Shown: positions 1 through 64,000 of the stretch, piece by piece
Layout of the letters: the number at the start of each line of letters is the position of its first letter
Position numbering within the stretch: the stretch's first letter is position 1
DNA from: Spirochaeta africana DSM 8902
GTDB taxonomy: Bacteria > Spirochaetota > Spirochaetia > DSM-27196 > DSM-8902
Assembly: GCF_000242595.2 (NCBI RefSeq)
Contig: NC_017098.1
Coordinates: 2,809,501-2,873,500 of the forward strand
DNA length: 64,000 bases
Reading direction: 5' to 3'
Notes under the pieces: model-generated
Databases searched by the model: none
Told to the model about the DNA's origin: nothing
The model's input: the letters and a program-made list of their open reading frames with translations, nothing else
Program-made: the position numbers and the translations under genes

Positions 1-795
1 GCTGCGTGCGTGCAGCTCTCCCCCCATCAGCAGCCTGCCAGACGGACTGATGGCGTAGTCAAACTGGCCGGAAACATCGAGCATACTGCGCAGCTGCGGG
101 GGGATATGGGCACCAATTCCTCCGTCCAGCAGCACATCGGAGGATCCCCACCAGATACGCCCGGCATCGCGGGCAGCCGGCAGCGATAATGGATGCCCGC
201 CCGGAGCAGGATGCATCATCCTCAACAGGGCAGCACGGATATGAGACTCGGGATGCTCGGCCAGCACCGCATACAGCACACCATCATCCAGCAGCAGTAC
301 CCCGAAATCCCCGCTGCGATACCAGCGCACCCCCATTACCCGCTCCCGACTCCAGCCATGACGGCGCGGCAGTCCGAAGCGCAGGCTATTGGCAGAAAAC
401 CCACCCTCAATCACCAGATGCAGGGTCGGCACTCCGCCGGGGATGCGCGGCGGAGTGCGCCCCACCGTCATGCGTGCCGTCCGGTTCAGAATCGGTCGAA
501 GATCACCCTCGAACAGCTCCGGGGCAACAGTCTCGATGCCGGCCCGCTGCTCGCTCAGCGGCAGGGTAATCAGCAGCTCGGTATGATGCGGCAGCAGCTG
601 CACCGGATCAGCATCCGGGCTCAGATCCGGCACGGTTGCACAGCCGGTCAGCAGCAACAGGACAGCCAGCAGCGAAAGCAGCACCGGCGTGCTCACCGCC
701 GGCCACCACGCCGTTGCCGGCCACGCTGTTGAGCGTCTCACTGCTGGAACCCCCGTTGCTGGCATGTCCAGATCCGTCGCACCTGCCCACTGCAT
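1..795 (-). CDS. Putative lipoprotein, C-terminal part outside the window
   Basis: I do not recognise the family. The frame stays open from 795 to the left edge (265 codons). From the ATG at 795, residues 38-49 form a hydrophobic stretch followed by a lipobox ending LTGC, so Cys52 would be the lipidated residue. Later starts at ATG 765 or GTG 696 would shorten the signal peptide; the GTG would put the Cys at residue 19, a more usual spacing. The ATG at 795 has an AAAGGCG element just upstream and lies 3 nt after the ileS stop, so the gene is probably the last known member of the valS-ileS operon. The visible mature part (about 210 residues) is rich in Leu, Gly and Arg with no motif I can name. 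Export and lipidation are inferred from the signal only. Confidence 0.7.
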   Translation of the reverse strand, partial: MQWAGATDLDMPATGVPAVRRSTAWPATAWWPAVSTPVLLSLLAVLLLLTGCATVPDLSPDADPVQLLPHHTELLITLPLSEQRAGIETVAPELFEGDLRPILNRTARMTVGRTPPRIPGGVPTLHLVIEGGFSANSLRFGLPRRHGWSRERVMGVRWYRSGDFGVLLLDDGVLYAVLAEHPESHIRAALLRMMHPAPGGHPLSLPAARDAGRIWWGSSDVLLDGGIGAHIPPQLRSMLDVSGQFDYAISPSGRLLMGGELHARS

Positions 796-798
796 AAG

Positions 799-3700
799 CT
801 ACGCCTTTCTGATTGCAAACCGGGCGGTAATTTCTCCCGCACCGGCGGTAACCGCCCGGGCAGGGGTATCCCAGCAGACCTCGACGCAGAGGGTTTCCTC
901 CTGCAGGAATTCCTCAAAATCGGCTACCGCCTGCTGCAGCTCCGGCTGGGGTTCTATGGTGAGCACGATACGGTCGGTAACATCCAGGCCACTCTCCTTG
1001 CGCAGGTTCTGCACCCCGCGGATCAGGTCGCGCACCATACCCTCGCGGTTCAGTTCCTCGGTAATCTCGGGATCCAGCGCGATTGTCAGCGACCCTTCGT
1101 TCAGCACCTTCAGATTTTCTTTCTCGAGGCGCTGCACCTCGATGCTCTCGATGGTGATGTCTATGCTGCGGTCGGCAATATCCAGGTTCAGCACATTGCC
1201 TTCCATAAGACTCATGATCTCCCGACCGCTGAACTCCTGGATCTTGGCGGCGGCGGTCTTCATGTCCTTGCCCAGCTGCTTGCCCAGCACGCGATAGTTG
1301 GGTTTTGCCTGGTACTCTACCAGATCCTCTTCATTCTCGCGGAACACAACCTCTTTGACATTCAGCTCCTCGCGGATGATATCCTCCATCTCGCGCAGGA
1401 TGTTCTTCTCTTCCCTGTTCAGGGTAACCAGGTGCACCGCCTTGAGCGGCTGGCGGACCTTGAGGTTGTACATACTGCGGATAGCCCGCCCCATGCTGAC
1501 CGCCTGCTGGGTAGCCGCCATCTTGCGCTCCAGCAGCTGATTACGATTAGCAGTTCCCGCCGTCGGATAGTCGCACAGATGCACCGACTCCGGCATCTCG
1601 TCGGTTCTCAGATTGCGATATATCTCGTCAGAGATAAACGGGATGAAGGGAGCGGCCAGGGTAATCAGCTTCATCAGTACAGCGTACAGGGTGCCGTAGG
1701 CCTGTTCCTTGTCCTGATCGTTCTCGCTCTTCCAGAATCGTCGACGACTGCGACGGATGTACCAGTTGTTCAGCTGATCAATAAACCGGACCAGTGGTGC
1801 CGCAGCCTTCTGCAGATCATAGTTATCAAGGTGTGTGGTCATCTCCTCCACCAGCCCCTCGGCATAGGACAGGATCCACTCGTCGAGGGGATTGTCCGGG
1901 CGCTCCGGTGCCCCTGTCGGGGTTACCCCGTCTATGTTGGCGTAGGTAACAAAGAAACTGTAGGAGTTCCACAACGGGATAATGATGTTCTTGAGAACCT
2001 CTTTTACCCCCTCGTCGCTGTACTTGAGATCCTCGGCACGCACCACCGCAGAGTTCATCAGGAACAAGCGCAAGGCATCAGCCCCGAACTTGTTGATGAC
2101 CTCCTCGGGGTCGGTGTAGTTGCGCAGGCTCTTGCTCATTTTCTTGCCGTCCTCGGCAAGCACCAGCCCGTTTACAATCACGTTACGAAAAGCCGGCTTT
2201 TCGAACAGCGCTGCCGCCAGAACCGTCAGGGTATAAAACCATCCGCGGGTCTGATCAAGCCCCTCGGCAATGAAATGTGCCGGGAAGTTCGCCTCGAATT
2301 CCTCCGGGTTCTCGAAGGGATAATGGCTCTGCGCGTACGGCATTGCCCCCGACTCGAACCAGCAATCCAGCACCGCCGGCACACGGCGCATCACCCCGGA
2401 CGGATCGGTTGGATCCTGCCAGGTCAGATCATCGACATAGTGCTTGTGCAGATCGGTTACCTCGACACCACATTTCTGCTGCAGCTCCGCAATACTTCCG
2501 ATGCACTCCATATGCCCGGTGGTATCCGATCGCCATACCGGGATCGGATTGCCCCAGTAGCGGTCCCGGCTGATAGCCCAGTCGCGGGCTCCCTCCAGCC
2601 ACTTGCCGAACCGCCCTTCGCGCAGGTGTTCCGGCATCCAGTGGATACCGCTGTTGCACTGCAGCATGATCTCCTTGATGCGCTCCACCCGCACATACCA
2701 GGAGGATATCGCCCGATAAATCAACGGCTGCCCGCTACGGTAGCAGTGCGGGTAGCTGTGCAGATAGTTCTCTCGCCGAATCAGCGACCCCTGATCCTTG
2801 AGATAACGAATAATCTCCTTGTCGGCATCCTTGACGTACATCCCGGCAAAATCACTCACCTCTTCGGTGAAACGGGCATCGGCATCGATCGGGACAATCA
2901 CCGGCAGCCCGGTCTCGCGCAGGGCGTTGTAGTCGTCCTCGCCGAATCCAGGCGCCAGATGGACAATCCCGGTACCGTTCTCGGTAGTAACAAAATCAGC
3001 GGCATGCACCTGGAATCCGGCCTCACCGGCCTGCTCGACAAAGTATTCAAACAGCGGCCGGTAGCGTCGTCCAACCAGCTCAGCGCCGGTGAACCGCTTC
3101 TCGACCTGCGGCAGCTCGTCTTCCTTGTAGTAATGCCCCAGGCGACTCTCGGCAAGGATAAAGCGCCGGTCGCCATCCTTTACCTGTACATAGGTTATAT
3201 CGCTGCCTACTGCCAGCGCGAGGTTGGACGGCAGGGTCCAGGGGGTGGTGGTCCAGGCGAGCAGATAGGTGTCCTCGGCATCGCGATCCTGAAAGGCCAC
3301 GGTTATCGCCGGATCATTCACGTCCTTGTACCCGCCCAGGTTCACCTCGAAATTGGACAGGGCGGTAGTAAGCGCCGGGCTGTACGGCAGGATATAATAG
3401 CCTTCGTAGATCAGATCCTTTTCCCACAGCTGCTGGAAGACCCACCAGATAGACTCCATGTACTCCGGATCCATGGTCTTGTAGTCGTTCTGAAAATCTA
3501 CCCAGCGGCCAAGACGGGTAACGATACGCTCCCATTCCTGGGTGTATCGCAGTACTATACCGCGGCAGTCCTCGTTGAATCGGGCCACCCCGTATTCCTC
3601 GATCTCGCGTTTGCCTGATATGCCCAGGCTTTTCTCCATCTCGTACTCAACCGGCAGACCATGACAATCCCAGCCAAAACGGCGCTCGACATGCTTTCCA

Positions 3701-3924
3701 CGCATGGTCTGATATCTCGGGATAATATCCTTGATGGTACCGGGTACAAAGTGGCCGAAATGCGGCAGGCCGGTCGCAAACGGCGGACCATCGTAAAAGA
3801 CAAACTCCTCCTGCCCGGCTCGCTGTTCCGCTGAACGCTCGAATATCCGCTGCTGCTTCCAGAACTCCAGTACGCCTTCCTCCATTTTCGGAAAACTTAC
3901 CTTGGGGTCTACCGGTGTATACAC
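799..3924 (-). CDS. ileS: Isoleucyl-tRNA synthetase, type 2
   Basis: Charges tRNA-Ile with isoleucine in the cytoplasm. At 1041 residues it has the class I layout: an HFGH signature (HIGH motif) at residues 55-58 in the context PPFATGLPHFGHF, an editing domain in the middle, and KMSKS near residues 592-600, followed by the anticodon-binding region. The wording around both signatures (GWDCHGLPVEYEMEKSLGI) matches the eukaryote-like IleRS2 class, which in other bacteria tends to resist pseudomonic acid. Resistance here is inference. The start is a GTG at 3924, set by AGGAGG five bases upstream. It lies 9 nt after the small membrane gene, in one operon with valS. Confidence 0.97.
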   Translation of the reverse strand: MYTPVDPKVSFPKMEEGVLEFWKQQRIFERSAEQRAGQEEFVFYDGPPFATGLPHFGHFVPGTIKDIIPRYQTMRGKHVERRFGWDCHGLPVEYEMEKSLGISGKREIEEYGVARFNEDCRGIVLRYTQEWERIVTRLGRWVDFQNDYKTMDPEYMESIWWVFQQLWEKDLIYEGYYILPYSPALTTALSNFEVNLGGYKDVNDPAITVAFQDRDAEDTYLLAWTTTPWTLPSNLALAVGSDITYVQVKDGDRRFILAESRLGHYYKEDELPQVEKRFTGAELVGRRYRPLFEYFVEQAGEAGFQVHAADFVTTENGTGIVHLAPGFGEDDYNALRETGLPVIVPIDADARFTEEVSDFAGMYVKDADKEIIRYLKDQGSLIRRENYLHSYPHCYRSGQPLIYRAISSWYVRVERIKEIMLQCNSGIHWMPEHLREGRFGKWLEGARDWAISRDRYWGNPIPVWRSDTTGHMECIGSIAELQQKCGVEVTDLHKHYVDDLTWQDPTDPSGVMRRVPAVLDCWFESGAMPYAQSHYPFENPEEFEANFPAHFIAEGLDQTRGWFYTLTVLAAALFEKPAFRNVIVNGLVLAEDGKKMSKSLRNYTDPEEVINKFGADALRLFLMNSAVVRAEDLKYSDEGVKEVLKNIIIPLWNSYSFFVTYANIDGVTPTGAPERPDNPLDEWILSYAEGLVEEMTTHLDNYDLQKAAAPLVRFIDQLNNWYIRRSRRRFWKSENDQDKEQAYGTLYAVLMKLITLAAPFIPFISDEIYRNLRTDEMPESVHLCDYPTAGTANRNQLLERKMAATQQAVSMGRAIRSMYNLKVRQPLKAVHLVTLNREEKNILREMEDIIREELNVKEVVFRENEEDLVEYQAKPNYRVLGKQLGKDMKTAAAKIQEFSGREIMSLMEGNVLNLDIADRSIDITIESIEVQRLEKENLKVLNEGSLTIALDPEITEELNREGMVRDLIRGVQNLRKESGLDVTDRIVLTIEPQPELQQAVADFEEFLQEETLCVEVCWDTPARAVTAGAGEITARFAIRKA

Positions 3925-3933
3925 TCTATCCTC

Positions 3934-4425
3934 CTATTGCCCCGAGGTCTGCTCGGGCGAGCCGTCTTTCAACAGCTCTTCCAGGGTTTGCCCTTCTTTC
4001 AGGGTCAGGCTGCGAACCGGTTGATTGGAGCTGATCTCCTGCACCAGTTCATCAAAATTACGATACAGATCCGGGATCTGTATCAGCTGATCATCATTCT
4101 CGTTATACAGATACAGTATCCTGGCACCACTGATGTCGGTTGCCAGGCCTGCATCGGTGACTGAACGGTACTGCATCTGAACCGTTCGACCACCCGGGGT
4201 TTTACCGGAAACCCCGTCATCATGCACGTTGATAAAGCTCTCTACCAGGTTGTGGTAGACACCGTATACCTTGAACACCAGAATCGCCGCTACAATAAAC
4301 AGCGGCAACGATATAATAGCGGGAACGGTAAACACGGCCAAAAATGCTGCCGCAGCTACCACCGCCAGCACCAGCTTCATCACCAGCAGTCGCGGATTGG
4401 CGGCCTTGTCGTAGCGATAGATCAT
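3934..4425 (-). CDS. Small membrane protein of unknown function
   Basis: 163 residues. An N-terminal pair of hydrophobic segments (about residues 14-55) precedes a soluble domain of about 100 residues rich in acidic and polar residues, ending with an amphipathic Leu/Glu-rich tail. The arrangement, two membrane helices then a small cytoplasmic domain, resembles bacterial PH-like membrane proteins, but I see no diagnostic motif. The start chosen is ATG 4425, preceded by GAGGGAG and 2 nt from the stop of the upstream gene. A longer frame to 4491 exists but would overlap that gene. It lies between the kinase-fold gene and ileS, so it is co-transcribed with the synthetases. Confidence 0.75.
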   Translation of the reverse strand: MIYRYDKAANPRLLVMKLVLAVVAAAAFLAVFTVPAIISLPLFIVAAILVFKVYGVYHNLVESFINVHDDGVSGKTPGGRTVQMQYRSVTDAGLATDISGARILYLYNENDDQLIQIPDLYRNFDELVQEISSNQPVRSLTLKEGQTLEELLKDGSPEQTSGQ

Positions 4426-4427
4426 AG

Positions 4428-5540
4428 TTACTCCCTCGGCACGGATGCGTTCAGCTGGTCCCACACATCGGCATGGTAGCGCTGCAGCCACTCGTTACAG
4501 CGGAGAATCGAGGTTGCCACCAGCATCAGCTGCTCGGATCGCCGCATGTCACTGCGCTGCAGATCGAACAGCGGTTCACAGGCCTCGTAAAACGCGGCCC
4601 GGTAGAGCACATTACCGTGGTACGGCTGTACCCAGGTCTCGACCGCATCCCGCACCATGACATAATTGTCCACAAGCCGATCACGCAGATCCGTGTTCAG
4701 TATTTCAAAGTCCAGTTCGGGACTGGAATCAACCATCTGCAGGATCAGCGAATACTGTCGCTCCTGCAAATGGATCAGATATCCTCGCAGCTCATGATAC
4801 AGACGGGCGACATCCTTGGCAACATCTCCGTAGATCCCGTGCAGACGCCCGCCGCCGTGCAGCAGCACCATGCGCCGGGCCTGCAGCCCGCACAGGATAT
4901 GCTCAAGCGACAACCGGCCATGGATGGAGTGCAGCCGCTGCGGTACCATCCGGTCACGGAACTCCTGGTTCTCCATCAGCAGCTGCAGTATGCGCATCAC
5001 CCCGATATAGTCGGTGCCGCCAATACGAACCCGGTCGGCGCGCAGCAGCCGGCCTACCGACTTGTTGGCCGGAACCAGCCGCATCTGCTGCTGCAAGGGA
5101 TCGAACAACTCCCGCTGCAGATAATCCTCGGGAACCTCAAGCGAGTTCTGGTCACGATACAGGGTCTCCGCCAGTCCGTGAAACAGGATATTCCAGCGCT
5201 TGCGCAAAAAGAAACTGGCGTTCATGTTCTTCCGCAGGATCACCGCCAGATCCGGATAGGGATAGTACTGGATATCATAATAGGCGTTGCCAAACTCGAT
5301 AGAGAAATCCAGCAAACGGGGTACAAAATGATAGAGGTCGCTCTTTCGAAACCGCTCGATCCACTCCAGCTCATGGCGCATAATCTCCATGTCGTCGCCC
5401 TGGGCCCGGTAGCGGACCCGGCGGCGTCCGTGGTAACCGGCAACATGGCTTGGCGACGGTCGGTGAAACACATAGAACCGCAGGGTATTTCCGAGGATCT
5501 CCCGGAAGCGATGCAGGCCGTGTGTGAGCAGGTTGCGCAT
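4428..5540 (-). CDS. Degenerate aminoglycoside-phosphotransferase-fold protein
   Basis: 370 residues, not a known named gene. Residues 205-216 read SIHGRLSLEHIL and residues 238-247 GDVAKDVARL. This resembles the HGDLHxxHI catalytic loop and the following GDVASDVAFL-type segment of APH/choline-kinase-fold proteins (COG2187-like). In active kinases the third residue of HGD is the catalytic Asp; here it is Arg209. The expected metal-binding Asp segment is replaced by LLHGGG. I infer a pseudokinase or a binding protein rather than an active phosphotransferase. The start is ATG 5540 with GGAGAGGG upstream, 11 nt after valS. Its place between valS and ileS hints at a role linked to translation or membrane stress, but the sequence does not show which. 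Confidence 0.75.
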   Translation of the reverse strand: MRNLLTHGLHRFREILGNTLRFYVFHRPSPSHVAGYHGRRRVRYRAQGDDMEIMRHELEWIERFRKSDLYHFVPRLLDFSIEFGNAYYDIQYYPYPDLAVILRKNMNASFFLRKRWNILFHGLAETLYRDQNSLEVPEDYLQRELFDPLQQQMRLVPANKSVGRLLRADRVRIGGTDYIGVMRILQLLMENQEFRDRMVPQRLHSIHGRLSLEHILCGLQARRMVLLHGGGRLHGIYGDVAKDVARLYHELRGYLIHLQERQYSLILQMVDSSPELDFEILNTDLRDRLVDNYVMVRDAVETWVQPYHGNVLYRAAFYEACEPLFDLQRSDMRRSEQLMLVATSILRCNEWLQRYHADVWDQLNASVPRE

Positions 5541-5551
5541 AGCCCTCTCCC

Positions 5552-8266
5552 TTACGACTCCAGTGCCGTGATGTACGCAGTAATCTTGGCCAGCTTGTCC
5601 TCGAACTCGCGCTGCTTGTCCCGTTCCTTGGCAACTACCTCCGGGATCGCCCGCGACACAAAGTTCTCGTTGGCCAGTTTGCGCCTGGTTGCCTCAAGCT
5701 GCTGCTGCAGCTTGCCGGCATTCCTGTTCAGCTTGGCCAGCTCGGCCTCGATATCAATCTGATCGCGCACATAAACCAGACACTGGAAGCCGTTGCCGAC
5801 TACCCGCACAGCGCCTGCGGCAGCACTGTCGCTGCTGTCTGCGGCCGCCATTACCTGCACCCCCTCGGCCTTGGTAAGCAGCTCGATAAGCGGCACCTGT
5901 TGCCGCAGGAAGTCGGCTGCCGCAAACCCGTCATCGGTTACAATGGCAAACCGCACCCGCGCACTGGGGGGGATAGTAAACTCACTGCGCAGGGTGCGCA
6001 CCAGACGCACCGCCTCCTGCAGCGAGGCAAAGGCTGCGGCGGCCTTCGGATTCTCCCTCTCCGCCGCAGTCTGCGGGAATCGGGCAGTAATGAGCAGTTC
6101 GCTGCGGGGACTCCCGTCGGCAGGCTGCAGCGCCGGCAGTTTGGCGTAGATCTCCTCGGTAATAAAACTCATGTAGGGATGCAGCAGGCGCATGCTCTCT
6201 TCCAGCAGATACATCAGCAGACTGACGGCACGATCCTTCTCTGCCTCGGCAGCAGGGTCGTCCCCGCCAAACAGGCTCAGCTTGCTGGCCTCGACGTACC
6301 AGTCACAAAAGTCATTCCAGAAAAACTCGTACACTGCCTGGGTGGCATCATTAAACCGGAAGCTGGCCATTGCCTTGTGCGCGGCAGCTACAGTATCGTT
6401 CAGGCGGTGATAGATCCATTCGTCCACCGGCTGCAGCTGTATATCCGGAAAAGGAATAATGGTCCGCCCTTCCAGATTCATAAGCAGGTAGCGCGTTGCA
6501 TTCCAGATCTTGTTGGCAAAGCGACTGCCCAGCCCGAAGCTCTCCTTGTCGATCAGGATATCCTGCCCCTGGGCACACATAAAGGCCAGGGTGAACTTCA
6601 GGGCATCGGCGCCATACTCGTCTACAATCTCCAGCGGATCAATCCCATTGCCCAGGCTTTTGGACATCTTGCGGCCCTTGATGTCGCGCACCAGGCTGGT
6701 GATGTAGATATCGCGAAACGGCACCTCGCCCATGAAATGGGTCGAGGCCATGATCATCCTCGCCACCCAGAAAAAGATGATATCGTACGCGGTCACCAGT
6801 GCCGAGGTCGGGAAAAAGTCTCTCAGATCCTGCGTCTCTTCCGGCCACCCCAGGGTGGAGAAGGGCCACAGCCAGGAGCTGAACCAGGTATCAAGCACGT
6901 CCTCGTCGCGCCGCAGCAGCTTGCCGCCGCGCCTGGCGACCTCCTCGGGGGCATTCAGATCGGTGGCTGATACATGCACCTCACCGGTATCGTCGTCGTA
7001 CCAGACCGGTATCCGGTGCCCCCACCACAGCTGGCGACTGATGCACCAGTCACGGATATTCTCCAGCCAGTGGGTATAGGTATTCTCGTATTTTTTCGGG
7101 TAAAAACGGATCTTGCCGTCCTGCCAGGCCTTGAGGGCCTTCTCGGCCAGCGGACGCATCCGCACGAACCACTGCTCGGACAGATAGGGTTCAATAACCA
7201 CGTTGGTGCGGTAGCAGTGTCCGACCTGATGCTTGTGCGGCTCGTCATGACTGAACAGCCCCAGTGCCTCCAGATCACGGACCACCGCCGTACGCGCCTC
7301 TTTCACGCTCATCCCGCGATAGGACTCGGGCACATTGTCGTTCAAGGTGCCATCGGGATTCAGGATATTGATCTTTTCCAGATCATGCCGCTGCGCCATG
7401 TCGTAGTCATTCGGATCATGGGCAGGGGTTATCTTGACCATACCGGTACCGAACTCCTTGTCGACATAATCATCGGCAATGATCGGAATCCGGCGTCCGG
7501 TCAGCGGCAGCTCGACCTCCTGCCCGACCAGATGGGCATAGCGCTCATCCTCGGGATGTACTGCTACTGCGGTATCGCCAAGCATGGTTTCGGGGCGCGT
7601 GGTTGCTACGGTAACCTTGCTCCCGTCCGGCAAGGGATACACCAGATGGTACAGCTTGCCCTGGACCTCTTTATACTCAACCTCGTCGTCCGACAGGGCG
7701 GTTTGCAGGCCACTCGACCAGTTCACCAGATAGGTGCCGCGATAGATCAACCCCTCGTTGTACAGACGCACGAACACCTCGGTAACAGCGGCGTTCAACC
7801 CCTCGTCCAGGGTAAACCGTTCGCGGCTCCAGTCGCAGGAGGAGCCGATTTTCTGCAGCTGTCGGGTAATCGTACCATGATGATCACGCTTGACCTCCCA
7901 GGTACGCTCCAGGAATTTTTCCCGCCCGAGCTCCTCGCGACTGGTTCCCTCATCGCGCAGCTTTCGCTCGACAACATTCTGGGTTGCTATCCCGGCATGG
8001 TCGGTACCGGGGACCCACAGGGTGCGCTTGCCCAGCATGCGATGATACCGTACCAGGATATCCTGCAGGGTATTGTTCAAACCATGTCCCAGGTGCAGTA
8101 CCCCGGTAACATTCGGCGGGGGTATCACCACCGTAAACGGGGTCTCATCCGCACCGTAACGGGGGCTGTCTGCCGGGGCAAACGATCCCGACTCCATCCA
8201 GCGTCGATACATCTCGTCCTCGAACTCACGTGGATTGAATGCCTTTGCTAATTCATTACCCTGCAT
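5552..8266 (-). CDS. valS: Valyl-tRNA synthetase
   Basis: Class I synthetase charging tRNA-Val. 904 residues, the usual bacterial length. PPPNVTGVLHLGHGLNNT carries the HIGH motif (HLGH, residues 58-61). KMSKSLGNGIDP lies near residues 532-543, and a C-terminal Lys/Glu/Leu-rich coiled coil (about 840-904) is the tRNA-binding arm typical of ValRS. The start is ATG 8266 with AAGGAG seven bases upstream. It is followed closely by the kinase-fold gene, membrane gene and ileS, forming a translation operon. The 54-nt gap to the upstream glucosidase gene contains no clear terminator, so some read-through is possible. Confidence 0.98.
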   Translation of the reverse strand: MQGNELAKAFNPREFEDEMYRRWMESGSFAPADSPRYGADETPFTVVIPPPNVTGVLHLGHGLNNTLQDILVRYHRMLGKRTLWVPGTDHAGIATQNVVERKLRDEGTSREELGREKFLERTWEVKRDHHGTITRQLQKIGSSCDWSRERFTLDEGLNAAVTEVFVRLYNEGLIYRGTYLVNWSSGLQTALSDDEVEYKEVQGKLYHLVYPLPDGSKVTVATTRPETMLGDTAVAVHPEDERYAHLVGQEVELPLTGRRIPIIADDYVDKEFGTGMVKITPAHDPNDYDMAQRHDLEKINILNPDGTLNDNVPESYRGMSVKEARTAVVRDLEALGLFSHDEPHKHQVGHCYRTNVVIEPYLSEQWFVRMRPLAEKALKAWQDGKIRFYPKKYENTYTHWLENIRDWCISRQLWWGHRIPVWYDDDTGEVHVSATDLNAPEEVARRGGKLLRRDEDVLDTWFSSWLWPFSTLGWPEETQDLRDFFPTSALVTAYDIIFFWVARMIMASTHFMGEVPFRDIYITSLVRDIKGRKMSKSLGNGIDPLEIVDEYGADALKFTLAFMCAQGQDILIDKESFGLGSRFANKIWNATRYLLMNLEGRTIIPFPDIQLQPVDEWIYHRLNDTVAAAHKAMASFRFNDATQAVYEFFWNDFCDWYVEASKLSLFGGDDPAAEAEKDRAVSLLMYLLEESMRLLHPYMSFITEEIYAKLPALQPADGSPRSELLITARFPQTAAERENPKAAAAFASLQEAVRLVRTLRSEFTIPPSARVRFAIVTDDGFAAADFLRQQVPLIELLTKAEGVQVMAAADSSDSAAAGAVRVVGNGFQCLVYVRDQIDIEAELAKLNRNAGKLQQQLEATRRKLANENFVSRAIPEVVAKERDKQREFEDKLAKITAYITALES

Positions 8267-8320
8267 ATATATGCTCCTTGAAATATTCTGTGTGCGTTCT
8301 GTACTGCGCTGGCCGGGGAG

Positions 8321-10036
8321 CTATCGGCGATCCCACAACAACCAGGCTGCTTCCCATGGCTGCAGCACCACCCTGGCTGGCTCAAAACTGACAGCACGCG
8401 GGAGCTCCCGCATATCCTGAACCGAGGACAGTATCAGGCGCGGGTTCACCTCGGCAACCAGCTGCTCCCAGCCCGACGGGAAATCCCCGGTTGCCAGGTC
8501 CAGTTCAATGGCATCGTCTGTGGGGTTCGCCAGCACCAGCAGCAGCTGATCATCGCAGCTGCGGGCAAATACAAACGCACCGGGATGATCCTCGGCCATA
8601 GCCGACCAGTCACCGGTCAGCACCGGCAGTTCACTGCGATATCCGATAGCCCGGCGATACAGTTCCCAGACAGAGTTGCTATCCTTCAGCTGTGACTGTA
8701 CGTTGACGGCAGTGGCATTCGGATTCACCGCAATCCAGGGATGTGGAAAGACCTCTTCCATATCGGCCTGCCACTGAACCGGCGTTCGGGCGTGGTCGCG
8801 GCTGTGGGCGTTCAAGCGCCGCAGGGCCTCTTCGTCGCTCATGCCGTACTCGTTTCGCATCGCGTCATAGGCATTCAGAGCCTCGATGTCACGAAACTGG
8901 TCTATCGAGGTAAACGGATAGTTCGTCATGCCGATCTCTTCACCCTGATACACATACGGGGTACCCCGCAAACCGTGCAGCACCAGGGCCCACAGCTTGG
9001 CCGATTCTGCCCAGTAGGTTTGATCGTTGCCATAGCGGGACACATGGCGCGGCTGATCATGATTGCTCAGGTACAGGCTGTTCCAGCCCTCCCGGGCTAC
9101 CTCACGCTGCCAGGTGTACAGAACCGACCGCAGCCGGGCCGGATCAAACGGGACGGGATCATACTTGCCGCGCGGGCCATGATCGACCATGACATGCTCG
9201 AAGGTAAAAATCATATTCAGGCGCTCAAGCTCTGGCCGGGTGAGCTCCAGCGCGCGATCACGCGTGCCGTCGATCAGTTCACCAACCGTGATAGTTTCGT
9301 ACTTGCCAAGAACCTCGCGCTGCATCTCGTCCATAAACTCAAGAAATCGCGGACCATTCACATAATGCTCGGTTCCGACCAGTGGACTGTCTCCGACAAC
9401 CCCGTCCGGTAATCCCGGGGTTTTGGAGATCAGATTGATTACATCCATCCGGAACCCGTCCACACCGCGATCCAGCCACCAACGCATCATCTCCCATATC
9501 CGTTGCCGCAGCTCGGGATTCTCCCAGTTCAGGTCGGGCTGTTTTTTCGAGAACAGGTGCAGATAGTACTGCCCGGAGGACTCGTCAAACTCCCACGCTG
9601 ACCCGCTGAAAAAGCTGGTCCAGTTGTTCGGCGGCCCCCCGTTGGGAGCCGGGTCGCGCCAGATGTAGTAGTCGCGGGTCGGTGAGTCCCGGCCTTCGCG
9701 CGCCATGGTAAACCAGCTGTGCTCGTCGGAGCTGTGATTGACCACCAGGTCCATGATCAGCCTGATGCCGTACTGATGCATGGTTTCCAGCATACGATCG
9801 AAGTCCTGCATGGTCCCGAACTCGGGATGGATATCCTGATAATCGGATATGTCGTAGCCATTATCGTCCATCGGGCTGCGATAGACCGGACTCAACCACA
9901 CAACGTCTACTCCCAGCTCGGCCAGATACGGAATTCTCTCGATAATGCCGGGGATATCCCCTACCCCATCGTTGTTTCCATCGGCAAAACTGCGGGGATA
10001 AATCTGGTACACAATGCTGTTTTTCCACCAAGCCAT
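8321..10036 (-). CDS. GH13 alpha-glucosidase, probably oligo-1,6-glucosidase
   Basis: Cytoplasmic retaining alpha-glucosidase of 571 residues without signal peptide. Catalytic residues fit GH13: nucleophile Asp198 in GFRMDVI, acid/base Glu253 in TVGEL, and Asp327 in SNHDQPR. The N-terminus WWKNSIVYQIYPRSF and the TPYVYQGEEIGM motif are typical of the oligo-1,6-glucosidase/dextran glucosidase group. The residue after the nucleophile is Val199; in this subfamily Val marks alpha-1,6 and Ala or Thr marks alpha-1,4 specificity, so I predict isomaltose or panose type substrates. It would finish breakdown of the branch-derived oligosaccharides made by the secreted amylases at the right end. Start ATG 10036 has GGAG upstream. 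Trehalose-6-phosphate hydrolase is a less likely alternative. Confidence 0.9.
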   Translation of the reverse strand: MAWWKNSIVYQIYPRSFADGNNDGVGDIPGIIERIPYLAELGVDVVWLSPVYRSPMDDNGYDISDYQDIHPEFGTMQDFDRMLETMHQYGIRLIMDLVVNHSSDEHSWFTMAREGRDSPTRDYYIWRDPAPNGGPPNNWTSFFSGSAWEFDESSGQYYLHLFSKKQPDLNWENPELRQRIWEMMRWWLDRGVDGFRMDVINLISKTPGLPDGVVGDSPLVGTEHYVNGPRFLEFMDEMQREVLGKYETITVGELIDGTRDRALELTRPELERLNMIFTFEHVMVDHGPRGKYDPVPFDPARLRSVLYTWQREVAREGWNSLYLSNHDQPRHVSRYGNDQTYWAESAKLWALVLHGLRGTPYVYQGEEIGMTNYPFTSIDQFRDIEALNAYDAMRNEYGMSDEEALRRLNAHSRDHARTPVQWQADMEEVFPHPWIAVNPNATAVNVQSQLKDSNSVWELYRRAIGYRSELPVLTGDWSAMAEDHPGAFVFARSCDDQLLLVLANPTDDAIELDLATGDFPSGWEQLVAEVNPRLILSSVQDMRELPRAVSFEPARVVLQPWEAAWLLWDRR

Positions 10037-10086
10037 GGTATTGCTCCTCGGTGCAGGTGTTGCTTCGCGCTGCGGGCGAAAACTGT

Positions 10087-10115
10087 ACTATAGCGTATGC
10101 GCCGGATTAGTGAAA
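10087..10115 (-). promoter_or_regulatory. Candidate sigma70-type promoter for the GH13 glucosidase gene
   Basis: TTTCAC, 17-nt spacer, TATAGT on the minus strand, giving a leader of about 44 nt before the GGAG site of the glucosidase gene. The -10 is good and the -35 weak. The -35 lies inside the end of the methyltransferase gene. Confidence 0.45.
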
Positions 10116-10892
10116 GCGTCTGTAGATCTGCAGCAGTTCCGGGCTGTCCGGCGTGTACGGGCTCCCGTCAAAATCACCGTAGCTGCGCTCCAGCTGCAGA
10201 CCGGCTGCCATACAGGCCTGCTGCACCTCCTCGCCGGTATGCAGGAACAGCTCGTTCGAGATATGCAGCATCTCCCGGTCGTCCGCCAGGTCGTAGAACC
10301 AGTCGAATCGCAAACGGCGCGTGGCGGCAGAATAGCGGGTCGATTCATAACAATCAATGTCATGTCCGTCGGGATCACAGAAACGCTCCAGATGCCGCAG
10401 CTCGCTGCCGTCCGGCCGACACAGTTCGTCGTCCGGCTGCAGCAGCGACAGTACACATCGCCCGCCGACACGCAGATGGCGGGCACATCCCTCGGCCAGC
10501 TGCTGCAATGGGGTGCCGGGCCCGATATGCCCGATGGAGTGATACGGAAACAGCACCAGGTCGTAGCGGTCGGGCAGCTGCAGGCGGCAAACATCCATCT
10601 GGACCAAGCGCAGTAAGCTGCGCTGCTCTTCCGGCAGTGCCGCCGCCTCCTGTCGGGCGAACGCCAGCATATGCGGATCAAGATCAACCCCGGTTACCCG
10701 CATACCGTGCGCCACCAGGGGCAGACTCAATCTGCCGGTGCCGCAACCGAGCTCCAGCAGATCGCTGCCGGTCTGCCCGGCCAGTGCAAGGTAAAACTGC
10801 AGATCCGGCAGCTGCTGCCGATGCTGCGATGCATAGAGGCGTGGAAAGCTGTAGGGTGATTCTGGCATCTGCATACCGCTGGTATCAGACAC
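10107..10892 (-). CDS. SAM-dependent class I methyltransferase
   Basis: 261 residues. Motif I (LLELGCGTGRL, residues 45-55) binds S-adenosylmethionine and is followed by the acidic loop VTGVDLDPHML near residues 66-76, so it is a Rossmann-fold small-molecule or general methyltransferase (Methyltransf_25/11 type). The substrate cannot be read from sequence. The longest start is GTG 10892, overlapping the end of the cNMP-protein gene by 8 nt. An internal ATG at 10874 is the alternative; neither has a well-placed ribosome site, so translational coupling to the upstream gene is likely. Confidence 0.85.
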   Translation of the reverse strand: MSDTSGMQMPESPYSFPRLYASQHRQQLPDLQFYLALAGQTGSDLLELGCGTGRLSLPLVAHGMRVTGVDLDPHMLAFARQEAAALPEEQRSLLRLVQMDVCRLQLPDRYDLVLFPYHSIGHIGPGTPLQQLAEGCARHLRVGGRCVLSLLQPDDELCRPDGSELRHLERFCDPDGHDIDCYESTRYSAATRRLRFDWFYDLADDREMLHISNELFLHTGEEVQQACMAAGLQLERSYGDFDGSPYTPDSPELLQIYRRFH

Positions 10893-12120
10893 CCTTGTTT
10901 TCGCGTCGGGCGCGACTGATCCGCTCCATCTTGCGGTAATACTTGGCCTGCTTTTCCAGTTCGGAGATATCGCTGCAGTACAGCTTGTTCTCGATCACCT
11001 TGAACTTCTTATCCCGCAGGAACTCACGCAGCTTCATCTGTCCGGTATCGGTTGGCAGGCCCACCATGTTCATCAGTTCCTTGGGACCAAAGTCAAAGGT
11101 ATGTGAACCGCCCCGGCGGATCTCGATCCGCCCCTTCTCGAGTTGATTCAGCAGCGCATCGTACATCCGCCCGATCGGGTTCTCTATCAGGGTATTGGCA
11201 AGGCTCTTGTAGATCAGCCAGATACGCTCCGACAACAGTGTCGTCAGCCGGGCTATAATCTGCGGCTGAGACTGAACCATACGGCCGAAGTTCTCCTTGT
11301 TCACTGCCAGCAGCACAGCCTGCTCAAAGGCGATTGCGCTGGCCGATCGCGGTTTGTTCTCCAGCAGCGCCATCTCCCCAAAGATATCTCCCGGTTTCAG
11401 CATCGCCAGCAGGACCTCGTTATCGTTAATGATCTTGGAAATCTTGATGCGACCGCTCTGAATTATGTACAACTCGCGCCCCGGCATGGATTCGGCGAAC
11501 ACCATGGTGTCCTTGGGGTACTCGCGGGTAAACTGATCCTCTGACGGGTCAAGATGCACCGGCGAGGCATAGGGCTGGATCTTTTCCATCCGCTCACGGG
11601 CCTTATCCTGATCACGACCCTGGGGAACCAGTTTCAGATACTGATAGTAGGCGTAGTAGGCAAGATTGTACTGGTTCTGCTTGAGGTAGTACTCCCCGAT
11701 ATAGAAAAGGTGGTCGCTGCTGGTCTCGGAGCTGGTCTTGTAGGTGCGGCTGGCCAGGGCCTCATCCAGGTAGCGCATCCGCCGCGAGAATGCCTCGATG
11801 ATCTTCATGGCAACCGGTGTGTTCCGCTCAATCAGCAGATGGTACTGGTTACGACGGACTGCGATCAGCGAAACCTCGGTCATAGCGCGGGCGGTCTCGA
11901 TATGGCTGTGTGCAGACATGGTAGACACAACCCCGAAAAAATCGCCCGGCCCGAGGATGTTGCCGCCCTGTTCCTGGACAACCTCCACCTCCTTGCTGAT
12001 CTCCACCTTTCCTGAGCGAATGATGTAGAAGCAATCGGCGTCGGCCTTGCCTTCGACGATAATGTACGCTCCCTCCGGAAAGGAAACGATTGACAGCTGT
12101 AACGGATTCGCATTTCCCAT
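10885..12120 (-). CDS. Protein with two cyclic-nucleotide-binding domains
   Basis: 411 residues, cytoplasmic. cNMP-binding domain 1 covers about residues 8-120 and domain 2 about 190-305, with PGDIFGEMALLENKPRSASA as the phosphate-binding cassette of the second (the first has the poorer PGDFFGVVSTMSAHS). A Tyr-rich TPR-like segment lies between them (about 135-175). After domain 2 come helices and about 100 residues that could form a winged-helix DNA-binding end as in CRP/FNR proteins, although the recognition helix is not obvious. Similar double-cNMP proteins are known in spirochaetes. Domain 2 keeps the Arg needed for cyclic nucleotide contact; domain 1 looks degenerate. There is no ribosome site before ATG 12120 (see promoter). 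Confidence 0.85.
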   Translation of the reverse strand: MGNANPLQLSIVSFPEGAYIIVEGKADADCFYIIRSGKVEISKEVEVVQEQGGNILGPGDFFGVVSTMSAHSHIETARAMTEVSLIAVRRNQYHLLIERNTPVAMKIIEAFSRRMRYLDEALASRTYKTSSETSSDHLFYIGEYYLKQNQYNLAYYAYYQYLKLVPQGRDQDKARERMEKIQPYASPVHLDPSEDQFTREYPKDTMVFAESMPGRELYIIQSGRIKISKIINDNEVLLAMLKPGDIFGEMALLENKPRSASAIAFEQAVLLAVNKENFGRMVQSQPQIIARLTTLLSERIWLIYKSLANTLIENPIGRMYDALLNQLEKGRIEIRRGGSHTFDFGPKELMNMVGLPTDTGQMKLREFLRDKKFKVIENKLYCSDISELEKQAKYYRKMERISRARRENKGV

Positions 12121-12129
12121 GTACGCTCA

Positions 12130-12158
12130 AGTATATTTCAAAAAAGCCGAGTTGTCAT
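12130..12158 (-). promoter_or_regulatory. Promoter of the cNMP-protein gene, embedded in the glyA terminator
   Basis: ATGACA, 17-nt spacer, TATACT, matching consensus at 5 of 6 positions in each hexamer. The -10 ends 9 nt before ATG 12120, so the predicted transcript would begin only 1-3 nt before the start codon, and no Shine-Dalgarno is present. The -35 lies in the loop and arm of the glyA terminator hairpin. Confidence 0.6.
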
Positions 12159-12177
12159 GTCATACAAACAACTCGGC
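12136..12177 (-). terminator. Rho-independent terminator of glyA
   Basis: A perfect 10-bp stem (GCCGAGTTGT with ACAACTCGGC) around a 12-nt loop, followed on the minus strand by six T, starting 8 nt after the glyA stop codon. Confidence 0.9.
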
Positions 12178-12184
12178 AAATAAA

Positions 12185-13474
12185 TCACACGGAAAACAGG
12201 GGAAAGCCGGCGCAGAACTCCCGCACCTCGGCGCGCACACTGGCCAGTACGGCTTCGTCTCCACCGCTCTTGAGTACCCGCAGGATAAAACCGGCGATGG
12301 TATGCATGTCATCCTCCTTCATGCCGCGGGTAGTTACCGCCGGGGTTCCTACCCGTATACCGGAGGTTACCAGAGGACTGCGGGTATCATATGGTATGCC
12401 ATTCTTGTTGGCGGTAATACCAGCCGCGTCCAGCATGCGCTCCGCATCCCGACCGCTGATCCCCAGCTCGGTCAGATCCAGCAGCATCAGGTGATTATCG
12501 GTCCCGCCGGAGACAAGACGCAGCCCGCCATCGGCCAGGGCCTTGGCAAGTACAGCGGCATTGCGTACCACCTGAGCCTGATACCCGCGGAAATTGTCCT
12601 GCAGGGCCTCTCGAAAGGCTACGGCCTTGGCAGCAATGATATGCATCAATGGCCCACCCTGGATTCCCGGCATGACGGTCGAGTCAAGCAGCTCCGAGAA
12701 CCGCTTGGTACGCCCGCTTTTGGGGGCGACCACTCCCATATCGTTCTCGCGATCCTTGCCGATCAGAATCATGCCGCCGCGCGGTCCGCGCAGGGTTTTA
12801 TGGGTAGTGGTGGTAACAAAATCAGCGTACGGCAGCGGGCTGGGGTGTTCGCCAGCCGCCACCAGCCCGGCTATATGGGCCATGTCGGTCACGAAATAGG
12901 CGCCAACCTCCCGGGCAATCTCGGCGAATCGGGGAAAATCAATGGTTCGCGGGTACGCCGACGCACCGGCCACAATCAGTCTGGGCTTTTCCTTGCGGGC
13001 AATCTCGGCAATCTCGTCATAGTCCAGGGTTTCGCTGTCACGACTCACCCCGTAACTGACTGCCCGATAGAGCTTGCCGGAGAAGCTTACCGAAGCACCA
13101 TGTGTCAGGTGACCGCCATGTGCCAGGTCCATACCCATGATTGTATCGCCCGGGTTCAGCACGGTCATGTACACGGCCATGTTGGCATTGCTGCCAGAAT
13201 GAGGCTGGACGTTTACATGCTCGGCCTGAAACAGCTGCCTGGCCCGATCGCGTGCCAGATCTTCGGCCAGATCAACATACTCGCATCCGCCATAATAGCG
13301 TTTATCGGGATAGCCCTCGGCATATTTATTGGTTAAAACGGTGCCGGCCGCCTCCAGAACCGCTTGACTGGTATAATTCTCCGAAGCGATCAGCTCCAGT
13401 TTGTGTTTCTGGCGATCCTCTTCTTTGCGTATAACCTCTACGAGTTCCGGATCGGTCTCCAGTAAATGCTGCAT
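12185..13474 (-). CDS. glyA: Serine hydroxymethyltransferase
   Basis: PLP enzyme interconverting serine plus tetrahydrofolate with glycine plus methylene-tetrahydrofolate, the main source of one-carbon units. 429 residues from ATG 13474. Signature elements include LIASENYTS, the [10 protein letters not shown] segment, the PLP-binding TDMAHIAGL segment and the Schiff-base lysine in [14 protein letters not shown] (Lys226). A GTG two codons upstream (13480) would sit directly on the AGGAGG element; ATG 13474 lies six bases from it and is the better start. It has its own promoter (TTGACA-17-TATCCT) and terminator, so it is a single-gene unit. Confidence 0.98.
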
Positions 13475-13506
13475 TTCCACCCTCCTGCGCCTGCTTTAAG
13501 TATCCG

Positions 13507-13535
13507 AGGATATGCAAAATAAAATGCGCTGTCAA
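13507..13535 (-). promoter_or_regulatory. Strong sigma70-type promoter of glyA
   Basis: A perfect TTGACA, a 17-nt spacer and TATCCT, about 33 nt upstream of the glyA start, followed by a canonical AGGAGG. One of the clearest promoters in the window. Confidence 0.85.
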
Positions 13536-13547
13536 TAAAGCCCTGCG

Positions 13548-13576
13548 TTGCGCCGCTGCCGGATACACTCTACACT
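13548..13576 (+). promoter_or_regulatory. Candidate leaderless promoter of the MCP-like gene
   Basis: TTGCGC, 17-nt spacer, TACACT. The -10 ends exactly 6 nt before ATG 13583, predicting transcription from the start codon itself. No Shine-Dalgarno precedes the gene. The -35 is weak; the case rests on the same spacing recurring at other genes. Confidence 0.5.
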
Positions 13577-13582
13577 ACCTGT

Positions 13583-14917
13583 ATGCGGATGGCTCGAAAA
13601 CAATGGCTGATATACCTGGTGCCGGCGGGGTGCAGCGGCGCAGCGGCGATACTCCTGGCCGCTTCACCACTGGCCCCGGCCCTGCTGCTGCCGGCAGCGA
13701 TACTTCCCCCGATCGGTGCGATCGGATTTCTGATACTCGGCTGGCGTACCGCCGGATCTGTCGGAGCCCGTTTTACCATGCTGAAGCGGGATCTGCATGA
13801 CTGCGACCGGCTGCGCAACCCGATTACCCTGCCGCGAACCGGCGGGGACGAGATCGACCAGATTATCGGTCGCATACGCAGCTACATCCGAACCCCACAG
13901 GAGCAGCTGCAGGCGGCCCGCGAACAGACAGATCTGTACCTTACCGCCCAGAGCGATGCACAGAGTGCTATCCGGCAGATCACGGCCGAGCTGTCAGGGC
14001 TTTCAGCGCTCACCACCGGATTGAATGGCCGCATTGCCGCTTACGATCAGGTAATGCTGACTACCGAGGAGAGCCTGAGAATTCTGGAGCTGAAGACCGA
14101 ACGACTCCAGGACCAGGGTGACACCCAGGCGGTACAGGTTACCCAGACCACCGCAGCAATCGAGGAAATACACGCCTCGGTCGGATCGATCACCGAACGG
14201 GCCGATTCTCGCCGCCAGAGTGCACTGGAGCTGCGTGAGTCCGCCAGTCGCGACGAACAGTCCATCCGACAGTCCCGTGCCGATATCGTCACCATTGCCG
14301 AGGAGATTGCCGGCGTAAGCGAAATCCTGGCCAGCATCAATGCGATCAGCGAACAAACCAGCCAGCTCAGCCTGAATGCCTTTATCGAGAGTGCCCACGG
14401 AGGCGAGAACAACAAGGGATTTGAGGTAGTAGCCTCCGAGATACGCCAGCTGGCAGACTCCACGGCCGAGAATGCCGATGGCATCAGAACCCTGCTGCAT
14501 CGCATCGATGACCGCATCCGAGAGGCACGTTTTTTCAGCGACAAAACCCTGCACACCTTTCACACCTCAGTCAAGGTAATCAATGAGTTCGCAGACAGCA
14601 TGGAAGGGATTTCCGGTCTGATGCAGTACACCAATACCACCAGCACCGCGCTGGTAGAGGAAGCCCAAACCATCTCATCACGGGCCGACGGCATACAGGA
14701 ACTGAGTGCATCGGTGCATAAGCTGGTGGCGGAGGGTCGCGAACGCCTGGAGCAAACCCGCGGCATCAGCCGCCAGCTGGAGGAGTTCGTCACCCGTACC
14801 GACAGTGCAGTACGGGCGCTGGAACAGGATATTGCTACTGCCAAGCAGCACGGCGAGCAGACCAACCGTCAGCTGCGCAGCCTGCAGCAGCAGCTGCTGC
14901 TCAGTGAGAACGACTGA
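13583..14917 (+). CDS. Methyl-accepting-chemotaxis-like protein without a sensor domain
   Basis: 444 residues. Two hydrophobic segments (about residues 8-53) with at most a few residues between them replace the usual periplasmic ligand domain; long coiled-coil helices follow. The hairpin tip (residues 257-290) reads ISEQTSQLSLNAFIESA then HGGENNKGFEVVASEIRQLAD. It is recognisable as the CheW/CheA-binding tip but departs from the very conserved LNAAIEAARAGE core (AAIEA becomes AFIES and ARAG becomes AHGG). I infer a methyl-accepting-family protein sensing the membrane or cytoplasm, or one that has drifted from kinase control. It is monocistronic and divergent from glyA. The stop overlaps the convergent gene by 17 nt. 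There is a second ATG two codons downstream at 13589. Confidence 0.85.
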   Translation: MRMARKQWLIYLVPAGCSGAAAILLAASPLAPALLLPAAILPPIGAIGFLILGWRTAGSVGARFTMLKRDLHDCDRLRNPITLPRTGGDEIDQIIGRIRSYIRTPQEQLQAAREQTDLYLTAQSDAQSAIRQITAELSGLSALTTGLNGRIAAYDQVMLTTEESLRILELKTERLQDQGDTQAVQVTQTTAAIEEIHASVGSITERADSRRQSALELRESASRDEQSIRQSRADIVTIAEEIAGVSEILASINAISEQTSQLSLNAFIESAHGGENNKGFEVVASEIRQLADSTAENADGIRTLLHRIDDRIREARFFSDKTLHTFHTSVKVINEFADSMEGISGLMQYTNTTSTALVEEAQTISSRADGIQELSASVHKLVAEGRERLEQTRGISRQLEEFVTRTDSAVRALEQDIATAKQHGEQTNRQLRSLQQQLLLSEND

Positions 14918-16658
14918 ACATTACCAGCGGGCGCTGCCACACCAATCGCAAATCCAGCCCATTCAGGTTGCCGTACACGATTTGATCGGCTGGCATCGGA
15001 TTGTCTGCAACCGTGTGCAGGGTACTGAACCGGTCGATCCTTCGCGGGATCGCATCCCCGCGATGCAGCGCCGCCCGATGGGCGTCAAGATTCTCGCTGT
15101 AATACCCCGGCTCCTCTTCAAAACCGGCAGCCCACGGCAGCTCTGCTGCGATTGCATCGGCAAGAAAGGGATCCATCGGTACCCAGCCGAAATCCAGGGC
15201 AAACCACTCCACCCAGTGATGATAGCGCGCAACATCACCTGGCGGAATCAACACCCCCGTTATCACCCGCGCAGGAATGTCGCGACTGCGCAGCAAAGAG
15301 GCCATCAGGACAGCATACTCACGAGAGGATGCTGCATCCTCGCCGGCTGGTTGCAGCCGTGCCCGTACACCGGAAAACAGATTCCGCGCAATGGTCAAGG
15401 GATTGCTGGAACTGCCGCCCAGGGATCGGGCATCGCTGCGGGTGGCTGAGTCTACCGGCACCCCGGCTGTCGGCCCCAGGTATTCACGATACAGAGGGTT
15501 GTCAGCCTGGTACCCGCTGCGAACCGCCGAGGGCAGCAGGGTGGTCTCCACTGTGTAGCGGGTAAGGGCCACATGCTTGCGCACCAGCTCGCCCGGCTGG
15601 GTCAGACGGGTCCTGGGCTCGATCCAGCTGCGCGGCAGAACGTACTTGAGCATATCCTGGTCGGCATAGCGCGGCTCGGGGTACAACCGCGTGTACTCGA
15701 CGGCACGCTGAAAGGGTGATTCCGGCACAGCCGGCAGCCACAGCACCAGCTCACCGGAGACCCCTGCATCACGGGATTCCTCATCAGCCTGCCGCTCCTG
15801 ATCCTCATCCGCGGCTGCAGCCCCGGTTGTTACCGCCTCGGCCGATACGTTCCCGGCCGCCGGGTCGGCTTCGTTCTGCGCGTCGGTTACATCCGTAGCC
15901 TCGGCCGTTACTGCCTCCGCCCCGGCAACCGTGAGCGCATAGCTGAACACGATCTCCTGCGGGTTGCGGTACCGATAAGTACCAACGAGATCCTGCAGTT
16001 CCAGACTGTCCAGATCGCTTTCTCCATGGGCGGTACGAACCATTACCTGGTCAGCAACAATGCCATACGGCGCAAAGAACCGGATGGTATCGGTAGACCA
16101 CAGCGATATGGAGGATGATGGGACCACATATTCCGACGGAAAGCCGCCAATCTCGTCATCGGCACGCCCCTGGGGACGCAGCACGATGCTGCCAGCGGCA
16201 CTGGACACCCCGAAGTTCCGGCCGCTGATGGTAACCTCACGCCCGGGGGCGGACACATTCGGCGAGACCGAGTAGATAAAGGGTGCTGTCTGATAGGCGG
16301 CTTCCCCGCCCGAAACCGTTGGCGCGCTCTCCCGGTTGGTAAAGAGCATCGCGTTGCTGACAGTGCCGTTCACCGCAACCCTGACAAGCCCGGTGTACAC
16401 CGGACCGGGTACACTGAAACGGATACGCCGGTCAGCCCATTCGCGAATGTTGGCGCGCGGCACCACCCTGCCGCCGATCTCTATTCGCCCGGACTCAGAG
16501 AACCCGCGCCCCTCAACTATAACTACGTCACCAGCACGCCCGGCAGTTGGCGAAACACTGTCGATCCGCGGACCGACAGCTGCGAGGGTGCTTATCCCCC
16601 AGATCATAAGAACCACCAACAGCAGAACCGCCGCCAGCAGCAGGACACGATGATTCAT
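14901..16658 (-). CDS. IPT/TIG and transglutaminase-fold exported protein lacking the catalytic Cys
   Basis: 585 residues with an N-terminal signal anchor (about residues 4-27). Two IPT/TIG immunoglobulin-like domains follow (about 32-110, ISVSP-type start with TAGRAGDVVIVEGRGFS, and 125-235 with SPNVSAPGREVTISGRNFG). A linker rich in Ala/Glu/Asp (about 250-300) leads to a transglutaminase-like core (about 400-500). That core keeps the IPARVITG strand, the catalytic-type His480 in HHWVEWF and Asp496 in PMDPF. The position of the catalytic Cys is occupied by Ser445 (SREYA instead of CRDFA). I infer either an inactive binding fold or an altered nucleophile. It is the last gene of the ECF sigma operon, with GAGGAG upstream of ATG 16658, and is probably extracytoplasmic. 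Confidence 0.8.
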   Translation of the reverse strand: MNHRVLLLAAVLLLVVLMIWGISTLAAVGPRIDSVSPTAGRAGDVVIVEGRGFSESGRIEIGGRVVPRANIREWADRRIRFSVPGPVYTGLVRVAVNGTVSNAMLFTNRESAPTVSGGEAAYQTAPFIYSVSPNVSAPGREVTISGRNFGVSSAAGSIVLRPQGRADDEIGGFPSEYVVPSSSISLWSTDTIRFFAPYGIVADQVMVRTAHGESDLDSLELQDLVGTYRYRNPQEIVFSYALTVAGAEAVTAEATDVTDAQNEADPAAGNVSAEAVTTGAAAADEDQERQADEESRDAGVSGELVLWLPAVPESPFQRAVEYTRLYPEPRYADQDMLKYVLPRSWIEPRTRLTQPGELVRKHVALTRYTVETTLLPSAVRSGYQADNPLYREYLGPTAGVPVDSATRSDARSLGGSSSNPLTIARNLFSGVRARLQPAGEDAASSREYAVLMASLLRSRDIPARVITGVLIPPGDVARYHHWVEWFALDFGWVPMDPFLADAIAAELPWAAGFEEEPGYYSENLDAHRAALHRGDAIPRRIDRFSTLHTVADNPMPADQIVYGNLNGLDLRLVWQRPLVMFSRSH

Positions 16659-16673
16659 ACCAGTCTCCTCAGA

Positions 16674-17171
16674 CTATTGTTCCTGCGAACCGACACCATT
16701 GCGGCGATCGATAACCTTGTGCAGCTGAACCTCAAGCTCCAGATTCATGCTGTCTGAGCTCTGACCGGCGGCATGAACCCCCAAGGGAAAGAAAAACAGG
16801 GACTCGCCCAGCGCCAGCGGAAGGCTCTTGAACGCCGTGCGGTACCGAACACCCTCGGTTCCCTGCACACTTAACCAGGTTTGCCCCTGGGCTACCAGCA
16901 TAACCGTGTCGCCATCCTGATCGTAAGGAGTGAACTTGGCCAGCACTACAATACTGTCCCCCTCCAGCTGCACCGTCACCGTGCGGCCGGATATGGTACG
17001 TCGCACAAACTCGCTGTTCCAGACCTGGGTCCCCTCCTGCTCGAACAAACGGGCAAAAATATGGAACTCGTACCCGACATCGCCAAACAGCCCATGATCG
17101 AACTCAGGGGCCTCAGCAGACAGCGGCACTCCCACCAGCGCCATGATGATCAGCAGCGCGGCTCGTGTCAC
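16674..17171 (-). CDS. Exported protein of unknown function in the sigma operon
   Basis: 165 residues. Signal peptide at residues 1-20 (TRAALLIIMALVGVPLSAEA, likely cut after an Ala). The mature part is mostly beta-type sequence without Cys and with no motif I recognise. The GTG start at 17171 overlaps the anti-sigma stop as GTGA and has GGGGG upstream, so translation is coupled. Its position between an anti-sigma factor and an envelope protein with a transglutaminase fold suggests a periplasmic or envelope role within the same regulon, by inference only. Confidence 0.75.
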   Translation of the reverse strand: MTRAALLIIMALVGVPLSAEAPEFDHGLFGDVGYEFHIFARLFEQEGTQVWNSEFVRRTISGRTVTVQLEGDSIVVLAKFTPYDQDGDTVMLVAQGQTWLSVQGTEGVRYRTAFKSLPLALGESLFFFPLGVHAAGQSSDSMNLELEVQLHKVIDRRNGVGSQEQ

Positions 17172-17872
17172 CTGATCCCCCAGTTACCGACATCGGATGC
17201 GCGCATCAGTGCCGGCTCACCATGAATCCCGAAACGGGAGTCCTGCGGCAGGTTGATAGTCACATCGCGAACCAGATTCTGGGCCGCCAGAATTTCCAGC
17301 AGCTGGGCAAAGGAATCAACCTGCACCCTCAGCTGCAGATCACTGCCAAACTGGGCCTCGGCTGCCAGCCCGGTATCTCCGCTCACGCGCAAACTACGCC
17401 CCAGCGCAGGAGAAAACCGCGGACCGAAGTCAGGTTGAGCTACCAGACCGAAATCTGCTGCCGACACCGACATAGCCTCGGGGCGGCTTTGATACTCCGG
17501 CAGAACCTGCTGCACGGCAGGGGATCTGAATCCGAAAAATGCAACCCCGAGAAAGGCAATCGCCACGGCAGCAGCTGCCGGCAAGGGAATATGTACCGCT
17601 CGGCGCCACCATGACTCATGCGCCAGTCCGACAAACGAGGGCTGACGAGGCTTGAGACGTCGCTGAAGCTCACTCCACACCCGATCCTGGGCACCGCCTA
17701 CATCTCCCTCCGGCTGCTGCCGAAGGGCTGCCTGCACGGATTCATAGCGGCGATAGGCCTCGCCCCGATAGTTTTCGGCCTCCAGGAAGGCTGGCATCCG
17801 ACCGCGATACGGCTCGGGAACCTCTCCATCCAGGTAGGCAGATATCATTTCCAGTTCACGGGATGTAGACAT
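17168..17872 (-). CDS. Membrane anti-sigma factor (putative)
   Basis: 234 residues from ATG 17872, which has GGAGG six bases upstream (a GTG at 17875 is closer than ideal). The N-terminus SRELEMISAYLDGEV is typical of the helical anti-sigma domain that binds ECF factors, but the zinc-binding HxxxCxxC residues are absent. One membrane helix lies near residues 93-115 (PLPAAAAVAIAFLGVAFFGF), and the C-terminal half would be outside the membrane. It overlaps the end of the sigma gene by 17 nt, the usual coupling of such pairs, so it most likely restrains that sigma factor until an envelope signal arrives. Confidence 0.8.
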   Translation of the reverse strand: MSTSRELEMISAYLDGEVPEPYRGRMPAFLEAENYRGEAYRRYESVQAALRQQPEGDVGGAQDRVWSELQRRLKPRQPSFVGLAHESWWRRAVHIPLPAAAAVAIAFLGVAFFGFRSPAVQQVLPEYQSRPEAMSVSAADFGLVAQPDFGPRFSPALGRSLRVSGDTGLAAEAQFGSDLQLRVQVDSFAQLLEILAAQNLVRDVTINLPQDSRFGIHGEPALMRASDVGNWGIR

Positions 17873-18386
17873 CACCTTCCTCCATCAACTTGGCAATCCG
17901 TTCACGTGCGCGAAACACGCGCACCTTTACGTTTCCTTCGCGTATGCCCATAACAGCACCGATTTCCTTGTAGGAAAGCCCGCCATACTCTTTCAGCACC
18001 AGTACGGTGCGCAACTTTTCCGGCAACTGCTGCAGTACATCCTGAACCTGCTGCGCTGAATCCTGCTTGAGCAGGGCAGTCTCTCCGGTCTCCTGAGCCC
18101 GCTTCGGCTCAAAAAACGCCTTTTCGTAGGCGCGATACTCACGACCCTTGCGCTTCTGATAGTTCAGGGCCATGTTCTTGGAAACCCGAATCAGCCAGTA
18201 TTTAGCCTGCGCCACATCTGCCAGCCGCTCGCGGTGCTCGTAGTACTTGATAAAAGCCTCCTGCACCAGCTCCTCGGCGGCATCCTCATTATTCACGATC
18301 CGCAATACCACGCGGTAGATAATGGGGAATACGTGCCTGTACACTTCCTGGAATTCCGGGATTCCATCGCTCTGTTCTCTCTGCAT
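17856..18386 (-). CDS. ECF-family RNA polymerase sigma factor
   Basis: 176 residues from ATG 18386. Region 2 has EDAAEELVQEAFIKYYEHRERL and AKYWLIRVSKNMALNY; region 4 has LPEKLRTVLVLKEYGGLSYKEI followed by a helix-turn-helix (MGIREGNVKVRVFRARERI). These are the two conserved regions of extracytoplasmic-function sigma factors. The frame can be extended to a TTG at 18467, but the extension does not look like sigma sequence. The ribosome site before ATG 18386 is poor, while GAGAAAGGAA lies about 40 nt upstream, so the exact start is uncertain. It heads an operon with anti-sigma, exported and transglutaminase-fold genes, which are its likely first targets. Confidence 0.93.
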   Translation of the reverse strand: MQREQSDGIPEFQEVYRHVFPIIYRVVLRIVNNEDAAEELVQEAFIKYYEHRERLADVAQAKYWLIRVSKNMALNYQKRKGREYRAYEKAFFEPKRAQETGETALLKQDSAQQVQDVLQQLPEKLRTVLVLKEYGGLSYKEIGAVMGIREGNVKVRVFRARERIAKLMEEGDVYIP

Positions 18387-18452
18387 AACAAACAAGCCGT
18401 ACCGTTGCCGGTTACAGGTTCCTTTCTCCCCAGTGATTAATGGCCACACCCT

Positions 18453-18480
18453 ATCATAACAGCACAAAAAAGGCTATGAT
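18453..18480. promoter_or_regulatory. Face-to-face -10 elements between sigma operon and murB
   Basis: TATGAT occurs on the plus strand at 18475-18480, ending 6 nt before the murB GTG, and on the minus strand at 18453-18458 pointing to the sigma gene. They are separated by 16 nt. No good -35 partner is visible for either. The divergent promoters would compete for polymerase. Confidence 0.4.
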
Positions 18481-18486
18481 CACCGC

Positions 18487-19440
18487 GTGAAGCCGGTACT
18501 CGAATCCTATGCATCTATCGATATCCCTGCAAGCCTTGGCAGCCATCAGCGTGCGGTTGCCGTGCAGGACTATACAACCTTCCGCATCGGCGGCCGTGCC
18601 GACATCCTGGCACAGCCGCAGGACGAAACAACCTTGATCGCCTGGGTTGAATGGGCCCGATCACAGGACATCCCGTTTTTTATACTGGGCGGCGGATCCA
18701 ACCTGCTGGTAAGTGACCGGGGAATCCGTGGCCTGGTAATCATGACCAGCGGGCTGCACACCTGCCGGCGACTGCCGGATCATGAATCCCGGCCGGTCGT
18801 AGAGATTGATGCTGGCACAGAGGTGTCACAGGCATGCCGGTGGTGCTGCCAACAGGGGCTGGCCGGACTGGATTTTCTGTATGCCATGCCGGGCAGTATT
18901 GGCGGCGCACTGTGGATGAACGCCCGGTGCTACGGCTCGGAAATCGCTGCGGTACTGCAGCAAGTGCGCTACTATGTTCCCGGCCAGGGGATCAGGATCT
19001 ATCACCATGATCCTGCGGACTGGGACTACAAGCTTTCACCATTCCAGCGCCCTGACCGGATTATTCTCTCGGCACGTTTTGTGATGCAGCCGGAAGACCC
19101 GGCAGCCATTCAGGAGCGCATGCAGGAACACGAGCAGGACCGGATAGCCAAGGGGCATTTCCGCTTCCCTTCGGCCGGATCCACCTTCAAGAACAACTAT
19201 GATTACGGCAAACCGACCGGCAAAATAATCGACGAGCTCGGGCTGCGCGGCCACGAACAGGGCGGCGCCCGCATAGCCCCGTATCACGGCAACATCTTTA
19301 TTAACACCGGCAGCGCAACCGCCGCCGATGTACGCCAGCTGATATCCGAGGTACAGCAGATTGCCCGACAGCGTGTCGGTGTCGAGCTTGAACCCGAGGT
19401 ACTGTTTGTGGGAGACTGGCCGGACACTTCTCCGAGGTAA
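18487..19440 (+). CDS. murB: UDP-N-acetylenolpyruvoylglucosamine reductase
   Basis: FAD/NADPH enzyme reducing UDP-GlcNAc-enolpyruvate to UDP-MurNAc in peptidoglycan synthesis. 317 residues. FAD-domain motifs: TTFRIGGRAD, ILGGGSNLLVSD, and AMPGSIGGALWMNARCYGSEI. The catalytic Ser232 lies in FPSAGSTFKN and the C-terminal Glu (near residue 304, ELEPEVLF) completes the proton relay. The short spacing between FAD and substrate domains fits the Tyr-loop-lacking type II enzymes. The start is GTG 18487; it has no Shine-Dalgarno but a TATGAT hexamer 6 nt before it. Confidence 0.96.
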   Translation: MKPVLESYASIDIPASLGSHQRAVAVQDYTTFRIGGRADILAQPQDETTLIAWVEWARSQDIPFFILGGGSNLLVSDRGIRGLVIMTSGLHTCRRLPDHESRPVVEIDAGTEVSQACRWCCQQGLAGLDFLYAMPGSIGGALWMNARCYGSEIAAVLQQVRYYVPGQGIRIYHHDPADWDYKLSPFQRPDRIILSARFVMQPEDPAAIQERMQEHEQDRIAKGHFRFPSAGSTFKNNYDYGKPTGKIIDELGLRGHEQGGARIAPYHGNIFINTGSATAADVRQLISEVQQIARQRVGVELEPEVLFVGDWPDTSPR

Positions 19441-19519
19441 TCCGCCCATACCCGCGACACGATCCGAAACCTGTCCCGATACCCGGTCCACCCACCGTTC
19501 CCCCGGCCGTACCGGAACC

Positions 19520-20785
19520 TCATGTATCCCGGGCCATCGCCGTCACCTCCCCGTCCAGGCCCGGAGACAGACTGTTCCATCCCAGCTCCAGCTGCAGCCG
19601 CAGGGACGGCCGCTGCAGCACCAGTCGCAGCCGCTGATCGATGCCCGGCATATGCGAATCCATACCGGCCCGGTACTCCAGCCGCAGCCGCGGGCTGCCG
19701 TACACCACCACAGCCCGACGCGTATACCGTCCCGTCCCGCTGTACAGCTGCAGCTGCAGATCAGCCCGGAGCAGCCGCGCTGCCGTGCGTCGCTCCCAGC
19801 CTGCTCCCGGGGAGAACCTGGCATCGCCCCCTGCCGGCATCCGCAGGCCGGTCGCCAGAATCCAGCCGCCTGATCCCAGGCGGTGCCTGCTGGAATACTC
19901 GATCCAGGCGCTATCCTCATGCGTATCGATATATCCGGCCAGGCGCAGGCTTCCAGCGCGCCCATGCTGCCGCAGCGCGGCCTGCAGACTGCGGCATGCC
20001 GCCGCAAAATGGCCGGCATGCGGCTGATAGCCCCCCGGCTCGTCGGAAAGCCGCAGCTCAAGCTGCCCGCTGCCGCCCTCCGTCCGCCAATCTATGCGAT
20101 GGTAAAGCCAGCCTCCCGTTGTCATATCCAGGTGCGGCAGCTGCACCGTATACAGCCCCGCACGTGTAGTCCCTGCTCTCGCTGTATGCCACAGTGCCAG
20201 CTGCCGGGTTACCGCCAGCCCTGCGCCGGGCAGCGGGTACGGCAGACAGTACTCCCGCGCCTGCAGCGACGGCAGGCTGATCGGCCAGGTCTGGATGCCT
20301 GCTGCAACCCCCACCCTCCAGCGAGGACAGTCCACCGCGAGCTGCAGCCTGGTTGTCCGATAATCCCGGCTATCCGCCGCCACCACACCGCCGAGCCTGG
20401 CAGAACCGGGCTCCAGTCGGGCAGTCAGGGCTACCCAGTCCTGCAGCGGCGCCGACCGCGACATATCCAGATCCAGCAGCTGTCTGCCCCCAAGCGGGGA
20501 TGGCCTGAGCTGACCCAACCCCGGCGGGGCCGAGCGCTGAACCAGCGGCAGCCAGACTACCGGCCCCACCAGGATACGCAGCCCCGGATTCCCCAGCCGC
20601 ACGGCACCACGATCCAACACAAGACTATCTGCCTGCGTCAGCTCGATCCGCCCTGCCAGTATCCCGTGTCGGACAATCAGGCAGTGTTCCGCAACCGCGT
20701 CACTGGATATTCTGGTGTGTATCGAACTTCGCGCAGCGAGCGGCACCACAGCATTCACGCACAGGCACAGCAGCAGTATCCTCAT
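19520..20785 (-). CDS. Exported, probably outer-membrane beta-barrel-like protein
   Basis: 421 residues, family not recognised. It begins with a signal peptide (MRILLLCLCVNAVVPLAARS). The rest is Leu/Arg/Gly-rich with alternating hydrophobic-polar stretches such as GRIELTQADSLVLDRG, LRLAGYID and LRADLQLQLYSG, the pattern of amphipathic beta strands. I infer an outer-membrane barrel or surface protein. It follows the GH65 phosphorylase gene by 78 nt on the same strand. Several open frames run opposite it, but only this one starts with an export signal. No ribosome site is evident before ATG 20785. Confidence 0.6.
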   Translation of the reverse strand: MRILLLCLCVNAVVPLAARSSIHTRISSDAVAEHCLIVRHGILAGRIELTQADSLVLDRGAVRLGNPGLRILVGPVVWLPLVQRSAPPGLGQLRPSPLGGRQLLDLDMSRSAPLQDWVALTARLEPGSARLGGVVAADSRDYRTTRLQLAVDCPRWRVGVAAGIQTWPISLPSLQAREYCLPYPLPGAGLAVTRQLALWHTARAGTTRAGLYTVQLPHLDMTTGGWLYHRIDWRTEGGSGQLELRLSDEPGGYQPHAGHFAAACRSLQAALRQHGRAGSLRLAGYIDTHEDSAWIEYSSRHRLGSGGWILATGLRMPAGGDARFSPGAGWERRTAARLLRADLQLQLYSGTGRYTRRAVVVYGSPRLRLEYRAGMDSHMPGIDQRLRLVLQRPSLRLQLELGWNSLSPGLDGEVTAMARDT

Positions 20786-20863
20786 ATAGAGGAATACGCC
20801 AAAAATGAACGCCGCGCATCAGCTCAGCAGGGTTTTCCCGGTATACAGAGCAATCTCTCCCGA

Positions 20864-23185
20864 TTATTCCGCTACAAGCGCGACCGAGAGCTTGGATTCA
20901 GGCTCGATTGCATACTCACTGCCGCACACCTCTACCGAGATCCCGACCTGTCCGGCCCAGGTGAACTCAAGGGTCTCACGTGTCAGCCGCACCGTCAGGC
21001 CGGCACCGTGATACTGCAGGGTTGTCCTGATGGCATTCCAGGCCTCGGGCAGATGCGGCGAGAACTGCAGCCGGCCGAGGTTGTCCCGCAAACCGATAAA
21101 CCCGTAGATCATGGACAGCCATGAACCGGCCATGGCGGCTGTGTGTACACCGTCCTTTACGTTCCCGTTTACATCATCAAGATCCATGCGCACGGTCTTC
21201 ATAAAATAGTGATAGGCCTTTTCGGTATAGCCAATCTCGGCAGCAACAATACTCTGTACACAGGCCGAGAGGCTGGAGTCACCAGTTGTCAACGGATCGT
21301 AGTAATCGAAGTTGTGCCGCTTCTGCTCAGCCGTAAAATGCTGCCCCTGCAGAAACAGCGCCAGCACCAGGTCCGGCTGCTTCAGTACCTGGTAGCGATA
21401 GATGGTCAGCGGGTGGTAGTACAGCAGCAGGGGATAGTTGCTGCGCGGGGTATTCTTGAAATCCCAGACCGCCTTTTCAAAGAAGTTCTCATCCTGAGGA
21501 AACAGGTCCCGCTGGGCATCGTAGGGCACAAACATGGCGTCGGCCGCCTGCTGCCATTCCTGCGGCTCCTTGCGATGCAGACCAAGCCGGTCCACGATAT
21601 CATCATGCAGCGCCGGATGATCCTCGGCCAGCCACTCGATCAGCTCGCAGGCATATTCCAGATTCTGCTTTGCCATAAGATTGGTAAACACATTGTTGTT
21701 CACCAGGGTGGTATATTCGTTCGGACCGGTAACCTCGTTGATGCAGAAACCCTTGCCCGGCAGGAAATCTCCCAGATCATACCAGAACCGGGCCGTCTCG
21801 AGCACCATCTCGGCACCGCCCTCCAGCAGCAGGTTCAGATCCCCGCTGGCCTGCACGTACTTTCGCAAGGCATACACAATATCGGCATTGATGTGATACT
21901 GGGCGGTACCCGCCGGGAAGTATGCCGAGGCCTCGTTACCATTGATGGTACGCCAGGGGTACAGCGCCCCCTTGTGATGCAGCTCGCGGGCCCGGGCGCG
22001 TGCCTGATCCAGGGTGTGGATACGAAACTGCAGCAGATGCCGGGCGATATCCGTCTTGGTGTAGGTAAAAAACGGCAGGGCATAAATCTCGGTATCCCAG
22101 AAATAATGGCCCTCATAACCCTCGCCGGTCAGGCCCTTGGCTCCGATGTTGGTATAGCCATCCTGTCCGGCCGCCTGCAGCAGATGAAACATGTTGAAGC
22201 GCAGGCTCTGCTGCAGCGAAACATCCCCGTCTATCTCTACGTCGGCGGTCTTCCAGAACTCCTGCAGATACTCACGCTGCTCGGCAGCCAGGCCGGCAAA
22301 GCCCAGGCGATAGGCATCGGAGCGCACCCGCCGGGCCGGTCGATTCAGCTCCGGACTGCGGGAGTCCAGGCTGGTGTGATAGGTCAGGATCTTCTCCAGC
22401 CGCACCGGCTTGCCAGCCGAGGCCTCGATCCGGTAACGGTGAACAACCTCCTGGGGATAGCTCTCCGGCTCGGCACTGACACTGCACTCGGTAATGATGT
22501 TATTGCGCATGGTAGCCAGCAATCCCAGACCGGTGTTACGGGTTACATGCTGCATGCGGGCTTCGTTGCCATCTATGCTCTTTTCTTTAGGAATGAGCGC
22601 GTTGCGCGCCATGGAATGAGCTACCCTCGGGTCATTACCGGAGCCGGCCGCGCGCTGTTTTCCCTCCAGCTTGCTCAGCAAGGTAAACACCGCTTCGCCC
22701 TCCAGCAGGGTGCACTCCCAGTCAAAAGCGGCTACATGCTTGCGCTGAAACGAAACCAGCCGACGCACGGTAAGCCGAATGGTCTTGCCGGCCGGGCTTT
22801 CCCAGGTGACCTCACGGGTACTGATGCCGGAACGCATATCCAGACTGCGACGAAAGTCATGTACCACGCCGGTGGACAAATCCAGTGCATCGTCATCCAC
22901 ATACAGCTCGATAATGTTCCCGTCGGTAATGTTCAACATCTGCTGTTTGAGTTTGGGGAACCCATAGGCACTCTCACCGTAGATGATCGGTTCGGTTTCA
23001 TAGAACCCGTTAATATAGGTACCATTATGATATATTGAGCGCTGTTCCTCGAAGGTACCCCGAATACCGATGTGTCCATTACCAAGGGCATAGACCGTCT
23101 CGTCGGCGGCTACCTTTTCCGGATGGAACACCGTTTCGGTGATACGCCAGCCATCAAGCTCATAGGGATGATCAGTACTAGACAC
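20864..23185 (-). CDS. GH65 disaccharide phosphorylase
   Basis: 773 residues, cytoplasmic. GH65 enzymes split alpha-linked disaccharides with phosphate, releasing beta-glucose 1-phosphate with inversion. The catalytic acid is Glu484 in INEVTGPNEY. Substrate-site motifs include GEGYEGHYFWDTEIY and YPWRTINGNEASAYFPAGTAQ (the loop that sets acceptor specificity), then QYHINADI. I cannot tell maltose from kojibiose, nigerose or trehalose activity by eye; the neighbouring alpha-glucoside importer favours a maltose-like disaccharide. GTG start at 23185 with AGGAG six bases upstream, 9 nt after the LacI-type gene. A beta-phosphoglucomutase, often encoded beside such enzymes, is absent here. Confidence 0.93.
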   Translation of the reverse strand: MSSTDHPYELDGWRITETVFHPEKVAADETVYALGNGHIGIRGTFEEQRSIYHNGTYINGFYETEPIIYGESAYGFPKLKQQMLNITDGNIIELYVDDDALDLSTGVVHDFRRSLDMRSGISTREVTWESPAGKTIRLTVRRLVSFQRKHVAAFDWECTLLEGEAVFTLLSKLEGKQRAAGSGNDPRVAHSMARNALIPKEKSIDGNEARMQHVTRNTGLGLLATMRNNIITECSVSAEPESYPQEVVHRYRIEASAGKPVRLEKILTYHTSLDSRSPELNRPARRVRSDAYRLGFAGLAAEQREYLQEFWKTADVEIDGDVSLQQSLRFNMFHLLQAAGQDGYTNIGAKGLTGEGYEGHYFWDTEIYALPFFTYTKTDIARHLLQFRIHTLDQARARARELHHKGALYPWRTINGNEASAYFPAGTAQYHINADIVYALRKYVQASGDLNLLLEGGAEMVLETARFWYDLGDFLPGKGFCINEVTGPNEYTTLVNNNVFTNLMAKQNLEYACELIEWLAEDHPALHDDIVDRLGLHRKEPQEWQQAADAMFVPYDAQRDLFPQDENFFEKAVWDFKNTPRSNYPLLLYYHPLTIYRYQVLKQPDLVLALFLQGQHFTAEQKRHNFDYYDPLTTGDSSLSACVQSIVAAEIGYTEKAYHYFMKTVRMDLDDVNGNVKDGVHTAAMAGSWLSMIYGFIGLRDNLGRLQFSPHLPEAWNAIRTTLQYHGAGLTVRLTRETLEFTWAGQVGISVEVCGSEYAIEPESKLSVALVAE

Positions 23186-23194
23186 GTTACGCTC

Positions 23195-24229
23195 CTAGTT
23201 GTTTGGGGGTGCTGCACTCTCCCGGACAACCAGGTGGGAGGGCAGTAAAATGGTTCTGGTAAGATCCTGTTCCTCTGCATCCTCGTCCATGCGATGCAGC
23301 AGCATGTCCACCGCGGTTGCTCCCATACCGGCGGCTGGCAGCACCATGGTGGTCAGCGGAGGACTAAGATAGCGCGAAAGAAAATCATCGTCAAACCCCA
23401 CAACCGACATCTGCTGCGGCACGGCAATGCCGTTATCCCGCAGCGCGCTCAGCACCCCGTAGGCTACCACATCGTTGCCGGCAAATATCGCGGTTGGCAG
23501 TTCGGATTGCTGCAGGAGCTCCTCGGTGGCCAGATAGCCGCTCTCTTCGGTAAAGTTCCCGGTTTTTACCAGGCTGCTGTCATACCCCAGATCTGCGGCC
23601 TTCAGGGCATCACGATATCCGGCCATCCGGAGCCTGGCCGCGGTAAACTCCGGCCTGGCATGCGTGACCATCGCAATCCGGCTGTGTCGCAGGCTGATCA
23701 GGTACTCCACCACCTCGCGGGCACCCTGACGGTTGTCGGTGGCAATCTGATCCACTGCCAGGCTTTCATGCACATCCATGATGACCGCCGGAATCCGACT
23801 GTCTACCACCCGCTGCAGTTCATAGTCATCCTCGTGGGTATTCACCAGAATGAGGCCGGCAACCCCATCCTCTTCGGCCAGCTGCAGATAGTTGCTGCCC
23901 ATCAGCGGCATCTGGTGGATTACCAGCCGTACCCGGTTGCGGTTCACGGTTTGCGTCATACCCTCGATCAGACGCATGATAAAGGCGTCGGAAAACACCG
24001 ACTTGGAATGGCTGATATACAGCCCGATGGTCTTGTCCCGGGTCATTGCCAGGCGACGCGCGGCCTCGTTGGGGGTGTACCCCAGCTCGGCCGCCGCCTG
24101 CAGGACACGCTGGCGCGTGTCCTCGGATATACTCTTTCCCGGGGTGTTGTTGAGAACAAAGGAAACTGTGGTCCGCGACACACCGGCCTTGCGGCCGACA
24201 TCCTCGGCGGATATTCTTCGTGCTTTCAC
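23195..24229 (-). CDS. LacI/GalR-family transcriptional regulator
   Basis: 344 residues. N-terminal helix-turn-helix (ISAEDVGRKAGVSRTTVSFVL, residues 6-26) with the hinge helix NEAARRLAMTRDKTIGLYI (about 54-72), then a periplasmic-binding-protein-like effector domain ending near residue 335. The gene lies inside the alpha-glucoside operon between the permease and GH65 genes, so it very probably represses this operon and responds to the imported sugar or its product. The GTG start at 24229 has only a weak AAGG upstream. A possible operator is noted at 27847-27886. Confidence 0.95.
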   Translation of the reverse strand: MKARRISAEDVGRKAGVSRTTVSFVLNNTPGKSISEDTRQRVLQAAAELGYTPNEAARRLAMTRDKTIGLYISHSKSVFSDAFIMRLIEGMTQTVNRNRVRLVIHQMPLMGSNYLQLAEEDGVAGLILVNTHEDDYELQRVVDSRIPAVIMDVHESLAVDQIATDNRQGAREVVEYLISLRHSRIAMVTHARPEFTAARLRMAGYRDALKAADLGYDSSLVKTGNFTEESGYLATEELLQQSELPTAIFAGNDVVAYGVLSALRDNGIAVPQQMSVVGFDDDFLSRYLSPPLTTMVLPAAGMGATAVDMLLHRMDEDAEEQDLTRTILLPSHLVVRESAAPPNN

Positions 24230-24274
24230 TGTGCTGCCTTGCCTTTGCTCAGCGGTAGAATGGGCGGCTGCCGC

Positions 24275-25207
24275 CTACCCTTTCACCGATCCGGCCATCA
24301 TACCGCGCACAAAATAACGCTGCAGGCCGAAAAATACTACCAGCGGCACCGTAATCGACACAAATGCACCCGCAGTCAGGGTATGCCAGGCCTGCCCCCG
24401 CGACCCGACCAGTTCGGCCAGCCGGGTGGTAACCAGGGCCACATCCATCCGGGTACCCAGGAATACCAGCGCTACCAGCAGGTCGTTCCAGACCCACAGA
24501 AACTGGAAGATCGCGAACGATGCAATCGCCGGTGTCGACAGCGGCAGTACCAGCCGGGTAAAGGTGAGCATCGGGTCGGCCCCGTCCACGCGGGCAGCCT
24601 CGATAAGATCACGCGGCAGGCTGGAGATATAGCCGTACAGCAGATAGGTTGCCAGCGGGAGCCCGAAGCCGGTGTGCGCCAGCCAGATACCCAGAAAGGT
24701 ACCGTTCAGCTGTGCCCGCTGATACAGGGTAAACAGCGGCAGCAGGCTGAGCTGCAGCGGTACCACCATCAGCCCGACCAGGGTCAGGAAGAACAGCTTG
24801 CGGCCGGGAAAATCCAGCCATGCCACTGCATAGGCGGCAAAGGCCGCAATCGTAATCGGGATAACCGTCGACGGAATGGTAACCAGCAGGCTGTTCATAA
24901 AGGCATTGCCCATTCCATCGGTAGTCAACACGTTGATGTAGTTGGCCAGGGTCCACTGCCCCTCCATAAAGGGATTGAACAGCGCCGTCCACCAGCCCGA
25001 GGTGGTCATCAGGTTGCGGGGCCGGAAGGAGCTCACCAGAATCCCGAGGGTCGGGATGGTCCAGAGAACCACAATCCCCAGTACCGTGGCATTCAGCACC
25101 AGCTTGCGCACCAGCTCCCTGCGTCGGCGTTTTCTGTACGCATCGCTCATAGTTGTCTTGTATTGTGCGGTATTCTCGGACCGCATCTGAGTTGCTGCAT
25201 CTGCCAT
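24275..25207 (-). CDS. Sugar ABC transporter permease, MalG/AglG type
   Basis: 310 residues with six predicted membrane helices. The EAA loop that docks the ATPase is LIEAARVDGADPMLTFTRLVLP. The N-terminus is long and charged (about 35 residues) before the first helix. It forms the inner-membrane channel with the permease encoded just upstream (3-nt gap, GAGG before ATG 25207). Family resemblance and context favour alpha-glucosides (maltose, trehalose, sucrose type). Confidence 0.94.
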   Translation of the reverse strand: MADAATQMRSENTAQYKTTMSDAYRKRRRRELVRKLVLNATVLGIVVLWTIPTLGILVSSFRPRNLMTTSGWWTALFNPFMEGQWTLANYINVLTTDGMGNAFMNSLLVTIPSTVIPITIAAFAAYAVAWLDFPGRKLFFLTLVGLMVVPLQLSLLPLFTLYQRAQLNGTFLGIWLAHTGFGLPLATYLLYGYISSLPRDLIEAARVDGADPMLTFTRLVLPLSTPAIASFAIFQFLWVWNDLLVALVFLGTRMDVALVTTRLAELVGSRGQAWHTLTAGAFVSITVPLVVFFGLQRYFVRGMMAGSVKG

Positions 25208-25210
25208 TGC

Positions 25211-26329
25211 TTACCTCCTCGCTTCCATGCTGCGGATGTTGTGAATCATGATCGGCAGAACCGCAACGAACAGCAGTACCGCAGCGGCACTACCGCGTCC
25301 AAAGTTACCCTGCACAAACATCTGCTGGTACATCACGTTCGCGATAACGTTGGTATCAAAGTTGCCGCTGGTCATAACATAGACCACATCAAAGACCTTG
25401 AGGACCAGGATAGTGATCGTGGTGGTTACCGTCAGGATGGTAGGTCCGATATACGGTATAATCACCTGAAAGAAGATCCTGAACTCACCGGCACCGTCGA
25501 TGCGGGCCGCCTCGAGCAGCGAGCTCGGCACCCCTTTAACCGCGGATGACAGGATCACCATCGCAAACCCGGTCTGCAGCCAGATCATGATTACAATCAG
25601 AAACAGGTTGTTCCAGGGTTGAATACGCAGGAACCCTACCGGATCAAGCCCCAGCAGATTCACTCGAATCGCATTCAGCAGTCCGATTTGTGCACCAAAC
25701 GGCGCCCGGTAATAGATAAAGCGCCAGATAATACTTGCACCGACAAACGAGATCGCCATCGGCAGGAAGATCAGGGATTTGGCGTATTTCTCCCACTTGA
25801 TGCGGTCAACCAGCACCGCCACAATCAAGCCGATAGACACTGCAAACATCGGTACCAGGATAAGCCACAACAGGTTGTTGCGGAACGAAATCAGAATCGA
25901 GCTGTCAGTAAACAGCGAAATATAGTTGTCCAGTCCAAAGGTTCCCGGTGTCGGCCCCCCACGCCCCCGTCGGTACTCGAAAAAACTGACCCAGATGGTA
26001 CGGATTCCCGGATACAGCAGATATACCGACATCACCGTGAGTGCCGGCGCAATAAATACATACGGTCGGATAATATCCCGCGGCCTGGTAGGCAGCGCGT
26101 CGACAAGGTTGTCGACCGAGAGATACAGTGCCCAGATACCCACCACCCCCACAATCAGGGAAACCGCTGCAAGCACAATACGCGGGGCGTCCTGTGACCG
26201 CATAAACAGCACACTCCAGTAGAAAACCCCAACCAGTCCGATCAGGATCAGGATGGAGGTAATCAAGCGTACCAACGGTTTGGAGAAAAACTCCAGCACC
26301 GGTCCTCCATTGATAGTCATAGTACTCAT
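25211..26329 (-). CDS. Sugar ABC transporter permease, MalF/AglF type
   Basis: 372 residues. An N-terminal hydrophobic region with two or three extra helices (about residues 10-65) precedes the six-helix permease core. The EAA loop is LLEAARIDGAGEFRIFFQVIIP. It lies between the binding-protein gene, from which a hairpin terminator separates it, and the MalG-type permease. The start ATG 26329 has no clear ribosome site; a second ATG is three codons in. The partner ATPase is not encoded nearby. Confidence 0.94.
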   Translation of the reverse strand: MSTMTINGGPVLEFFSKPLVRLITSILILIGLVGVFYWSVLFMRSQDAPRIVLAAVSLIVGVVGIWALYLSVDNLVDALPTRPRDIIRPYVFIAPALTVMSVYLLYPGIRTIWVSFFEYRRGRGGPTPGTFGLDNYISLFTDSSILISFRNNLLWLILVPMFAVSIGLIVAVLVDRIKWEKYAKSLIFLPMAISFVGASIIWRFIYYRAPFGAQIGLLNAIRVNLLGLDPVGFLRIQPWNNLFLIVIMIWLQTGFAMVILSSAVKGVPSSLLEAARIDGAGEFRIFFQVIIPYIGPTILTVTTTITILVLKVFDVVYVMTSGNFDTNVIANVMYQQMFVQGNFGRGSAAAVLLFVAVLPIMIHNIRSMEARR

Positions 26330-26350
26330 AATTTCTTACACCCCTTGCAG

Positions 26351-26385
26351 AAAAAAATCACCTTGGGGGGCTGGCCCCCAAGGTG
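26351..26385 (-). terminator. Intercistronic hairpin between binding-protein and permease genes
   Basis: 11-bp perfect stem (CACCTTGGGGG with CCCCCAAGGTG), 5-nt loop, then A and seven T on the minus strand. It lies 11 nt after the binding-protein stop and 22 nt before the permease start. A partial terminator or 3'-stabilising hairpin here would give more binding protein than permease, as is common in such operons. Confidence 0.85.
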
Positions 26386-26396
26386 CATACACGGCC

Positions 26397-27725
26397 TTAG
26401 TTCGGCCAGCTGGCGTCGATGTCACGCAGAACAGCATTCAGATCCTTGCCGTTCACGTAGTTCACCATCTCGGTCCAGAACGATCCGGCACCAACCGGCC
26501 CCGGCATCAGGTCAGACCCGTCGAAGCGGAAGGTATCCGCATCGCGAATGATCTCGGCGTAGCGGCGATCAGCCTCGGTAGCATACCAGTCCAGCGGGGT
26601 GTCGGCATGCGGAGATACGAATCCGCCGGCCTCTACCCATGCCTTGGTCGAGATACCCTGGGTCATAAAGCGAGCCAGTGCGCGTACCTCGGGGCGATCG
26701 TTGAACACACCATAGATGTCGCCGGCACCCAGTACCGGGCTGCCGAATTCCTCGTCGATCGGCGGCAGGTAGAAGAAATCCACATCCTCGCCGACAACTG
26801 CACCCTCGGGAAAGAATGCCGGAATAAAGCTGGCCTGGCGGTGCAGCCATGCTGCCGGAGGATCCTCGAACAGGGCATTCGGGGCATCACCAAACGGTAC
26901 CAGCAGGATTGCATCGGTGCCGCCCAGTACATAGTCCTCGTTGAACCAGATCTCACTCATGATCTCGAAGGCACGGCGTACTTCCGGGCTGTCGAAGGGG
27001 TGCTCGCCCACAGTCCAGGCATCATACACCTCTACCGGCGCGGTGCGCAGCAGGATGTCCTCGATCCAGTCGGTACCAACCCAGCCGGTAGCACCGGCAC
27101 TCTCGATCCCGATACTCCAGGGAACATCACCGTCAGCAACAATCTGGTCACTCAAGGCAATCAGCTCGTCCCAGGTCTCGGGGATCTGGTAGCCGCGCTC
27201 CTCGAACGGTCCCTTGGGGTACCATACCAGCGACTTTACGTTGGCCCGGTGCCAGAAACCCGACATGATCCCGTCCATGGTAGCCATGTCCAGCCAGCTC
27301 TGGTCGTACTGCTGCTGCAGATAGTCCATGCTGAACCAGTCGTTCAGGTCGATTACCTCGCCGCCGGCCACAAAGTCGCCCAGCAGGCCAGGCTGCGGGA
27401 ACGCACCCATATCCGGCGGGCTGCCGCCCTCTACACGTACGGTGATCAGCGACTCGAAGTCACCAGAACCCTCGTACACAACCTGGATACCGGTCTGTTC
27501 CTCGAAGATCCGCATGCTTTCGCGGAAGCGGCGTGCGTCTTCATCTACAAACGCACCGAATACATCGACACGTCGTCCCGACAGATCCTGTCCGTCGGTC
27601 CAGGGATTGTCGGTGTAATCTACTGCCACCGCATCATCGTCCTCGTCAGCTGCACAGGCAACAACGAGTGCCATCGCCATTGCGACGATCAGTCCCATCA
27701 TCAGGACTTTGGCCAGTTTTTTCAT
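26397..27725 (-). CDS. Sugar ABC transporter substrate-binding lipoprotein
   Basis: 442 residues, family 1 solute-binding protein. Signal peptide with lipobox LVVAC (Cys24) followed by an acidic tether (AADEDDDA). Two-lobed binding fold with SPPDMGAFPQPG in the N-lobe and aromatic patches (LNDWFSMDYLQQQYDQSWLD) that would hold the sugar rings. The mature sequence is closest in style to AglE-type alpha-glucoside-binding proteins. First gene of the operon, with AGGAGGG before ATG 27725 and its own TATAAT promoter. Confidence 0.95.
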   Translation of the reverse strand: MKKLAKVLMMGLIVAMAMALVVACAADEDDDAVAVDYTDNPWTDGQDLSGRRVDVFGAFVDEDARRFRESMRIFEEQTGIQVVYEGSGDFESLITVRVEGGSPPDMGAFPQPGLLGDFVAGGEVIDLNDWFSMDYLQQQYDQSWLDMATMDGIMSGFWHRANVKSLVWYPKGPFEERGYQIPETWDELIALSDQIVADGDVPWSIGIESAGATGWVGTDWIEDILLRTAPVEVYDAWTVGEHPFDSPEVRRAFEIMSEIWFNEDYVLGGTDAILLVPFGDAPNALFEDPPAAWLHRQASFIPAFFPEGAVVGEDVDFFYLPPIDEEFGSPVLGAGDIYGVFNDRPEVRALARFMTQGISTKAWVEAGGFVSPHADTPLDWYATEADRRYAEIIRDADTFRFDGSDLMPGPVGAGSFWTEMVNYVNGKDLNAVLRDIDASWPN

Positions 27726-27801
27726 GGAGTCCCTCCTAGAAAGATTTTCCGCTTAGATACCATCCAAGCCGAACACGATACTTAATCGCGTTACTAACTC
27801 G

Positions 27802-27830
27802 ATTATAGAACCAGGTTACACAGCACGCAA
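27802..27830 (-). promoter_or_regulatory. Promoter of the alpha-glucoside operon
   Basis: TTGCGT, 17-nt spacer and a perfect TATAAT, giving a leader of about 70 nt before the binding-protein gene. The -35 is imperfect, as expected for a regulated promoter. Confidence 0.75.
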
Positions 27831-27846
27831 GGAAAAAGATTGAGAT

Positions 27847-27886
27847 AACGGTGTTTTACCAGGTTTTTGCGCGGTAAACCGTTTCA
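27847..27886. promoter_or_regulatory. Candidate LacI-type operator pair upstream of the sugar operon
   Basis: GGTAAACCGTTTCA at 27873-27886 contains the palindrome AAAC-C-GTTT and matches 12 of 14 positions of the cre/LacI-type consensus TGWAANCGNTNWCA. A related inverted copy, AACGGTGTTTTACC, lies at 27847-27860. Both are upstream of the -35 of the sugar operon and about 75-115 nt before ackA, so they could serve either gene. Assignment to the LacI protein at 23195 is inference. Confidence 0.45.
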
Positions 27887-27925
27887 ACCCGGCCGGACAG
27901 CCGACTGCATACCGCCCGCGATTAC

Positions 27926-27955
27926 TTGCGCAGATTCACGGATATCCGGTAGAGT
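27926..27955 (+). promoter_or_regulatory. Candidate leaderless promoter of ackA
   Basis: TTGCGC, 18-nt spacer, TAGAGT. The -10 ends 6 nt before the ackA ATG and no Shine-Dalgarno is present. The hexamers are weak individually, but the spacing repeats that of other genes in the window. Confidence 0.5.
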
Positions 27956-27961
27956 ACCGCT

Positions 27962-29302
27962 ATGGAAATACTGACATTAAACTGTGGAAGCTCATCCCTG
28001 AAATACCAGCTGTACGACTGGGACAACGGCAGGGTGGTAGCATCCGGAATCGTAGAACGGGTAACCCAGCCAGGCTCGAAGATCGAACATGCCACATCCG
28101 GCAAAGAGGAACTGGTCCGCGAACAGGACTGCCCGACGCATGCCGAGGCAATCGAACTGATACTGGAGGCTCTGACCGATCCCACCTACGGTGCCATCAA
28201 CACGATCGACCAGATCAAGGCGGTTGGTCATCGGGTAGTCCACGGCGGGGAACGCTTCAGCCGCTCGGTGCTGGTTACCCCGGAGATCATCGAGGCCTTC
28301 CGTGAGCTGGCTCACCTGGCACCGCTGCACAACCCGGCCAACATCACCGGGATCGAGGCCGCCCGCAAGGTGCTGCCGGAGGTTCCCCACGCAGCAATCA
28401 TGGACACCGCCTGGCACCAGACCATGCCGCAGCATGCCTACCTGTACGCCCTGCCGCACAGCTGGTACCAGGAACACGGCGTACGCCGCTACGGCTTTCA
28501 CGGCACCTCGTTTCTGTACACCGCCAAGCGCGCTGCCGTCCTGCTGGAGAAAGACCCCTTTGAAACCAACCTGATTATTGCCCACATCGGCAACGGCTCA
28601 TCGATCTGTGCGGTTAAAAACGGCGTGTCGGTGGACACCAGCATGGGCATGACCCCGCTGGAGGGGCTGATTATGGGTACCCGCAGCGGCGATACCGACC
28701 CGGCCATCCCCTTTTATATGATCAACGAGACCGGCATGACCTCCAAAGAGGTTGAATCGGCCCTCAACAAGCAAAGCGGGGTACTGGGCATTACCGAGAA
28801 ATTTGTAGACCGACGCGATATAGAAATCGCGGCCGAGCAAGGCGACGAACGCGCTCAGCTGGCGATCGACATGGAGGCCTACCGTATTCGCAAGTATGTC
28901 GGCTCCTATGCCGCCGTGCTTGGCAGCACCGACGCCATTGTGTTCACCGCCGGGGTTGGCGAGCGTGGTCCGATCATTCGCCAGAAGGCGCTGGAAGGCC
29001 TGGAATCAATGGGGATCATCATCGACCAGCAGCGCAACTTCGCCTCGATGACCAAGAACGCCGAGACCGAGATCAGTGCACCGGACTCTCCGGTAAAGGT
29101 ATTCGTGATCCCGACCGACGAGGAACTGGTTATGACCGAGGACACCTACGCCCTGATCGACGGCACCTACAAGGAACACACCGAGTACCGCTACCGCTTC
29201 CAGGATCCGGCATACATCAATGCTGACCGCAAGGCGAAACTGCCCAAGGATCTGAAAAAATGGCAGGGGCTGGATACCACCCTGACCAAGCCCTGGCGCT
29301 GA
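27962..29302 (+). CDS. ackA: Acetate kinase with a C-terminal extension
   Basis: Converts acetyl phosphate plus ADP to acetate plus ATP, the energy-yielding step of sugar fermentation. 446 residues. ASKHA-fold motifs: [13 protein letters not shown] at the N-terminus, [23 protein letters not shown], the [10 protein letters not shown] and YGFHGTSF segments, [12 protein letters not shown], and [10 protein letters not shown]. The usual family end ([12 protein letters not shown]) is reached near residue 400; about 45 further residues, basic and aromatic, extend beyond it. Monocistronic, divergent from the sugar operon and followed by a terminator. No ribosome site precedes ATG 27962. Confidence 0.97.
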
Positions 29303-29369
29303 TTCATAGCCCCCACCCCCGGGGGCTCTCCGCCCATGGCTTCAGGTAATATAGCTATACGGCTACACG

Positions 29370-29397
29370 GCGGCCCTGCACAGGGCCGCTTTTTTTT
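29370..29397 (+). terminator. Rho-independent terminator after ackA
   Basis: GCGGCCC and GGGCCGC stem with a 6-nt loop followed by eight T, 68 nt after the ackA stop. Confidence 0.9.
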
Positions 29398-29506
29398 ATA
29401 TCCGCGCGGCTTCGTGTCGAACCTGCGGCCTCGTTTTGCACCTGGCAGTACTATGCGCACCTGTGCAGCCATGTTTCTCGCTCTGGCCGGCCCTGTGTTT
29501 GCAGGC

Positions 29507-30064
29507 TCAGTCCTTCTGCAGGGTGCTGGTATGCACCTTCCCGGCAGCCTCGTCCCCGGACAGCCGACGGATTATCTCACAGGCAAACTCGGCCGCGGTG
29601 CCCGCGCCGCGGCTGGTGATCAGGTTATCATCGATCACCACCCGATCCTCGCAGAACTGCCCGTCGGTTACCTTCTGCTCCAATCCGGGAAAACAGGTAA
29701 AGCGCCGTCCCTTCAGGTATCCCTGGGCACTCAGCACTACCGCCGGTGCAGCACAGATAGCCGCCACCAGCCGGCCAGCAGCAAACTGCCCCTGCAGCAG
29801 CTCAGCGACCTCACCGCTGGCAGCCAGATTCTGCGCTCCTGACATCCCGCCCGGAAGGATAACCGCCTCGACGGCCCCCTCCAGCTCATCCAGGGTATAA
29901 TCGGTGGTCATCCGGATTCCGCGCGAGCCGATCACATCGCGATCGGTCACCCCTACCATATGGGTCTCGATACCGGCCCGGCGCAGAAAGTCGACCGGGG
30001 TTACCGCTTCCACCTCCTCAAAGCCATCGGCAAACAACACAATTGCGCGCGGTTGTGTACTCAT
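29507..30064 (-). CDS. DJ-1/PfpI-family protein
   Basis: 185 residues, flavodoxin-like fold of the DJ-1/ThiJ family. The conserved nucleophilic Cys104 lies in AAICAAPAVV, the conserved Glu of the family is in DGFEEVEAVTPVD (residues 13-25), and LPGGMSGAQNL precedes the nucleophile elbow. Members act as glyoxalase/deglycase-type or redox-stress proteins; the exact activity is not fixed by sequence. ATG 30064 lies six bases from AGGAGG and overlaps the MscS stop. Adjacent ATG 30067 is only three bases away from it and a much longer upstream frame lies within mscS and is rejected. It is the last gene of the three-gene MscS operon. Confidence 0.92.
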   Translation of the reverse strand: MSTQPRAIVLFADGFEEVEAVTPVDFLRRAGIETHMVGVTDRDVIGSRGIRMTTDYTLDELEGAVEAVILPGGMSGAQNLAASGEVAELLQGQFAAGRLVAAICAAPAVVLSAQGYLKGRRFTCFPGLEQKVTDGQFCEDRVVIDDNLITSRGAGTAAEFACEIIRRLSGDEAAGKVHTSTLQKD

Positions 30065-30909
30065 CATCCACCTCCTGTACTGGTTTCTTTTGGCAGCTGC
30101 AGCGGCAGTGTATCGACTGTCCAGTCCACTACCGGGGAGATGCCGGCCTCGGCAAACCCGGCCTGCAGTGCTCGCATCATCGCATTCTTGGTGGCAATCA
30201 GCGAGGTTCGGGTAAACCATATCCCGAACAGCACCTTGATGCCCCGCTCGCTGAAATCCTGCAGCAGAAACAACGGTTCCGGCTCGTCCAGACACAACGG
30301 CTCCGACCTGGCTATCCCCAGCAGCATATCCTCGAGACGCACCAGGTCGGTGTTGCGTGCTACCGTCAAGTTAAAATCCATACGCCGGATCGGAAAGCGG
30401 GTAATGTTGGTAAATTCGGTTTTTATCAGGTGCTCATTCGGTATCCGGACATAGCGATTATCAAAGGTACGGATTTTTATTGAAAGCAGATCGATCGACA
30501 GCACTACCCCGGTGGTATCTCCGATGGTGATCACATTCCCAAGCTCGAAGGATTTTTCCGATATGAGGAACATCCCGCTGATAATATTCGAGACCGATGT
30601 CTGAGCAGCAAAACCGAAGGCAATACCGGCAATACCGGCTGCCCCCAGAATAGTGCCTAGCTGCAGTCCCAGCTGGGCGAGCACACTCATCAGAATAATG
30701 ATCGACCCGATGTACATTATAATCTTGCGGATCAGCATCATCGACTGATCGGTAAAGTTTCGCTGCATGGTCCGGGTCAGAAAGAACACCACCACCCGCA
30801 GCAGAATAAATCCACCGATAATAATTGCAGCAACGGTACCGATTCGCATCAGCTGGTCCGGGGTAAACCAGTCCAGCACCTCTCTGGGCAACAACTCATC
30901 CAGACTCAC
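30064..30909 (-). CDS. mscS: Small-conductance mechanosensitive channel, MscS family
   Basis: 281 residues. Three membrane helices, the third being the Gly/Ala-rich pore helix (LGTILGAAGIAGIAFGFAAQ then TSVSNIISGMFLI, about residues 85-118). The cytoplasmic beta domain starts FELGNVITIGDTTGVV, with the characteristic PNEHLIKTEFTNITR segment. The channel releases solutes on hypo-osmotic shock. The C-terminus ends in a short Gly tail. It lies 12 nt after the conserved gene at 30922 and overlaps the DJ-1 gene start. Confidence 0.95.
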   Translation of the reverse strand: MSLDELLPREVLDWFTPDQLMRIGTVAAIIIGGFILLRVVVFFLTRTMQRNFTDQSMMLIRKIIMYIGSIIILMSVLAQLGLQLGTILGAAGIAGIAFGFAAQTSVSNIISGMFLISEKSFELGNVITIGDTTGVVLSIDLLSIKIRTFDNRYVRIPNEHLIKTEFTNITRFPIRRMDFNLTVARNTDLVRLEDMLLGIARSEPLCLDEPEPLFLLQDFSERGIKVLFGIWFTRTSLIATKNAMMRALQAGFAEAGISPVVDWTVDTLPLQLPKETSTGGG

Positions 30910-30921
30910 GCATCTATCCCC

Positions 30922-31812
30922 TTATCCATTGGTAATCTCACGCAGCAGGATCATCCCGCGCTGAAACAGATGATCAGTTGGCGATACGCGCGGCGGCATC
31001 CACGCCTCAAGCTGATCCTCGATCTTGGGCTCCCTGTCCAGAACCCCCAGCTGCAGCTCCTCCGGCCCGGTGTAGACCGCGGACACCGGACATGTCCAGA
31101 AGTTTACCTCGTGTTCCTCGCCGATGGTGCGATACAGCTTGATCTGCTCGGTCGGCACGGCGATAGAACCAATAGTAACCGAGCTGCGGGTATTGTTGCG
31201 CACCTTTACCGGGCACAGGGCATACGCCAGCGGGTCGATAGCAATATCAGGTGTGTAGGACAGGGTCTTGTCGCTGCGATGACACAGCCGGCCGGTCATC
31301 GGCCCCCCGAACCAGGTCTGCGACAGGGTGATAACCGGCAGATTCAGCAGACCAACACCCAGGTTCGCATACCCGCCCCTGGCTCGTTTGCCGGAAGCAG
31401 TCGAATTGACCACCCGCACCGACAGCCAGAGCGGGATCGCTCCGTACATCTGCAGTGACCGCCCGGCACCCAGGGTGATCGGCACCTCGGTACGCACCAC
31501 GACCGAGGTCTCCGGCAGCACCGGAAATACCCCGACCGTATCCCCATACTCCTCGGGGATAAACTCCTGCCAGTTCAGGTCGACCTCGTCCAGGGCAGAT
31601 CCGGTTCGCTGCGGCAGGATAAACCCGATAGCCTTGCCCAGCAGCCCGTGCAGACGCCCGTGCTGCACCAGCTGCGCCTCACTCTCGTCATCATGCCCGG
31701 CATGCGCCACCCGCCACACCTTGCCGCTCCGGCGAACCCAGATTCGCAGGTAGGAATTCTGCCAGTACACCGTCTCGTTTTCGCCAACCCGGCGAAGTCC
31801 CCACGTCTTCAT
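30922..31812 (-). CDS. Conserved protein next to MscS, possibly DUF432-like
   Basis: 296 residues, no signal peptide and no membrane helix. The sequence is beta-rich (for example SVVVRTEVPITLGAGRS and LWLSVRVVNSTASG) with conserved-looking GEEHEVNFWTCPVSAVYTGP near the end. Length and position before a MscS channel remind me of DUF432 proteins found beside mechanosensitive channels in archaea and bacteria, but I hold that loosely. The start is ATG 31812; a longer frame would run into the divergent ATPase gene. There is no Shine-Dalgarno, and the gene carries a TTGCCG-17-TATGCT element whose -10 ends 6 nt before ATG. Confidence 0.75.
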   Translation of the reverse strand: MKTWGLRRVGENETVYWQNSYLRIWVRRSGKVWRVAHAGHDDESEAQLVQHGRLHGLLGKAIGFILPQRTGSALDEVDLNWQEFIPEEYGDTVGVFPVLPETSVVVRTEVPITLGAGRSLQMYGAIPLWLSVRVVNSTASGKRARGGYANLGVGLLNLPVITLSQTWFGGPMTGRLCHRSDKTLSYTPDIAIDPLAYALCPVKVRNNTRSSVTIGSIAVPTEQIKLYRTIGEEHEVNFWTCPVSAVYTGPEELQLGVLDREPKIEDQLEAWMPPRVSPTDHLFQRGMILLREITNG

Positions 31813-31818
31813 GTCAAC

Positions 31819-31847
31819 AGCATAGACCGGACAGCAGCATCCGGCAA
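31819..31847 (-). promoter_or_regulatory. Candidate leaderless promoter of the mscS operon
   Basis: TTGCCG, 17-nt spacer, TATGCT on the minus strand, with the -10 ending exactly 6 nt before ATG 31812. Confidence 0.55.
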
Positions 31848-31902
31848 GCGACAGGAAAGATATCACTTCCCCTCTGGACTTTTTTACGACATACTGTAGC
31901 CC

Positions 31903-33498
31903 GTGGTACATCAAGCTCTGCGCACACGCACAATAGGTATCGCATCCGGGAAGGGCGGGGTAGGGAAAACCACCACCGCCGCCAACCTTGGGGTTTATTT
32001 TTCCCGCCGCGGGATACCGACTGCAATCCTTGATCTCGATCCGCTGTCTGACCTGGGCACCCTTTTCGACCTGGAGGATCCCGAATCGGCATCCGGACCG
32101 GCGGCAGAAATACGCACCCGCCTGGCACCACGCCTGGACCTGCTGTTTCCGAAAGCCGCACTGAACGTCAGCGATAAAAGCCGTACGGTACGGCGCTTTC
32201 TTGAGGCAAAAGGCGACAAGCTGATGCAGGTCTATCGGGTAATCCTGATCGACCTGCCGGCCGGGGGCGGGGACGAAGAAAACCTGAGCCTGCTGCCCTA
32301 CATCGGGCATCTGGTCGTGGTTACCAACCCCGAACCCACCGCCCACGTATCGGCCGGTAGCTACCTGCAGATGATTATGGAGCGCGAGCCTGACCGAGAA
32401 GTCTTCCTGTGGCACAACAAGTTTTCGCTCGAGCGCGCCGGAGAGTTCAATCCCCGCGATGTTGTTGGCAATTACCATCGCAACACACCACGAGAGGCCT
32501 GGCTGACCGATCGTTTCCGACAGCAGCTGCACGATGCCGCCTTTGTCCCCGCCGACCCGTCACTCAACCTGCTGCATGCCGAAAACCCCAACCCACTGGG
32601 GATTGTGTACCACAGCGCCCGCCAGAGTGTGCTGCATATCCTTGATGGCTGGCTGGACGCAGAAGCCTGCCCGCTGCGCCGCACCGAACAGACCCTGCCA
32701 AAGCCGCTCATCCGCCTTATCCATGGCTACCTCAGTCGCCGGCCGGATTGCGTCGAGCAGCCTGACGGGCTGCAGCAGCTCAGCGAGTACATAGACGGCA
32801 TTACCGCGGCCAGGCACAGCCTTGCGGAACAGCCGCAGATCCAGGCCGCCCTGCAGCAGCTGTTTCATGACCTGCACAGCCACCCCGTCTGGAATAACGG
32901 CATCCGTGCCCTGCAGTTGTTGTCCGAAGCAGCCGATGAGACTGAGCGGCTGTTCAGCCACAGCGACGGCCGCACCCGCAAACTACTGGACAACACCATC
33001 ATCAAACTGATGTACGCCGTGGCGATACAGCCGGAGCTCCCGCGCCTGTGCCGCAATTCCGCCGGCATGCTGCTGTTCCAGTTTGCTGCCGCCAAACTGT
33101 TTAATGTGGAAAAGGTACGCAATCTTATTCTGAGCCTGGTGCCCCACCGCAGTCAGGCCCACGGCAGACAGATACGCAACCGTCGCCTGCAGATCCAGCG
33201 GATCGTCGAGCAGGACGAACCGTACCGCAAGAAATATCTCAAGCTGCTGCGCACCAGCTACCCCCTGTTCACCCGTCAGATTGACACGGTTCACAAGACC
33301 TTTGAACTGGGACCATTGCTGTTTCGCGACGAAGACGGCCATATCCATCGCAAAGCATACGTCACCCTGCTGTCACAGCTGATTCACGATATTCTGTACA
33401 GCGGTATGGGGATCGTGGTCGGCTTTTCCTACCGCGCCGCCAGCGATGCCTTTGCCGCCGGCGCCGAGATATTGCTGGAACGCACCACCCGTACCTGA
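31903..33498 (+). CDS. ParA/MinD-type P-loop ATPase with a long helical C-terminus
   Basis: 531 residues. The N-terminal 260 residues form a SIMIBI ATPase: deviant Walker A SGKGGVGKTTTAANLG (Lys21 for nucleotide, the signature Lys16), switch I near ILDLDPLSDLG, and Walker B in VILIDLPAGGGDEE. About 270 further residues are mostly alpha-helical, Leu/Gln/Arg-rich, with no recognised domain. MinD, FleN/FlhG and ParA proteins of this size range usually end near 260-300 residues, so the extension is unusual. A positioning role (chromosome, flagella or chemoreceptor arrays) is possible but unproven. GTG start 31903, divergent from the mscS operon with 90 nt between; no ribosome site, and CATACT lies 7 nt upstream. 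Confidence 0.85.
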   Translation: MVHQALRTRTIGIASGKGGVGKTTTAANLGVYFSRRGIPTAILDLDPLSDLGTLFDLEDPESASGPAAEIRTRLAPRLDLLFPKAALNVSDKSRTVRRFLEAKGDKLMQVYRVILIDLPAGGGDEENLSLLPYIGHLVVVTNPEPTAHVSAGSYLQMIMEREPDREVFLWHNKFSLERAGEFNPRDVVGNYHRNTPREAWLTDRFRQQLHDAAFVPADPSLNLLHAENPNPLGIVYHSARQSVLHILDGWLDAEACPLRRTEQTLPKPLIRLIHGYLSRRPDCVEQPDGLQQLSEYIDGITAARHSLAEQPQIQAALQQLFHDLHSHPVWNNGIRALQLLSEAADETERLFSHSDGRTRKLLDNTIIKLMYAVAIQPELPRLCRNSAGMLLFQFAAAKLFNVEKVRNLILSLVPHRSQAHGRQIRNRRLQIQRIVEQDEPYRKKYLKLLRTSYPLFTRQIDTVHKTFELGPLLFRDEDGHIHRKAYVTLLSQLIHDILYSGMGIVVGFSYRAASDAFAAGAEILLERTTRT

Positions 33499-33540
33499 AC
33501 CGGTGAACTGTTCCGACTCTGTCAGAGCATTGTCGGGCAG

Positions 33541-36500
33541 CTAACGCATTGCCCGCAGTACCGCCCCCCCAAAGGTAAACCCGCCCCCGAACGCCGCCAG
33601 ACCAATCGATCCCAACCGCTCTGCCGCATTTTTGTTCGCCGCCGCTTCGGCCGCAGCCACGCCGCCGGCCACTGATTCGTCAGCGGCAGCTTCCATGCCG
33701 TCGACCGCTCCCAGCCCGGCCGCATCGATCAGCGCCAGCGGTATCGTACTGGAGCTGGTATTCCCGTAACGCGCAATGTTGCTGAACATCTTCTCGCGCG
33801 GTGCCTTCATACGCTGACGTACCGCATTGATAATCCGCTGATTCGCCTGGTGCGGCACAATCAGGTCAAGATCTTCCGGCGCTATCCCGGCAGACTCACA
33901 GGCCTGCCCCAGCATCTTCATCATCATGGCTACCGCCTTTACGAACACCTGCGGACCATCCATAAAAATTTTATCCCCGGAATCCGCCGGCACCCGCAGG
34001 ATGCTGCCATCCTCTCCCTCGGCCGACAGCTCGACCGCATCCACACTCCAGCGCCATTCCCCGGCCCGGGCAGCCCCGGACAGCACTGTCGCGGTAGCCG
34101 CATCCCCGAAGATCGGTGCCGTGGAGGGATCCGTGCGATCAATCTGCGGCGACAGCACCTCGCTGGTCAGCAGCAGAACCCGCTGCTTAGGGCGCCGGAA
34201 CAGATAGTCCGACACATACTGCAGGGCATAGAGATACCCCGAGCAGGCCGCGTTCAGATCCACCGCCGGAATCTGCAGCTGCGCAGAACCCGCCCGCCGG
34301 GCCAGCCCCGCCTGTACCATCGCCGCGATCGTCGGGGTATGATGCAATGGCGAACCGGTAGCACACACGATCAGATCGATTTCACCGACCTCAAGCCCGG
34401 CCTGCTCCAGCGCCACGACCGCCGCCTGCTCGGCAAGCACCGCTCCGTCTTCGCCCTCGTCGACCCAGGGGCGCTGTTCGATCCCCGTCTTCTTTACGAT
34501 ATCCTCAGGTGTAAGCTCGCTGCACCCCCCCGCGATCTCGTCGTTGGTCACAATCCGCGAACCGGCTCGACCCGCTATCGTCACGATTCCGGCCGGGGCG
34601 GCCTGTGCAGGTTGTGCGCCGCCCGCTGCCGGTGCGAACGGTGCGGCGGCCAATGCGCCGCCATCCCCAGCAGCCCCGAAGCAAGTCGAACCGGCATCAC
34701 CCTCCCCGGCCCCAACCAGCCTGATCCCGCTGATCACCGGCTCGCCAGGATTCTCACGCGTTACCGGCTTGAGCGGCGCATCCTCGTCCTCGTTGACCGT
34801 GGACACCTTGACCAGCGCCTCGCCGACCGCCGCAGAATCTCCAACCTCCACCAGCAGCTCCAGCACCTCACCATCTACCGGGCTCTTCAGATCGAACGAA
34901 GCCTTGTCCGCCTCCAGCTCGGCCACCAGATCCCCGGATGCAATCCGCTGCCCCGGCGCGATCTTCCACTCCAGCACCGTCACCTCTTCGTCTGACGGAC
35001 TCGAACCGATCGCCTCGATCAGGTACTCACCGGCCCCCGCCTCCGCCGGGGCCTCCCAGCGGATTTCACCGCCCAGCATTCCCACCGCCGTCTCCAGAAT
35101 CCGCTGATACGACGGCAGAACCTGCAGCTGATTGCCAAAGTTGCACGGCACAAAGGTATCCGGCCGCGTCACCCGCCGCACCGTAATCGGCCGCGCAACC
35201 CGCTCGGCCACCGTAGCCACAATCTCGGCACCGACGCCCGCCGAGCGGTTATCCTCGTGGGACACCAGCAGCCGCCCGGTTTTCTCGACCGAAGCCACCA
35301 CCCGATCGACATCCCACGGCATCAGATGCCGCAGATCGATCACCTCGCTCGACACCCCGTGCGCATCCAGGGCCGCCGCTGCCTTCATCGACAGCCCGAC
35401 CGTGTTCCCGTAGCCCACAAAGGTAATATCCGAACCCGCACGCACCGTCCGCGCCGTTCCGATCGGCACCAGATGCCGGTCGATATCCACACTCGTCGCA
35501 TCCTCGCGATTGTTCAAACAGTTTTTCGGGTAAAAGAACAGCGTCGGCCGCCCCGAGCGGAAGGCCGCATTCAGCATCCCCGCCGCATCACCCGCCGTAC
35601 TCGGCATGCACACATCCACCCCCGGAGTATGCATCGCCAGCGCCTCGAAACTCGAGGCATGAAACGGCCCCAGCCCCGGCCGATAGCCCCCGCAAGTAAT
35701 CATCACAATCACCGGGCACTGCCAGCCCCCGTCGGTCCGCCAGAACATTGACCCCAGCTCGCTCACGATCTGGTTGTAGGCAATCGGCAGAAAGTCAGCA
35801 AACTGCAGAAACGCCACCGGCAGCTGCCCCGCCAGCGCCCGCCCGATCGACACCCCCAGGATGCTCGCCTCGGCCAGCGGCGAGTTCTCCACCCGCCCTG
35901 GGAAGGCCGTCGACAGCCCCTTGGTCACCCCGAACACATCCCCCTTCGGGTCCTCGATATCCTCGCCAAACAGATGCACCCGCTCGTTGGCCGCCAGATT
36001 GTTGCGCAGCACCTCACGGATCGCCTCGATCATCGTCCGCCGCTCGCCCTCGCTCAAGGCAGCCGCCCCGGTTTCACCAGCCTGCCCGGCTTCGCCAGCA
36101 CCACCAGCGCCCCCGGCCTGGCCAGTCGCCCCACGTCCACCGGCTCCACCAGCGCCTCCGGCACCACCAGACCCGGCCGCCGCCCCGCGATACTCGGCCG
36201 CACCCGGCGCCACCTCCGCCGGCAGCGGCGCCAGCGCATCCATCACCGGCTGCGGCTCGGCACTGCGCTGAACCCGCCGTGCCGTCTCCGCCAGCTCATC
36301 CCGGATCTCCCCGGCAATCTCCTGCAGCCGCTCACGGCTTTCCCCCGCTGCCTCCAGCCGCTGGGTCAGGTGAATCAACGGATCCCCGCTCACCGCCACC
36401 CGCTGGATATCATCAGCCGAACGATACACCCGCTGATCATCCGCATTGGTATGGTTATGCAACCGGTCAACCTCGGCCACCACCACCCGCGGCCGACGAT

Positions 36501-37170
36501 CCGTTCGCATCCCGGCTACCACCGGCTCCAGCACCTCGGCCAGCCCCACCGGATCGCGCCCATCAACCCGGATAATCTCCATCCCGTGAAATTCGCCCGC
36601 CGGCCCATCCGGCAAATCGTAGAAAGTCTGCCCACGGGTAACCGTAGAGATCGCATAGCTGTTGTCCTGGATCAGAAACAGCACCGGCAGCCCGGCGCGC
36701 GCCGCATGGGCAAACCCCTCCAGCGACTCCCCCTCCTGCGTCATCCCGTCGCCCAGTGAGCACAACACAATCGGCCTGGACACATCATCGCGGATCGCCG
36801 CCGCAACCCCCGCCGCCTGCAGCGGACTGTTGCCCACCGGCCCCACCAGCGACAGCACATTCAGCTCCGGCGCACTCATGTGCGCATTCATCTGCCGCCC
36901 CCGCGAATGCGACCCATCCTTGGTAAACAGACTCTGGAAAAACATCGCCGGGCTGATACCCCGCGCCAGCATCAACGCCTTGTCACGGTAATGGCAATGC
37001 AGATAATCCTCCGGCTGCAGGAACAACTGCAGCGCCGCAAACCCCTCATGCCCCGCCCCCGACACATGAAAGAAAGCCTCTCCCCGCCCGGTAAAACTCT
37101 GCTCCAGCAGATCCATCTCCCGCGCCGTCACCATCCAGCGGTACAGTCGCATCAGCTCCTTGGAATCCAT
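33541..37170 (-). CDS. Fusion of 2-oxoacid dehydrogenase E1 alpha, E1 beta, lipoyl domain and FabH-type ketosynthase
   Basis: 1209 residues in four parts. (1) E1 alpha, residues 1-310, with the thiamine-diphosphate motif GDGMTQEGESLEGF (140-153) to N170. (2) A Gly/Ala/Glu linker (325-372), then E1 beta, 375-700 (FGEDIEDPKGDVFGVTKGL, SHEDNRSAGVGAEI). (3) A lipoyl-type domain, 725-792, with the lipoylation-site lysine K756 in EADKASFDLKSP. (4) After an Ala-rich linker, a KASIII/FabH domain, 862-1209, with the complete triad Cys976 (NAACSGYL), His1107 (PHQANQR) and Asn1137 (YGNTSSSTIP). No E2 acyltransferase or E3 domain is present. I infer decarboxylation of a 2-oxoacid onto the lipoyl arm and delivery of the acyl group to the ketosynthase. 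GGAGGGTGAGG precedes ATG 37170. An Ala-rich insertion (1158-1190) interrupts the ketosynthase near its end. Confidence 0.9.
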   Translation of the reverse strand: MDSKELMRLYRWMVTAREMDLLEQSFTGRGEAFFHVSGAGHEGFAALQLFLQPEDYLHCHYRDKALMLARGISPAMFFQSLFTKDGSHSRGRQMNAHMSAPELNVLSLVGPVGNSPLQAAGVAAAIRDDVSRPIVLCSLGDGMTQEGESLEGFAHAARAGLPVLFLIQDNSYAISTVTRGQTFYDLPDGPAGEFHGMEIIRVDGRDPVGLAEVLEPVVAGMRTDRRPRVVVAEVDRLHNHTNADDQRVYRSADDIQRVAVSGDPLIHLTQRLEAAGESRERLQEIAGEIRDELAETARRVQRSAEPQPVMDALAPLPAEVAPGAAEYRGAAAGSGGAGGAGGAGGRGATGQAGGAGGAGEAGQAGETGAAALSEGERRTMIEAIREVLRNNLAANERVHLFGEDIEDPKGDVFGVTKGLSTAFPGRVENSPLAEASILGVSIGRALAGQLPVAFLQFADFLPIAYNQIVSELGSMFWRTDGGWQCPVIVMITCGGYRPGLGPFHASSFEALAMHTPGVDVCMPSTAGDAAGMLNAAFRSGRPTLFFYPKNCLNNREDATSVDIDRHLVPIGTARTVRAGSDITFVGYGNTVGLSMKAAAALDAHGVSSEVIDLRHLMPWDVDRVVASVEKTGRLLVSHEDNRSAGVGAEIVATVAERVARPITVRRVTRPDTFVPCNFGNQLQVLPSYQRILETAVGMLGGEIRWEAPAEAGAGEYLIEAIGSSPSDEEVTVLEWKIAPGQRIASGDLVAELEADKASFDLKSPVDGEVLELLVEVGDSAAVGEALVKVSTVNEDEDAPLKPVTRENPGEPVISGIRLVGAGEGDAGSTCFGAAGDGGALAAAPFAPAAGGAQPAQAAPAGIVTIAGRAGSRIVTNDEIAGGCSELTPEDIVKKTGIEQRPWVDEGEDGAVLAEQAAVVALEQAGLEVGEIDLIVCATGSPLHHTPTIAAMVQAGLARRAGSAQLQIPAVDLNAACSGYLYALQYVSDYLFRRPKQRVLLLTSEVLSPQIDRTDPSTAPIFGDAATATVLSGAARAGEWRWSVDAVELSAEGEDGSILRVPADSGDKIFMDGPQVFVKAVAMMMKMLGQACESAGIAPEDLDLIVPHQANQRIINAVRQRMKAPREKMFSNIARYGNTSSSTIPLALIDAAGLGAVDGMEAAADESVAGGVAAAEAAANKNAAERLGSIGLAAFGGGFTFGGAVLRAMR

Positions 37171-37428
37171 ACCTCACCCTCCAGTTACGCTCGCGCCGCC
37201 AGCTTTTTCGGCCAGCGACCGACAAACCAACTATAGTCAACAACCCCCGCTCGCTCAACCCCCCGCCCCACTTCTCTCCGGGCGTGCCCCTCGCCCCGCT
37301 CGGGTCGCGCTATCCGGGGCTCCGGCCCTCGCTGCGCTCCGGCAGTCCGCCTCGCTCCGCTCAGCGGACTCCCCTCCTATCGCTCACGCACAGACACCCG
37401 CACCATCATGGGCACCGTTCATCCATAA
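37171..37428. other. GC-rich intergenic region between the E1-FabH gene and the tRNA
   Basis: No credible gene. A TATAGT hexamer for the minus strand (37230-37235) could be the -10 of the E1-FabH gene about 60 nt upstream of its start; no clear -35. The rest is C-rich with clustered CTCGCTCCGC-like words and one inverted repeat (separate entry). Confidence 0.5.
37344..37370. repeat. GC-rich inverted repeat
   Basis: AGTCCGC and GCGGACT separated by 13 nt, in a tract with several CTCGCTGCGCTCCG-like words. No T-run follows on either strand, so it is not an obvious terminator. It resembles interspersed extragenic palindromes, but a single copy in the window proves nothing. Confidence 0.4.
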
Positions 37429-37457
37429 TTGACACAGCCGCCGCAACATGGCACTAT
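37429..37457 (+). promoter_or_regulatory. Promoter of the tRNA gene
   Basis: Perfect TTGACA, 17-nt spacer and CACTAT (overlapping ACTATA), ending 11 nt before the mature tRNA 5' end. Confidence 0.7.
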
Positions 37458-37468
37458 AGCCCCTATCC

Positions 37469-37542
37469 GGGCCCATAGCTCAGCTGGTTAGAGCAACGGA
37501 CTCATAATCCGTGTGTCCTCGGTTCAAGCCCGAGTGGGCCCA
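37469..37542 (+). tRNA. tRNA with CAT anticodon (elongator Met, or Ile2 read with lysidine)
   Basis: 74 nt forming a full cloverleaf: acceptor GGGCCCA pairing with TGGGCCC, D-loop AGCTCAGCTGGTTAGAGC, anticodon arm with CAT at 37503-37505 in loop CTCATAA, and T-arm with GGTTCAAGCC. The discriminator base is A and the CCA end is not encoded. It is not an initiator tRNA, as it pairs at position 1-72 and lacks the GGG/CCC anticodon stem. CAT can mean elongator methionine or the minor AUA-reading isoleucine tRNA; by eye I cannot decide. Eight T follow two bases after the gene. Confidence 0.93.
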
Positions 37543-37604
37543 ATTTTTTTTGCCTTGGCAAAAAAACCAAGCCGAAGGTTTTCGTCAGAAAATTGCACGG
37601 CCAA

Positions 37605-37636
37605 CAAAAAACCGTCCCCTACCGGGACGGTTTTTT
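37605..37636. terminator. Bidirectional terminator between the tRNA and the membrane gene
   Basis: ACCGTCCC and GGGACGGT stem with a 5-nt loop, flanked by A6 on the left and T6 on the right, so it works for the tRNA transcript (plus) and for the gene at 37817-38911 (minus). Confidence 0.88.
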
Positions 37637-37816
37637 GTGCTTACCAGTTTCATCCAGAGTTTTCTGCTGTTGTAAAGAGAGAGTATCTGCGGCGCCATCG
37701 GCGAGACATTGAGGCAGGTGGGCAGGACTTTGCGGCTTGTTATGATGCGACACGCACTACCCCGCAAGCCGATGCACTGCGGCAGTGCTTTGCGGCATAC
37801 TGCCATCCAGCGATGG
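37637..37816. other. Short intergenic region with a possible gene remnant
   Basis: A plus-strand open stretch reads protein-like words (KREYLRRHRRDIEAGGQDF) without a start, ribosome site or upstream promoter; its 5' part is the tRNA and terminator. It may be a decayed gene or chance. Nothing else is seen. Confidence 0.3.
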
Positions 37817-38911
37817 CTATAATCTTTTTAGCAATGCGCGGGCAGTTTTCTGTCCGAACTGATAAATAAAGTATGCGTGTGTCTCTTGGGCAGTCAGTAT
37901 GCGACTGGCGAAAAGACTCTGGAGCAGCAGCACCAGACTGCGACGCCGTGCCCTGCGGGCACCGAGAAAACTGGCCTGCAGCAAAGCGATCGGAGCCAGT
38001 AGCAGTACAGCAGGCAGCAGCAGCTGCAGCTGCGCTTCGTTCATGACAAACAATTTGGGGGCAGACAGCTCGGAAGGCATAATCTCGACCAGGAACGGGA
38101 ATGTCAGCAGTATCCCGGCAGTCAGTACCAGTACCAGCCACAGCATCAGGAAAGCCTTGCTCCAGAAATTCCCGGAAGCAAACCGGGCAGCGGCTGTGTG
38201 ATCTGTCAAACCGTACTTGCCGGCAACAGTATCCAGAATAAAACTGCTGCTGACCTGGCTGCCCGAGACCGGCTTTTCGGTAGCGTCGGCCTCCTTCGCG
38301 GGCGAGCCCGGTTTATCCGTCTGTTCTGCCATTATGGTGTCTGCTATCTGGGTAACAGACCTGAACAACCGGATCAACTCATCCGGCACTATCTGTGAGG
38401 TGATCTCCATTGGAGACTTGTACACTGCTTCGTAATAATGACGAATGAAGCGGCCGAACGGTATCGCGCTGCGATGCCACAGCAGAATCAACAAATGCGC
38501 TGCCAGTTCGTTGCGCAGATCCTGTTTCAGTCGTGCCTGAATGGGCTGACTGGCCGGGTAGAGAATCTGCGACAGCACAATCCAATGTACATCAATTGGC
38601 TGACCATTGGCGTCTACGGGGTTTGATCCGGCACTTTTGGTGACAGAATCACATATCTCCAGCAGCTTGCGGGCATACACCGCTGGGGAATAGGGATCGC
38701 GGATTCCCTGACTCAGACTGGCCTCACCACTGAAATCCTTCTCATACCTTAAATGACTTTCGATGGTGATCGACAGGTCGTTAAACTGCTGGAGAAAAAG
38801 CCCCATTATATCGGCAGTGGTCAGGCTGTTTCCGACCAACCGCTTGATTATCGGCAGGTTCCTTACTCTGTGCCAGATACTACTGTTCTGCACGTATTTA
38901 CCGAATTTCAT
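37817..38911 (-). CDS. Membrane protein of unknown function
   Basis: 364 residues from ATG 38911, which has GGGAG nine bases upstream (an in-frame ATG at 38929 is the alternative). The first about 245 residues are soluble and helical, with no motif I know. Two membrane helices follow (AFLMLWLVLVLTAGILLTF, about residues 255-277, and LQLLLPAVLLLAPIALLQ, about 298-318), then a basic patch (RRARRRS) and a C-terminal amphipathic helix. A short Pro/Lys/Glu-rich linker precedes the first membrane helix. Codon use looks less GC-biased than in neighbouring genes. Single gene ending at a bidirectional terminator. Confidence 0.75.
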   Translation of the reverse strand: MKFGKYVQNSSIWHRVRNLPIIKRLVGNSLTTADIMGLFLQQFNDLSITIESHLRYEKDFSGEASLSQGIRDPYSPAVYARKLLEICDSVTKSAGSNPVDANGQPIDVHWIVLSQILYPASQPIQARLKQDLRNELAAHLLILLWHRSAIPFGRFIRHYYEAVYKSPMEITSQIVPDELIRLFRSVTQIADTIMAEQTDKPGSPAKEADATEKPVSGSQVSSSFILDTVAGKYGLTDHTAAARFASGNFWSKAFLMLWLVLVLTAGILLTFPFLVEIMPSELSAPKLFVMNEAQLQLLLPAVLLLAPIALLQASFLGARRARRRSLVLLLQSLFASRILTAQETHAYFIYQFGQKTARALLKRL

Positions 38912-39037
38912 CTTTTCATTCTCCCGCATTCCAGATTTCTGTTTCCAGTGTAGCTGGTTATGCTGGAGGCTGCAACTTGGATTACCAGGGGCAGGGAGTA
39001 ACACAATTTTCTGAACAATACCTGCCGCCGCTTGCCC

Positions 39038-39715
39038 TTACTCTCCCACAAACCGGAGATAGGTGACAGGCGCCTGTGAGAGATCAGAAAACGGTCCCCG
39101 GTAGCGTTCAGGCAACGCTGCGGCCAGCTGATACATCATCTGGTTGGTGATTTCCTTGAGCTGCTCGCGGTTTGGATGGCCGTCGGGAACCTCAACGTAG
39201 AACGGCTTGCCCACTTTAACCCCGACCTGGGTGCGCTTGAACCGCCGGATGTTCTTGCCAATGTCCATGAGGCCCCAGTGGACAAGGGGATAGACCGGCA
39301 CGTGTTTTCGTGCAGCCAGCATGGCAGCTCCCGGGCGGCCCGATCTCAGCGCGCCGGTTTTACTCCGGGTTCCCTCGGCGGCAACACCAAGAAACCAGCC
39401 CTGATCCAGACGCTCCATGGCCTTTTTCATAGCGGTGGTATCCACCCTGCCCCGGTGCACAGGAATGATATTCCAAGCTTTCATAACCATCCGCGTGAAC
39501 GGGTTTTTCCAGAGCTCCTGCTTGCCAAGAGCCGTAGCTTTCCGGGAACGCAGGTACACATAGTAAAGCGGCCCTTCCAGATTGGTGGTATGATTGGACA
39601 GCAGGATGCCAGGTCCTTCTGCCGGAATTTTGTCGAACTCATGGGTATCAATTTTGCACGTCAAGGTAAACAGCATGCGAATCACGCTGTTGAGAAACCA
39701 TGCCTGTATGGACAC
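39038..39715 (-). CDS. 1-acyl-sn-glycerol-3-phosphate acyltransferase-like protein (HX4E variant)
   Basis: 225 residues, PlsC-type acyltransferase making phosphatidic acid or a related lipid. Conserved blocks: NHTTNLEGPLYY (motif I), IPVHRGR (motif II, residues 84-90), EGTRS (114-118, motif III) and VPVYPLVHWG (motif IV). Motif I is normally HX4D; here the acidic residue is Glu47 after His42. The preserved blocks suggest an active enzyme, but the swap is unusual. Start GTG 39715 is set by AAGGGGAAG; a longer frame to 39784 lacks a ribosome site. It has its own promoter (TTGCAT-18-TAGAGT). Confidence 0.88.
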   Translation of the reverse strand: MSIQAWFLNSVIRMLFTLTCKIDTHEFDKIPAEGPGILLSNHTTNLEGPLYYVYLRSRKATALGKQELWKNPFTRMVMKAWNIIPVHRGRVDTTAMKKAMERLDQGWFLGVAAEGTRSKTGALRSGRPGAAMLAARKHVPVYPLVHWGLMDIGKNIRRFKRTQVGVKVGKPFYVEVPDGHPNREQLKEITNQMMYQLAAALPERYRGPFSDLSQAPVTYLRFVGE

Positions 39716-39961
39716 TATCTTCCCCTTCCCAGAATTTGCGGCGCAAACCCTGGACAACTGTCTTACTCTACAGGATCTCCCCATAATGATGCAATCTCTT
39801 CGTGTTGCACTACGCCGGCGACAGGACTGGTGTTAGCAGCCGCCTGGCTGATGGAGCTACAGCGCTTTGCTGCAATCTGTACTCAAGATACGCTATAACT
39901 GCTGAGGAGATTCCGTCAAAGGTTGACCAGTCCAACCTTCGTCGAGACCAAGAGAGCATAG
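39716..39961. other. Intergenic region with the acyltransferase promoter
   Basis: No gene seen. Besides the promoter at 39765-39794 it holds an inverted repeat, AAGGTTG and CAACCTT with a 7-nt gap, at 39919-39939, without T-run. Confidence 0.5.
39765..39794 (-). promoter_or_regulatory. Candidate promoter of the acyltransferase gene
   Basis: TTGCAT, 18-nt spacer, TAGAGT on the minus strand, about 50 nt before the GTG start. Confidence 0.55.
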
Positions 39962-40549
39962 CTAATACGGGGGTGGCTCGGCTGAGAATGTACCCTCCGC
40001 AACCGCAGTTTCACTACCGTTGGCTCTGGTAAAATAGATCTCAAAACTCCCTTCTATAAGATCGGGAGAAGCTCTTTCAATTGTCAGTGTTGAGTCAGCT
40101 GATCCGGCTGTTTCATCAACAACCATCCCTTCATCATGGGTACCGGGATCAAGAACGCCAACCCATCGATCAGCCAACGCGGCGAATCTTACCTCGTCCT
40201 CCCCTTCTTCGGGAAAAAAATCAGCATCATCAACCGAATAGCTAAAATTCACCGTCAATGTATCCGTACCAAACGGCCAGGATTCGGCAATCTGGAGATC
40301 GAAACGGTAATCTGCCGGCGATGACAAATCCCGCATGTCAACCAGTTCAAAGTATGCTGCTCCCTCGACTGTAGTCTCTTCAATATCACCGCTTACAGTG
40401 AACTCGGCTTCGCCCGGAGCATCTGTTCCCGCAGAACCGTTTCCATCTGATGGACCGTTAGAAGGGTTGGTTGGTGAATCGCACCCGGTTATGAGGACTG
40501 CAAACGCGAGCACGGCTATCATTGCAAAAAGCAGTTTCTTGGTAGTCAT
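39962..40549 (-). CDS. Putative lipoprotein
   Basis: 195 residues from ATG 40549 (GGGAGG upstream). Signal peptide TTKKLLFAMIAVLAFAVLITG then Cys23 in lipobox LITGC, followed by a Ser/Asn/Gly/Pro-rich tether (residues 24-48). The mature domain is acidic with alternating beta-type sequence (YRFDLQIAESWPFGTDTLTV) and no recognisable family. Acidic, lipidated and monocistronic, it is probably displayed in the periplasm or on the surface. Confidence 0.8.
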   Translation of the reverse strand: MTTKKLLFAMIAVLAFAVLITGCDSPTNPSNGPSDGNGSAGTDAPGEAEFTVSGDIEETTVEGAAYFELVDMRDLSSPADYRFDLQIAESWPFGTDTLTVNFSYSVDDADFFPEEGEDEVRFAALADRWVGVLDPGTHDEGMVVDETAGSADSTLTIERASPDLIEGSFEIYFTRANGSETAVAEGTFSAEPPPY

Positions 40550-40615
40550 TGAACACCTCCCATGTGTAAGTCTCGCTCTACTTCTCCAATGGACAAGTAC
40601 AACCTGAGGTTTTGC

Positions 40616-40643
40616 TGACAATTTTTACAATCTTTAATTGTCA
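40616..40643. promoter_or_regulatory. Inverted repeat upstream of the lipoprotein gene
   Basis: TGACAAT and ATTGTCA separated by 14 nt, about 65-95 nt before the lipoprotein start. The left arm of the minus strand contains TTGACA. It could be an operator or part of a promoter; no -10 is convincing. Confidence 0.35.
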
Positions 40644-40823
40644 ACCTACCGGGCAATATCATAACTACAGCTTTGCAGGTCAAGTTCGCACAGAAAAGTG
40701 CACACCTCAGAGTGCATGGTGAGTTTCGGTTCACAGTTAACGGTCTTATATACTCGACGATCTTACGTGGTGGGAAAACTGATGGTACTACCAGGAATTC
40801 CCGGAAAGAACTCCCAGTCGTTC

Positions 40824-40988
40824 TCAGTAGCGGTACGGGGTATTATTGCAGATTACCAGTGCGGCGATCACCCCCGGCACCCAGCCGACAAAGGTAAGAA
40901 TAAACACAATAACGATGCTGCCGCACCCCTTATCCAGGACCGCAAGCGGCGGAAACAGGATAGCCAATAGTACACGCCCAAGGCTCAT
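40824..40988 (-). CDS. Pmp3/UPF0057-family small membrane protein
   Basis: 54 residues: MSLGRVLLAILFPPLAVL, then DKGCGS, then IVIVFILTFVGWVPGVIAAL and a short polar tail ending PYRY. Two hydrophobic segments with the FPPLAV turn and GWVPGVIAAL are the hallmark of the Pmp3/YqaE family, proteolipids linked to membrane potential and salt or cold stress. AGGAG lies six bases before ATG 40988. The central Cys-containing loop is a variation on the usual loop. It has its own promoter. Confidence 0.9.
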   Translation of the reverse strand: MSLGRVLLAILFPPLAVLDKGCGSIVIVFILTFVGWVPGVIAALVICNNTPYRY

Positions 40989-41006
40989 AGATAACTCCTT
41001 GGTTAT

Positions 41007-41035
41007 ATCTTACTGTCTCACGACCGGTAGTGCAA
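41007..41035 (-). promoter_or_regulatory. Candidate promoter of the Pmp3-type gene
   Basis: TTGCAC, 17-nt spacer, TAAGAT on the minus strand, just upstream of the AGGAG site. Confidence 0.5.
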
Positions 41036-41104
41036 TTGGCAATCATTTGCCTGGGTACCCTGGGTAGCACACCGCTGGCACTATTTCAGTTTGACACTCT
41101 ATCC

Positions 41105-41134
41105 TTGACAGGACAGCTTTTGGAAGACTAAAAT
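41105..41134 (+). promoter_or_regulatory. Promoter of the membrane protein/beta-barrel pair
   Basis: Perfect TTGACA, 18-nt spacer, TAAAAT, about 45 nt before ATG 41179. Confidence 0.7.
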
Positions 41135-41156
41135 ATTACTAAGTTATAATAGTAAT
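41135..41156. promoter_or_regulatory. Operator-like inverted repeat at the predicted start of transcription
   Basis: ATTACTA and TAGTAAT separated by 8 nt, starting directly after the -10 hexamer, where a bound repressor would block initiation. A site with the same AGTAAT/ATTACT half-words occurs at 51900-51915. Confidence 0.45.
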
Positions 41157-41178
41157 CTAAAAGATTGGAGTGGAAAAG

Positions 41179-41715
41179 ATGGAAGCGAAACTGTACCACG
41201 CCTGGATAGCAATCCTTCTTTCGTTACTCGTGGGATATACCGGACGCATAACCTTCGAGGTCTACACCTCACTGAGCGCTGCGATTCATTTTCTTACTGT
41301 GCTATCCTGGTATGCAATAGGATGCACGATTGCTGCTTATATAATTCACGGCAGTCATGAGATCACCGTGAACAAATGGTATAAGGTCGGGGATCGTGAT
41401 CGGGTAAACATCCAGGAGGGAACCGGAGAGTACACTGAAAGTGATATAGAAACACAAGAAGGGGCGGCCATGTTGTCCTTCCCGGTTCTTCTGCTCAGCA
41501 TTCATTTTCAGCTGCTATTCCCAAAGTTTACTATTCCGCTCACACCGTTCGATAATTTCAACAGAGTCCTGTTTTTCGTGGCTCTTCTTTTTATATTACA
41601 GCTATACTGCGTTCTGCTCAAAAAGTTTTCTTTTCTGGAGTATGTTCGCTTCCTCGCATACATTCTGCCGGCATTCCAGATTATGCAAATAGTATTCTCC
41701 TGGTTATTTTCATGA
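41179..41715 (+). CDS. Four-helix membrane protein of unknown function
   Basis: 178 residues from ATG 41179 (GGAG eight bases upstream; a GTG three codons earlier overlaps the ribosome site). Predicted helices near residues 7-23, 35-58, 97-115 and 130-150, possibly one more at the end. A charged loop lies between helices 2 and 3 (KWYKVGDRDRVNIQEG). No known motif. Its base composition is lower in GC than most of the window, suggesting a different history. It shares a transcript with the beta-barrel-like gene. Confidence 0.7.
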   Translation: MEAKLYHAWIAILLSLLVGYTGRITFEVYTSLSAAIHFLTVLSWYAIGCTIAAYIIHGSHEITVNKWYKVGDRDRVNIQEGTGEYTESDIETQEGAAMLSFPVLLLSIHFQLLFPKFTIPLTPFDNFNRVLFFVALLFILQLYCVLLKKFSFLEYVRFLAYILPAFQIMQIVFSWLFS

Positions 41716-41735
41716 ATTATACAAGGAGGCTGGTT

Positions 41736-42587
41736 ATGAAAAGGGTGCCATTTCTGATTCTGGTGTTGTGCATCGTAACCGGTGGCAATGCTATGTACGG
41801 TCTGGATGTGAGTGCCACAGCCGAGCTGGGTGTACTGCGAGCACTACACCATACGATTCAAATCGGTGAATCAGGATACCGGTTCGATTACGTGGAGAAT
41901 GGCGGACAGGAGATCCTCCTGCCGTATACCCGCTATGAACTTGAACTGCGTGCAGGGGACCGGCACGAGATCAGTTTCTTGTATCAGCCTCTTACCCTTG
42001 TCACCCGCACACGCGTGGATCGGAGCGATGGCATCCAGATTGATGATGTCCGATTTGCCGATGACACCCCGCTTGATTTACGCTATGGCTTTGATTTTTA
42101 TCGCGGTACGTATCGATACCGCATTATATCAGACAGTACCTGGCAGGTTTCGGCTGGGGTTGGACTGCAGATCAGAAATGCCTCGATAATCTTCGACGGC
42201 TACCAGCAGCACGATAATAATGAACTGACAGAGGCTCGGGTAGTCAGTCAGGATCTGGGGCCAGTACCGGTATTATCCTCGGCAATCCACCGCAATTTTG
42301 GCAATGGCTTTTACATCGAAGGAACCATAGACGGTTTCTATGCACCGATACGGTATTTGAATCTGCGTGATGTCGATGTTATCGGATGGCTGTACGATGC
42401 GGCGATACGTGTCGGATTCTCTGCCGACGAACGGGCAGATGTATATACCAGCGTCCGGTTTCTCGGCGGCGGATCGGACGGTACCGGACGCGAACGTGAG
42501 CTCTGGACACAGAGCCGGCTCGAGCCACGCTATACCAGCAATAACCTGAACCTTGCCGTAATGTCTTTTGGTGTACGGCTGCGGTAA
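41736..42587 (+). CDS. Exported beta-barrel-like protein
   Basis: 283 residues from ATG 41736, which has AGGAGG six bases upstream; the frame is open from 41712 at the previous stop. Signal peptide MKRVPFLILVLCIVTGGNA. The mature sequence has alternating strands with aromatic girdles (YRFDYVENGGQEILLPYTRYELEL, split across two strands, and YRYRIISDSTWQVSAGVG) and ends in LAVMSFGVRLR, as outer-membrane barrels do. Function unknown. It depends on the operator-bearing promoter at 41105. Confidence 0.75.
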   Translation: MKRVPFLILVLCIVTGGNAMYGLDVSATAELGVLRALHHTIQIGESGYRFDYVENGGQEILLPYTRYELELRAGDRHEISFLYQPLTLVTRTRVDRSDGIQIDDVRFADDTPLDLRYGFDFYRGTYRYRIISDSTWQVSAGVGLQIRNASIIFDGYQQHDNNELTEARVVSQDLGPVPVLSSAIHRNFGNGFYIEGTIDGFYAPIRYLNLRDVDVIGWLYDAAIRVGFSADERADVYTSVRFLGGGSDGTGRERELWTQSRLEPRYTSNNLNLAVMSFGVRLR

Positions 42588-42712
42588 AGCCAAGACCGAC
42601 ATGCGGGCTACCCTGCAATTTCGGTATTCCTTATCACCTTGGCAAGGGACGTGCCTTTGGCGGCGAATACAAGAACCGACACAGCTCTTTAGAAACCGGC
42701 ACAGTAAAGTGC

Positions 42713-42718
42713 TACACT
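42713..42718 (+). promoter_or_regulatory. -10 element of a candidate leaderless promoter (DUF2339-like gene)
   Basis: TACACT ending exactly 6 nt before ATG 42725; no Shine-Dalgarno. The -35 region (TTAGAA at 18 nt) is poor. Confidence 0.45.
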
Positions 42719-42724
42719 GCAGCT

Positions 42725-45700
42725 ATGGAAACCCTGATTACGCTGTTTGTGCCAGTGGCGGTCCTGCTGTTCGCGCTGGTGTTTATGCAGATCGAGAAAC
42801 TGAAACAGGAGATCGCCGAGCTGCGCCGCCAACATTCCGACGTACGGCAGTACCGCAGCCTGTCGCCGGGAGAATCGGCAGTTTCTCCAACTGCCTCCCC
42901 TGAGCCGGCTAAAGCTGCGGACGTAGACACAGAAAGCTATAACACCACCAATAGTATCGACGAGTCCGGTGTCCCTGATGTCCCGCTTGATCACGTACCG
43001 CACACGGCTGACACGGCATCTGCAGGACCGCATGCGGGGAACACCCCGACGGGTGAGCCTGGCACACGCCAGTCATCCGGACACGCCGGCACCACCGGAG
43101 AACTGCCAACGCCTGCACCGCTGTGGCAGCGGCTGAAGCCGATGGTACAGATGCTTTTGCGCGGATTCTGGAACCATGGGCTGGCAGTTATCGGGGTGGT
43201 GCTGCTGGTGGCGGGGGTGTCATTTTTCGGGGTGTGGGCAGCTACCCGGCTGCAGCCGGCAGTACGCTTCGGGCTGCTGGTAGCCGCAGCCGGCGGACTG
43301 GCCGGAGCTTCGCTGCTGGTTCGACAGAATACGGCGATAGCCGCCGAGTGGCTGCGCAGTGCTGCCGCCGCGGTATACCTGTTTGCCACGCTGGGTGCAG
43401 GCGGGATCAGCGGTCTGCAGTTTATCTACAATCCCCTGGGCGGTTTGCTGCTGCTTGCCAGCGGGATCATGGTGAACCTGGCAATCGTACTGCTTCACCG
43501 GGCAACTATCTTCGCTGCCCTGCATATTGCACTCAGCCTGATTGCGCTGAGTGTCGCCCCGCAGAACGTGATTATATTGTTTGCGGCGGCAATCACGGTG
43601 TGGGCAGGGCTTTCTATCCCGGTCCGGCGCCGGGCAGACCGGGAGCACCTGGTGGCAATCCTCCTGTTTATGGGGTTTATGGTCTCCTGGGCACTGCGCG
43701 CCGAGACTCACCTGGCTTTCTACAACCTGTCGGCGCTGGGGATCATCCTGCTGACGGGCGGACTGAATATTTACATCCATTACCGGCAGTTGTACCGCAG
43801 CTCCCGGTTCGAACTGCTGCCCCTGATTGCCCATCTGGCGAACTGGGGTTTTCTGGTGATCGGTATTCTGTGGTTTGCGCCAACCCTGCGACTGGCCGCA
43901 ATCCCGCTGTTTGTCGGCGGACTGCTGCTGCTTGTGCTGGCGCAGCATGCCGCGCGACTCGGCATCGACTGGCTACACAGCTGCGACAGCCTGGTCGCGC
44001 TGATGCTGCTGGCACTCGCTGCTGTCAGCCTGGTGCTGCTGGAGCTACCGCTGCACCTGGTACTGTGGATTGTCTTTGCCGAAGCCGCTATTGCGGCCCG
44101 GCTGGTACCCCGACTAGGATCTGCCCTGCTCGACAGTGTTGCAGCCTTTTTCCTGCCGGCTGCGGGGCTGGCACTGCTGTGGTTTCAGCTGCAGTATTTT
44201 GATCATTTCGGCGGCAGTTCTCCGCTTATAGAAACCCGGGTGTTTACCATGCTGCTGTGTGCTGCCGGTCTGGTAACCGGGCTGTTGCTGCTGCAGGAAC
44301 AATCAGCAAGGAAAACCCTGGGCAGAAAAATCGGCTGGATGTCCGGCGCAGTCGTCGCCGGACTGCTGCTGGCAGGCGGCAGTAGCCTGGCTGTCCAGTA
44401 CTTTGGAGCCGGATGGGGCATACAGCCAGCAATCGCCGCAGTGCCCGGGTTCTATATCCTGCTTCGCGCCCGGCAACGCCATACCGGACTGGTGGCGCAC
44501 GGGATAGCCGCCGGGATATTCAGCTATGCCGTGATTGCCAGTTCTGCGGTAATGATTTCCCTGTTCGCGGGTGAGCGGCTGCATCCCCTGACCTTTCTCA
44601 TACTGATACTGCAGCAGCCGCTGCTGCCGGCAGTCCTGCTGGGTTACGCACCGCCCCACCGGCGGAACAGCAGTAACCCGGGGGTAATCTGGCTAATGCT
44701 GACCCTGAGCATTCTGCTGCCGTATCAGCTCTCCCTGTTTGCCGGCGTCCCGACCTACACCAGCCCGCTGGCTGAAAGCGCCGGCATAGTCTGGGCGCTC
44801 ATGTTCGCACTCAGTATTTTCGGGGCATCCTCCGACCGCCTGCAGACCGACCGCATCCCCGAATTACGTACAAGCCTGCTTCGCTGGGCCTGGCTGCCCC
44901 TGGGATTGTTCGGCGGCTTCTATATCCTGATAGCATCCTCCAGCAGCATGACCATTGCCGGCAGACCGGAGCTGTTACCGGCCCAGATATGGCGGCATAT
45001 TCCACTGCGCTGGGTAACGGCACTGATGGGTTTGGGTGCAGTCGTATTGGCATACACACGTCGCCGCAGCCTGCCCCGGCAGGGATGGCCTGACCGGGTG
45101 GTTGCGTGGCTCCCCGAGATCGGACTGGGCTTTCTGGCACTGGTACTGCTTCAGGAAGGCAGCATCACCAGCCGCCCGGTGCTGTTCAGTGCGGCAGCAC
45201 TGCTGCTTATCTGGCCGGCAACGCGTGCGGACTGGAAGCTGAGCCGGTTGTCCTGGTCGGTGGCTGCCGGCTCCGGAATCAGCAGCCTGCTGATTATTGC
45301 TGCAGCCCCGGAGGTCACCTTCTCCGCGACAGCTCCCTCGGCCGGGGCTGTCCTGCTGCTGTTGGCGCTGCTGCTGCAGTTCGGGGTGGTGGTCGGCAGC
45401 CGCTGGCTGCACGGCCCGGGCTGGCAGCATTACCTGTTTACCGCGCCGGTCTTTCTTGGCATGGCAGCGCTGGTTGCCCGGAGTTTTCCGCCCTCGCTGC
45501 ACACCCTGCTGATCGGGGTGATCGCCCTGCTGCTATTCACGGCCGGTCTGCACCTGCAGCAGGCCATCTATCGCCATCTGTCAAGCGCCCTTATCCTGAT
45601 CGTACTTTTGCGTCTGGTATTCATCGAGCTGGCTCAGGCAGCAATGCTGGATCGTGCGATTGCGTTTGTCGGCATGGCACTTATCCTGCTGCTGATGAAC

Positions 45701-45745
45701 TGGATACACAAGACCGCTGCGGCACGACAGGAACCGCGGGAGTAA
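42725..45745 (+). CDS. Large polytopic membrane protein, DUF2339-like
   Basis: 1006 residues. An N-terminal anchor (residues 3-20) and a short coiled coil (EKLKQEIAELRRQHSD) precede a low-complexity polar linker (about 45-130). About 25 predicted membrane helices follow, starting GLAVIGVVLLVAGVSFFGVW, the style of DUF2339 (predicted membrane proteins with a VVLLxGVxFF first helix). The family has no firm biochemical role; proposals centre on the envelope. The start has no ribosome site. It is followed, 82 nt later, by the membrane GDPD gene with a very similar promoter element. Confidence 0.85.
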   Translation: METLITLFVPVAVLLFALVFMQIEKLKQEIAELRRQHSDVRQYRSLSPGESAVSPTASPEPAKAADVDTESYNTTNSIDESGVPDVPLDHVPHTADTASAGPHAGNTPTGEPGTRQSSGHAGTTGELPTPAPLWQRLKPMVQMLLRGFWNHGLAVIGVVLLVAGVSFFGVWAATRLQPAVRFGLLVAAAGGLAGASLLVRQNTAIAAEWLRSAAAAVYLFATLGAGGISGLQFIYNPLGGLLLLASGIMVNLAIVLLHRATIFAALHIALSLIALSVAPQNVIILFAAAITVWAGLSIPVRRRADREHLVAILLFMGFMVSWALRAETHLAFYNLSALGIILLTGGLNIYIHYRQLYRSSRFELLPLIAHLANWGFLVIGILWFAPTLRLAAIPLFVGGLLLLVLAQHAARLGIDWLHSCDSLVALMLLALAAVSLVLLELPLHLVLWIVFAEAAIAARLVPRLGSALLDSVAAFFLPAAGLALLWFQLQYFDHFGGSSPLIETRVFTMLLCAAGLVTGLLLLQEQSARKTLGRKIGWMSGAVVAGLLLAGGSSLAVQYFGAGWGIQPAIAAVPGFYILLRARQRHTGLVAHGIAAGIFSYAVIASSAVMISLFAGERLHPLTFLILILQQPLLPAVLLGYAPPHRRNSSNPGVIWLMLTLSILLPYQLSLFAGVPTYTSPLAESAGIVWALMFALSIFGASSDRLQTDRIPELRTSLLRWAWLPLGLFGGFYILIASSSSMTIAGRPELLPAQIWRHIPLRWVTALMGLGAVVLAYTRRRSLPRQGWPDRVVAWLPEIGLGFLALVLLQEGSITSRPVLFSAAALLLIWPATRADWKLSRLSWSVAAGSGISSLLIIAAAPEVTFSATAPSAGAVLLLLALLLQFGVVVGSRWLHGPGWQHYLFTAPVFLGMAALVARSFPPSLHTLLIGVIALLLFTAGLHLQQAIYRHLSSALILIVLLRLVFIELAQAAMLDRAIAFVGMALILLLMNWIHKTAAARQEPRE

Positions 45746-45791
45746 ACAGGCCAACAGCTGCATCCCACCCGCTGCACGCGCTGGCCACCCG

Positions 45792-45821
45792 TTGAAACAG
45801 CCGAAAAATCCGGCCTACACT
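45792..45821 (+). promoter_or_regulatory. Candidate leaderless promoter of the GDPD gene
   Basis: TTGAAA, 18-nt spacer, TACACT, followed by GCAGTC and ATG 45828. The 15 bases from the -10 to the ATG differ from those before the DUF2339-like gene only at two positions near the start codon. Confidence 0.6.
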
Positions 45822-45827
45822 GCAGTC

Positions 45828-47672
45828 ATGAAGTGGTTTCGAACAGCCTGGCGGGATGTCTGGGCAGCACGCAGAACAATTATGATCTGGCATCTGTTAT
45901 TTGTGATGATATCGGTACTGCTGCTGACCCCGCTGACATCACTGCTGCTGTCGGCAGGACTGGCCGGACAGACCGACCGCGTGGTTGCCAACACCGACCT
46001 GCTGGCCTTTGTCCTGAGTCCGGCGGGAGTCGCCTGGACCCTGCTGGCCGCCTCGATAGTCGCCGCCCTGGCTGCGGTACGTTTTGCCGGGGTTGCATTC
46101 ATTATCACCGACAGAGCCAACGGCCACCGCAGTTCACTGTTTCGCACCGGTGTCCGGGTCCTGTCCCGGGCACCGGTAATCGCTCGCCTGTCGGCACTGC
46201 TGGTGGGGATATGGCTGCTGGTAACGGCGGTCTTGCTGGGCGGGTTGGCACTGATCTACCAGCTGCTTTTGGGAGAGTTTGATATAAACTACTACCTGAG
46301 CATTCGCCCGGCCGAGGTCTATTATGCCCTGGTCACCGCGGCGGCCTGGGTATTTTTGTGGCTGGCGATGGTAGCCGGCCCGGCGGGGCGCAGTCTGCTG
46401 GCCTTTCCGGCCGTGCTGCTGGACAGGCAGAATGCCGTGCAGGCCCTGCGCGGCAGCTGGAACCGGCAGTCCGGCCCTTCTCGTCGTACCGTGCTGCGCA
46501 TCGCCATTACCCTGGTGGTGTTTACCATCGTCCGCATCGTGGGAGACGCAGCGGCAGCACTGGTGGGCCGCCATTTCATTCTCACGACCATGCGACTGTC
46601 CCCCTGGATGCAGCCGGTAGTGGTGGCGATCGGCGTGACCGCAATCATCCTGTTTCTCCTGGATACCCTGCTGTCGCTGGCTGGGCATGCCTGTACCTCG
46701 GCAGTTATCACCCGCGCCTGGCTGCAAACCCATCCTGCAGCGGAAGCAGTCTCGCTGCCGATACCCATACCACAGCGCCGCCGCCTCTACCGGTGGCTCA
46801 CCCCGCGACGACTGTTGCCACTGATCCTGGTATTGAGCCTGGTCGGGCTTTCTGCGGGAACCATCGTGCTGCGCAGCCTGCCCGAGCCGCACCACACGAT
46901 TATCTATGCCCACCGGACCGGTCCGCCCCCGGCACCAGAAAACACCCTGTCCGCCCTGGAAGCAGCGATCGCAGCCGGTGCCGAGTACACCGAGATCGAT
47001 GTCCAGCAGACAGCCGACGGCAGCCTGGTAATCGTGCATGATGCCGACCTGATGCGGGTTGCCCGGGATCCCCGTCGGGTTCGTGATCTTCGCAGCGAGG
47101 ATCTGCACGATATCATCCAGCTGCCCGACGATGGCTCCCCACCCGCCGAACGGAGAATTGCTACCCTGGAAGAGTTCCTTGATCGCGGTGCCGGGCGGAT
47201 ACGGTTTATGATCGAGCTCAAGTATTACGGTTTTGACCCCGCGCTGGCCGAGGCAGTTGTCAGTACGGTACGGGATCGGGACATGGAAGACCAGGTAGTA
47301 CTCATGAGTTTGAGCCAGCGGGCGGTCACACAGCTTGGGCAGCTGGCACCGGACATGCCGACAGGGTTTGTCTCGTCGGTGGCGGCAGGTAACCTGCAAC
47401 GGTTGCCGGTGGATTTCCTGGCGGTACATCAACAAGCGGTTACCCCGACGCTGCTGCGACGAGCACGGCAGCGGGGCATGGCAATCCATGCCTGGACGGT
47501 AAACGACCCGGCAGCTATGGCGTCACTGATGGTACTGGGTGTAGACGGATTGATTACCGACGACCCCGCACGTGCAGCAGCCATCCGCACTGCGATCGAA
47601 GCATTCGGGCCGGTCGAACGCTTTCTGGTCCGCTTCGGTATCGGTACAGAGTATCATCTGGGAGTGAACTGA
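45828..47672 (+). CDS. Membrane-anchored glycerophosphodiester phosphodiesterase
   Basis: 614 residues from ATG 45828. The N-terminal half carries six to eight membrane helices of the GDPD membrane-domain type (pfam10110-like, ending near residue 350). The C-terminal half is a GDPD TIM barrel. Motifs: YAHRTGPPPAPENTLSAL (usually HRG; the Gly is Thr here), EIDVQQTADGSLVIVHD with the metal-binding Glu and Asp, IELK, and HAWTVNDPAAM. It hydrolyses glycerophosphodiesters from phospholipid turnover or glycerol-phosphate polymers to glycerol 3-phosphate. It sits beside PLD and acyltransferase genes, so a lipid-remodelling cluster is likely. Confidence 0.93.
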   Translation: MKWFRTAWRDVWAARRTIMIWHLLFVMISVLLLTPLTSLLLSAGLAGQTDRVVANTDLLAFVLSPAGVAWTLLAASIVAALAAVRFAGVAFIITDRANGHRSSLFRTGVRVLSRAPVIARLSALLVGIWLLVTAVLLGGLALIYQLLLGEFDINYYLSIRPAEVYYALVTAAAWVFLWLAMVAGPAGRSLLAFPAVLLDRQNAVQALRGSWNRQSGPSRRTVLRIAITLVVFTIVRIVGDAAAALVGRHFILTTMRLSPWMQPVVVAIGVTAIILFLLDTLLSLAGHACTSAVITRAWLQTHPAAEAVSLPIPIPQRRRLYRWLTPRRLLPLILVLSLVGLSAGTIVLRSLPEPHHTIIYAHRTGPPPAPENTLSALEAAIAAGAEYTEIDVQQTADGSLVIVHDADLMRVARDPRRVRDLRSEDLHDIIQLPDDGSPPAERRIATLEEFLDRGAGRIRFMIELKYYGFDPALAEAVVSTVRDRDMEDQVVLMSLSQRAVTQLGQLAPDMPTGFVSSVAAGNLQRLPVDFLAVHQQAVTPTLLRRARQRGMAIHAWTVNDPAAMASLMVLGVDGLITDDPARAAAIRTAIEAFGPVERFLVRFGIGTEYHLGVN

Positions 47673-47689
47673 TCCTCGTGCTCAGGTTT

Positions 47690-47718
47690 TTGCCTTTAGG
47701 TAAGAACAGGATTATATT
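47690..47718 (+). promoter_or_regulatory. Candidate promoter of the LuxR-hydrolase gene
   Basis: TTGCCT, 17-nt spacer, TATATT. Transcription would start near 47725, 4 nt before a short open reading frame and about 47 nt before the LuxR-hydrolase GTG. Confidence 0.55.
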
Positions 47719-47728
47719 CACTCATAGA

Positions 47729-47791
47729 ATGGAAGATTTCCCGAAAAATCAGTCGGTCGAGGCGGCAATGCGTGAAGAGTTGCAGTTCTGA
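47729..47791 (+). CDS. Possible 20-residue leader peptide
   Basis: ATG 47729 opens a frame for MEDFPKNQSVEAAMREELQF and ends at a TGA lying 17-19 nt inside the LuxR-hydrolase gene, in another frame. It would start almost at the 5' end of the predicted mRNA. Its translation could uncover the downstream GTG. No sign of conservation can be judged here. Confidence 0.35.
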   Translation: MEDFPKNQSVEAAMREELQF

Positions 47792-49466
47792 CCAGCTCTC
47801 TCCTGCAGAGATAGCAGATCTGACCCGCAAGATTGCCGGGGGTGAGCATGAACTGGATGAACTTATCGCAGTACTGCTGCCGATGATTAGCGGTGCCCGG
47901 TCGCTGCAGCACGATCTTGCCCTGGAACTGGCCGTTGCGCTTGCAGATATAGAACGCATCTCAGCTCGTCAGGACGAACTGTACGCACTGGTTTACGAAC
48001 AGGGGGCACCGGCGATTGCCCTTACCGAGACCGGGCAGATACTTGCCCTTAATTCCGCAGCAGCCGGATTGTGGCAGATTACGGCCGGCGATGGTCTGGC
48101 TGCGCTGCGTGTACCGCGCAGTGACTACAGCCGGTTTATCCAGCGTGTGCGGCAGCAGGGCGGGACATCGCTGCTGTTAACGCGCGGCGGGGCAGATCAC
48201 GGAACACGTCCGCCCGTCCTGGTATCCGGCAGCTATCACCCGGGTTTTCACGCCTTTATTCTTTCGGCAGTACAGCATTCCTGGCCTACGGCTGCGGCCC
48301 GTTCCCTGCAGGAAATCTATGCCCTGACAGACAGCGAGACTGAAATACTGGGGCAGCTTTCCCGGGGTAACACCCTCAAAGCCATAGCAGAGCAGCGAAC
48401 ACGGGCACTTGGCACGGTTCGCCAGCAGGTAAAGAGTATTCTGTTCAAGCTTGGTGTCTCCAGTCAGACCGAAGCAGCCGCTTTGGCAGCGGCTGCTGCC
48501 GCCACTATCGGGACCCGCGTTGCATCGACCGGCAGCGCTGGCGACAGCGGCAGCATTCCCCTGGCTGGCAGCGAGGAGCCACTGCGACTGGCCATAATCA
48601 CCCGCAGTCGACGGCGGATCGGCTGGCGGCATTACGGGAGCCCGACAGGCCGTCCGGTGCTGATGCTGCACGGCCCGTCCTTTGGAGCCGGTGAGTACGC
48701 TGCCGACCGGCGCCTGGCGCGTCGCTACGGACTCAGCATCTATGCACTGGAACGTCCCGGCTATGGACGCACCGATCTGCCTGATCCGGAGGAAGCGGTG
48801 CTGGACTGTATCTGTAGCGACGCCACCGTGCTGCTGGACCGCATCGGGCTGTCCCGGGTTACCCTGCTGGCCCATGAGGCCGGCCTGATCCCGGCACTGG
48901 AACTGGCACATCGCGTTCCCGAACGTATCGCGGGTGTCCTGGCCGTCTCGGCGGCGCCGCCCTTCCTGGCGCTCGAGCAGATCCAGGCGATTCCGGCACA
49001 CCAGGGGGTGTTCATCCAGGCGGCCCGGCATGCCCCCTGGCTGGCTCACCTGCTGATCCGGCTGCTGATGGTGCACACCCGCAGGCTTGGCCCGATCGAC
49101 TGGACGCAGATCATCTTCCGGAATCTGAGCCCGGACACCGAGGTAATGCAGCGGCCAGATCTGGCGCCGGGCAAAGTAGGAACCTACAGTTTCTATATTA
49201 ACCAGATGGGAGCAGGCTTTGAACAGGACCTGCATATGATGCTGTCCGACTGGCGGGAGCGATTAACCAGTCTCCAGACACCGCTGCATCTGCTGCACGG
49301 CAGCCGCAATCCGACAACCCCGGTGCCGTATCTGGATGTGTTCACTCAGCTGCAGCCCCGGGCGGTACTCGAACTGGTCCCCCAGGCTGGTCTGACCCTG
49401 GCGGTATCCCATCCGCAGCTGATCTATGCACGCCTGGCAGAGATATCACGAACTGAGCTATCTTGA
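47772..49466 (+). CDS. LuxR-type HTH fused to a catalytically incomplete alpha/beta hydrolase
   Basis: 564 residues. Residues 1-75 are helical; 75-175 look like a PAS-type sensor (PAIALTETGQILALNSAA is a typical PAS start). Residues 182-235 are a LuxR/GerE helix-turn-helix (LTDSETEILGQLSRGNTLKA then VRQQVKSILFKLGV). Residues 275-564 are an alpha/beta hydrolase fold (VLMLHGPSFGAGEY, ALERPGYGRTDLP). The nucleophile elbow reads AHEAGL, so Glu369 replaces the catalytic Ser of GxSxG; the acid position appears as Asn in HGSRNPTTPV. I infer a ligand-binding regulator using a dead hydrolase as sensor. The GTG start has GAGGCGG upstream. The stop overlaps the PLD gene as TTGA. Confidence 0.85.
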   Translation: MKSCSSDQLSPAEIADLTRKIAGGEHELDELIAVLLPMISGARSLQHDLALELAVALADIERISARQDELYALVYEQGAPAIALTETGQILALNSAAAGLWQITAGDGLAALRVPRSDYSRFIQRVRQQGGTSLLLTRGGADHGTRPPVLVSGSYHPGFHAFILSAVQHSWPTAAARSLQEIYALTDSETEILGQLSRGNTLKAIAEQRTRALGTVRQQVKSILFKLGVSSQTEAAALAAAAAATIGTRVASTGSAGDSGSIPLAGSEEPLRLAIITRSRRRIGWRHYGSPTGRPVLMLHGPSFGAGEYAADRRLARRYGLSIYALERPGYGRTDLPDPEEAVLDCICSDATVLLDRIGLSRVTLLAHEAGLIPALELAHRVPERIAGVLAVSAAPPFLALEQIQAIPAHQGVFIQAARHAPWLAHLLIRLLMVHTRRLGPIDWTQIIFRNLSPDTEVMQRPDLAPGKVGTYSFYINQMGAGFEQDLHMMLSDWRERLTSLQTPLHLLHGSRNPTTPVPYLDVFTQLQPRAVLELVPQAGLTLAVSHPQLIYARLAEISRTELS

Positions 49467-50944
49467 TTTCCCGCAGATATAGATGGCATCCTGCTGCGAT
49501 GAGTCTGGATATTATTCTCTCGATTGGCAGTCCGCTCCGCAGGTTTCTTGCATGGTCCGGGATTCTGCTATTGGCATATCTTGCCTATTTCTTTATTGGC
49601 GGGGTACTGGCCTTCGGGATCAACACCACCGAAACAGTGCATCAGGATATCGAGTACTATAGCCCGAAGATTGGTCCCGATCGGGTGGTGCTGCTTGAGG
49701 ATCGTGTCCAGTCCGGTATTGCCCGCCTGGATCTTATCCGGCAGGCAGAAACCTCTATCGACATCGCTTATTATACCATAACCCAGGGAGTGGCGGCAGA
49801 GCTGTACCTGTCTGCTCTGCTCGAGGCTGCAGAACGCGGGGTAGAGGTCCGTATTCTGCTGGACGGGATCTTTCACAACATGCGTCGCAAGCTGGCTGAT
49901 TACCGCCATGCCATGGCAGTGCATCCCGGGATCGAGATAGCCGTGTATGAGCCCTTCAGCCCTATCCATCCATGGCGAATCCAGAACCGGCTGCATGACA
50001 AAATCATGCTTGTCGATGGCAATAAACTGCTGATCGGCGGCCGCAACATCGGTGATCGCTATTATCTGGCAGACCACGCCGAACCGGTATTCGACCGTGA
50101 TGTACTCCTGCTGCACACCAGTTCAGGCAACCCTGCAGAAAGTGTCTTGCCGCAGGCAGAACAGTACTATCACAAACTGTGGCAGAGCCGCTTCGTACGA
50201 CAGATATCACCGCCCCGCTGGAGGCATCATCGCCAGAAGGCAGCTGAGCACATCACCCGACAGATCGACTGGCTTGATCAGGTCCGCCAGTCCTCGGATC
50301 TATTGCCGTCAGAGCCGATAGACTGGAAATCCTGTTCACTGCCAACCAGAAAGGTCACTTTTCTGCACAATCCTCTGGAGCGCATGCACAAGCAGCCAGT
50401 CATATGGAGCGAACTGACAGCCCTGGCCTCAACTGCCAATACCCGTGTGTATCTGCAGAGCCCCTACATAATTCTGGACAGGGCGATGTTGCGGCTGGCA
50501 CCAGACCTCCCGACGGCCCCGATAACTATGCTGACCAACTCGGCTGCATCCAGCCCGAACCTGCCGGCGCTGGCAGGCTACCTGAACAGCCGCGATGCGG
50601 TGAGCGCCGCTGCCGATCGCCTGTATGAATATCACGGTGCAGGCTCGATCCATGCCAAGACATACATCATTGACGATCGCCTGAGCCTGATCGGGGCCTT
50701 CAACCTGGACCCTCGCAGCAGCTTTCTGAGTACAGAGTCTCTGGTGGCGATCGACAGTCCTGAACTGGCAGCAGAAATTCTGGTGAGCCTGGACAGCCTG
50801 CTGGCATCAAGCGCCCGGATTGATTCTGACCTGACAGAGGTACCATCCCCGGATGCCCCGTCGTATCCCGAGATATCACGAGGGCGACGCCTGAAAATTG
50901 CCGCTATGCGCCTCCTGATCTATCCGTTTGCCTACATGTTGTAG
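49463..50944 (+). CDS. Phospholipase D-family protein (cardiolipin-synthase-like)
   Basis: 493 residues from TTG 49463, which overlaps the previous stop as TTGA; ATG 49499 is the alternative start. One membrane helix (about residues 30-52). Two HKD motifs: HDKIMLVDGNKLLIGGRN (H178, K180) and HAKTYIIDDRLSLIGAFN (H397, K399), each with the following Asp and the GG/GA-N pattern of active PLD enzymes. The membrane anchor and double HKD suggest a cardiolipin synthase or phosphatidyltransferase acting on membrane lipid, although nucleases share the fold. It is translationally coupled to the LuxR-hydrolase gene, which may control it. Confidence 0.9.
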   Translation: MISRRYRWHPAAMSLDIILSIGSPLRRFLAWSGILLLAYLAYFFIGGVLAFGINTTETVHQDIEYYSPKIGPDRVVLLEDRVQSGIARLDLIRQAETSIDIAYYTITQGVAAELYLSALLEAAERGVEVRILLDGIFHNMRRKLADYRHAMAVHPGIEIAVYEPFSPIHPWRIQNRLHDKIMLVDGNKLLIGGRNIGDRYYLADHAEPVFDRDVLLLHTSSGNPAESVLPQAEQYYHKLWQSRFVRQISPPRWRHHRQKAAEHITRQIDWLDQVRQSSDLLPSEPIDWKSCSLPTRKVTFLHNPLERMHKQPVIWSELTALASTANTRVYLQSPYIILDRAMLRLAPDLPTAPITMLTNSAASSPNLPALAGYLNSRDAVSAAADRLYEYHGAGSIHAKTYIIDDRLSLIGAFNLDPRSSFLSTESLVAIDSPELAAEILVSLDSLLASSARIDSDLTEVPSPDAPSYPEISRGRRLKIAAMRLLIYPFAYML

Positions 50945-51852
50945 GGTGTCGCGACAGATTGCGGCGTGTGATCAGAAAGCACAGCCTCGATCCGGCTGCG
51001 TATATCCTCGGTGAGCTGCCCCCCGGGCGTTGCCGGGTACACCGCGTGCAGGAATCGCACCCGGATTCGCTTGTGTGGTGTTCTCGGCAACAGCATGGTA
51101 ATGATTGCCGCCCGGCCGCTGCGAGTCTCCGGTGTTGCTGCCGCTGCAATCCAGGGATGCAGCACACCCGGGACATGATACACATGATCGATTGCCGCCG
51201 GCAGTACCGCCAGAGGTATCGAATCCCGCCGGCAGCGGCGTGCAATGCTGTCGACAACCGGCATCCATGGTTTGAGACAGGAGCTGTCCGGCTGTGCCGC
51301 GGCCGGGCTGCGTGGATCATCCTCTATTTCGCCGGCGGGAAACACCACCAGCATTCCACCCTGCTGCAGATGCCGGATCCCCTCCTGAAGGGCGGCTGCC
51401 TTGCTCGCAGTACTCTCGGTAATCACTATGCAGGAACTTAGAATATGCGGCTTGTCGGCAAGCAGTTCCCGCTGCTTTACGATAACCCGAACATCCTCTC
51501 GCGGCAGACATTCCAGTAACGCCAGAAAGTCGCCCAGTCCTGGATGGTTGGCTACCACCAGTAATGGCCCGGTCATGAGCTCAGCAGGCGGGCAAGCGCC
51601 AATGCTGGCCCGGTAATACCGCTGCAGGACCCACAGCATTGCCGTACGGAATCCCGACCGGGCGGCACGGCGGTCCAGGAGATACAGCTGAACGGTCAGG
51701 CGCAGGCTGCTTACCACCGCGATCGGTGCAATCATGCCTCGAAGCACCCAGGAGTTGATCTGCAGAAACTGATAGGTTTCAGCAATATTTATGCCCCAGG
51801 TTTTCAGAAACCGGCCAACCAGGCCGGTGAACACCGTAGCTGTACGCCGCAT
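50932..51852 (-). CDS. PlsC-like acyltransferase
   Basis: 306 residues. Motif I is intact (ANHPGLGDFLALL, H103 and D108) and motif III is FPAGEIEDDP (171-180). The N-terminal about 60 residues contain a hydrophobic segment for membrane association. This is a glycerolipid or lysophospholipid acyltransferase; the exact acceptor is unknown. Its stop region overlaps the end of the convergent PLD gene by 13 nt, and its start is divergent from the second sugar importer. AGGTG precedes ATG 51852. With the GDPD and PLD genes it forms a lipid-metabolism neighbourhood. Confidence 0.88.
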   Translation of the reverse strand: MRRTATVFTGLVGRFLKTWGINIAETYQFLQINSWVLRGMIAPIAVVSSLRLTVQLYLLDRRAARSGFRTAMLWVLQRYYRASIGACPPAELMTGPLLVVANHPGLGDFLALLECLPREDVRVIVKQRELLADKPHILSSCIVITESTASKAAALQEGIRHLQQGGMLVVFPAGEIEDDPRSPAAAQPDSSCLKPWMPVVDSIARRCRRDSIPLAVLPAAIDHVYHVPGVLHPWIAAAATPETRSGRAAIITMLLPRTPHKRIRVRFLHAVYPATPGGQLTEDIRSRIEAVLSDHTPQSVATPYNM

Positions 51853-51890
51853 TTTTCACCTGTCTTTCCCACACATTACGGAATTTTCAC

Positions 51891-51915
51891 TACTTTGAAA
51901 GTAATAAAAATTACT
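51891..51915. promoter_or_regulatory. Overlapping palindromes between the acyltransferase and ABC importer
   Basis: TACTTTGAAAGTA (51891-51903) is a perfect 13-bp palindrome; AGTAAT-AAAA-ATTACT (51900-51915) is a second, sharing its AGTA. They sit 12-36 nt before the importer's first gene and would be a good place for a repressor. No regulator gene lies next to this operon. Confidence 0.5.
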
Positions 51916-51926
51916 GAGGTGCTGCA

Positions 51927-53234
51927 ATGAAAAGATTATCCATCATCAACCACGGACCAGGCATCGGTTCTGCCTGGCGGCTGCTTCTGGTAGCGGGCAT
52001 AAGTATGCTGATCCTGTTCACCAGCTGCAGCCGGAACAATTCTGCCGATGAAACCACCGTTACCCTTGGCTACAACTCATTTCTTTCCGACTCTTTTACC
52101 GATGCCCCTCCCCCGATCGAGGTAATAAACGCCGAACTTGCCCGGGTTCATCCCGAGATTGCCCTGCAATACCAGGTGATGCCGCAGGACATGCTGGATT
52201 CGCTGATTATCTGGTTATCCAGTCAGGACCAGACCGTTGATATCTACGGCATGGATGTACCCTGGGTAACCCAGTTCGGTCGGGCTGGCTGGGCAGCACC
52301 ACTGAATCAGTATATTCCAGAGCTCGAGCAGTACATTTACCCTGCCGGGCTGGAGATCTTTGCCTACGATGACGACTACCTGGCCATACCCTTCTGGGGC
52401 GGTGTTGCCGGACTGTACTACCGCACCGACCTCCTGGCGGAATACGGCTTTGCCCCGCCCGAAAGCGTAGACGAGATGATCGAAATCATTACCGCAATCC
52501 GTGCTGATCAGCCATCATTGGCAGGCCTGCTGTGGCCGGGAGAGAGAGAGGAATCACTGAACATGTTCTTCGCCACCCTGTTGTATGCCTTCGGCGGCAG
52601 CTATACCACCGACCAGGGAGGGTACGCATTCGACAGCCAGGCGGGTCATCAGGCCGTGGAGTTTATGCGCACCAGTATTGCCGAAGGGTGGTCTCCGCGC
52701 GGGCTTACCAGCTGGAATCGCCTGGAGTCTCGTCAGCGGTTTGTCGCCGGCGAGGCGATCTTCAGCTGGGACAACCATGATATTATTACCTGGCTTGATG
52801 ATCCCGAGCAGTCAGCAGTAGCCGGCAGCTGGGGGTTCATGCCGTTCCCCGCCAATCCCGGCGGCCGATCAGTTGCAGTTACCGGGGGTTTCGGGTTTGC
52901 GATGAATCCCTACAGCAGCAATCCTGAGGCCGCGACCAGGGTTCTGGAGGTTATTGCCGGGCCGACAGTGCAAAAGGGATTCGCGCTGGCCTGGGGCCCG
53001 GTACAGCACGCGGTTGGCCTGTATGAGGATCCCGAGGTTCAGGAATACAACCCGAATGTGCAGCTGCTGGAACCGGTGTTGGCACATGCCATAAATCGCC
53101 CCCCCAGCCGGAACTATGCCGAATTATCCGACATCATGCTGCAGGAACTGCACAGTGCGCTTACCGGATCCCGGGCTGTGGAGGATGCACTCACCAACAT
53201 GAATCGTCGGGCGGCAGCGCTGGAGGCCAGGTAG
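51927..53234 (+). CDS. Sugar ABC transporter substrate-binding lipoprotein (second system)
   Basis: 435 residues, family 1 solute-binding protein. Basic N-terminus, hydrophobic core and lipobox LFTSC (Cys34) give a long signal peptide. The binding fold includes SSQDQTVDIYGMDVPWVTQFG, PFWGGVAGLYYRTDLL and VTGGFGFAMNPYS, the aromatic-rich elements of oligosaccharide-binding proteins. GAGGTGC precedes ATG 51927. The two permease genes follow at once. The sugar is not determined; the ThuE/trehalose-maltose type is possible. Confidence 0.94.
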   Translation: MKRLSIINHGPGIGSAWRLLLVAGISMLILFTSCSRNNSADETTVTLGYNSFLSDSFTDAPPPIEVINAELARVHPEIALQYQVMPQDMLDSLIIWLSSQDQTVDIYGMDVPWVTQFGRAGWAAPLNQYIPELEQYIYPAGLEIFAYDDDYLAIPFWGGVAGLYYRTDLLAEYGFAPPESVDEMIEIITAIRADQPSLAGLLWPGEREESLNMFFATLLYAFGGSYTTDQGGYAFDSQAGHQAVEFMRTSIAEGWSPRGLTSWNRLESRQRFVAGEAIFSWDNHDIITWLDDPEQSAVAGSWGFMPFPANPGGRSVAVTGGFGFAMNPYSSNPEAATRVLEVIAGPTVQKGFALAWGPVQHAVGLYEDPEVQEYNPNVQLLEPVLAHAINRPPSRNYAELSDIMLQELHSALTGSRAVEDALTNMNRRAAALEAR

Positions 53235-53238
53235 CCCT

Positions 53239-54153
53239 ATGGACGCCCTGTCCCGCCAGCGAAGATTCGCCCAGCTGCAAGCCATGTTACTTGTCCTGCC
53301 GGCAATGGCGGCAGTCGGGATGTTTCTCTACTACCCCCTGGTGTTGAACAGCGTCTACTCCATGTTCGAGATGGAATTTACCACCAGCATCGCTGCCGAA
53401 CGCTTTGTCGGTTTGCAGCAGTATCTGCAGGCGGTGACCAATCCGCAGCTGCTGAGGGTCATCCTGTTTACCCTGGGGTTCTCCCTTGTGGTTGTCATCC
53501 TGGATCTGACGCTTGGCATGCTGCTGGCACTGGCAAGTTTTGCGGTGCCGCCAAAAACTCGCTGGCTGCTGCGCAGTATGATTGTTATCCCCTGGGCAAT
53601 TCCGCCGGTTATACAGGCTGCCATGTGGCGCTGGCTGCTGAACAGTGATGTCGGACCGGTCGCCGATCTGCTGGTCCGCAGCGGCCTTGTCGCAGAGGCC
53701 CCGCTTTTTCTGGCGCGACCCTGGCCAGCCATGGTCAGTCTGGCGACAGCCTTCAGCTGGAAAGGGGCCAGCATCACCGCGTTTTTCTTTATGGGCGGGC
53801 TTGCCATGATCCCGCAGGAATACCGGGAGGCTGCCCGGATCGATGGCGCAGGCCCCCTGCACCGGTTTTTCCGGATCACCCTGCCGCTGCTGCTGCCGGT
53901 TGTGTTTGTCGCACTGCTGTACCGCGGTCAGGATGCGGTGCGGGTCTTTGATCTGGTATACGGCATGACCGGCGGCGGGCCGGGTACCGCCACCGACACC
54001 CTGAGCTCCTTTGCCTACGCCGCCTATTTTCGCTACTCGCGCTATGGGCAGGCGTCTGCCTATGCGGTTCTGACCTTTCTCCTGGTCGCTCTGCCCGGTG
54101 TATTGCTGATCCGACGCGCGGTAGACAGGTTTGCGTTTCGGAGGACGGCATGA
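53239..54153 (+). CDS. Sugar ABC transporter permease, MalF type (second system)
   Basis: 304 residues with six membrane helices. EAA loop: YREAARIDGAGPLHRFFRITLP. FDLVYGMTGGGPGTATDTLS near residue 240 is the usual loop of this permease group. It starts 4 nt after the binding-protein stop and its own end overlaps the next permease start as ATGA, so the three genes are one operon. Confidence 0.95.
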   Translation: MDALSRQRRFAQLQAMLLVLPAMAAVGMFLYYPLVLNSVYSMFEMEFTTSIAAERFVGLQQYLQAVTNPQLLRVILFTLGFSLVVVILDLTLGMLLALASFAVPPKTRWLLRSMIVIPWAIPPVIQAAMWRWLLNSDVGPVADLLVRSGLVAEAPLFLARPWPAMVSLATAFSWKGASITAFFFMGGLAMIPQEYREAARIDGAGPLHRFFRITLPLLLPVVFVALLYRGQDAVRVFDLVYGMTGGGPGTATDTLSSFAYAAYFRYSRYGQASAYAVLTFLLVALPGVLLIRRAVDRFAFRRTA

Positions 54154-54986
54154 AATCCGGCAGTATTCAGCGCCGACTGGTAACAGCTGGTATCTTCCTG
54201 CTGGTTGGGTTTTGGACCCTCGGCCCGCTGGTGTGGATCGGGATCACCTCTCTCAAGCCCGCCGGCAGCGAGTTTCGTATGCCGGTTGAGTACTGGCCCA
54301 CACAGCCGACACTGGATAATTATCGCACCGTAGTGGGGCCGCGCTTCACCATTCAGCAATCAATCTGGAACAGTGTGGTGGTCTCCTCCATCGCCATGGT
54401 ACTGACCCTTGTGCTGGCATCCCTGGCTGCCTACGCTATAGCCCGGCTCCGCTTCCGCTGGTATCTGCAGAGTCTGATCATTCTGCAGCTGGCCGGGATG
54501 GTACCGCCGATTGCGGTTATCGCCCCGACCTTTCTGCTGACGCGGTCTCTGGGGCTGCTGCAGACCTATGCCGCGATGATCCTCCCGAATGCAGCCTATG
54601 GAATCCCGCTGGCGAGTTTTCTGATTGCCAGCTATCTGCACACCATCCCGTTCGAGCTTGAGGACGCAGCGCGCATCGATGGTGCCGGGAACACCCGGAT
54701 TCTGTTCTCGGTTCTGCTGCCGGTTGCAGCCCCTGGCATCGCCGCCGCTGCCGTTCTGGTGTTTCTCGGATCATGGGGTGAGTTCATGCTCGCAAATACC
54801 GTAACCCTGGGCTCGGCAGCGGTTCGCACAGCCCCGGTTGCCATTTTAACCTTCAGTCGGGCTTTTCAGCTGCAGTGGAGCTGGATTGCAGCCGGAATCC
54901 TGCTGACACTGCTGCCGCTGCTTGTCGGGGTACTGATTCTGCAGCGCTATATCACCATGGGTTTTGCCGGTGACAGCCTGCGCTGA
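54150..54986 (+). CDS. Sugar ABC transporter permease, MalG type (second system)
   Basis: 278 residues, six membrane helices. EAA loop: FELEDAARIDGAGNTRILFSVLLP. SLKPAGSEFRMP and EYWPTQPTLDNYRTV in the first periplasmic loop are typical of MalG-type subunits. ATGA overlap with the upstream permease. No ATPase follows; the next gene is on the other strand, so a shared MsiK/UgpC-like ATPase is expected elsewhere. Confidence 0.95.
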   Translation: MKSGSIQRRLVTAGIFLLVGFWTLGPLVWIGITSLKPAGSEFRMPVEYWPTQPTLDNYRTVVGPRFTIQQSIWNSVVVSSIAMVLTLVLASLAAYAIARLRFRWYLQSLIILQLAGMVPPIAVIAPTFLLTRSLGLLQTYAAMILPNAAYGIPLASFLIASYLHTIPFELEDAARIDGAGNTRILFSVLLPVAAPGIAAAAVLVFLGSWGEFMLANTVTLGSAAVRTAPVAILTFSRAFQLQWSWIAAGILLTLLPLLVGVLILQRYITMGFAGDSLR

Positions 54987-54996
54987 CCCCGCCCGC

Positions 54997-56244
54997 TTAT
55001 AACACCGCAATAATCCACAGCAGAATGGTACCCAGAGCCAGCACCCCCCAGGATGAGCGACGCCAGTCCAGGACGCGCCGCCCATTAAAGCCGGTAAAGG
55101 GGAAGACCGGCAGCAGTATCTCGAAGATCAGCAGGAAGCGGATGTACCCGAGCGCAAGCGCCACCAGTGATGCCTCCGGATACATCAGCTGGGCGTTGTC
55201 CAGAATCTGCAGCCCCCAGCCAAGCACCAGCATCGACAAAGCCCCGGCATAGGCAATCGGCCCCAGCTGCGGGAGCTTGTCGCGCAGGCGCCACTGCTGC
55301 TCACGCGGATAGAGCGACCCGGGAGCGAAAAAGAAACCGCCAAAGAGTAATGACACTGCACCGGTCAGCAGCAGTCCGGATTCCCAGATACGATACTGCA
55401 CCGGCAGACGAACGACTCTGGCAGCCGTCGACATTGCCCATAACCGCAGCCCAAGCAGGACTGTCAGTACCAGGGGCGCCTGCCACAGCAGTGTTGTAAG
55501 CGAGCTGTCGGTGTAACGCAGCTGGACGCCTCCCAGAAACAGGCTGTGTAGCAGAACCGTGGCTGCAAATCCGGCGAACCCGGAGCTGTGCCTGGCGGCA
55601 TCGGCTTCCGCTGCCACACCGGCCGATGGCGGTGCTGCCGCCTGCGCTGCCCCTGGGGCGCTTGCCGCCTCACCTGCAGCTGCATTTGACGCCGCCGGTA
55701 CGGCTGCCTCTGGGGAAGCCGCCGCCGGTGTCGCAGCCCCTGCCGCGCCTTCGCCAGCAGCATCGCGATGCCACAGAAAAAACCCTGTGTCAGCCAGATG
55801 CCAGCTCCCTATCCAGACACGCGGCAGATGACGGCCAAAGCGCCGCAGCTGCTCGCGAAAGCCGATCGCACAAAACCCGGCCCGGGAAAAACGGTTGCTG
55901 CTGGGGGTGTTGTACCCTTCTACACAGGCAAAAACATCACTGCACTCCTCAAGCTCAAACCAGTGAAGAGCGGCCGACAGCAGCTCGCTCGCCGCACCCA
56001 TGCCACGAGCCTCGGGCAGGGTGAAAATCCATTTCACCAGCCCTCCGCGACGCTGCCTGTCTATGCGAAAAAGGCCGAGGGTAACGGCGCCGACCAGCTG
56101 TCCGTCAAGCTCGTACACAAATACCTGCTTGCCAAAGTCAAAGAACAGCGCGGCAAGCCAGCCGAAACAGATGCGGACCATCCGTCTGACCTCTCGCTTT
56201 TCTCCCGCCTGCATGGGGCGAATCCGTCCTGTTGCATCCTTCAT
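54997..56244 (-). CDS. GNAT acetyltransferase fused to a membrane domain resembling a degenerate M50 protease
   Basis: 415 residues from ATG 56244. Residues 1-140 have GNAT features: acyl-CoA-binding FTLPEARGMGAASELLSAAL and the later SNRFSRAGF strand. A long Ala/Glu/Pro-rich linker (about 155-215) leads to a C-terminal domain of six or more membrane helices. Its last part reads FEILLPVFPFTGFNGRRVLDW, similar to the PLDGGR motif of site-2-type M50 proteases, but no HExxH is present, so I infer a non-catalytic relative. Function unknown. An in-frame start at 56280 is less likely. TTGACG lies upstream on the minus strand. Confidence 0.75.
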   Translation of the reverse strand: MKDATGRIRPMQAGEKREVRRMVRICFGWLAALFFDFGKQVFVYELDGQLVGAVTLGLFRIDRQRRGGLVKWIFTLPEARGMGAASELLSAALHWFELEECSDVFACVEGYNTPSSNRFSRAGFCAIGFREQLRRFGRHLPRVWIGSWHLADTGFFLWHRDAAGEGAAGAATPAAASPEAAVPAASNAAAGEAASAPGAAQAAAPPSAGVAAEADAARHSSGFAGFAATVLLHSLFLGGVQLRYTDSSLTTLLWQAPLVLTVLLGLRLWAMSTAARVVRLPVQYRIWESGLLLTGAVSLLFGGFFFAPGSLYPREQQWRLRDKLPQLGPIAYAGALSMLVLGWGLQILDNAQLMYPEASLVALALGYIRFLLIFEILLPVFPFTGFNGRRVLDWRRSSWGVLALGTILLWIIAVL

Positions 56245-56386
56245 CCTGCTACTACGACAGAAAAACGACGACTGCGTCAAGCTTGCCGCGGCTGGCTATC
56301 GGCCGCATCTGGTTATCGGCCAGGACTGGTTGGCGGCCACGACAAACCGGCGGCAGCACGGGTTAGCCACACCACGAAGTTTTTGC

Positions 56387-56392
56387 TATAGT
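56387..56392 (+). promoter_or_regulatory. -10 element of a candidate leaderless promoter (ettA)
   Basis: TATAGT ending exactly 6 nt before ATG 56399; no Shine-Dalgarno. Only a weak TTAGCC at 18 nt serves as -35. Confidence 0.5.
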
Positions 56393-56398
56393 TACCCC

Positions 56399-58087
56399 AT
56401 GGCAGCACCAACAAACGGCGAAGACAAGAAGATCATCTACACGATGCACAAGGTGTCCCGGGCGCACGGGACCAAACTGGTTATCAAGGATATATCGCTT
56501 TCCTACTATTACGGGGCGAAGATCGGGGTTATCGGGCTGAACGGCTCGGGGAAATCGAGTCTGCTCAAGATAATTGCCGGGGTAGATCAGGACTATAACG
56601 GCGAGATCTCGATGAGCCCCGGGTTTCAGATCGGCTATCTGGAGCAGGAACCCGAATTGGAGGCTGGCAAAACCGTCAAGGAGATTGTGGCCGAGGGTGC
56701 CCAGGAGGTTGTCGACCTGCTGGCCGAGTTTGACCGCATCAACGAGAGTTTTGCCGACCCCGATGTCGATATGGACAAACTGCTGGAACGGCAGGGCGAG
56801 GTCCAGGATCGCATCGATGCCCTGGACGGCTGGGATCTGGACAGCCGGCTCGAGCTGGCGATGGATGCCCTTCGCTGCCCCCCCGGCGACCAGGTGGTGG
56901 ATCATCTCTCGGGTGGCGAAAAGCGCCGGGTAGCGCTATGCCGCCTGTTGCTCAAGCAGCCTGACATCCTGCTGCTGGACGAGCCGACCAACCACCTGGA
57001 TGCCGAGAGCATCGCCTGGCTGGAACGGCACCTCAAGAACTACCCCGGCACCATCATAGCGGTAACCCACGATCGCTACTTTCTGGACAACGTAGCCGGC
57101 TGGATCCTGGAGCTGGATCGCGGCGAGGGCATCCCCTGGAAGGGTAACTACTCCAGCTGGCTCAAACAGAAGCAGGAACGCCTGCGCCAGGAAGAAAAGA
57201 GCGAGAGCGACCGCCAGAAAACCCTGGCCCGCGAGCTTGAGTGGATCAATATGAGCCCCAAGGGACGGCATGCCAAGGCCAAAAGCCGGATCACCAACTA
57301 CGAGAAGCTGCTCTCCGAGGGCGGACAGTCCAAAGCCAAAAAGCTCAACCTGTTCATCCCGCCGGGGCCGCGGCTGGGCAACATCGTTATCGAGGCCGAC
57401 AAGGTCAAAAAGGGCTATGGCGACCGGCTGCTGTACGAGGATCTGAGCTTTCAGCTGCCTCCCGGCGGTGTAGTCGGCATCATCGGCCCCAACGGGGCGG
57501 GTAAAACCACCCTGTTTCGCATGATCACCGGCAGCGAGACCCCGGACGCCGGGGAGATCCGGCTCGGCGAGACCGTCAAGCTGGGCTACGTTGACCAGAG
57601 CCGCGAAACCCTGAACCCCGACAAGACCATCTGGGAGCAGCTCAGCGAAGGTGCTGACGTAATCAGACTCGGTAATCGCGAGGTTAACAGCCGCGCCTTC
57701 TGCTCCTGGTTCAACTTTCTCGGTGCTGATCAACAGAAGAAGGTCGGCGTCCTTTCAGGGGGTGAGCGCAACCGGGTCAACCTGGCTATGATGGTAAAAA
57801 GCGGGGCCAATGTGCTGCTGCTGGATGAGCCGACCAACGACCTGGATGTAAACACCATGCGGGCACTGGAAGAGGCCCTGGACGAGTTTGCCGGCTGTGC
57901 GGTGGTTATCAGCCACGACCGCTGGTTCCTGGACCGTATCTGTACCCACATCCTGGCCTTCGAGAACGACTCCAACGTGCGCTGGTACGAGGGTAACTAC
58001 AGCGAGTACGAGGAGGACCGCCGCAAGCGCCTGGGTGCCGAGGCTGATCGACCCCACCGTACGGTGTACCGCAACCTGACGAGATAA
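56399..58087 (+). CDS. ettA: Energy-dependent translational throttle-type ABC-F ATPase
   Basis: 562 residues, soluble, two ABC cassettes: Walker A GLNGSGKSSL and GPNGAGKTTL, signatures LSGGEKRRVALCRLL and LSGGERNRVNLAMM, Walker B DILLLDEPTNHLD and VLLLDEPTNDLD. The arm insert DRINESFADPDVDMDKLLER, the inter-domain linker and the C-terminal RWYEGNYSEYEEDRRKRLG are those of EttA, which binds the ribosomal E site and gates elongation by energy charge. I chose ATG 56399; an upstream in-frame extension overlaps the divergent GNAT gene. Followed by a strong terminator, so it is monocistronic. Confidence 0.96.
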   Translation: MAAPTNGEDKKIIYTMHKVSRAHGTKLVIKDISLSYYYGAKIGVIGLNGSGKSSLLKIIAGVDQDYNGEISMSPGFQIGYLEQEPELEAGKTVKEIVAEGAQEVVDLLAEFDRINESFADPDVDMDKLLERQGEVQDRIDALDGWDLDSRLELAMDALRCPPGDQVVDHLSGGEKRRVALCRLLLKQPDILLLDEPTNHLDAESIAWLERHLKNYPGTIIAVTHDRYFLDNVAGWILELDRGEGIPWKGNYSSWLKQKQERLRQEEKSESDRQKTLARELEWINMSPKGRHAKAKSRITNYEKLLSEGGQSKAKKLNLFIPPGPRLGNIVIEADKVKKGYGDRLLYEDLSFQLPPGGVVGIIGPNGAGKTTLFRMITGSETPDAGEIRLGETVKLGYVDQSRETLNPDKTIWEQLSEGADVIRLGNREVNSRAFCSWFNFLGADQQKKVGVLSGGERNRVNLAMMVKSGANVLLLDEPTNDLDVNTMRALEEALDEFAGCAVVISHDRWFLDRICTHILAFENDSNVRWYEGNYSEYEEDRRKRLGAEADRPHRTVYRNLTR

Positions 58088-58132
58088 TCGCGACGACCGC
58101 ATTCACTGCGCTTACCAGCTTCAGACAGAAAA

Positions 58133-58166
58133 GGGCTGCCCGGCACCACCGGACAGCCCTTTTTTT
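58133..58166 (+). terminator. Rho-independent terminator after ettA
   Basis: An 11-bp stem with one mismatch (GGGCTGcCCGG with CCGGaCAGCCC), 5-nt loop and seven T, 45 nt after the ettA stop. Confidence 0.9.
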
Positions 58167-58218
58167 CATAGTATTTTGAGCTGATCCGGCTGACTCATTC
58201 AGCCGGATCGAAACCGGA

Positions 58219-61200
58219 TCAGTTGATCCACTGCAGCGGGAACAGATCCGCCAGCACATGGCCGGGATCATACTGTCGTGGGCCGCCATACAGCACCCAG
58301 ACCCGCACATTACCAGCGCCGTAGGCTGACAGTGTGGCACTGCCGTTAGACACCGTGTGGCTTTCGCCGGTTATCACGTCACGGTAGGTACCGTTGGGGA
58401 TGTTATGAAAGGTCTGTGCCCCGTCCAGTACCACCAGCGCAAAGCTGTCGACCTCGTCATCGGTGTATCGACGACGGAAGGCCTGAAAGCCGTCGACAGC
58501 GTACTGCCCTTTCTGCAGCGCAGGGACCGCCCGGCGAACCAGGTTCAAGGCACGGATATGCCGTGCCAGGGGATGACTCAGGGTTTCTGCCATCGCACCG
58601 GTAGCATTGCTGTAGCGCCCGAAATCCTGCACATCCACGCTGCCTTCGATGTGGTCGCCAAAGTAGGCCCGACCGGTTTCATCCAGCGGCGCATTCGGGC
58701 CGACATCGATAACCGCGCCCTTCATGAACTCGATCTCGGTGCCGTAATAGATCGTCGGGATCCCGCGGAAGGTGAACATCAGGCTGAGCTTGTCCGGCCA
58801 GAACCCGGCATAGCGCTGGTTCTCCGGCGCGGTATCCGGTGCGTAGTCATGGCTGTCCACGTAGGTCACATTCCAGGTAGCATCGTTATAAGCCCAGTCG
58901 CCGCCAACCGCGATATTCCAGGCATCGCTTACATGATTGAAGGACCAGTGCATCGGAAAGTCGATGACCGCCTGTCCGCTGAACATGCTGTAGTCCGGTT
59001 CGCGATAGGTGTTGTTTATCAGTACGTGATTATCGCTGGAGGGCTGATCACTGACATTCAGATTATCCTGCCAGTACTGGTATACCGATGCCTCGCGCTC
59101 TTCCCGGGTAGCCCATGGGTAGCTGTAGTCGTTGGCACCCTTCCAGGTATAGAACGGGGTCGAGATGTTCGGGTTATCGCTGTTCCAGATACTGCGGTAG
59201 CGGGTTGCCACCTCGCCGAACATAAAGAAATCCTCACCACCGCGTTCCTGGAATGCGGGCAGGAATTCACGGTTAAACACCAGCCGTGAGATGTGTTTGA
59301 CGGTATCGATACGGAAGGCGTCGACCCCCATGTCGATGTAGCGGTTGTAGGCATCGATCAGATAATCGGTTACCACCGGGTTTTCGGTGTTCAGGTCCTG
59401 GCAGTCACCAGCGATCGATCCGATCTGCACCTCGTACTGTTCCCAACCGCCCTTGAATTCATGGTGATGGTAGATATGCTCGGTATCCAGCGGGTCTCGC
59501 AGTGCCCGGATCCGTGCCTGGAACTGATCCCCGGGCTGCAGTGCGGCATAGGTCGCATTCTCACCGCCAATGGCTCGGGCTCCGGCCTCAAGCAGATCGT
59601 TGGCCAGATGATTGTCCGGATCCTGCCAGTTCAGGTAACTCCCGGTAGCATCCTGCTGGAACAGCGGATGCAGTACCTCGTCGCCAAAGTTGCCGGTATG
59701 GTTCCAGACAACATCCTGGATAATCTTCATATCCCGGGCATGGACCTCGTTGATAAGCCGCTGATAATCGTATCCGGGGGACTTGTACCGGGGATCAACC
59801 TCGCTGTGGTTCGAGGAATGGTACCCGTGGTAGTCATACCCCGACATGTTCTTGACTACCGGGGTGATCCAGATAGCGCTGAATCCCAGAGCCTTGATGT
59901 AATCCAGCTTTTCGACCAGTCCCTTGAAATCACCGCGCCACTCTGGATGCGGGTTACCGGTCATGGCATTGTCCCAGGCATACACATTGTTGCTGGGGTC
60001 CCCATCGTAAAACCGGGTAGTCATAAGGAAATAGATGGTCTCCTCGCGAAAATCGCCGCGATCCGGGGTACCGATGTTGTAGAAAAAGCTCTTTTCGGTC
60101 TGATTACCGGCTGCGTCAACCACCAGAAAGTTAAACTGGGTGCGCTCGGCGACATACTCGGTACCCCCGGTGATCCCGTTTGTACTCGAGGCATCACCGG
60201 CAACGTAGATCAGGTCGTCGGTAGTTGCCGCCCGACCTTCTGTGGTGTAGTAGGCACGGGTGGTGCCGCCGGCGTTATCGGTCACCGTAAACTGTACCTC
60301 TACTGCATCGGTATATGAACCGGCAGGGATTGACGAGGTGATCTGCGGTGGCGTGATGTCATTATTCTCATCAACATCAAAAACCAGATCGACAATGGTC
60401 CCGGCGACTCCTTCGCGATTCACCCCGAAGGCACGCACGGTTGTGGTGCTTTCCAGGACGAACGGGGCGTCATACTGCAGCGACCCCTCATCCGGGGTAC
60501 TGCCGTCCAGGGTGTAATAGATAACGTCATCGGGATTGCTTGAGCTCAGTTCGATCTGCTGAGTAGAATCAAAAACCCCCGGTGCCGGACTGGACTGTAT
60601 CACTGGCGTCCCGGGAGCATTCGGATTCTGATCCGACCAGCTGCCGTCCTGAAACCACCACTCACCGCTTTCGCGGGAAAGATCCGCGGTTTGGCCGCCC
60701 CCGTTATTGCTGAAGATCAGGTTGATCGACTCTGTATCAGGAAAATCGTAGTAACTCCAGCCGGTCGAGTGGGTCTGCAGCTCAACACCTGGCCAGGAAA
60801 CCTCGTCCAGTGCCGGTTCGGCATTCCAGTAATAGATATGGCTGAAGTTCTCGGCATACACCCGGATTCCATCAACAGGTTCGGGCTCCGGTTCGGGTTC
60901 GGGTTCGGGCTCGGGCTCGGGATCTTCAATCTCCCACTCCCCATCGTACCAGGCCGAAGCCTCCACAGGACCGTCAAGGGTTGTCTCTACCCTGGCGCCA
61001 CTGCCGTCGAAGATAAAGCTGATCTGCTCATCCAGGGGATAGAACTCGGCAGGGATGGTGTACGACCACCAGCCCTCGCCGGCATCACTCATCTGCGGGC
61101 CAGGCCAGTTGTGTCCCTCCAACTCGGAAAATGCCCGGCGCTCGCTGGTTTCCCAGTACCAGATGGTCGGCTGACTGTCCCAGGCAAAGTAGATCGTAAT

Positions 61201-61656
61201 ATCGGTCTCTGGTTCCGGCTCCGGATCATCCGGGCTTTCGGCCAGTTCCCAGCTGCCGTCGTACCAGGCGTCGGCGGTAATCGGGGCTGCCAGCGATGTT
61301 TCATGATGTCGCTCGGTCGAGCCATCAAATATAAACTGCAGCTCACGCTCCAGCGGGAGATATGCCGCAGGGATGGTATACGACCACCAGCCGTCGCCGG
61401 CATCGCTCATCTTCGGGCCAGGCCAGCTGTAGCCTTCCAGCTCGAAGATTGCGTCTCCGTCGGTCTCCCACAGCCACAGGGTTGGCTGGGCATCGCTTTG
61501 GTAAAATATGGTAATTCCGGTCGGCTCGGCGCTGCGGGCACTGCTGCCGGAATCCTCACTGGTCTGAAACGGATTGCTGCAGCCAGCCAGTAGCACGGCT
61601 GCGGCAATCAGTGCGGCAGGCACAACTCTGCGCAGCACTGAAATCGGGTTACTCAT
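58219..61656 (-). CDS. Modular secreted alpha-amylase-family lipoprotein
   Basis: 1145 residues. Lipoprotein signal with LLAGC (Cys26). Two starch-binding-type modules of about 90 residues (about 46-137 and 150-246, each with WPGPKM or WPGPQM, MSDAGxGWWSYTIPA and FIFDGS). An (EP)n linker leads to a third, different module (262-350, FPDTESINLIFSNNGGGQT). A chitobiase-C-type domain (352-432) and an Ig-like domain (432-520) follow. The GH13 catalytic domain runs from about 530 to 1060 with DVVWNH, nucleophile Asp784 (FRIDTVKH), acid Glu815 (FGEV) and Asp937 (DSHD). It is an alpha-amylase or a maltogenic relative on the cell surface. AGGAGG lies seven bases before ATG 61656. Confidence 0.94.
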   Translation of the reverse strand: MSNPISVLRRVVPAALIAAAVLLAGCSNPFQTSEDSGSSARSAEPTGITIFYQSDAQPTLWLWETDGDAIFELEGYSWPGPKMSDAGDGWWSYTIPAAYLPLERELQFIFDGSTERHHETSLAAPITADAWYDGSWELAESPDDPEPEPETDITIYFAWDSQPTIWYWETSERRAFSELEGHNWPGPQMSDAGEGWWSYTIPAEFYPLDEQISFIFDGSGARVETTLDGPVEASAWYDGEWEIEDPEPEPEPEPEPEPEPVDGIRVYAENFSHIYYWNAEPALDEVSWPGVELQTHSTGWSYYDFPDTESINLIFSNNGGGQTADLSRESGEWWFQDGSWSDQNPNAPGTPVIQSSPAPGVFDSTQQIELSSSNPDDVIYYTLDGSTPDEGSLQYDAPFVLESTTTVRAFGVNREGVAGTIVDLVFDVDENNDITPPQITSSIPAGSYTDAVEVQFTVTDNAGGTTRAYYTTEGRAATTDDLIYVAGDASSTNGITGGTEYVAERTQFNFLVVDAAGNQTEKSFFYNIGTPDRGDFREETIYFLMTTRFYDGDPSNNVYAWDNAMTGNPHPEWRGDFKGLVEKLDYIKALGFSAIWITPVVKNMSGYDYHGYHSSNHSEVDPRYKSPGYDYQRLINEVHARDMKIIQDVVWNHTGNFGDEVLHPLFQQDATGSYLNWQDPDNHLANDLLEAGARAIGGENATYAALQPGDQFQARIRALRDPLDTEHIYHHHEFKGGWEQYEVQIGSIAGDCQDLNTENPVVTDYLIDAYNRYIDMGVDAFRIDTVKHISRLVFNREFLPAFQERGGEDFFMFGEVATRYRSIWNSDNPNISTPFYTWKGANDYSYPWATREEREASVYQYWQDNLNVSDQPSSDNHVLINNTYREPDYSMFSGQAVIDFPMHWSFNHVSDAWNIAVGGDWAYNDATWNVTYVDSHDYAPDTAPENQRYAGFWPDKLSLMFTFRGIPTIYYGTEIEFMKGAVIDVGPNAPLDETGRAYFGDHIEGSVDVQDFGRYSNATGAMAETLSHPLARHIRALNLVRRAVPALQKGQYAVDGFQAFRRRYTDDEVDSFALVVLDGAQTFHNIPNGTYRDVITGESHTVSNGSATLSAYGAGNVRVWVLYGGPRQYDPGHVLADLFPLQWIN
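60880..60923. repeat. Hexanucleotide tandem repeat coding an EP linker
   Basis: Imperfect GGTTCG/GGCTCG units on the plus strand encode alternating Pro-Glu on the minus strand. A shorter copy of the same linker lies at 63946-63975 in the neighbouring amylase gene. Such repeats are prone to length change. Confidence 0.75.
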
Positions 61657-61671
61657 TCCTCATCCTCCTGT

Positions 61672-61705
61672 AAAAATTGGCGGCAGTCACGGAATGACTG
61701 CCGCC
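61672..61705 (-). terminator. Hairpin terminator between the two amylase genes
   Basis: 11-bp perfect stem (GGCGGCAGTCA with TGACTGCCGCC), 5-nt loop, then AATTTTTA on the minus strand. It lies after the stop of the gene at 61717 and only 16 nt before the start of the next, so it may be partial. Confidence 0.8.
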
Positions 61706-61716
61706 GGGTTCTACCT

Positions 61717-64000
61717 CTATTGCTCCTCTATAAGGATTACGCCGTTGGAACCGGCGTTAAAAGTGACGCTGCCGCCACTTACCGTAGCGGTACTGTCGTC
61801 ATAGGCATTGCGCACGGCAATCCCGTCGCTCCAGATTCCCGATACGTTCACCGTTACACTCCCGGATGCGCCGGTAACCACCACAACACGGTTGTCTGCA
61901 GTCTGTCGGCTAAAGGCGTAGCCGTTGCTGTGTCCCGAGATCTGCTGATGCTGTCCGGCGCCCACCGCAACGTTACGGCGGCGGAACTGCCCCAGACGCT
62001 GGAAATGCGCCAGAACCTGGTCATTTTCGGCCCCCCAGTTCATAAACGATCGCGTCCCCTGGTCATTGTCGGAGCCGGTCTCGCCAAACGGCCGGGCTGT
62101 CTCATCACCGTAGAACACCTTTACCCCACCCGGGGCAAGCAGCAGGTTGGTCCCGCCGTTGATCAGGTTATGGCGATCATGCAGATGGGTATCATGCTGA
62201 CTGATGTAGCTTAATGCATTGAATCCCGGATCGCTGTTAATCGCAGCGGCATAGCCGGCGTAGGTATTCTCCATCTGGGTGGGATGGTTCTCGGCCGGAC
62301 CGCCGCCATGCTGCCCCTGAAAGGTAAAGTTGATAACCGAGTCAAAGCCGTAATCGAACCAGTGACTGCGACCTACCCCATGCCCCCACACCTCAGCGGT
62401 CATCCAGAAGTCATCGGTCCAGTCTGCCCCGGGTGCATTCGGGTTGTTGGCACGCCAGGTCCAGAGGGCATCATTGGCGGCCTGCTTGAGCTGAGCCCAG
62501 CGGAAGGGTTCAACATGCTTTACCGTGTCGGCCCGGAACCCGTCTATGCCGAACTCCTCGACCCAGGCAGCCAGCCATTTCACGATATAATCAGCCGGGG
62601 CCACTCCGATATCCTGTCGCAGGCCGTCTGCCGCAGGGAGACGCCAGGGATCATACTCGCCCCCGGACTCCATGGCCCATTTGGTTTGCAGCAGCGGGGG
62701 GAGCCCGACACTGTGGGTAGTTTCAGTCTTGAAATCCGGCAGATACGCCAGGTTCATGGTCAGGTCATCTCCGCCACCTTCCTGGTATCCCGGCAGACCG
62801 GCGCGAACCCAGTCAGATCCCCAGTAGCCGTCCCACATTGCGGAATTGGTGTAATCCATCGAGCCGTCATCGTTATAGCTGAACCAGTTCTGACCGCCAG
62901 AGGGCGACCAGCTGTGCGCCTCGGACAGACTCATATGGGTCCCGAAACCGTAGCGGGCCCCATCTGCAAGGGTTGGGTAGCCAGGATGGTTCATGACCAC
63001 ATCCAGGATTACCCGGATCCCCTGCTCGTGCGCAGTGTCGACAAAGCTGCGCATCTCTTCGACGGTACCGATATTCCGGTCCATCATGGTGTAGTCCAGG
63101 GCATAGTAGCCGTGATAGCCATAATGGGCAAAATCCCCATCGTTGCCGCCGCCGACAAACCCGTGTACCTGCTCATAGGGCGCGGTAATCCAGATAGCGG
63201 TAATCCCCAGATCCTCAAAGTAGCCTTCATCCAGTTTCTGCGTCATTCCGATTATGTCGCCACCATGGAAGGTACCGATACTGCTGCCGGTAGCATCCAC
63301 CGAGGGACGCCCGTAGGAGTTGTTATTGCTCGGGTCACCGTCGAGAAAGCGGTCAGTCATTGCAAAGTATACGGTGACATTGTCCCAGCTGAAATCGCTT
63401 TCTGTCTGGGTTCCGCGACGATACAAAAACGGACCGGCAGTGGTGGATCCAACCGAGTTGTCCGCACGAACCTCCAGCGAAACCGACCCATCCTGGGGCA
63501 GCTGCAGCCCGACGCCGGTACCGGACAGGCTGTTCCAGCTGCCGCCGTCAACGCGGTACTGCAGCGAGGTAACCGGTGCATCCTCGTGGGCGGTCGCCTC
63601 GATCTGAACGGTAACCGAGTCGGCATCCCCGAATACACCGCCAGCCGGGGAGACCGAAATCTCGGGGGCTGCCGGATCATCAGGTCCGTCAGGATCGCTG
63701 TCGTACCAATCGCCATCACGATACCACCACTCGCCTGATTCCCGGCTCAGATCTGCGGTTTGCCCGCCGCCGTTGTTGCTGAATATCAGATTGGCGGAGT
63801 CCGCATCGGGAAAATCGTAATACATCCAGCCCGAGCTGTGATCCTGCAGGGCTACGCCAGGCCAGGAAACAATCTCAATCTCCGGCACAACGCTCCAGAA
63901 ATAGATGTGGCTGTAGCCCTCGGTATACACCCGGATACCCTCGCCTGGTTCCGGTTCGGGCTCCGGTTCGGGGTCAGGGCCGATTAACTCCCAACTGCCG
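61717..64000 (-). CDS. Second modular alpha-amylase-family protein, N-terminus outside the window
   Basis: At least 761 codons; the frame is open to the right edge. The visible N-terminal end (SWELIG, then an EP linker) shows the tail of another starch-binding-type module, so the gene is built like its neighbour. A WPGVALQDHSSGWMYYDFPD module follows, close to module 3 of the neighbour. Then come an Ig-like domain and a GH13 domain of the periplasmic MalS style: VILDVVMNH, GFRADTVKHVE (nucleophile), MTAEVWGHGV (acid) and SQHDTHLHDR (third Asp). It ends with a beta-sandwich C domain (about 80 residues). Probably secreted or lipidated; the signal is outside the window. First gene of the amylase pair. 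Confidence 0.93.
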   Translation of the reverse strand, partial: GSWELIGPDPEPEPEPEPGEGIRVYTEGYSHIYFWSVVPEIEIVSWPGVALQDHSSGWMYYDFPDADSANLIFSNNGGGQTADLSRESGEWWYRDGDWYDSDPDGPDDPAAPEISVSPAGGVFGDADSVTVQIEATAHEDAPVTSLQYRVDGGSWNSLSGTGVGLQLPQDGSVSLEVRADNSVGSTTAGPFLYRRGTQTESDFSWDNVTVYFAMTDRFLDGDPSNNNSYGRPSVDATGSSIGTFHGGDIIGMTQKLDEGYFEDLGITAIWITAPYEQVHGFVGGGNDGDFAHYGYHGYYALDYTMMDRNIGTVEEMRSFVDTAHEQGIRVILDVVMNHPGYPTLADGARYGFGTHMSLSEAHSWSPSGGQNWFSYNDDGSMDYTNSAMWDGYWGSDWVRAGLPGYQEGGGDDLTMNLAYLPDFKTETTHSVGLPPLLQTKWAMESGGEYDPWRLPAADGLRQDIGVAPADYIVKWLAAWVEEFGIDGFRADTVKHVEPFRWAQLKQAANDALWTWRANNPNAPGADWTDDFWMTAEVWGHGVGRSHWFDYGFDSVINFTFQGQHGGGPAENHPTQMENTYAGYAAAINSDPGFNALSYISQHDTHLHDRHNLINGGTNLLLAPGGVKVFYGDETARPFGETGSDNDQGTRSFMNWGAENDQVLAHFQRLGQFRRRNVAVGAGQHQQISGHSNGYAFSRQTADNRVVVVTGASGSVTVNVSGIWSDGIAVRNAYDDSTATVSGGSVTFNAGSNGVILIEEQ

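Follow-up and report, generated by a model that had tools for sequence, protein, structure and literature searches.

Entry into type II fatty-acid synthesis is mostly from acyl-CoA or acyl-ACP, and in FabH the acyl pocket is gated by position 87 and ACP docks at Arg249. In the E. coli enzyme, the adenine of CoA is stacked between Trp32 and Arg151 and touches Thr28 (PMC4606726). In the dehydrogenase of G. stearothermophilus, His128β is the proposed proton donor in the reductive acylation of lipoate (PMC2663715). Here, we describe a protein of Spirochaeta africana DSM 8902 that brings parts of both systems together as E1α, E1β, a lipoyl domain, and a FabH-like ketosynthase (KASIII) on one chain. 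From its sequence, we consider it likely that the protein is a 2-oxoacid dehydrogenase in which a fatty-acid-initiating ketosynthase replaces E2, with branched-chain 2-oxoacids as the likeliest substrates. There is also a reasonably good chance that it is an enzyme of a new type, namely a CoA-independent 2-oxoacid:malonyl-ACP dehydrogenase–ketosynthase in which oxidative decarboxylation would feed straight into the formation of a carbon–carbon bond, and that this type is present in three phyla and was probably assembled at least twice. We found no description of this architecture in the open-access literature, and it is apparently undescribed so far.

The window (the whole stretch of DNA analysed, 64,000 nucleotides) covers positions 2,809,501–2,873,500 of a genome that forms a single contig of 3,285,855 bp and is 99.98% complete. 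An earlier note on this DNA had claimed a single E1α–E1β–lipoyl–FabH chain, and this is borne out by one unbroken ORF (Table 1), along which the Pfam matches follow one another from the N- to the C-terminus as E1_dh (11–308), Transket_pyr (379–552), Transketolase_C (571–682), Biotin_lipoyl (728–788), and ACP_syn_III/ACP_syn_III_C (971–1173), every one of them well over its cut-off. The residues that it had named, G140/D141, N170, K756 in EADKASF, C976, H1107, and N1137, are all where they were said to be. In Pfam searches, neither the E2 acyltransferase domain (PF00198) nor an E3-binding domain was found in the chain, and KASIII occupies the place of E2. It should be mentioned that the window copy carries Gly/Ala-rich inserts, at residues 331–372 in the linker between E1α and E1β and at about 1160–1185 near the C-terminus of KASIII, which are poorly kept in its relatives.

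Table 1. Features of the fusion gene and its product, in positions of the window.
Feature	Position	Strand	Basis
E1α–E1β–lipoyl–KASIII fusion, complete ORF, 1209 aa	33541..37170	-	ORF, Pfam, and full-length homologues
E1α domain, residues 3–320	36211..37164	-	PF00676
ThDP/Mg motif G140-D141-G142 in E1α	36745–36753	-	Alignment of 49 fusions
N170 of E1α (ThDP/Mg motif)	36661–36663	-	49/49 fusions
Gly/Ala-rich E1α/E1β linker, residues 321–376	36043..36210	-	Little conservation, low pLDDT
E1β domain, residues 377–697	35080..36042	-	PF02779, PF02780
Glu434 of E1β	35869–35871	-	Alignment
His504 of E1β	35659–35661	-	Aligned with G. stearothermophilus His128β
Lipoyl domain, residues 722–795	34786..35007	-	PF00364 above cut-off; folded in model
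Predicted lipoyl-lysine K756 (EADKASF)	34903–34905	-	K in 49/49 fusions
Linker 2, residues 796–857, flexible	34600..34785	-	Mostly disordered by prediction; swinging arm
KASIII (FabH-like) domain, residues 858–1209	33544..34599	-	Pfam, fold match, alignment
C976 of KASIII	34243–34245	-	49/49 fusions
H1107 of KASIII	33850–33852	-	49/49 fusions
N1137 of KASIII	33760–33762	-	49/49 fusions
Asp890, at E. coli FabH Trp32 position (CoA-adenine stacking)	34501..34503	-	Alignment
Pro1015, at E. coli FabH Arg151 position (CoA-adenine stacking)	34126..34128	-	Alignment
Thr945, at E. coli FabH Phe87 position (acyl-pocket gate)	34336..34338	-	Thr/Ser in 49/49 fusions

In AlphaFold models, the lipoyl and KASIII domains are well folded and the linkers between them largely disordered, and such predicted disorder would fit the requirement of a swinging arm. 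The closest fold to the KASIII domain is A. aeolicus FabH (2ebd, TM 0.90 by target length), and the E1β part of the full-length model matches both branched-chain and pyruvate E1β structures. Because the alignment behind the models was only 14 sequences deep, the arrangement of the domains was left uninterpreted.

We aligned 49 full-length fusions from the Spirochaetota, Planctomycetota, and Verrucomicrobiota. Eight residues, G140, N170, Glu434, His504, K756, C976, H1107, and N1137, are invariant in all of them; position 141 is Asp in 40 fusions and Glu in the other nine, and Gly142 is replaced by Ser in a single one. The E1 part has both the ThDP motif and the residues of reductive acylation, the lipoyl domain is recognized by PF00364 above the cut-off with K756 as its predicted site of lipoylation, and the KASIII domain has both the thiolase fold and the Cys-His-Asn triad.

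The residues that hold the adenine of CoA in FabH have a different history. Trp32, Arg151, and Thr28 are all missing from the 49 fusions: in place of Trp32 they have Asp, Glu, Ala, Gly, or Lys, and none of them has Arg at position 151. Among 23 reference sequences, Arg151 is present in every one and Trp32 in 22, the exception being the lipoyl–KASIII protein of genome G252 described below. In other words, the KASIII of the fusions is without the adenine clamp (Trp32/Arg151) by which an acyl-CoA primer is bound. Arg249 is present in 49/49 fusions, and residue 87, which is bulky in the other, ordinary FabHs, is Thr or Ser throughout. With the triad and Arg249 kept and the clamp gone, the domain looks fit for an ACP-bound extender and seems to lack a handle for a CoA primer. 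We take the loss of the clamp to mean weaker use of CoA; use of the lipoyl group does not follow from it.

The domain architecture is conserved across spirochaetes and related bacteria, with full-length single-ORF fusions in the Spirochaetota, Planctomycetota, and Verrucomicrobiota. A protein search of genome contigs gave 15 loci, at 12 of which the whole chain lies in one ORF; strong matches were present in 15 of the 393 Spirochaetota genomes sampled, one of them an E2-type protein (G211) and another frameshifted (G200). The phylum to which the planctomycete L014 belongs has the fusion in five of 392 genomes, twice in one case, and in that of the verrucomicrobial contig L018, about 35 of the 388 genomes have it end to end. 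With full-length homologues in so many genomes of three phyla, the architecture is well outside what chance would give, an assembly or sequencing error that joined separate genes is rejected, and the search for the same domain order elsewhere, as the earlier note had advised, has removed this doubt. The two copies in one planctomycete genome (G393:C223 and G393:C78) are about 48% identical, and their substrates perhaps differ. The G200 gene (L063, G200:C1:806001-826000; 7834–11299, minus strand) is broken over three frames, by either pseudogene formation or a sequencing error; we take this genome to be that of Salinispira pacifica. The published strain of that species still makes iso-C15:0 (PMC4511686).

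In a phylogenetic tree, the KASIII domains of the fusions form one clade (support 100/100), on a long branch away from ordinary FabH, and the KASIII-bearing chains also form one clade in the E1αβ tree (100/100). Their sister clade in the latter tree (99/95) consists of single E1α–E1β–lipoyl chains that end in an E2 acyltransferase. One E1αβ–lipoyl module is thus found with two alternative acyl acceptors, one of which hands the acyl group to CoA, and the other of which should hand it to the growing acyl chain. A split form occurs in G252, a related spirochaete of the same taxonomic order (L097, 5040–8659, minus strand), where an E1αβ gene is followed, 35 bp downstream, by a gene for a lipoyl–E3-binding–KASIII protein; it was seen once among 393 Spirochaetota genomes at E ≤ 1e-85. 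The clamp of its KASIII is partly eroded (Tyr32, Ile28), and the domain adjoins the fusion clade in the KASIII tree with moderate support (96/79). Because the E1 of G252 is very distant from that of the fusions in the E1αβ tree, and because its KASIII scores above the ordinary FabH cut-off, it looks like a second assembly, and on these sequence data an independent origin of the lipoyl–PSBD–KASIII form is likely.

The absence of E2 and E3 stated in the earlier note is true of the chain itself and of the DNA close to it; the genome as a whole does have both, in a separate E1α–E1β–E2–E3 operon at C1:2067525–2072305. The E1α of this operon scores above the pyruvate dehydrogenase cut-off, and its E3 (C1:2067528–2068898) is above the cut-off of TIGR01350. 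No second canonical 2-oxoacid dehydrogenase was found in the genome, pyruvate dehydrogenase being the only canonical complex found, and there is one clear match of the pyruvate:ferredoxin-oxidoreductase type. An ordinary FabH is encoded beside fabD-, fabG-, and fabF-like genes. A second fatty-acid-like cluster in the same genome (L099, G000:C1:2584260–2590800) contains a divergent KASIII that retains Trp32 and Arg151. Since the genome encodes an ordinary E3 at another site, sharing this enzyme is enough for a normal oxidative cycle; the E1β His of reductive acylation is invariant, and the non-oxidative cycle that had been considered for want of an E3 is not needed. All of the spirochaete genomes tested that carry the fusion also encode an ordinary FabH, E2, and E3, and the idea that the fusion substitutes for a missing one of them was rejected. 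As the genome has its own pyruvate dehydrogenase and ordinary FabH, the fusion would be an additional, dedicated route of initiation rather than the sole one.

On the strength of the conserved catalytic residues, we propose that the E1αβ part would decarboxylate a 2-oxoacid on ThDP and reductively acylate the lipoyl group on K756. As the architecture and the comparison with relatives suggest, the lipoyl arm would bring the acyl thioester to KASIII, where Cys976 would accept it instead of acyl-CoA, and condensation with malonyl-ACP, with release of CO2, would give a 3-oxoacyl-ACP with which type II fatty-acid synthesis could be primed. The dihydrolipoyl arm would be reoxidized with NAD+ by the ordinary E3 of the pyruvate dehydrogenase operon. 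Such a CoA-free passage from acyl-lipoyl through the KASIII Cys to malonyl-ACP was already put forward in the earlier note; the loss of the clamp, the exchange of E2 and KASIII, and the G252 form give it strong comparative support, and the reaction itself is predicted.

The best guess for the substrate is 4-methyl-2-oxopentanoate, which would lead to iso-odd fatty acids such as iso-C15:0. The leucine pathway yields 4-methyl-2-oxopentanoate, from which iso-odd fatty acids are derived, and in one genome only (G349, locus L058), the fusion gene is immediately preceded by leuA (TIGR00970) and leuB (TIGR00169), both in its own orientation. The absence of iso-C15:0 has been described as a feature unique to S. 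asiatica and S. dissipatitropha among related species, which implies that S. africana has this fatty acid (PMC4511686). Together, the leuA–leuB pair, iso-C15:0, the lack of a second canonical dehydrogenase, and the single match of the pyruvate:ferredoxin-oxidoreductase type favour branched-chain 2-oxoacids. The scores of the E1 domains do not separate these from pyruvate, E1α scoring best with branched-chain E1α and E1β equally with both.

The patchy distribution of the fusion, the ordinary FabH in the same genomes, and a FabF-like ketosynthase beside the fusion at one planctomycete locus could mean that it supplies the starter of some dedicated secondary lipid or polyketide and not that of bulk membrane fatty acids. 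We regard this as unlikely, in that no conserved biosynthetic cluster surrounds the gene at 40-odd loci, and in S. africana it is monocistronic. The neighbours, which the earlier note had suggested inspecting for ACP, LipA/LplA, E3, and desaturase genes, vary and are mostly non-lipid genes, and no conserved operon with ACP or lipid genes was found across these loci. Some of them should nevertheless be mentioned. A gene for the aconitase AcnA is divergent from the fusion gene at L005 (2587–5316) and at nine other spirochaete loci; genes for PlsC-like acyltransferases are found not far from the fusion in the window (39038–39784, minus strand) and at the verrucomicrobial L160 (5756–6550); and a tRNA-Met gene (37469–37542, plus strand) precedes the fusion gene on the opposite strand.

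More doubtful still is that the same CoA-free mechanism works on pyruvate, with acetyl-lipoyl giving acetoacetyl-ACP and straight-chain initiation. The E1β scores, equal with the pyruvate dehydrogenase of G. stearothermophilus and the branched-chain E1β of Thermus, would allow it, and the nearest NCBIfam E1α models are of pyruvate dehydrogenase types, below their cut-off. Against it, the genome already encodes an ordinary FabH as well as a pyruvate dehydrogenase complex and a protein like pyruvate:ferredoxin oxidoreductase, residue 87 is Thr or Ser and not bulky, leuA–leuB adjoin the fusion in L058, and iso-C15:0 is implied in S. africana. That the halves are merely co-expressed or tethered, so that E1–lipoyl and a separate E2 make acyl-CoA for KASIII to use as usual, is very improbable: E2 and E3 are indeed separately encoded in each of the fusion-carrying spirochaete genomes tested, but the CoA-adenine clamp is lost in 49/49 fusions, the sister clade has its own E2 in cis at the same position, and G252 has a lipoyl–PSBD–KASIII protein of apparently independent origin.

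If the fusion does pass acyl groups from a branched-chain 2-oxoacid directly to KASIII, acyl-lipoyl would donate directly to chain initiation, and branched-chain fatty acids could be formed with no need of a pool of branched-chain acyl-CoA. This would account for iso-C15:0 in a spirochaete that has pyruvate dehydrogenase as its only canonical complex, widen the view of what may end a lipoyl arm, and provide a compact, engineerable module from a keto acid to a fatty-acid primer.

Compared with the branched-chain and pyruvate dehydrogenase complexes, the fusion shares E1α and E1β with the ThDP motif, the catalytic Glu and His, and the EADKA lipoyl lysine. Whereas those complexes consist of an E1αβ heterotetramer, E2, and E3, here E1α, E1β, and the lipoyl domain are in one chain, which has KASIII in place of the E2 acyltransferase and has no E3-binding domain; without PF00198, the fusion is therefore not classed as an ordinary 2-oxoacid dehydrogenase complex. 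It resembles FabH in fold, Cys-His-Asn triad, and Arg249, but its KASIII stands behind a lipoyl arm, has lost Trp32 and Arg151, has Thr or Ser in place of Phe87, and scores 211.7, below the NCBIfam FabH cut-off of 292.1. The E1α–E1β–lipoyl–E2 chains of Planctomycetota and one spirochaete (L064, L113–L118) have the same N-terminal part and are its sisters in the E1 tree; unlike the fusion, they end in E2 (PF00198) and should make acyl-CoA. Actinobacterial OdhA, the two-in-one 2-oxoglutarate dehydrogenase, likewise unites a dehydrogenase and an acyl-accepting domain in one chain, but there the succinyltransferase (E2) step is on the same polypeptide and succinyl-CoA is made, with no ketosynthase (PMC10415282).
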